The notes: generated by a model from the letters alone, not told the origin. DNA of 22,761 nt from a virus (IMGVR_UViG_3300017746_000181:1-22761); one strand, 5' to 3'. Shown: positions 1 to 22,761, counted from the first letter of the stretch. Numbers and translations: made by a program.

Positions 1-3
1 ATT

Positions 4-90
4 ATGCCATACGGAAGCGCAACATACGGACCTAAAAAGAAAAAGGTCATGAAAAAAAAGAAAAAAGCATCTAAGTCTAAAAAGAAGTAG
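4..90 (+). CDS. Tiny lysine-rich basic protein (28 aa)
   Basis: A 28-codon ORF begins at an ATG in the TTATG context used by many genes here and ends in TAG. The peptide starts MPYGSATYGP and then is almost all lysine (14 Lys of 28 residues). Very short, basic MPY-type peptides recur in marine phage genomes, but no function is established that I know of. It sits 2 nt ahead of the next basic gene, as part of one transcript running in from the left of the window. Nucleic-acid binding or packaging with DNA is a guess from charge alone. A coincidental ORF is possible given its size, but the start context and tight packing favour a gene. Confidence 0.5.
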   Translation: MPYGSATYGPKKKKVMKKKKKASKSKKK

Positions 91-92
91 AC

Positions 93-347
93 GTGGGAGA
101 GCTTAAAAAGTGGAGAGAAGAAAAGTGGGTTAGAATAGGTACCGACGGTTCTATTAAAGGAGCGTGTGGTACAAGTAAAAATAAAAAAAACCCAGATAGA
201 TGTTTGCCTTTAGCAAAAGCTAAAAGCATGACTAAGGCTGAAAGAGCAAAAACCGCTAAAAAAAAGAAACGAGCTGGAGCAAAAGGTAAAACTGTTGTAG
301 CCAACACAAAAAGAGGTAAAGTGACTAAGAAATATACAAAAAGATAA
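93..347 (+). CDS. Lysine-rich conserved phage protein (84 aa)
   Basis: The GTG start lies 2 nt after the stop of the preceding ORF; no upstream ATG is available in frame. The N-terminal third reads W-V-R-I-G-T-D-G with two cysteines in the segment GACGTSKNKKNPDRCLP (residues about 24-40). The rest is a Lys/Ala-rich tail (KKKKRAGAKGK) predicted to be disordered. The W-x-R-I-x-T-x-G / CGTSKNKKNP / RCLP pattern is one I recognise from small proteins of marine phages, with no assigned role. The strong positive charge suggests binding of DNA or RNA, which is inference. It is followed 2 nt later by a tail-type structural gene, so it belongs to the late region. Confidence 0.75.
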   Translation: MGELKKWREEKWVRIGTDGSIKGACGTSKNKKNPDRCLPLAKAKSMTKAERAKTAKKKKRAGAKGKTVVANTKRGKVTKKYTKR

Positions 348-349
348 TC

Positions 350-799
350 ATGGCGAACATTGGAACATACAGTAACGATAGCACAATAGATCCAGCAGAC
401 AAGTTAATTGGTACTGACGGAACTTCAGGAGCAGACTCTGGGAAAACAAAAAACTATACTATTTCAGCACTGACTACACATATATCTGATGGTTTAGGTG
501 GTTATCCAGTGTATACAGTACTACTCAATCAATCAGGTACGGCAGCGCCAGTCGCTACAATATTAAAAAATACAACAGGCAAAACATTTACCTGGACAAG
601 ACAAAGTGCAGGTAATTACACAATAACAGCATCGTCAGCCTTATTCACTGTAAATAAAACAATAGTGTTTGGAAATCAAGGAAATATAGCTGATATGGAT
701 TTTAGATGGAATAGAACTAGTGACACTACTGTTACTTTAAGTACAGGTGCTGATGCTAAATTAGTTAACGGTTCTTTTGAAATAAGAATATACTCATAA
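350..799 (+). CDS. Putative tail/appendage structural protein (149 aa)
   Basis: The N-terminus (residues 1-45) has the pattern D-x-x-I-x-x-x-D-K-L-I-G-T-D-G followed by T-K-N-Y-T-I-S-A-L. This reappears at the start of the 7818-8522 protein. The C-terminal part has the phrase YTVLLNQSGTAAPVAT and beta-rich stretches ending in GSFEIRIYS. Such N-terminal 'DKLIGTD...TKNYT' and 'QSGT.AP.A' modules are common in Bacteroidota phage virion proteins, usually annotated only as structural or hypothetical. There are no cysteines and no signal peptide. A tail fibre accessory or decoration protein is the best guess; the exact role cannot be read from the sequence. Spacing to both neighbours is 2-3 nt. Confidence 0.75.
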   Translation: MANIGTYSNDSTIDPADKLIGTDGTSGADSGKTKNYTISALTTHISDGLGGYPVYTVLLNQSGTAAPVATILKNTTGKTFTWTRQSAGNYTITASSALFTVNKTIVFGNQGNIADMDFRWNRTSDTTVTLSTGADAKLVNGSFEIRIYS

Positions 800-802
800 C
801 AC

Positions 803-1093
803 ATGGCAGATAAAAGCAAAATGGCTTGCAACAAGCCAAGACCTTCAGATAGAGCAGGAAAAAAGAAAATGGTAAAAGCCTGTTCAGGTGGAAAAGAAAA
901 GCTAATTCACTTTGGTGCAAAGGGTTATGGTCATAATTATTCTGCTGCTGCTAGAAAATCTTTTAAAGCTAGACATAAATGTTCTAGCGCAACAAACAAG
1001 CTGACTGCCAGGTATTGGGCTTGTAAAAATCTTTGGGCAGGAAAAGGTGGTTCAAAAAAATCATCACCTAAATCTAAAAAAGGCAAGTACTAG
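803..1093 (+). CDS. Cys/His-containing lysine-rich conserved phage protein (96 aa)
   Basis: The protein opens with MADKSKMACNKPRPS and has a conserved-looking core, KACSGGKEKLIHFGAKGYGH (about 26-44), RKSFKARHKC (51-60), and LTARYWACKNLW (67-78). Its tail is Lys/Ser/Gly-rich. I recognise the 'KACxxGKEKxIxFG...RKSFKARH...L.A.YWA.K..W' pattern from many marine and cyanophage genomes, where it is annotated as hypothetical. C9, C27, C60, C74 and H36, H44, H58 could bind a metal, but no canonical zinc-finger spacing is visible. The high positive charge fits nucleic-acid binding (inference). It is the last gene before the first promoter-like element at 1113. Confidence 0.8.
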   Translation: MADKSKMACNKPRPSDRAGKKKMVKACSGGKEKLIHFGAKGYGHNYSAAARKSFKARHKCSSATNKLTARYWACKNLWAGKGGSKKSSPKSKKGKY

Positions 1094-1112
1094 AATTCAT
1101 TGAAAAAAACAC

Positions 1113-1120
1113 TATTTTTG
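1113..1120 (+). promoter_or_regulatory. Bacteroidota-type -7 element TATTTTTG
   Basis: TATTTTTG followed by T matches the Bacteroidota housekeeping -7 consensus TAnnTTTG(Y) and lies in the 44-nt gap after the basic-protein block, 17 nt before the ATG at 1138. A TTG exists at 1100-1102, but only 10 nt upstream, too close for a usual -33 box. It would drive the long unit 1138-7185. Five more copies occur at other module boundaries, which strengthens the call. Confidence 0.55.
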
Positions 1121-1137
1121 TCATAAATAAAATTCTT

Positions 1138-1290
1138 ATGGACAAAGGTTTAGGAGATACTATTGAAAGAATCACAAAAGCTACTGGAATTAAGCAAGCA
1201 GTAGATTTCGTTGCAAAAAAAACAGGTAAACCATGTGGTTGTGGAGAGAGACGTGATAATTTAAATAGAATGTTTCCTTATAACAAATAA
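1138..1290 (+). CDS. Small conserved phage protein with C-G-C motif (50 aa)
   Basis: The ORF starts at an ATG in TTATG context and ends in TAA. The sequence GLGDTIERITKATGIKQAVD is followed by KPCGCGERRDNLNRMFPY. I recognise this family ('GLGDTIEKITKATGIK..., CGCxxRKExLNxxFPY') as a small protein widespread in Bacteroidota phages, including crAss-like ones; its function is not known. The CxC pair at residues 33-35 may bind metal or be redox-active (inference). It is the first gene after the promoter-like element at 1113 and lies 2 nt upstream of the next basic gene. Confidence 0.75.
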   Translation: MDKGLGDTIERITKATGIKQAVDFVAKKTGKPCGCGERRDNLNRMFPYNK

Positions 1291-1292
1291 TT

Positions 1293-1538
1293 ATGCTTAG
1301 TAGAACTGCTAGATATTATAGAGATAATCCTAAGGCTAGAATAAAGCATAGAAAATCTAGTGCAAAAGCACAAAAGAAAAAAGAAGCCGTAAGAAAAAGA
1401 GTTGAATGTAATTTATTTAATAGTAAAAATAAAAAATCTAAAAAAGGGGATAAGCTAGATTGTTCTCATAAAAAAGGTAAACTGGTTTTGGAATCTCAAA
1501 AAGCAAATAGAGCAAGAGGAGGAGGCAGTAAAAGATAA
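1293..1538 (+). CDS. Lysine/arginine-rich conserved phage protein (81 aa)
   Basis: It begins LSRTARYYRDNPKARIKHRKS and continues with a Lys/Arg-rich helix. A segment 'NLFNSKNKKSKKGDKLDCSHKKGKLVLESQ' style core (about 40-69) follows, then NRARGGGSKR at the end. The 'ARYYRxNPxARxKH...' start and 'D.SHK.G.....S...NR.R' pattern recur in small marine phage and cyanophage proteins of unknown role. The D-C-S-H motif is faintly like an HNH-type half-site, but no complete nuclease motif is present, so I do not call an enzyme. A highly basic pI suggests DNA or RNA contact (inference). It starts 2 nt after the preceding stop. Confidence 0.75.
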   Translation: MLSRTARYYRDNPKARIKHRKSSAKAQKKKEAVRKRVECNLFNSKNKKSKKGDKLDCSHKKGKLVLESQKANRARGGGSKR

Positions 1539-1542
1539 AATT

Positions 1543-1698
1543 ATGGACATTCAACAAATAAAAATATACGCCCTAAACACTTTTTCATTTACAGTTTCTT
1601 TTACTCAAACAGAAACCATTTTAAAGATAATATTATTACTCGTGTCTATTGGGTATACAATAACAAAATGGTATGAAACTCATAAACGTAATAAGTAG
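1543..1698 (+). CDS. Single-TM small membrane protein (51 aa), holin-like candidate
   Basis: The ATG lies in TTATG context. The N-terminal part is MDIQQIKIYALNTFSFTVSF with TQTE (22-25), followed by one hydrophobic segment, ILKIILLLVSIGYTITKW (26-43), and a basic tail YETHKRNK. Tiny proteins with an 'xxFTxxExxLKIILLLxSIGYTI.K' layout recur in Bacteroidota phage lysis or late regions. They are sometimes labelled holin or membrane protein, without proof. Its last 26 nt overlap the start of the exported gene at 1673, so translation may be coupled. A true 3-TM holin lies at 7209, so this could instead be an antiholin, pinholin-like or accessory membrane protein. Confidence 0.65.
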   Translation: MDIQQIKIYALNTFSFTVSFTQTETILKIILLLVSIGYTITKWYETHKRNK

Positions 1699-2128
1699 TC
1701 TTGTATTCTCAAGCATAGTATTCAGTCAAGACATAAGCATTAGTGATGTACAGAATAGTATTCAGTATGGTCCACTTGTTGGTAATAGATCTATAACCTT
1801 TGGTGTAAAAAATATACTAGAGGAAGTTGTACAGGATAAGGGTTATGATATTAACCCAAACAGCAAGGATAGTTTGTTTGTTGAGATTATATACTTTGGA
1901 AATAAAAGAACACAGACTACAGCTGCAATCTACACAAAAAAAGAAAATATAGTAGAGATTATTGCAATAGCTAGATATAAAAACAAGTCTGTAAAAGTTA
2001 AAGGAGTTGGCAAGGATATTAAATCTTCTTTTGTTATACTAAATGAAGAGGGTGGTTTCAAACAGTCAAGTGTTAGCACGGCTTTAAAAAAAATGTGTGA
2101 AAAGATTATAAAAAAATTAAAACTATGA
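1673..2128 (+). CDS. Exported small CsgG-fold-like protein (151 aa)
   Basis: A Sec signal peptide is clear (MKLINVISSLVFSSIVFSQ, predicted cut near S18-Q19), so the mature protein goes to the periplasm or outer membrane. There is no lipobox. The mature part shows an alpha/beta pattern: FGVKNILEEVVQ (43-54), strand LFVEIIYFG (68-76), strands VEIIAIARYKNKSVKVKGVG (94-113), then FKQSSVSTALKKMCEKIIKKL (129-149). The last segment closely parallels residues 207-231 of the CsgG-like protein at 4653 (F-x-Q-S-S-[VI]...K-K...). I infer a shortened relative of the CsgG/TolB-N-like fold. It overlaps the next gene by 4 nt (ATGA). Exact family and role are unproven. Confidence 0.7.
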   Translation: MKLINVISSLVFSSIVFSQDISISDVQNSIQYGPLVGNRSITFGVKNILEEVVQDKGYDINPNSKDSLFVEIIYFGNKRTQTTAAIYTKKENIVEIIAIARYKNKSVKVKGVGKDIKSSFVILNEEGGFKQSSVSTALKKMCEKIIKKLKL

Positions 2129-3720
2129 GAAAACTATTATTTTTATTACTTCCATTTATTTGTTTGTCTCAAGATTTGAAGCTTGACCATAGTTATACAA
2201 ACAGTCCTGACTTTCAAGTAGGAGACACTATTACAATAAAGTTTAATACAATACAGGTAACTGAAAATGTAAACCCTAATTTATATGTGTTTGATTATGA
2301 GTACAACAATAAGCTTTTACAAAAAATAGAACACAGATGGAAGGTTACTGACAACGAAACAAATACAAATGCACAAGTGTCTTTGAATCATTGGGACGGC
2401 TATAAATTTAACTTCTCTGATGATTATGACGAAAATGATTTAAGTGCTCAATATTCTAACGCTTGGGTTGGGACTGCTGACTCATATCCTAGTAACAGTG
2501 ATTGGTCTGTAGAAAGAATAACAATTCAAGATGGTGTTGGTATTACATATAGTAACACTTTAATTGAAATAGATTTTAAGATTAAAGACAAAATAAATAC
2601 TGATTATACAAACTACAATAATGTTACACATCTTAACTGGATGAGAGCAGAAGACAACTCTACTTCTACCTTGTATGATGTAGATGCAATGCAACAAAAG
2701 ATAACTCTTTCAGATGTTGAAGGAGGGGACGCTGGATCTGTAACTATCAATCTAAAAACAAGCAACGATAAACCAACACACTATAAGTACGATATATTAC
2801 AGAATGGCTCAAGTGTTGCTGACGGATATTTTGATGCAAACTCACAGGCTATTGTAAGTGGATTAGAAAATGATATTGAATACACTATAGACATAAAAGT
2901 AGATGATGAACTAGCTTCTGATTGGCTTGATGATGTAGCAACTGTTACAGATGTTTTTCTTGTATTTAAAGAAGCTATAGGAGCTGGAAGTTCTCCTGGC
3001 GGAACTACAAACACTTTTACACACTCTATACAGTTTCTTTTAGGAGAAGTAAACAATAGTGGTAATGTTGATTTTGATGATTCTTACGTGCTTTTAAGCC
3101 ATATAATGAACGAGAACATTAGTGAATGGTTTACAAGCTCTGAAAACGGATCTAAGAATGTTTGGGGAGAAAAGAATCAGTATGGATATTCTACAAATGA
3201 TTATTACTTTGGACAAAAGAAGCATTTTACTCCTACTGATGATACAAAGGTTTTTGATTTTGGACACGGTCTTATTGGTGATGTAGATTTTTCTCATTCA
3301 TTTGAGCCTATTGTTACTGAAACTCCTAAAGCTCAAACTGTAGCAGGTTATGCAGAAGATTTAGATTTAGATATTTCAACAAGCTTAGTTAATGGTAAGG
3401 TTGAAATGATTGTGAACATTGAAAAAGAAGACATTGCAGGTATGCAGTTTATTATTGAGTATGATAAATCAATACTAGAGTTTGAAGAAGTTAAATTTAA
3501 TACAGGAAATTTACTTACAAACTTTGCTTCAGAAAGAGAAAACAAAATATACTTTGGAAGTATTAGTGTAGAAAACAAAGAAAATATAAAGGTGGGTGAG
3601 CCATATAAGATTGTATTTAATCCAAAACAAACAATTACAAATACAGCTGGACTTGTTTATTTTAAAACAACCGACGCTGTAACTGATACAGGAAAAAAGA
3701 TAATTTTAAAAATAAAATAA
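2125..3720 (+). CDS. Secreted modular protein with cohesin-like and dockerin-like regions (531 aa)
   Basis: The signal peptide MRKLLFLLLPFICLSQ is followed by four visible parts. Residues 30-200 contain a beta domain starting FQVGDTITIKFN...NLYVFDYEYNN, cohesin-like. Residues 201-275 form an Ig/FnIII-like repeat (GSVTINLKTS...YTIDIKV). Residues 306-326 (LLGEVNNSGNVDFDDSYVLL) match a dockerin-type calcium loop, with a degenerate second copy at 383-393 (LIGDVDFSHSF). Residues 412-531 resemble another cohesin domain (GKVEMIVNIEKEDIAGMQFI, YDKSILEFEEVKF). Cohesin-dockerin pairs normally assemble extracellular complexes. In a phage late region the partner may be a sister protein or the host surface (inference). 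The gene overlaps both neighbours (ATGA, TAATG). The domain calls are by eye. Confidence 0.7.
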   Translation: MRKLLFLLLPFICLSQDLKLDHSYTNSPDFQVGDTITIKFNTIQVTENVNPNLYVFDYEYNNKLLQKIEHRWKVTDNETNTNAQVSLNHWDGYKFNFSDDYDENDLSAQYSNAWVGTADSYPSNSDWSVERITIQDGVGITYSNTLIEIDFKIKDKINTDYTNYNNVTHLNWMRAEDNSTSTLYDVDAMQQKITLSDVEGGDAGSVTINLKTSNDKPTHYKYDILQNGSSVADGYFDANSQAIVSGLENDIEYTIDIKVDDELASDWLDDVATVTDVFLVFKEAIGAGSSPGGTTNTFTHSIQFLLGEVNNSGNVDFDDSYVLLSHIMNENISEWFTSSENGSKNVWGEKNQYGYSTNDYYFGQKKHFTPTDDTKVFDFGHGLIGDVDFSHSFEPIVTETPKAQTVAGYAEDLDLDISTSLVNGKVEMIVNIEKEDIAGMQFIIEYDKSILEFEEVKFNTGNLLTNFASERENKIYFGSISVENKENIKVGEPYKIVFNPKQTITNTAGLVYFKTTDAVTDTGKKIILKIK

Positions 3721-4079
3721 TGAAAAAACTATTAATACTATTTTTCTTTATAAGTTGTTCGGATACGATTTATATAGAAAGACCTACACAAGAAGTTCCT
3801 GAAACTTTATTTATGCCACAGGCTGTAGGTTTAAAACTTGAAAGTTATATTGTTGAAGATAAAGTTAGAATTAACACTAAGCTACCACGAGATGGTAAGT
3901 ATAGGATTAAAATATTAGATTTTACAAATACAATAATAAGTCAAGAAATAATAACTGGAAAAGAAGGAGACAATATATTAAACATATATGTGAAGTCACT
4001 ACCCGTTAGTTCTTACACTGTGGAATTATATACAAAAAATAATATCTTTGTAGGAAGACAAAACTTTTCAATGAAATAA
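3720..4079 (+). CDS. Lipoprotein with T9SS-CTD-like beta domain (119 aa)
   Basis: MKKLLILFFFISC is a lipoprotein signal with the predicted lipidated Cys13, so the product should be anchored in the inner or outer membrane. The mature C-terminal half follows the strand order seen in type IX secretion C-terminal domains: GKYRIKILDFTNTIISQEI (about 59-77), then NILNIYVKSLPVSSYTVELY and FVGRQNFSMK. That resembles the classic 'ixIyDxxGxxV...L..L..GxYxvxl' pattern. It could simply share that Ig-like fold; a lipoprotein would not normally also use T9SS. It starts at the TAATG overlap with the secreted modular protein and is therefore probably co-translated with it. Function unknown; an outer-membrane partner role is inferred from context. 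Confidence 0.7.
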   Translation: MKKLLILFFFISCSDTIYIERPTQEVPETLFMPQAVGLKLESYIVEDKVRINTKLPRDGKYRIKILDFTNTIISQEIITGKEGDNILNIYVKSLPVSSYTVELYTKNNIFVGRQNFSMK

Positions 4080-4089
4080 ATTATAAATT

Positions 4090-4284
4090 ATGAAAACAGT
4101 TTTATTACAAATTTGGAATGAACAAATGAGCGATTATTTAGTTTTAGATTACATCCTTAAAATTGTTGCTTATGGTTTGTTAGTTATAGCTTTTTCAGGT
4201 ATTAGTAAGATGATATTTGAAATTATTACAAACCCTTCTCAATTTGATAATGTTCAGTTTGGAATATTTGATTATTGTTGTTAG
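4090..4284 (+). CDS. Small one-TM membrane protein (64 aa)
   Basis: The ATG is in TTATG context, 10 nt after the preceding stop. The hydrophobic stretch YILKIVAYGLLVIAFSGIS (about 21-39) is one transmembrane helix, preceded by a short hydrophilic segment and followed by ISKMIFEIITNPSQFDNVQFG and a Cys-Cys end. No family is recognised. Together with the next two genes it forms a compact run of membrane and lipoprotein genes in the lysis region, so an accessory holin or antiholin role is possible (inference). The stop is 1 nt before the next start. Confidence 0.6.
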   Translation: MKTVLLQIWNEQMSDYLVLDYILKIVAYGLLVIAFSGISKMIFEIITNPSQFDNVQFGIFDYCC

Positions 4285-4285
4285 T

Positions 4286-4516
4286 ATGAAAGAAATAAAA
4301 AATCAAATAATAGCAACTATAGGGTTAATTATAACTGCAGCTGGTGGTCTATTTATAGCAAACATGGAATCTATATTTAGCCCAGAAGATGATTCACCTC
4401 CACCATCAATGGAGCAAACCATATCAATACCACCTGGAGTTGTTAAAGACACTTTAGTTATTACAAAAACGGTTATACAAAAACCTAAAAAGAAAGAAAG
4501 AGAAATAGATTGGTGA
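4286..4516 (+). CDS. Inner-membrane anchored periplasmic protein, candidate i-spanin (76 aa)
   Basis: I choose the ATG at 4286, one nt after the upstream stop, over the in-frame ATG at 4217, which would add 23 residues read through the previous gene. The product has an N-terminal TM helix (IIATIGLIITAAGGLFIA, 8-25) and a periplasmic tail with SPPPSMEQ, an IPPGVVKDTLVITKTV stretch and KPKKKEREIDW. The next gene is a tiny Pro-rich lipoprotein overlapping by 4 nt (GTGA). An inner-membrane anchored protein overlapping a small proline-rich lipoprotein is the usual arrangement of Rz/Rz1-type two-component spanins, which fuse inner and outer membranes during lysis. The tail is short and lacks a long coiled coil, so the call is tentative. 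Confidence 0.6.
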   Translation: MKEIKNQIIATIGLIITAAGGLFIANMESIFSPEDDSPPPSMEQTISIPPGVVKDTLVITKTVIQKPKKKEREIDW

Positions 4517-4656
4517 AAAAGATATTAATGCTATTTGTTTTTATATGCAGTTGTGGGGTGTGTAAACCGCCTCCACCATCAACAGGTCCTTGGCTTGATG
4601 AACCTATAAAATCAGATTCATTATCTTATACAAAGCCAATTAAGTTATTAAAATGA
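4513..4656 (+). CDS. Tiny proline-rich lipoprotein, candidate o-spanin (47 aa)
   Basis: A GTG start overlaps the upstream stop as GTGA. The peptide is MKKILMLFVFICSCGVCKPPPPSTGPW..., a signal with lipobox I-C-S-C (lipidated Cys14) followed at once by PPPPSTGP and a short tail to LLK. It is about the size of Rz1-type o-spanins, which are short, proline-rich outer-membrane lipoproteins encoded overlapping their inner-membrane partner. It ends ATGA into the CsgG-like gene at 4653. The extra Cys12 and Cys17 could form disulfides that stabilise dimers, as seen in some spanins (inference). This gene is easily missed because of its size and GTG start. Confidence 0.6.
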   Translation: MKKILMLFVFICSCGVCKPPPPSTGPWLDEPIKSDSLSYTKPIKLLK

Positions 4657-5372
4657 AAAATTATATATTATGTGCGATATTTGTATTGGTTGCGGACTTT
4701 GTTTCTAGTCAGGTTATAGGCAAGACTTCGACAGAAGACTATGTTGCTAGCTTTGAAACTAGAGAATCTATATGGAGTGTACCAGAGTATAATGGTGACC
4801 CTGTATCTGTAGCTCTTTTAAACATTGGAGTTACTGAAGAAATATTAAATCAATATCCTGAACTTGGAGATTATAGAGTGGGACTTGGTTTGACAAACAT
4901 TACTGTGGCTTTTTTGGATGAAACGTTTCGTTTTGAGTTTGTAGAAACAAAGGATGAGATAAAAGATAGAATGATAAAACAGTTTAAGGCCAGTGAAAAG
5001 GGCTTTACAGCCAATGTTATAAATCCTATAGGTAAGATAGTTTTAGCTAAATACTTTTGTTATATAGAAGTATATGACTTTAGTATATCAGAAGATGAAA
5101 CTATAAACTTAAAAGACGGTATTAAAAATAAATTAGTAACAAGATTAGGTCTTCAGGTAAAGCTTGTAGATTCAGAAACAGGAACATACATGACTGGCTC
5201 TGGTTTAGGTAAGGCAACGACTACAAGAGAATTGACTTTATTAAATAATGAAAACCTAGAGGATGTTAAGTTTAATCAATCTTCTATCGGAACTTCTACA
5301 AAAAAAGCTTTAGAAACAGCAGTAGCTAAAGTTGTAAAAAGAATGATTAGAAAAAGAATATTTGATCATTAA
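4653..5372 (+). CDS. CsgG-like outer-membrane secretion channel protein (239 aa)
   Basis: A Sec signal (MKNYILCAIFVLVADFVSSQ) precedes a mature part that follows the CsgG layout: strand VSVALLNIGV (51-60), helix-strand region LTNITVAFLDETFRFEFVE, helix DEIKDRMIKQFK, strand KIVLAKYFCYIEVYDFSI (128-145), then LGLQVKLVDSETGTYMTGSG (165-184), which matches the CsgG signature 'LRVVxxxTGEIxxSxxxS'. It closes with helix SSIGTSTKKALETAVAKVVK (210-229). CsgG forms a nonameric lipoprotein channel for curli subunits. Length (239) is close to the E. coli protein (about 277 with signal). Odd: no lipobox cysteine is seen. The setting among spanin-like genes, a barrel protein and the endolysin suggests an outer-membrane pore used late in infection (inference). 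Confidence 0.72.
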   Translation: MKNYILCAIFVLVADFVSSQVIGKTSTEDYVASFETRESIWSVPEYNGDPVSVALLNIGVTEEILNQYPELGDYRVGLGLTNITVAFLDETFRFEFVETKDEIKDRMIKQFKASEKGFTANVINPIGKIVLAKYFCYIEVYDFSISEDETINLKDGIKNKLVTRLGLQVKLVDSETGTYMTGSGLGKATTTRELTLLNNENLEDVKFNQSSIGTSTKKALETAVAKVVKRMIRKRIFDH

Positions 5373-6727
5373 TGAATCGGTTATTGTTTATGCTGCTTTT
5401 TTCTTGTAGCGCATATTCACAGGTTCTTGTGCAATCATTTTCAGATAGATGTACAGGAGAAATTAAAACAGTTACAATACAAATGCAGGGATACACTACT
5501 GTATCTTTCTATAATAGAACTAAAACTTTTACAGCAAACGATTTTTATAGCGGAGCATTAAGAACATGGATGGAGCAAACATACGCATGGTGGTATGCTT
5601 TATCAGCATGTTCTACAGCTCAAACAACACAAACAACAACTCAAACATCTACATCAAATACAAATACTGATTCTAGCGGTTCAACTGATAATTCAGGTGG
5701 TAGTTCAGACTCTGGAGGAGATTCTGGGGGAGATAGTGGAGGGGGAGATAGCGATGATAATGGAGGTGGTGACTCTGATGATGGTGGTGGAGATAGTGAC
5801 GATAATGGAGGGGATAGTGATGATGATGGGGGTAACGATGACTCTGATGATTCTGACGAAAGTAACGATGACTCTGAAGAAGAAGAACAAAAAGAAGAAG
5901 AAAAAGAAGAGGAAAAGGAAGAGGAAAAAGAAGAAGAAGAAGAAGAAGAAAAAGAAGAATCAGAAGAAGAAGATGAGGAAGAGGAAGAAAAAGAAGAAAA
6001 AAAGAAAAATACAAATCCTATAATAATATCTGCCAATGTCATGAGAATGTCCGGTTTAGATGGTGCCGCTAATCAAGTTGTAAGTTTTGGTTTTGCTCAA
6101 ACATCTATGAATGGAGAGTTTAATTATTCTGCTAATATGATGTTATGGGACAATCTAAAGCAGATAAGCTTGAGTGGTTCAAGAGGACATGTTTTTCATA
6201 GGTATGATAAAAAAGTCCCTGTTATTATTAAAGAAGACGGAAAAGAATATGTGTTTGGACATTTTTATGACAAAGGAAGTATAGCTAACGTACAAACACT
6301 TTCAGTAGGTTTGATGTACATGTACGGTGTTTATAATTTATCTACAGGAATAAGTAATGTTTATATAGGTCAGAAAGAAAATAAATGGAAGGGTGTTGTT
6401 GGAGGATTTTCCATTTCAAACAATATACTCTATAGTAAAGGAGAGTTTAACATTATGCCGTCCTTAGTTTTTTTTGGATTAAAACCCATATCTTTGAAAA
6501 GATTTACAGTATCACCAATGTTAGCTACTGCATTAACACCAATTAGTTACAGTAGTTTAGATAGTGGTTTTGTATTTAATAAAGATGTTTTATTTGTTGG
6601 AGGTTCAAACTTTGATTTTACTTTAACTAAAAACTTTAGAGCTAATATAGGTTTTAATGTTGCAAAAAGTACAAATGAATTTCCTTTAACATATTCAATA
6701 ACAATAGGAGGTAAATTTAAATTATGA
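5372..6727 (+). CDS. Outer-membrane barrel-like protein with long acidic linker (451 aa)
   Basis: Signal peptide MNRLLFMLLFSCSAYSQ. Residues 18-80 form a small domain with C27 and C80 and an aromatic helix (RTWMEQTYAWWYALSAC). Residues 81-212 are low complexity: Thr/Gln, then Gly/Ser/Asp repeats (GGDSDD), then Glu/Lys runs. Residues 215-451 alternate polar and hydrophobic residues in short strands (VVSFGFAQTSMNGEFNYSANM, SVGLMYMYGVYNLSTGISNV, FRANIGFNVAK, YSITIGGKFKL), typical of an 8-12-strand outer-membrane barrel. The Asp-rich part could bind calcium. It overlaps the upstream gene (TAATG) and the endolysin (ATGA). A role in the outer membrane during lysis or superinfection exclusion is inferred; I recognise no named family. 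Confidence 0.7.
   Translation: MNRLLFMLLFSCSAYSQVLVQSFSDRCTGEIKTVTIQMQGYTTVSFYNRTKTFTANDFYSGALRTWMEQTYAWWYALSACSTAQTTQTTTQTSTSNTNTDSSGSTDNSGGSSDSGGDSGGDSGGGDSDDNGGGDSDDGGGDSDDNGGDSDDDGGNDDSDDSDESNDDSEEEEQKEEEKEEEKEEEKEEEEEEEKEESEEEDEEEEEKEEKKKNTNPIIISANVMRMSGLDGAANQVVSFGFAQTSMNGEFNYSANMMLWDNLKQISLSGSRGHVFHRYDKKVPVIIKEDGKEYVFGHFYDKGSIANVQTLSVGLMYMYGVYNLSTGISNVYIGQKENKWKGVVGGFSISNNILYSKGEFNIMPSLVFFGLKPISLKRFTVSPMLATALTPISYSSLDSGFVFNKDVLFVGGSNFDFTLTKNFRANIGFNVAKSTNEFPLTYSITIGGKFKL
5612..6007 (+). repeat. Low-complexity tract with (GAA/GAG)n polypurine run
   Basis: This stretch encodes the Thr/Gln, Gly/Ser/Asp and Glu/Lys linker of the barrel protein. From about 5876 to 6009 the + strand is almost purely purine, built of GAA, GAG, AAA and AAG triplets. 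Such mirror-like polypurine runs can form triplex DNA and slip during replication, changing length in multiples of three without breaking the frame. Several spurious open frames on both strands here are a by-product of the repeat. Confidence 0.85.
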
Positions 6728-7185
6728 AAAATATAAGTGAACACATTAGTTACAAAGAAGCAATAAGAAGTACAACAGCTTTACGTTTAGGTATTGACAA
6801 TACTCCAAACGAGTACCAGCTTCAAAATATGGAGTTGATTGCAGAAAAAATATTCGAGCCATTAAGAAAGGTTGCAAATGGTCCAATAAAAATAAATTCG
6901 TTTATGAGGGTTGAAAAGTTGAATCAAGCAATTGGGGGGTCGAGCCGATCACAGCATTGCCAGGGAAGAGCGATTGACCTGGATGATACCTATGGCTATA
7001 TGACGAACGCTGAGATGTATAATTACATTAAAGAAAATTTAGACTTCGACCAAATCATATGGGAATTTGGGACGGATGAGAATCCAGACTGGGTACATGT
7101 AAGTTATGTAGATGCCGATTCAAACAGAAAAAGATGCTTGAAGGCATACAAAGACAATGGAAAGACAGCTTACAAAGTCATATAA
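6724..7185 (+). CDS. Peptidase M15-type endolysin (153 aa)
   Basis: The core matches Peptidase_M15_3 (D-Ala-D-Ala carboxypeptidase-like): INSFMRVEKLNQAIGGSSRSQHCQGRAIDLD (57-87) with zinc ligands H78 and D85, and IIWEFG...DWVHVSY (111-128) with catalytic E114 and third zinc ligand H125. It would cleave peptide cross-links of peptidoglycan at the end of infection. Length is normal for single-domain phage M15 lysins, and there is no signal peptide, so release through a holin is expected; the 3-TM holin follows at 7209. It overlaps the upstream barrel gene by ATGA. Codon use around 6930-7020 (CGA, CTG, TCG, GCG) is markedly more GC-rich than its surroundings. Confidence 0.9.
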   Translation: MKNISEHISYKEAIRSTTALRLGIDNTPNEYQLQNMELIAEKIFEPLRKVANGPIKINSFMRVEKLNQAIGGSSRSQHCQGRAIDLDDTYGYMTNAEMYNYIKENLDFDQIIWEFGTDENPDWVHVSYVDADSNRKRCLKAYKDNGKTAYKVI

Positions 7186-7194
7186 GTTTTTAAG

Positions 7195-7202
7195 TATATT
7201 TG
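7195..7202 (+). promoter_or_regulatory. Bacteroidota-type -7 element TATATTTG before holin
   Basis: TATATTTG plus C lies between the endolysin stop and the holin ATG at 7209, only 6 nt ahead of that ATG. The upstream AAG extends the match to the AGTATnTTTGY form shared with the elements at 9899, 16129 and 22551. If the initiation site is at the normal distance, the transcript would begin at or next to the start codon, giving a leaderless holin message. Confidence 0.55.
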
Positions 7203-7208
7203 CGTATT

Positions 7209-7667
7209 ATGTCAGATAAAAAGAAATTTAAAGACTCTACTGTAGGAAAACTATTGTTTGGAGCAGCTTCAATAATAAACCCGACACTAGGAAAAGTTTT
7301 AAGTGGAGTAAGTTCGCCTGCTGATGCAATAGCCGCTATAGGTAAATCAGACGTCAGTGGTGAAGAAAAAATAAAATTACAACAACTTATATTTGAACAA
7401 CAAAATAAAGAAATGGAAGCTGTGTCTTCAAGGTGGAAGGCAGACCAAATGAGCGATTCATGGCTTTCAAAGAATGTACGTCCTTTAGTTTTAGTGTGGT
7501 GTATAGTTGTTTTTAGTTTTGCAGGTATATTAGATAGTGTTGAGTCAATACCATTTCATATTGGAGAAACTTGGAATGATACTTTTGAAAAAGTAATGAT
7601 GAGTGTTGTTTTAGCATATTTTGGTGGAAGGACAACTGAAAAAGCTACAAGCTTATTTAAAAAATAA
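7209..7667 (+). CDS. Holin of the 3-TM family (152 aa)
   Basis: The ATG at 7209 in TTATG context is preferred over an in-frame TTG at 7200 that is part of the promoter-like element. The protein matches the Holin_3TMs family layout: an N-terminal amphipathic stretch (VGKLLFGAASIINPTLGKVL), a charged helix ending EAVSSRWKADQMSDSWLSKNVRP (70-92), TM helix LVLVWCIVVFSFAGILDSV (93-111), and a second TM with VMMSVVLAYFGGRTTEKA (129-146). 'SDSWLSKNVRPL' and 'AYFGGRTxEK' are family hallmarks. Holins permeabilise the inner membrane to release endolysin. The endolysin is the gene directly upstream. The last base of its stop is the first of the next start (TAATG). Confidence 0.87.
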   Translation: MSDKKKFKDSTVGKLLFGAASIINPTLGKVLSGVSSPADAIAAIGKSDVSGEEKIKLQQLIFEQQNKEMEAVSSRWKADQMSDSWLSKNVRPLVLVWCIVVFSFAGILDSVESIPFHIGETWNDTFEKVMMSVVLAYFGGRTTEKATSLFKK

Positions 7668-7771
7668 TGTACGTTAGACCAAAAAAAACAAAAAGACCAG
7701 GGTGTCATTCTAAAAACGCTTCTAAAGGTCAGGTTAAATATAAGAAAAAGTACATAGGTCAAGGTAGATAA
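7667..7771 (+). CDS. Tiny basic protein ending GQGR (34 aa)
   Basis: It starts in a TAATG overlap with the holin. The peptide MYVRPKKTKRPGCHSKNASK is followed by YKKKYIGQGR. Very small basic proteins with a single Cys and the ending Y-K-K-x-Y-x-G-Q-G-R recur in marine and other Bacteroidota phages, without known function. The translational coupling and the conserved-looking tail support a real gene. Charge suggests nucleic-acid contact, which is inference. Confidence 0.65.
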   Translation: MYVRPKKTKRPGCHSKNASKGQVKYKKKYIGQGR

Positions 7772-7789
7772 TTAAACCTATTAAAATCC

Positions 7790-7797
7790 TATCTTTG
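7790..7797 (+). promoter_or_regulatory. Bacteroidota-type -7 element TATCTTTG
   Basis: TATCTTTG followed by CA lies in the 46-nt gap between the tiny basic gene and the structural gene at 7818, leaving a 20-nt leader. No convincing -33 TTG is seen. It shares the TAnnTTTGY core with five other elements at module boundaries in this window. Confidence 0.55.
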
Positions 7798-7817
7798 CAG
7801 ATAAGTATTATTTATAT

Positions 7818-8522
7818 ATGGCATCTATAAACGTATATCCTTTAGACACTATAATTACAAAAGATGATAAAGTAATCGGTTCTGATTCAACAGGATCAAT
7901 AACAAGAAATTATTCTTTTGAAAAAATATCTGATTTTTTAAATTCTAGTGGAAGAATACAATCAAACACTTCTAGGTTTGTTTTTAAAGGAACTTCTGCA
8001 GAAAAAACAACAGGAACAATATCTTTAAACGAAAATGTAGTTTCAAAAAACTTTTCTGACATATCAAGTTTAGTGTTTAGTAAGTTTGATACTCTTGGTA
8101 CAAACATAAGTTCAATATATGAGTTTTTAGAAGGATCAAGAGTTATAATACAAAAAGCATCTGACGTTTCTGTTTTAGGTATTTATGATTGGACGACTTC
8201 AACTATAGACTCTAACGATAACACCTTTTTTAATGTATTATTATCTTCTGTAAACTCAATAGGAGCTATCGAAGACGAAGAGGAATATTTAGTATATTTG
8301 CTTCAGTATGATGTTGCTGCTAGTAACGACAAGTTTTTTTCTCAAACCATTAGTATTGCGCAAAATCCTTGGACAATAAATCATAATATGAATAAGTTTC
8401 CAGCAGCGACTATAGTTTTGTCAACAGGGCAGAAGGGCTACGGAGATGTGACATATGTTGATAATAATAATTTAACAATAAGTTTTGCTGGAGATGAATC
8501 TGGTAAAGTGTATTTAAACTAA
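7818..8522 (+). CDS. Putative tail/fibre-tip structural protein (234 aa)
   Basis: The N-terminus (SINVYPLDTIITKDDKVIGSD...TRNYSFEKISDFL) has the same pattern as the N-terminus of the 350-799 protein, probably a shared attachment module. The C-terminal 60 residues (NPWTINHNMNKFPAATIVLS, GDVTYVDNNNLTISFAGDES, GKVYLN) form a recognisable phage tip or adhesin domain of the type 'WTIxHNLxKxPxVTVxDxxGxxxxGDVxYxDxNxVTxxFSxxxSGKAYLN', found at the ends of tail fibre proteins. No signal peptide or enzyme motif is present. I infer a short tail fibre or fibre-tip adaptor that probably contacts host surface glycans. It is the first gene after the promoter-like element at 7790. Confidence 0.8.
   Translation: MASINVYPLDTIITKDDKVIGSDSTGSITRNYSFEKISDFLNSSGRIQSNTSRFVFKGTSAEKTTGTISLNENVVSKNFSDISSLVFSKFDTLGTNISSIYEFLEGSRVIIQKASDVSVLGIYDWTTSTIDSNDNTFFNVLLSSVNSIGAIEDEEEYLVYLLQYDVAASNDKFFSQTISIAQNPWTINHNMNKFPAATIVLSTGQKGYGDVTYVDNNNLTISFAGDESGKVYLN
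8293..8300 (+). promoter_or_regulatory. Internal promoter-like TATATTTG (weak)
   Basis: TTTAGTATATTTGC lies inside the 7818 gene and is an exact match to the extended form seen at true gaps. It is over 200 nt from the next start at 8529 and codes for ordinary residues (L-V-Y-L-L), so chance is quite possible in AT-rich DNA. Confidence 0.2.
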
Positions 8523-8528
8523 AAGATT

Positions 8529-9893
8529 ATGGCTATACCGTTTTTAAATAATATTAACCTTGATGACAATCAGTTATTAAATGCTAAATTACATGTAACC
8601 TCATCAGCTCCTACAGCAGGAAAAGGTCAGATTTATTTAGATTCTACAGCATCAGATAATAAATTAAAGTATTACGATGGAACTGGATGGGTAGTTGCTG
8701 ATGCAACTGTCTCTGCTTCTTTTAGCACCGCTAATGGTGTAATTACATTTACAACCAGTTCAGGAGAAACATACACAGTAGATATAGACGGAAGGTTTAT
8801 AAAAGATTTTATTGTAGCAGGAGATTCAGGTGATAACCAAACAATATCAGATGGTAATACACTAACTATTGCAGGTGGGACTGAATTAGCATCGGTAGGA
8901 AGCGATACAGATACAATAACAATCAACCACAGTGATGTAACAAGAACTAATACTACAGCAACTGCATTGACTCCTGATTTCGGAGCTAATTTTGATGTTA
9001 TAACTGGAGTTACTTCAAACGCTAGGGGTCACATTACAGAAGTTACAACTACTAATATTACTATACCAGAAAACGATAGTGTAGATGTCACTGCAATAAC
9101 TACAGATGCAGCATACTATCCAACATTTGTTTCAGCAGCAGGAGATGTTGCTTTAAATATAGACGGTAGTGCAGCTGATAAACTTTCTTATAATCCTAAC
9201 TCACAAACCCTAACAGTTAAGAACTTAGTTGTAGATGGGACACAAACTATATTAGATGAAACGGTACAGGTTGTAGAAAACAGTACAATATTGTTTGAGG
9301 GAACAACAGCCGATGACTTTGAAACAAAACTAACTGTTATAGATCCTACGGCAGACAGAACTATATCACTACCAAATGAGTCAGGTACAGTTGTATTAAA
9401 CGCATTTAAAACAGTTTCTGGAGATACTAATAGTGCCGTTGCAGATAGTGCTACAGACACACTAACTATAGCGGGTGGTAATGCTATAACTACAGAAGCA
9501 ACAGCTAATTCAGATACAATAACAATTAATCATGATGACACCTCGTCTCAAGCTTCAGTAGATAACTCAGGTAATGCAGTTATTCAGGATGTAACTCTAG
9601 ACACATACGGACACGTTACAGGATTAGTTTCAAAGACTATTGAAGTTCCTACAGATAGGGAGTTTGTTGTTGCCTTAGATGCTTCAGATAGTAATGTTGC
9701 TAAGGCCACAAACACCTATACTGTCACACATTCTTTAAATAGCAGAGATGTTATGGTTGAGGTGTACCATACTTCAAATTATGATACTATATTCGTTGAT
9801 ATAACAAGAGCTACAGTAAATACTATTACGGTTGCTTTTGCAGCTTCAGTTACAGACGGTGATTACAGAGTCTTGATCAAGAAGATTGGATAA
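8529..9893 (+). CDS. Tail fibre/appendage protein with duplicated beta module (454 aa)
   Basis: The N-terminus FLNNINLDDNQLLNAKLHV followed by GQIYLDS..DNKLKYYDGTGW is a phrase I recognise from phage tail fibre and appendage proteins. The middle has ILFEGTTADDFETKLTVIDP and DRTISLPNESGTVVL, another frequent fibre segment. Two copies of a beta module flank it (residues about 98-180 and 298-374), each with TLTIAGG...DTITINH.D and G[HV].T...I.[IV]P. The C-terminus (TVTHSLNSRDVMVEVYHTS, DYRVLIKKIG) is a small tip domain similar in type to that of the upstream protein. The beta-rich, Thr/Asp-rich composition fits a trimeric fibre. No enzyme motif is seen. Starts in TTATG context 6 nt after its neighbour. 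Confidence 0.8.
   Translation: MAIPFLNNINLDDNQLLNAKLHVTSSAPTAGKGQIYLDSTASDNKLKYYDGTGWVVADATVSASFSTANGVITFTTSSGETYTVDIDGRFIKDFIVAGDSGDNQTISDGNTLTIAGGTELASVGSDTDTITINHSDVTRTNTTATALTPDFGANFDVITGVTSNARGHITEVTTTNITIPENDSVDVTAITTDAAYYPTFVSAAGDVALNIDGSAADKLSYNPNSQTLTVKNLVVDGTQTILDETVQVVENSTILFEGTTADDFETKLTVIDPTADRTISLPNESGTVVLNAFKTVSGDTNSAVADSATDTLTIAGGNAITTEATANSDTITINHDDTSSQASVDNSGNAVIQDVTLDTYGHVTGLVSKTIEVPTDREFVVALDASDSNVAKATNTYTVTHSLNSRDVMVEVYHTSNYDTIFVDITRATVNTITVAFAASVTDGDYRVLIKKIG
8820..9068 (+). repeat. Fibre module copy A (paired with 9420-9650)
   Basis: Encodes residues about 98-180 of the 454-aa fibre protein: G-D-S..TLTIAGG..., SDTDTITINHSDVT, then RGHITEV and ITIP. The same order of phrases recurs at 9420-9650. 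The copies are diverged at nucleotide level, so this is an old duplication. Confidence 0.7.
9420..9650 (+). repeat. Fibre module copy B (paired with 8820-9068)
   Basis: Encodes residues about 298-374: GDT...DTLTIAGGNAI, NSDTITINHDD, then YGHVTGL and IEVP, matching copy A in phrase order and spacing. About 350 nt of unrelated fibre sequence lies between the copies. Confidence 0.7.
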
Positions 9894-9898
9894 TTTAG

Positions 9899-9918
9899 TA
9901 TCTTTGCACAAAGCAAAG
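9899..9918 (+). promoter_or_regulatory. -7 element TATCTTTG overlapping an inverted repeat
   Basis: TATCTTTG at 9899-9906 followed by C lies in the 29-nt gap before the large fibre gene, 16 nt before its ATG. TTG at 9873-9875 is 23 nt upstream and is a possible -33 box. CTTTGC (9902-9907) and GCAAAG (9913-9918) form a perfect 6-bp inverted repeat with a 5-nt loop that overlaps the -7 box, so it could be an operator or a 5' mRNA stem. Part of the symmetry may be fortuitous. Confidence 0.55.
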
Positions 9919-9922
9919 TTTT

Positions 9923-12900
9923 ATGTCGCAAAAATTTAAGTCCCAAATAGATGCCGAACAGGGTATAAAAATATCCAACGAATTATATGACGGAAGCGCA
10001 GCAGCTGGATCTTCGGGCCAAGTATTATCTTCTACAGGAACAGGCACGGAATGGATTGATTCTAGTTCAGACAAAGCAGAAAGAATAGAGGTTACTGTTA
10101 AAAATGTAAGCGGTGGTTCACTTGCAAAAGGAGTAGTAGTTCATGCAGCACCAACAGCATCACCACCGAGTGGAAATGTTATTGAAGTTATTGCGGCTGA
10201 TTATGATACAGCTAGTGCAATGCCAGCTATTGGAGTTTTAAATGAAACTATTGCGGATGAAGCAGAAGGAGCGGCGGTAATGATGGGTGCAGTCAGTGGA
10301 TTTGACACTTCAAGTTTTTCTATTGGAGACGAGTTATATGTAGGTAATGCAGGTGGATTTACCGCAACAAAACCAGCAACTGCTGGACAGCTTATACAAA
10401 AAATTGCAGTAGTAATAAAATCTCATGCAAGTAATGGATTAATAAAAATATTTGGCGCAGGAAGATCAAACGATGTTCCACTTCCTTTATATATAGATAA
10501 CACAAACCAGCGAGTAGGAATAAATATAGATCCAGTTTCTAAGTTTCATATTAAATATTCTGGTGGTAATTATGGTGGTGATTCAACAAGTGGATTTATT
10601 AATGAAGCAACAACTGGTCGAGGTACGCAAAGAATTAGAAGTATAACAGATTCACCAGCCGAATTGTTTTTTGATATTGATGGTGGTATAGCTTGGGATA
10701 TTTCAGCCAGAGATAGTAGTTCATCACATGATTTGATGTTTTATTCAAGAGCTGGAACACCAGCTTATAATGCAGTAGGTTCAATGGTCGTTAAGTTTGG
10801 ACAAAATGGTGATATAACCTCAACTGGTAATGGGATATTCAGTGGTCGATTAGAATTAAATGATGGTGTTACAATGAGTGGTGGTTGGCGAAGAACTGCA
10901 CTTTTATCCTCTGTTTATCCAGTTATAGTTTTTAAAAGTACTGCTGATGGCGATGGTTACGATCCGAGTACTGCTGGTATTGGATATGATTCAAGTTTTG
11001 GAACAAGATTTTATAAAAGCGGAACAACTGTTGATGTAACTGGAACTGGCTATAATTGGATGTCAGTTCCGAATAGTGGAACTATTGAAATTAATCAAGC
11101 TACTAGATTTTCTGATTTTATAAGAATTGATGCTGGTACAACTGGCAATCCAATAGGCGGAATTACTTGGTCATCAACTGATAACGGATTTTTATATGCC
11201 AATGCTGGTGGTGTTATTAAAGCTAAAATTGATTCTGCAAATGATTCTTATTTATTGGGTGGCGGCTTAGGAATTGGAACTAATTCCATCGCTACTGCTG
11301 GAACTAATTTTTTAGGTTTACATATTAAAAATACATTACAATCATCTGGCTCAAGTATAGTTTTAGAAAATAATGCTGGTCATAAGGGATATATATATAC
11401 TGGCACATCAACAGATGATCTTCAAATACAAGCCGCTGGTGCATTATTATTTAATGCTGGTGCTACTAATAAAGGAAGATTTAACAACTCTGGTTTTAGC
11501 TTTCAAGTTGGTATAGATACAACTACATCAGCACATATAAGATTAGGTGGCGGCAATGCGGCTGGTGGTCGATTATATATTGAATACAATGGCGATAGTA
11601 GTTATATCGATTCTTTTGGTGGTCATGGTTCTAGTCAAAGATATAGAGATTTATCAATAAATGCCAGAAACTTGTATTTAAAAACTGGTGCTATTATGAC
11701 AAACACTTTGAATTTGTTAAGTAATGGTAATGTTGAAGTTGTACAAGGTGGCTTGTTTGTTAATACAACATCAGATGCTCAAATATATTTAACCAGCACA
11801 GACACATGGTGTGGTATTAGTTTTAATGATGGTAACTCAATAAATGATAATATATTTTACAATGGTACACATGGCACTTTTTCTATTGGTGGTGGCGGTT
11901 CAAATGTATCTGGTAAAAAATTACACATTGATGGTGGTGTTACCATTGGTGCAAATTATGATGCAACTGCTGTTGATGCAAACTCATTAAATGTTGAAGG
12001 TTCAATAACAAGTGCTGGTGGCTTTACATCATGCGGTAGTATAAAAGCCGCTGGTGAACTTGTTTTAAAAAGTAGCGATTGTTCAGTCGATAGAGCATAT
12101 TGGGCATATGATGATAATGCAAATCAATCTTATTTATGGAATATTGAAACTGATGCTTTTACTAGCTTTTACACTAATGATTTAGAGAGATTAAGAATAA
12201 AAGCAGATGGCGTTTCTGAATTTTATGGAAGTGTTGGTATTGGTGGCGCACCATCAGGTGCTGGATTTTCTTCTACCGCATCACCAGTATTAAACGTTTT
12301 AGGATCGAAACCAGTATTAAAATTAACTGAAACCGATGAGACAGATTCATTTTCTTACATTGGACAAAGTGGTGGCAATACTTATATTGGCAGTGCTGGT
12401 GCTGGTTCTTTGTTTTTTCAAACTGGTGTCAGTTCAACTTATAACAGAGTAACTATTGATAATACTGGGAATGTTACGATAAATGAAAGTTTAGATTTTG
12501 TTGATTCACCATATAGACATGGATATTCAATAAGAAGAAATGGAGATGCTTTAATTTTAACTGGTGGTACAAGTGGTTTTTATTTTAATAGGCATAACAA
12601 TTCAATTAGTGATGTGTATATTAGTGGCTCTGGTAATGTTGGAATTAACCATACAACTCCTTTTAATCAAATATCTGGTACTGAAACAACACTTGCAGTT
12701 TCAAATAGTAATGTTGCAAGTTTATATTTAAATAATACTGCTAGCGGTGGTCATAATCACATTATGTTTTCAGGAACTGCTGGGAGTTTAAATTGGTATG
12801 ATAAAACAGCCGCAAGTTATAGAATGATTTTATTTGGTGATGGAACTTTTGGATTAAATCTAACTAGCATTACAGCTGGTGGTTTTACACCAACATTTGC

Positions 12901-14593
12901 ATTAAAACAAAAAACTAATAGCACATGGGGTGGTATTAACATTGAATCACAAGATAATGATTCAGTATTAGCATTAGGAAGTGTAAGTGGTAGGCATAAA
13001 ATTGCTGGTAGTTATAGGGCGAGTGCTGGTTATAAACCATTGGATATTGAAATTGGTGGGCAACAAGTAGCAACATTTTCAACTTACTCGGTTGGTATAA
13101 AAACAAATAACCCACAGTCAACACTAGATGTATATCAAGGAACTGGTAATAATCAAAAAGTTTCTTTTGGTGGTACTTATGGTTCTGGGTATTATCAAGG
13201 CATACACTTTGGATATTTCGAAAAAGGAAATCAAAATTATAGAAAATCAGCTATTGTATTTGAAAGAACAGATTTAACAGAAGGAAATGCTCAAGGTAAA
13301 GTACACATTTTAAATGGACCACAAACTGGTTCTGGTGCAGCAACTTTAGCAGATGCCGCAATTTCTGTATCTGAATATAGGCACGTTGGTTTAAATAGTG
13401 CATCACCAATCTCACCATTACACCTAAAATATAGTGGTGGTTCTTATGGAACTGATGCGACATCTGGTTTTATAAATCAAGCCGATTCTGGGCGAAGCAC
13501 AACAAGATTAAGAAGTATTGGCGATAGTGCATCTGAATTATTTTTTGATGTAAATGGAGCAATTAGGTGGGACATATCAGCTAGAAATAGTGGCTCATCT
13601 TATGACTTAAATTTTTATCCTCAAGCGGCATCACCAAGTTATACAGGTGTATCAACTAATATATTGGCTCTAAAACAAAATGGTAATGTATTTTTTAGAT
13701 ATAGAGCTGGATTTAACACTGAATCACCAGATGCTTATGTTCATGTTTATCAAGGTTCTGGCGGTTCAAATGGTACTGATGGAATTAGGGTTAATGGTTT
13801 TGGAAACTATCCATCATTAGGTTTAGGAATTAGCGGCAATTATCATGGAATGATTAGAACCTATGGAAATGATTTAGAAATGTATGCTGGTCATTGGCGA
13901 ACCATTGGTAATACAGCTAGTGAAAATCATTCTATAAGATTTTACACATCTAAAAGTGGTTCTAATAATTGGTCAACTGCTAAAATGACTTTAGATCATT
14001 ATGGTACGCTTGAAGTAAATGGAGCTACTATATTAAATGGTGGCTGGGGTGAAGTTGTTAGGGCAAAAGCAACTTATCCTGGCTATACTTTTAATAGTAA
14101 CAATTCAAAATGGGCAGGTATATTTTATGATTATTCTTGGGGAATGCGAATTTACGTTAATGGTTCTAGTTCAAACGTAACCTCTGGCTCAACTCCAGCA
14201 ATAAATATTAGCAATGCCGCTAACATAAGAATTGGTGATGGTAATAACCCATCATATAAACTTGATGTTGCTGGTGATATAAGGGCAACAAGTGATGTTA
14301 TTGCTTTTTCAGATGCTAGAGTAAAAGAAAATATTGAAACTATTGATAGTGCATTAGATAAAGTAAGTAAACTTAGAGGTGTTAGCTATAATAGAAATGA
14401 CATAAAGGATAAATCTAAAAAAATTGGTGTTATAGCACAAGAGGTTTTAGAAGTGTTGCCTGAGGTTGTTCAATTAGATGATAATGATAGGTATTCAGTT
14501 GCTTATGGGAACATGGCTGGTGTATTTATCGAAGCTATTAAAGAATTGAAAGCAGAGGTTGACAGTTTAAAAAAACAATTAAAAAATAAATAA
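9923..14593 (+). CDS. Large tail fibre with C-terminal S74 chaperone domain (1556 aa)
   Basis: The N-terminal ~190 residues ([31 protein letters not shown], then [23 protein letters not shown]) form a likely tail attachment and shoulder region. Residues 190-1450 are a long Gly/Ser/Thr/Asn-rich beta shaft with repeated 'VGIN...FHIKYSG', 'GIGTN' and 'LDVYQG' phrases, including an 81-residue duplication. The last ~96 residues are an intramolecular chaperone of the peptidase S74 type: [10 protein letters not shown] with the Ser1463/Lys1468 dyad (Ser-x4-Lys), [16 protein letters not shown], and a terminal coiled coil ([20 protein letters not shown]). This domain trimerises the fibre and then cuts itself off before the serine. 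The fibre most likely recognises the host surface. The shaft uses CGA and GGC codons more than its neighbours. Confidence 0.92.
10541..10783 (+). repeat. Fibre shaft duplication copy 1 (paired with 13415-13657)
   Basis: Encodes residues 207-287, starting [14 protein letters not shown] and containing [17 protein letters not shown]. By hand alignment 49 of 81 residues are identical to residues 1165-1245, without gaps. The two copies lie 959 codons apart in the same reading frame. Confidence 0.85.
13415..13657 (+). repeat. Fibre shaft duplication copy 2 (paired with 10541-10783)
   Basis: Encodes residues 1165-1245, starting [14 protein letters not shown] and containing [17 protein letters not shown]. 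It mirrors copy 1 across its full length. Nucleotide divergence shows the event is not recent. Confidence 0.85.
14303..14590 (+). other. S74 intramolecular chaperone domain of the fibre
   Basis: Residues 1461-1556 of the fibre. The predicted self-cleavage point is between Phe1462 and Ser1463 (codon at 14309). Catalytic dyad Ser1463 and Lys1468, core motif IGVIAQEV, C-terminal coiled coil. After cleavage this ~94-residue piece is normally released from the mature trimer. Confidence 0.85.
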
Positions 14594-15501
14594 TGGCAGT
14601 ACCGGGTAGTGGAACATTATCAATGCTAGGATTATCTAAAGAAAAGGTTCACGATGACTATTCTTCAAGTAGTGGTATAACAAACCCTATATCAATGTAC
14701 GACTTAGTAAATGGTGGAAACACTAACGGTTCTGGTAATTCTTATGATTCAACAAACTTTGGTTCTTCATCTCATCCGGATTTAGATACACCACACTCTT
14801 TTTCAGAATGGTATTCTTATGACCACGATGCTGCAGTATTAGGTGGGAATGGAACAGATTGGCATTCTGCTGATTATTATGCATCTGGAGTTATTTATTA
14901 TAATTCTAATGGAACTAGTAATTTAGGGCATACTTCTCAAGCAAACGCATGTGCTGACACAACTTTACAAGGAACATGCTCTCATATTATGTGGAGAGGG
15001 ACTTTAGCAAACGGAACAACTTTATATTTTGAGTATGGAAATTTTCAAATGCCGTCAGCGGTTTTAGATGGTTCTAATTTTTCTCATATGAGATTAGGTT
15101 CTACTTGGTATAATTACACTATCAGTGGTAGTTCATCTACAGAAACAGGGAGCTCTACAGGTAACGATGCAGTCTTTGAAGTTAATTCATCTGGTGTTGT
15201 TTCAAACCTCACAGCTTGTAATCCGATAACATCATACAGTTCATCTTTAATGGGTGTGTTTTTAGCAAATTGTAATTTTAATGGTACTTTAAATACAATG
15301 AATCAAACTTACTATCATGACGGTTCAGGTACTTATCCAACGGCAGGAGACACCTGTTATTCTGACAGTGCAGGTACAAGTGTGCTAGCAGCAGGATATT
15401 ATACAATACCCCCATCATCAAGTGGTAATGGCAACAGAACATATATAAAAATATCAACAAATCAAGGTATTGTGGATACAGGTTACCCACAAACGTGTTA
15501 A
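14593..15501 (+). CDS. Putative tail appendage protein, GTLSMLGL type (302 aa)
   Basis: It starts in a TAATG overlap with the fibre. The N-terminus [23 protein letters not shown], then ISMYDLVNGGN and PHSFSEWYSYDHDA, is a pattern I associate with structural proteins of marine flavobacterial phages. The rest is Ser/Gly/Tyr/Asn-rich and likely beta-structured, with several cysteines (in ACADTTLQGTC and in the final GYPQTC). Near the C-terminus is TYYHDGSGTYPTAGDTCYSDSAGT, a short motif often seen at the ends of flavobacterial phage adhesins and host surface proteins. Together with its position after the fibre, this suggests a tail appendage or baseplate-associated protein. No enzyme motif is seen. 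Confidence 0.75.
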   Translation: MAVPGSGTLSMLGLSKEKVHDDYSSSSGITNPISMYDLVNGGNTNGSGNSYDSTNFGSSSHPDLDTPHSFSEWYSYDHDAAVLGGNGTDWHSADYYASGVIYYNSNGTSNLGHTSQANACADTTLQGTCSHIMWRGTLANGTTLYFEYGNFQMPSAVLDGSNFSHMRLGSTWYNYTISGSSSTETGSSTGNDAVFEVNSSGVVSNLTACNPITSYSSSLMGVFLANCNFNGTLNTMNQTYYHDGSGTYPTAGDTCYSDSAGTSVLAAGYYTIPPSSSGNGNRTYIKISTNQGIVDTGYPQTC

Positions 15502-15511
15502 ATTAAATTGA

Positions 15512-16117
15512 ATGAAAATAATATTTTGCATACCTGGAAGAAATTTCAGTAATAACTTTTTAACTTCATGGACAAGACTTTTAAAGTATTGTCATAAAAA
15601 TAATATTCAAGCAGAACTTAGTAATGGATATGTTTCTATTGTACATTTAGCTAGATATTCCTGTCTTATGATAAACCCTGAAAGTACTTGTAACATTTGC
15701 TTGAATCCATTTAGTGAAACTACTTATGATTATATAATGTGGATTGATTCTGATATGGTATTTAACCCTTTACATTTTCAGAAATTATTAGATGCGAAAA
15801 AACAAGTTATAACAGGTTTGTATAGAATAGAAAGCTCTAATGTTTACGGCTGTTATGATCTTAATAACAAAAGAATAGACGTGGATTACCTACAAAACAA
15901 TTCAGGCGTTATAGAGGTTTCTTTTGCAGCTATGGGTTTTATGCTTATTAAAAATGGGGTATATGAAGAAATGCCTTTTCCTTACTTCAGTGTTCCAGGA
16001 GAAAGTGGTATGCTATCAGAAACTTTAAGCTTTTGTCAAAACCTGTCTAAAGCAAATATTCCAATACACGCACACCTAGATGTAGTTGTAGGTCACGAAA
16101 AGCCTATGATAATATAA
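15512..16117 (+). CDS. GT2-like (GT-A fold) glycosyltransferase (201 aa)
   Basis: The strand KIIFCIPGR opens the protein, and IMWIDSDMVF (75-84) carries a D-x-D motif (D79-S80-D81) for metal and nucleotide-sugar binding. GFMLIKNGVYE (142-152) and GESGMLSETLSFC (163-175) match the late acceptor-side motifs, and VGHEK (193-197) matches the C-terminal His of phage GT2-like enzymes. The enzyme is compact, as is usual in phages, with no membrane segment. Its place directly after the fibre and appendage genes suggests it glycosylates virion proteins or modifies host surface sugars; which one cannot be told. It is the last gene of the unit before the promoter-like element at 16129. Confidence 0.82.
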   Translation: MKIIFCIPGRNFSNNFLTSWTRLLKYCHKNNIQAELSNGYVSIVHLARYSCLMINPESTCNICLNPFSETTYDYIMWIDSDMVFNPLHFQKLLDAKKQVITGLYRIESSNVYGCYDLNNKRIDVDYLQNNSGVIEVSFAAMGFMLIKNGVYEEMPFPYFSVPGESGMLSETLSFCQNLSKANIPIHAHLDVVVGHEKPMII

Positions 16118-16128
16118 ATAATTATTAG

Positions 16129-16136
16129 TATATTTG
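16129..16136 (+). promoter_or_regulatory. Bacteroidota-type -7 element TATATTTG
   Basis: ATTAGTATATTTGTA lies in the 34-nt gap after the glycosyltransferase, 15 nt before the ATG at 16152. It is nearly identical in flanks to the element at 22551 (ATTAGTATTTTTGTA). It would drive the packaging and head module through the portal gene. Confidence 0.6.
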
Positions 16137-16151
16137 TAAAAAATATTAGTT

Positions 16152-16523
16152 ATGGCATTACAAGGCAGTTATACATTTAAAGGAATAGTTTTATCAGAAG
16201 CATATGTTATGATTTCATATGTTCAAACAAATAAATCTATCAATTCATCACAAAACTTAGTCTCTGCTGCTACATATAATTCTGACGGTACTATAGATCA
16301 AGAGGCTGTATACGAAACTATTTACAGTTCTATAATAAATTGTAACGGTGAAGTAAAAATATACAAGGACGCCGCTGCTAAAACAGCAAACCCACATGAT
16401 TATATTATATCTAAAGGATTTAATTTTGTTGGGGATGTTAGTGCTGATGCCGATAATGCTGTGATACAAGCTTACACACATCTAAAAACTTTAGATGAAT
16501 ATGATGGGTATACAGACGTATAA
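16152..16523 (+). CDS. Conserved small structural-type phage protein (123 aa)
   Basis: It begins MALQGSYTFKGIVLSEAYVMIS, a phrase I recognise from small proteins in flavobacterial and marine phages. It ends AVIQAYTHLKTLDEYDGYTDV. The pattern 'MALxGSYxxKGixLxxAYv...' followed by an internal VKIYKDAAA segment and terminal 'AY.yLKtL..y.ga.DV' is typical of a small virion-associated protein whose role is unassigned. No signal peptide, TM helix or cysteine cluster. It is first in the unit leading to the terminase, which fits a head, neck or tail structural protein. Confidence 0.75.
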   Translation: MALQGSYTFKGIVLSEAYVMISYVQTNKSINSSQNLVSAATYNSDGTIDQEAVYETIYSSIINCNGEVKIYKDAAAKTANPHDYIISKGFNFVGDVSADADNAVIQAYTHLKTLDEYDGYTDV

Positions 16524-16551
16524 AAAATAAATAATAATTAAATTAAATAAA

Positions 16552-16806
16552 ATGGCAGAAAACAAAATCTCTGAAGAACACTTAGAGGAATTACAATCAG
16601 GTGTTTCAAAAATTAATCAAGTAGCGTTACAGATAGGTAACATGGAGTTACAAAAACACGGACTTCTACATCAAGGTTTAGAACTTCAAAGTGACCTAAG
16701 TAAATTTCAAGCTAAACTAGAAGAAAAATATGGCAAGGTATCTGTAAACATTCAAGACGGAACTTACGAGCCTATAGAAGACAAACAAGAAGTTACAGAA
16801 AAATAA
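16552..16806 (+). CDS. Coiled-coil small phage protein (84 aa)
   Basis: Almost wholly helical: ISEEHLEELQSGVSKINQVALQIGNMELQKHGLLHQGLELQ with heptad hydrophobics, then FQAKLEEKYGKVSVNIQDGTYEPI. The ending 'LEEKYGKVxVNIxDGTYEPI' and the middle 'GxxELQKHxLLHQ' form a pattern I recognise from small conserved proteins of marine and Bacteroidota phages. Function unknown; a helical bundle or assembly factor is plausible. Preceded by an AT-rich 28-nt gap without a clear promoter. Confidence 0.75.
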   Translation: MAENKISEEHLEELQSGVSKINQVALQIGNMELQKHGLLHQGLELQSDLSKFQAKLEEKYGKVSVNIQDGTYEPIEDKQEVTEK

Positions 16807-16808
16807 TT

Positions 16809-17033
16809 ATGGAAATCCGTAAGATTTCTATTGGGGCAGACTATAAGTCTAGTGCTATGCACTATATAGTAGGTCAATATATTCTTAACGGAACTCATAC
16901 AATACACTTAATAGATTACAAAAAAGAAACTGAATCTTTTGTTGTATGGATACAAAAAGGAGACGAGGTTTTTGCATGGAAAGAGTTTAATAAAAACATA
17001 CCTGTATCTATTGAGTATAATATAAACTTCTAA
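16809..17033 (+). CDS. Conserved small phage protein (74 aa)
   Basis: The protein reads MEIRKISIGADYKSSAMHYI ... and ends WKEFNKNIPVSIEYNINF. The pattern 'IRKIsvGxDYKsaMHYiVGQ' and '..WK.FN.n.PvsiEYNI.F' is one I recognise as a small conserved protein in marine and Bacteroidota phages near the terminase; its function is unknown. No TM or signal. It starts in TTATG context 2 nt after its neighbour and its stop overlaps the next start (TAATG), suggesting coupled translation with the GroES-like gene. Confidence 0.75.
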   Translation: MEIRKISIGADYKSSAMHYIVGQYILNGTHTIHLIDYKKETESFVVWIQKGDEVFAWKEFNKNIPVSIEYNINF

Positions 17034-17593
17034 TGAAATCTCCATTTTTTTTCCTTATAAAACCAAAAGGAGAAGCTTATAATAATGAGATAGAATTAGC
17101 AGGAGAAAAAATAATTATAAACTCTACTGTAGAAAACCACATCAATGTAAATAGGTTTGCTGAAGTAATACAATGTCCTTATACTTATAAAGGAAAAATT
17201 AAACCTGGAGATACATTAATTGTTCATCATAATATTTTTCGTATTTATTATGACATGAAGGGAAGACCTAGAAAATCTCCTAATTACTTTAAAAACAATA
17301 TATATTTTATCGACCCATATCAGTTTTATTTGTATCATGATTGTGAACAATGGAATACTGTAGGGGAATATTGTTTTGTAAAACCTGTTGATAAAGAAAA
17401 TTCTTATCTTTATGAAGAAGGTGCAGAAACAAATACAGGTATTATTAAATATTCAAACAATACTCTTAATAAAATAGGGGTAAAAAAAGGAGATAAAGTT
17501 AATTTTACTAAGGACAGTGAGTATGAGTTTCAAATAAATAATGAAACCTTGTATAGAATGAGAGCTATTGATATTTGTACCGTTTTAGATTAA
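17033..17593 (+). CDS. Tandem GroES-like (co-chaperonin fold) protein (186 aa)
   Basis: Two halves each look like a GroES domain. The first (about 41-101) has IKPGDTLIVHHNIFRIYYDM, the second (113-186) has YCFVKPVD, then IGVKKGDKVNFTKDSEYEFQ, then LYRMRAIDICTVL. The '[IV]K.GD.V.......YE.......Y.......DI..V' pattern is that of GroES ('vkvGDkVlf.kyaGtevk.dgee.l.l.e.DIlavl'). Phage co-chaperonins such as T4 gp31 cap host GroEL to fold the major capsid protein. This one lies two genes upstream of the terminase and portal, fitting head assembly. Missing is a clear mobile-loop signature, so binding to host GroEL is unproven. Confidence 0.65.
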   Translation: MKSPFFFLIKPKGEAYNNEIELAGEKIIINSTVENHINVNRFAEVIQCPYTYKGKIKPGDTLIVHHNIFRIYYDMKGRPRKSPNYFKNNIYFIDPYQFYLYHDCEQWNTVGEYCFVKPVDKENSYLYEEGAETNTGIIKYSNNTLNKIGVKKGDKVNFTKDSEYEFQINNETLYRMRAIDICTVLD

Positions 17594-17595
17594 TT

Positions 17596-17877
17596 ATGAA
17601 AGATATAAATGATATAAAAAAAAGAATAATTAAAGCTGGTCATCAAGCTGTTTTACAGCTTATTAGAGTTGCAGAAGAGGAAATTATAAAACCAGATCCA
17701 GAAGATGAATTAGCTGCAGATAGATTGAAAAATGCAGCAGCTACCAAAAAGTTAGCAATATTTGATGCTTTTGAAATCCTTACAAGAATAGAAGAAGAAA
17801 ATAGTTATATTGAGAATAAACCATTAGAAAAAGAGAACAAAACTTTTAGTGGTTTTGCTGAAAGAAGATCGAAGTAA
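17596..17877 (+). CDS. Probable small terminase subunit (93 aa)
   Basis: The ATG at 17596 in TTATG context is preferred over an in-frame TTG at 17575 inside the preceding gene. The protein is helical: DINDIKKRIIKAGHQAVLQL, then PDPEDELAADRLKNAAATKKLAIFDAFEIL, then ERRSK. The 'aadrLknAaatKklAifDAfeiL.riE.E' helix is seen in proteins preceding large terminases of this phage type. Small terminases recognise viral DNA and assemble into a ring that stimulates the motor. The DNA-binding part is not obvious, so the call leans on position and size. TAATG overlap with the large terminase. Confidence 0.6.
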   Translation: MKDINDIKKRIIKAGHQAVLQLIRVAEEEIIKPDPEDELAADRLKNAAATKKLAIFDAFEILTRIEEENSYIENKPLEKENKTFSGFAERRSK

Positions 17878-20093
17878 TGTATGAGCAAACTTTATATTCT
17901 GTATTAAAAGATATAATTCCTGCTAAGGTTTTAAAATCAAAAAACAAATCTAAGTCATGGAAATATGGCTATGATAAAGAATATGATTTAGTTATAATAA
18001 GCAAAACAGGAAGAATAGGAGAAATCTATTCAATACAAGGCTTGATTATTGCATTACCTAAAGAAGAAAGTGTAGCAAAAACAAAAAAATGGGTTAGACA
18101 TGAATATCCAAAAGAATTAAAAAGAATTAACAATATATTTGATTGGAGAGATTTACCTGATGATTTTAAAAATAATTGGCATAACTACATAGATAATGAA
18201 TTTAAAAAACGTGAAGAAGGTTATTGGTTTTATAATAAAAGTGTTCCTACTTATATCACTGGCTCTCACTATATGTACTTGCAGTGGACCAAGATTGATG
18301 TTGGGAAGCCAGAGTTTAGAGAAGCCAATAGATTATTCTTTATTTATTGGGAAGCGTGTAAAGCAGATTCAAGGTGTTACGGAATGTGCTATCTCAAGAA
18401 TAGACGTTCAGGTTTTTCGTTTATGGCATCCGCGGAGACAGTTAACTTGGCTACCATATCTTCCGATGCACGGTACGGAATATTGTCCAAATCTGGAGCC
18501 GATGCGAAGAAAATGTTCACAGATAAGGTGGTACCAATATCGATCAATTATCCATTCTTTTTCAGACCCATCCAAGACGGTATGGATCGCCCCAAGACAG
18601 AACTCGCGTACAGAGTACCCGCTTCGAAATTTACACGAAAGAGACTCGAGTCTAACACCAAGGTTCAAGAAATGGTCGGACTTGACACCACTATCGACTG
18701 GAAAAATACCGGAAACAACTCCTATGATGGAGAGAAACTCACCCTTCTTGTCCACGATGAAGCTGGAAAGTGGGAGAAACCTGAAAACATTCTCAACAAC
18801 TGGAGAGTCACAAAAACAACGCTTAGACTTGGATCGAAAGTAATAGGTAAATGTATGATGGGCTCCACATCTAATGCTTTAGATAAAGGAGGAGAGAACT
18901 TCAAAAAACTTTATAATAATTCAGATGTTTCTGAAAGAAATAAAAATGGTCAGACGCAATCTGGATTATATAGTTTATTTATTCCAATGGAATGGAATTT
19001 TGAAGGTTACATAGATGAGTATGGGTATCCTGTTTTTGATCATCCAGAAAAAGAAGTGTATGACGCTCATGGAGATATTATTGACACAGGAGTATTAGAT
19101 AGTTGGGATAATGAAGTAGAAGGTCTTAAAAACGATTCAGATGCTTTAAACGAGTTTTATAGACAGTTTCCAAAAACAGAATCACATGCTTTTAGAGATG
19201 AATCAAAAAATACAATATTTAATCTGAGTAAGATATATGAACAAATAGATTATAATGATTCTTTTGCAATTAAAAGTAATATATATAGAGGTAATTTCTA
19301 TTGGAAAAATGGACAAAGAGATACCGAAGTTATATGGGCGCCAGACAATAAGGGTAGGTTTTTTGTATCATGGATACCTTCAAGCAGTGTAATGAATAAT
19401 GTAATTCAAAAAGGAAGTTTAAAAATCCCAGGTAATGCGCACATGGGCTCTTTTGGTTGTGACTCTTATGATATATCAGGAACTGTTGGAGGAGGAGGGT
19501 CTAAAGGAGCTTTACATGGTATGACTAAGTTTCACATGGACGACGGTCCAACTAACAGTTTTTTTTTAGAATACATATCTAGACCACCAACTGCAGAAAT
19601 ATTTTATGAAGATGTTTTAATGGCATTACATTTTTATGGCATGCCTATACTTGTTGAAAACAATAAACCCAGGCTTTTATACTATTTAAAAGATAGAGGA
19701 TATAGAAGGTTTTCATTAAACAGGCCTGATAAACATAGAAACAATTTATCTAAATCAGAGAAAGAATTAGGAGGTATACCATCTTCTCAAGCAGTCATAT
19801 CTGTGCATGCAGAAGCTATAGAGGGTTATATAGAAAACCATGTTGGGGTTATAAATGATATAGATAATTTAGATTATGGCTCTTGTGGTAACTTGTATTT
19901 TAACAGGACTTTACTTGATTGGGCTAATTATGACATTAATAATAGAACGAGATTTGATGCTACAGTTAGCTCAGGCTTTGCTATTATGGCAAACCAGAGT
20001 AAGCAACGGACAAACATACAAAAACATAATCAAATAAATGTTAACTTTGCAAAATACAGCAACAAAGGTTCTGTTAGCGAAATTATAAAATAA
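17877..20093 (+). CDS. terL: Terminase large subunit, ATPase-nuclease (738 aa)
   Basis: The DNA-packaging motor. The N-terminal ATPase has GYWFYNKSVPTYITGSHYMY (115-134), a Walker A-like YLKNRRSGFSFMAS (172-185), an LSKSGADAKKMF segment, Walker B LTLLVHDEAG (288-297; D294, E295), and the coupling motif region IGKCMMGSTSNAL (323-335). The C-terminal RNase H-like nuclease includes FGCDSYD (catalytic Asp529 likely) and closes with NNRTRFDATVSSGFAIM (about residues 689-705). This set is typical of terminases of marine flavobacterial and crAss-related phages. The region 18360-18840, covering the ATPase core, has a much higher GC content and different codon use from the rest of the gene, with the frame intact. 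Confidence 0.93.
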   Translation: MYEQTLYSVLKDIIPAKVLKSKNKSKSWKYGYDKEYDLVIISKTGRIGEIYSIQGLIIALPKEESVAKTKKWVRHEYPKELKRINNIFDWRDLPDDFKNNWHNYIDNEFKKREEGYWFYNKSVPTYITGSHYMYLQWTKIDVGKPEFREANRLFFIYWEACKADSRCYGMCYLKNRRSGFSFMASAETVNLATISSDARYGILSKSGADAKKMFTDKVVPISINYPFFFRPIQDGMDRPKTELAYRVPASKFTRKRLESNTKVQEMVGLDTTIDWKNTGNNSYDGEKLTLLVHDEAGKWEKPENILNNWRVTKTTLRLGSKVIGKCMMGSTSNALDKGGENFKKLYNNSDVSERNKNGQTQSGLYSLFIPMEWNFEGYIDEYGYPVFDHPEKEVYDAHGDIIDTGVLDSWDNEVEGLKNDSDALNEFYRQFPKTESHAFRDESKNTIFNLSKIYEQIDYNDSFAIKSNIYRGNFYWKNGQRDTEVIWAPDNKGRFFVSWIPSSSVMNNVIQKGSLKIPGNAHMGSFGCDSYDISGTVGGGGSKGALHGMTKFHMDDGPTNSFFLEYISRPPTAEIFYEDVLMALHFYGMPILVENNKPRLLYYLKDRGYRRFSLNRPDKHRNNLSKSEKELGGIPSSQAVISVHAEAIEGYIENHVGVINDIDNLDYGSCGNLYFNRTLLDWANYDINNRTRFDATVSSGFAIMANQSKQRTNIQKHNQINVNFAKYSNKGSVSEIIK
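18360..18840 (+). other. GC-rich, codon-shifted patch inside terL
   Basis: Hand counts give about 50% GC at 18421-18480 and 47% at 18601-18660 against 23% at 17881-17940. Codons such as TCG, CTC, GCG, CCC, CGC and ATC are frequent here and rare around it. The patch spans residues ~162-321, from just before Walker A to past Walker B. It may be a recombined segment or, in a metagenome, a chimeric join. Confidence 0.75.
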
Positions 20094-20095
20094 AC

Positions 20096-22543
20096 ATGAT
20101 AAACAAACCAAAGTTCAATTCTGGGAGTGGGTTTCCAAATCAATTTGCACCAGATGAAGAAAAAGCTAGTTTAGAATATGGCCTTCGTGTAGGTAGAGCA
20201 ATAGAGTCTGAATGGTTTTCAAGAGATCACGGAAGTTCTCTGTATGGAGAGATAAGATCGGAGTTTTTAACTAGACGATTATATGCAAGGGGAGAACAGC
20301 CTGTAGAAAAATATAAGAATGAATTATCTATAAACGGAGATCTTTCTTATCTTAATTTAGATTGGACACCAGTTCCAATTATTCCTAAATTTGTTGACAT
20401 AGTAGTCAATGGTATATCTAATAGATTATACGATATTAAAGCTGAAGCTGTAGATCAATTTTCTACAATAGAAAGAGACAATTTTAGAAATGAATTAAGA
20501 GCTGACATGATCGCTTACGAGCCTTTAAAAATTATAAAAGACAATACAGGAGTAAATGCTTTCAATTTTGATGAAGCTGTAGTCCCTAAGTCTGACGAAG
20601 AACTTGATCTTTATATGAATTTAAGATACAAGCAAGGTGTTGAGGTTGCTCAAGAGACTGCTTTAAAAACCTTACTTGAAATAAATGATTATGAAGAAAC
20701 TAAAAGAAGAATAGACGAGGATAATGTTGTTTTAGGTATATCAGTTTTAAAACACAATTTTGATATGCATGATGGTGTAAAAGTTGATTATGTAGACCCA
20801 GTTAATTTTGTTTACTCTCCTACAGAAGATCCAAACTTTAGAGATTGTTATTATTTTGGAGAAGTAAAATCTGTACACGCCTCTGAATTAAAAAAAATAA
20901 ATCCTTATTTAGAACAAGAAGAGTTAGAACAAATTGTTAAAACTGCTTCTAGATATGATGGATATAGAAGCACTCAAAACTTAACTTCACAAAGTGGCCT
21001 TGATAAATCTAGTGTTTCTTTATTATATTTTTCTTATAAAACGGATAGCGAAATAGTTTATAAAATAAAAGATGGTAATAACGGAGGAAAAAAAGCAATT
21101 AAAAAAGATGGTTCTTTTAATCCACCAAAAACTGAACAAGCAAGATTTAAAAAAGTTTCTAGAAGAATAGATGTATGGTATGAAGGTGTAATGGTTTTAG
21201 GAACAAACACAATATTAAAATGGGAAGTAATGAAGAATATGGTTAGACCTAAATCTTCATTTCAAAAAACTATTGCTCCGTATATAGTAAACGCTATAAA
21301 AATGTCTAAAGGAAAAATAGATTCTTTAGTGAAAAGAATGATTCCTTTTGCAGATCAAATACAGCTTGTTCATTTAAAACTACAGCAAGTAGTGTCTAAA
21401 ATGATACCTGATGGTGTATTTATAGATGCAGACGGATTAAATAGTGTTGATTTAGGAAATGGAGCTTCTTATAATCCTTCAGAAGCATTATCCATGTATT
21501 TTCAAACTGGTTCAGTTATAGGAAGAAGTTATACTGAAGACGGAGAGTTTAATAATGCAAGAGTTCCAATTCAAGAATTGACAAGCTCTGGTTCAAACGC
21601 TAAAATTGCAAGTTTAATAAATATGTACAATTATCAGCTTGGTATGATAAGAGCTGTGACTGGTGTTAATGAAGCTAGAGATGGAAGTGCTCCTGATCAA
21701 TATGCTTTAGTAGGTATTCAAAAGCTTGCTGCTTTGAACAGTAATACTGCAACAAAACATATAGTACAATCAGGATTATTTATTACTAGAAAGCTATGTC
21801 AAGCATTATCTTATAGATTATCAGATATATTACAGTTTTCTGAGTTTGCAGATGATTTTGCAAAAATGATAGGTAAAAACAACTTAAAGATACTAAATGA
21901 TATTAGAGACTTACATTTACATGACTTTGGTATTTTTATAGAATTAGAGCCAGATGAAGAAGAAAAAGCATTATTAGAACAAAACATACAACAATCTATT
22001 CAAGCACAGAAAATAGATTTAGACGATGCTATAGATATTAGACAGGTAAATAACTTAACATTAGCTAACACTCTGCTTAAAATAAAAAAACAGAGAAAAG
22101 AGCAAGAGGATATGAAGAAACAACAATCTACTATTCAAATGCAAACTCAATCTAATGTACAGTCAGCTCAAGCTGCTTCTCAGTCTAGAATGCAGGAATC
22201 TCAAATGAAACTACAAGGAGAATCTCAACTTGAACAATTAAAAAGTCAGTTAGATTTACAAAAAATAAAACAAGAAGCAGAAATACAAAAACAAATGCTT
22301 CAATTAAAATATCAGTTTGAGTTTCAGTTAAAACAAATGGATTCAGAAAATTTTCAAAATAAAGAGAGTTTTAAAGAAGATAGAAAAGACCAAAGAACAG
22401 AAAAACAAGCTACACAGCAAAGTAAAATGATTGCTCAAAGAAAAGAAAATTTGCCACCTACTAACTTCGAGGAACAAGAAGAAGAACAGGTAGATCCTAT
22501 GGCAAATCTTTTACAAAATATGAATCAAAAAAACGTGCTATAA
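20096..22543 (+). CDS. Portal protein (815 aa)
   Basis: Follows terL by 2 nt, the standard terminase-portal order. The core has GEIRSEFLTRRLYARGEQPV, NLDWTPVPIIPKFVDIVVNG (112-131), then SVLKHNFDMHDGVKVDYVDPVNFVYSPTEDPNF, a pattern seen in large (about 800 aa) portals of Bacteroidota phages including crAss-like ones. The last ~150 residues are Gln/Lys/Glu-rich coiled coil (MKKQQSTIQMQTQSNVQSAQ, LEQLKSQLDLQKIKQEAE). Portals form the dodecameric ring at the head vertex through which DNA passes. Its size points to a large-portal podovirus-like lineage rather than lambda-like phages. No frameshift or truncation seen. Confidence 0.85.
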   Translation: MINKPKFNSGSGFPNQFAPDEEKASLEYGLRVGRAIESEWFSRDHGSSLYGEIRSEFLTRRLYARGEQPVEKYKNELSINGDLSYLNLDWTPVPIIPKFVDIVVNGISNRLYDIKAEAVDQFSTIERDNFRNELRADMIAYEPLKIIKDNTGVNAFNFDEAVVPKSDEELDLYMNLRYKQGVEVAQETALKTLLEINDYEETKRRIDEDNVVLGISVLKHNFDMHDGVKVDYVDPVNFVYSPTEDPNFRDCYYFGEVKSVHASELKKINPYLEQEELEQIVKTASRYDGYRSTQNLTSQSGLDKSSVSLLYFSYKTDSEIVYKIKDGNNGGKKAIKKDGSFNPPKTEQARFKKVSRRIDVWYEGVMVLGTNTILKWEVMKNMVRPKSSFQKTIAPYIVNAIKMSKGKIDSLVKRMIPFADQIQLVHLKLQQVVSKMIPDGVFIDADGLNSVDLGNGASYNPSEALSMYFQTGSVIGRSYTEDGEFNNARVPIQELTSSGSNAKIASLINMYNYQLGMIRAVTGVNEARDGSAPDQYALVGIQKLAALNSNTATKHIVQSGLFITRKLCQALSYRLSDILQFSEFADDFAKMIGKNNLKILNDIRDLHLHDFGIFIELEPDEEEKALLEQNIQQSIQAQKIDLDDAIDIRQVNNLTLANTLLKIKKQRKEQEDMKKQQSTIQMQTQSNVQSAQAASQSRMQESQMKLQGESQLEQLKSQLDLQKIKQEAEIQKQMLQLKYQFEFQLKQMDSENFQNKESFKEDRKDQRTEKQATQQSKMIAQRKENLPPTNFEEQEEEQVDPMANLLQNMNQKNVL

Positions 22544-22550
22544 ATATTAG

Positions 22551-22558
22551 TATTTTTG
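22551..22558 (+). promoter_or_regulatory. Bacteroidota-type -7 element TATTTTTG
   Basis: ATTAGTATTTTTGTA lies in the gap between the portal and the next gene, 23 nt before the ATG at 22582, followed by a TTTAATTTAATTTATT leader. Its flanks match the element at 16129. It presumably drives the head-protein unit that runs off the window, where a strong separate promoter would suit the capsid gene. Confidence 0.6.
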
Positions 22559-22581
22559 TATAAAATTTAATTTAATTTATT

Positions 22582-22761
22582 ATGAGTGAAGAAATCACAG
22601 CAAAAGTCATTGAAGATAATTCAAATGACGTAGATTTTAAAATAAATCTATCTAAGAGTAAAAAAGAAGAACCTAAAGAAGAGGTCAAAGAAGAAGTTGT
22701 TGAGCAAGAAGTTGAAAAAAAAGAGCAAGAAACAACAGAAGAAGTAAAAGAAGAAGTAAAA
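22582..22761 (+). CDS. Acidic head/scaffold-type protein, truncated by window end (60 aa seen)
   Basis: Starts MSEEITAKVIEDNSNDVDFK, then is nearly all Glu, Lys, Val and Gln (KEEPKEEVKEEVVEQE ...) to the window edge, without a stop. The gene directly after a portal and under its own promoter is commonly a scaffold or head protein, and highly charged Glu/Lys N-termini are common in scaffolding proteins. Not enough sequence is present to name a family. Confidence 0.6.
   Translation, partial: MSEEITAKVIEDNSNDVDFKINLSKSKKEEPKEEVKEEVVEQEVEKKEQETTEEVKEEVK

Follow-up and report, generated by a model that had tools for sequence, protein, structure and literature searches.

The 22.8-kb window, meaning the whole stretch of DNA analysed, is a viral contig with terminase and portal genes akin to those of flavobacterial phages; its TerL is 63% identical to that of MW202828 and 43% to those of the elemo phages. 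From 1543 to 7185, every gene overlaps or nearly touches its neighbour. This block runs from a one-TM protein (TM51) through a cassette, A to H, to an M15 endolysin gene, and its features are as follows.

1113..1120, + strand: TATTTTTG, Bacteroidota-type -7 element 25 nt before the ATG at 1138; likely promoter of the 1138-7185 unit
1543..1698, + strand: TM51, one-TM protein, holin candidate; homologue of elemoA gp39, in 15 loci
1673..2128, + strand: A, exported periplasmic protein, Lipoprotein_16/YajG-like (Sec signal, PF03923); 55 of 58 loci
2125..3720, + strand: B, large exported surface-type protein with a C-terminal cohesin domain (Pfam Cohesin); 58 of 58 loci
3720..4079, + strand: C, lipoprotein with a DUF3244/T9SS-CTD-like Ig domain (lipobox, Por_Secre_tail matches); 48 of 58 loci
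4090..4284, + strand: D, small TM protein, variably present; 18 of 58 loci
4286..4516, + strand: E, N-terminally anchored inner-membrane protein with a periplasmic tail ending in Trp; 52 of 58 loci
4513..4656, + strand: F, 47-aa Pro-rich lipoprotein, probable stub; not conserved
4653..5372, + strand: G, exported protein of predicted CsgG/PelC fold (AF2 and Foldseek), from a virus-specific family
5372..6727, + strand: H, Cys-containing N-domain, acidic low-complexity linker and predicted C-terminal outer-membrane barrel (AF2 model)
6724..7185, + strand: M15 endolysin (PF08291, phrog_894)
7195..7202, + strand: TATATTTG, intergenic promoter-like element of the holin gene (7209)
7209..7667, + strand: holin (phrog_3427)

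The original prediction placed six exported proteins here (A, B, C, F, G and H), most of them tied by overlapping junctions into one unit ending in the endolysin gene. The coordinates were correct, as was a plausible export signal at the N-terminus of all six, and the overlaps were present: TM51/A -26 nt, A/B -4, B/C -1, E/F -4, F/G -4, G/H -1 and H/M15 -4. E was missing from that count, though it occurs in 52 of 58 loci.

Six intergenic TANNTTTG sites were found in the window, compared to 0.28 expected from shuffled intergenic sequence. Near the genes of 1543-7185, the only intergenic Bacteroidota-type -7 elements were those at 1113 and 7195. Because one TANNTTTG site precedes 1138 and the next precedes 7209, 1138-7185 reads as one operon with the M15 endolysin gene last, and the holin gene reads as lying under its own promoter-like element. 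A sigma-70 promoter and terminator scan gave nothing above shuffles. Upstream of the cassette (93-1538), genes 93, 803, 1138 and 1293 line up and encode small basic proteins rich in Lys and Cys, relatives of which are present in the elemo and MW202828 phages.

Predicted products of the cassette

Protein A carries a Sec signal in 63 of 74 members and shows a weak Lipoprotein_16/YajG (PF03923) match in 18 of 23 (best 4e-6); one member weakly matches CsgG, and A and G have a short C-terminal similarity in common. Foldseek searches with the AlphaFold2 model of G (pTM 0.66) returned the CsgG structures 6l7c and 6l7a first and then PelC (E 4e-8 to 1e-6, TM about 0.45; for 6l7c, E 4e-8 and TM 0.45), with GNA1162 also among the matches after CsgG. 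The model has one long predicted hairpin (134-173) and a second that is short and of low confidence. Assignment of G to CsgG by sequence was rejected: no Pfam or PDB sequence match was obtained, and PF03783 (CsgG) matched 0 of 34 family members at E<=0.1 and nothing in the window. G of the window has a Sec-type signal (...VSSQ) and no lipobox. Seventy of 84 members were classed as SPI, and in those flagged with a lipobox the cysteine lies inside the signal, not at the N-terminus as a lipidated cysteine would. As most members have a Sec signal and no lipobox, and none matches PF03783, G counts as a protein of CsgG fold and only as a candidate pore; of the "CsgG-like pore" originally proposed, "CsgG-like" was right for the fold.

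Curli (type VIII) modules comprising CsgG, CsgF, CsgA/B and FecR are encoded by pelagiphages (PMC9599517, PMC7029224) and by Melnitz (PMC9004378). Like these, the cassette is a phage-encoded operon that includes a secretion protein of CsgG fold whose purpose is unproven. Unlike them, it has a G protein without CsgG Pfam match or lipobox, and homologues of CsgF, CsgE and curlin were not found: none of the ten products encoded in 1543-7185 gave such a Pfam or PHROG match. Its partners are instead a predicted barrel, a cohesin protein, a lipoprotein and a putative inner-membrane tether. Phage CsgG modules are already known; this set departs from them in all its partners and has no sequence similarity to CsgG models.

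A barrel-like protein had also been proposed, and structure prediction agreed. Residues 217-450 of H were modelled by AF2 as a barrel of about 14 strands (12-14; pLDDT ~87), using an alignment with no immuto phage row. The linker ahead of it spans 118 residues, of which 59 are Asp or Glu, and the last residue of the protein is L or F in 78 of 81 members. The nearest PDB folds were KdgM, FapF and NanC (E 3e-7 to 2e-6); FapF was among the top matches (TM (target) 0.47-0.58), with KdgM and NanC scoring equally. FapF also has an N-terminal domain and a linker. H differs from FapF and from the 12-strand porins KdgM and NanC in having no sequence match to them, about 14 strands, a long acidic linker and a Cys-containing N-domain. 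The acidic tract is encoded in the window (5640-6010) by GAA and 45-nt tandem repeats, and it differs greatly in length among relatives, whose H proteins measure about 368-632 aa.

B of the window (531 aa) matched Pfam Cohesin at 26.2 bits, above the cut-off of 24.1, and has no C-terminal T9SS type A sorting domain. The B proteins of relatives carry cohesin, PA14/GLEYA or T9SS-CTD domains, and the T9SS type A sorting domain scored above cut-off in L109, L118, L126, L127 and immuto gp015. The cohesin domain, with the sorting domain of related clades, points to surface display and not to rupture alone. Protein C has a lipobox in 67 of 71 members and a Por_Secre_tail match in 16 of 24 (best 1.3e-7; window C only E 0.064). 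Itself CTD-like, C was found mostly where B has no CTD, and some B proteins bear the sorting domain in clades without C, suggesting that B and C together may do the job of a single fused protein of other clades. At one locus (L046:11160-13787) a further protein of B type has PA14 and GLEYA domains and is an adhesin-like form. T9SS type A sorting domains are also borne by proteins of the Bacteroidetes phage Cryophage, and one of these proteins has PA14 (PMC7468147); unlike in the window, no CsgG-fold or barrel cassette is described there.

E starts at the ATG at 4286 and is 76 aa long; it has one membrane segment, at the N-terminus, followed by a periplasmic tail. Its last residue was Trp in 69 of 69 members, preceded by a variable, disordered-looking stretch. 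F was rejected as a core part, and its place in the predicted set fell: it is not conserved, and its family matches fall at the N-terminus of lipoproteins of ~216 aa that are encoded downstream of M15 in L056, L057, L061 and L104, so F looks like a short stub. A secreted DNA/RNA non-specific endonuclease (PF01223) is encoded in or near the cassette in 13 of 58 loci; such a gene was also noted at L089:8189-8797 and in 21 other loci, and gp012, beside the immuto set, is of this type.

Distribution and gene order

Searches with the G alignment found the gene in at least 398 IMG/VR contigs, compared to 47 contigs with a single sequence. Only two contigs matched among 84,980 species genomes: one of 254 kb (L052), with a terminase on the same contig, and one of 12.6 kb (L051), where the cassette neighbours an endolysin gene of the GH19 family. 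G therefore looks virus-specific, and a host-derived origin of the gene set was rejected on the same grounds. Among 50,697 phage records, the only named phages with G were the immuto phages (4 records), and A, B and H gave no matches. In the immuto phages, homologues of E, G, H and A cluster with the cohesin gene gp015, which bears a T9SS sorting domain. The hundreds of cassette-bearing viruses probably have flavobacteria and related bacteria as hosts. No account of this gene set turned up in literature searches.

Loci were studied from the best 80 of the 398 G contigs, with ORFs called by a simple custom script by which the starts of small genes may be wrong; 58 loci had enough flank. Loss of gene order in related phages had been named beforehand as grounds for abandoning the prediction. 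Order was strongly kept: it was exactly A-B-C-E-G-H in 37 of the 58, the remainder being variants, and the core genes lay on one strand in all 58. B and H were present in every locus, A in 55, E in 52 and C in 48.

These data also bear on a rival reading, that the exported proteins are part of the virion or associated with release, or that they form a general moron sitting in a permissive late region. Genes at the flanks of the window look structural and accessory genes are common in lysis regions, as this explanation would have it. We consider it very unlikely, since Sec or lipoprotein signals occur in nearly all members of the exported families and core order was maintained in genomes that differ greatly, with contigs of up to 178 kb. 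Lambda Lom and Bor are likewise outer-membrane proteins encoded near lysis genes; they are single prophage-expressed genes and not a conserved multi-gene block as here.

Association with lysis genes

The product of 6724 matched PF08291 (6e-14; M15_3 domain 52.4 bits, cut-off 23.2) and phrog_894 endolysin (2e-26), and that of 7209, proposed as a holin, indeed matched holin family phrog_3427 (E 4.8e-18). Four endolysin families were sought in 49 whole contigs drawn from the best 80 G matches, not a random sample. In 39 of the 45 contigs with a match, G had an endolysin gene no more than 5 kb away, compared to 7.5 expected under uniform placement with relatedness ignored. The four families are mutually unrelated (Amidase_2 in 11, phrog_181/GH19 in 11, M15 in 10 and phrog_3000 in 7). 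In the other six contigs the nearest recognised endolysin was more than 14 kb away; the link is therefore strong and not absolute.

Endolysin placement varied: the gene could follow downstream, lie upstream on the opposite strand, or sit within the cassette ahead of G. On the G tree, the type and position of the neighbouring endolysin required 15 changes (least possible 6, shuffled mean 38), and most loci retained a nearby lysis gene despite these at least 15 changes. The proposed association of the exported set with lysis genes thus held across four unrelated families and many rearrangements. Late co-regulation alone could account for linkage this close. The cassette's neighbours in the immuto-like group are not lysis genes; there, ribonucleotide reductase lies on one side and thioredoxin on the other. 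In 36 loci (e.g. L014 and L071) the cassette is flanked by nrdA/nrdB, which encode ribonucleotide reductase, on either side and either strand.

The persistent link to holin and endolysin genes raises the possibility of outer-membrane rupture, which we consider somewhat unlikely. E in the inner membrane, A and G in the periplasm and H and C in the outer membrane would bridge the envelope and, after the endolysin removes peptidoglycan, destabilise the outer membrane in the spanins' stead. Croceibacter and Bacteroides phages are among those reported as spanin-less, and an outer-membrane protein serving as o-spanin has been raised as a possibility (PMC6139136); the authors of Melnitz proposed a lysis role for phage CsgGF (PMC9004378). 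Our scan recognised no coiled-coil spanin in the window or other M15-type loci, its only match in the window and its near twin L053 being the 7209 holin. It found no coiled coil in E of the window, so that E does not fit a two-component i-spanin; F is a lipoprotein, as an o-spanin would be, but is not conserved.

Several results argue against rupture. By a crude scan, spanin-like coiled-coil genes lie by the endolysin in about a dozen cassette loci. According to a recent survey, the spanins of Bacteroidetes phages are unimolecular only (PMC12596118), and two North Sea flavophages have candidate u-spanins (PMC8776804). In elemoA, the TM51 homologue gp39 directly overlaps the M15-type carboxypeptidase gene gp38; elemo phages have this TM51-M15 pair without the cassette, and cultured elemoA gave no G match. 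Nor would rupture need a 531-aa cohesin protein. Like spanins (Rz/Rz1, u-spanins), the cassette is lysis-linked and has inner- and outer-membrane parts; unlike them, it has more parts, a predicted barrel, a surface protein and an E without coiled coil, and it coexists with spanin-like genes in some phages. The original prediction of an outer-membrane opening or remodelling device acting with lysis is partly supported: its lysis link holds, and an opening role is possible. An undescribed envelope-spanning machine of Bacteroidota phages, in which tether, CsgG-fold rings and barrel would do the outer-membrane lysis step, replacing or alongside spanins, is unlikely. Small endolysin-adjacent proteins with a signal peptide and coiled coil, several also with a C-terminal TM, were seen at L071:12051, L083:12432, L097:12727 and elsewhere and are possible spanins.

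Proposed role at the host envelope

We tentatively favour an envelope module that is specific to phages, is expressed together with the lysis genes and would assemble, in the outer membrane of the host, a complex for secretion and display. This reading is plausible because gene order is one-stranded in 58 loci with a virus-only distribution, and because an endolysin lies within 5 kb in 39 of 45 contigs across the four families and at least 15 switches. In the window, moreover, the cassette sits exactly between TM51 and M15, while the elemoA pair overlaps directly. The predicted CsgG/PelC fold of G, the inclusion of the amyloid-secretion pore FapF among the matches to the H barrel, the cohesin, PA14/GLEYA or T9SS-CTD domains of B in relatives, and the occurrence of the CTD-like C mostly where B lacks a CTD also argue for it. 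Against it are the short hairpins of G, whose model is only moderate, and the immuto-like placement away from lysis genes.

We infer assembly, export of B by the module, timing and purpose as follows. A and G, of CsgG/YajG-type fold, would form rings, periplasmic or bound to the outer membrane. H would insert as a barrel, its acidic linker lying in the periplasm or threading the complex, and E may tether the complex to the inner membrane via its C-terminal Trp. Lipoprotein C would anchor or sort B, and B, a cohesin-type adhesin, would reach the cell surface, in some clades probably via the host T9SS. The net effect would be a host surface remodelled in the last stage of infection.

By superinfection exclusion or receptor masking, B and H might instead hide or obstruct the receptors that phages use late in infection, and progeny would be kept off debris. 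Exclusion has been suggested for pelagiphage curli (PMC9599517; also discussed in PMC7029224) and for Cryophage, with its T9SS cargo (PMC7468147). The adhesin domains of the surface-type proteins are consistent with it, and the secreted PF01223 nuclease found in or near the cassette could cut incoming DNA. It is a doubtful alternative, as genes coupled to lysis should be expressed late, at a stage where exclusion brings little benefit, and a search of an anti-phage defence library gave chance-level hits only, with no defence or exclusion match.

Little is known of the way Bacteroidota phages get through the outer membrane, and several appear in lists of phages lacking spanins (PMC6139136). This exported block, being conserved, virus-specific and tied to lysis genes, offers a testable candidate for remodelling of the envelope at the lysis stage. 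It occurs in hundreds of contigs of aquatic viruses, and the cultured immuto phages hold most of it, making a laboratory system possible. Elsewhere in the window, a glycosyltransferase-like ORF (15512-16117), named by inspection only, lies between tail-type and packaging genes.
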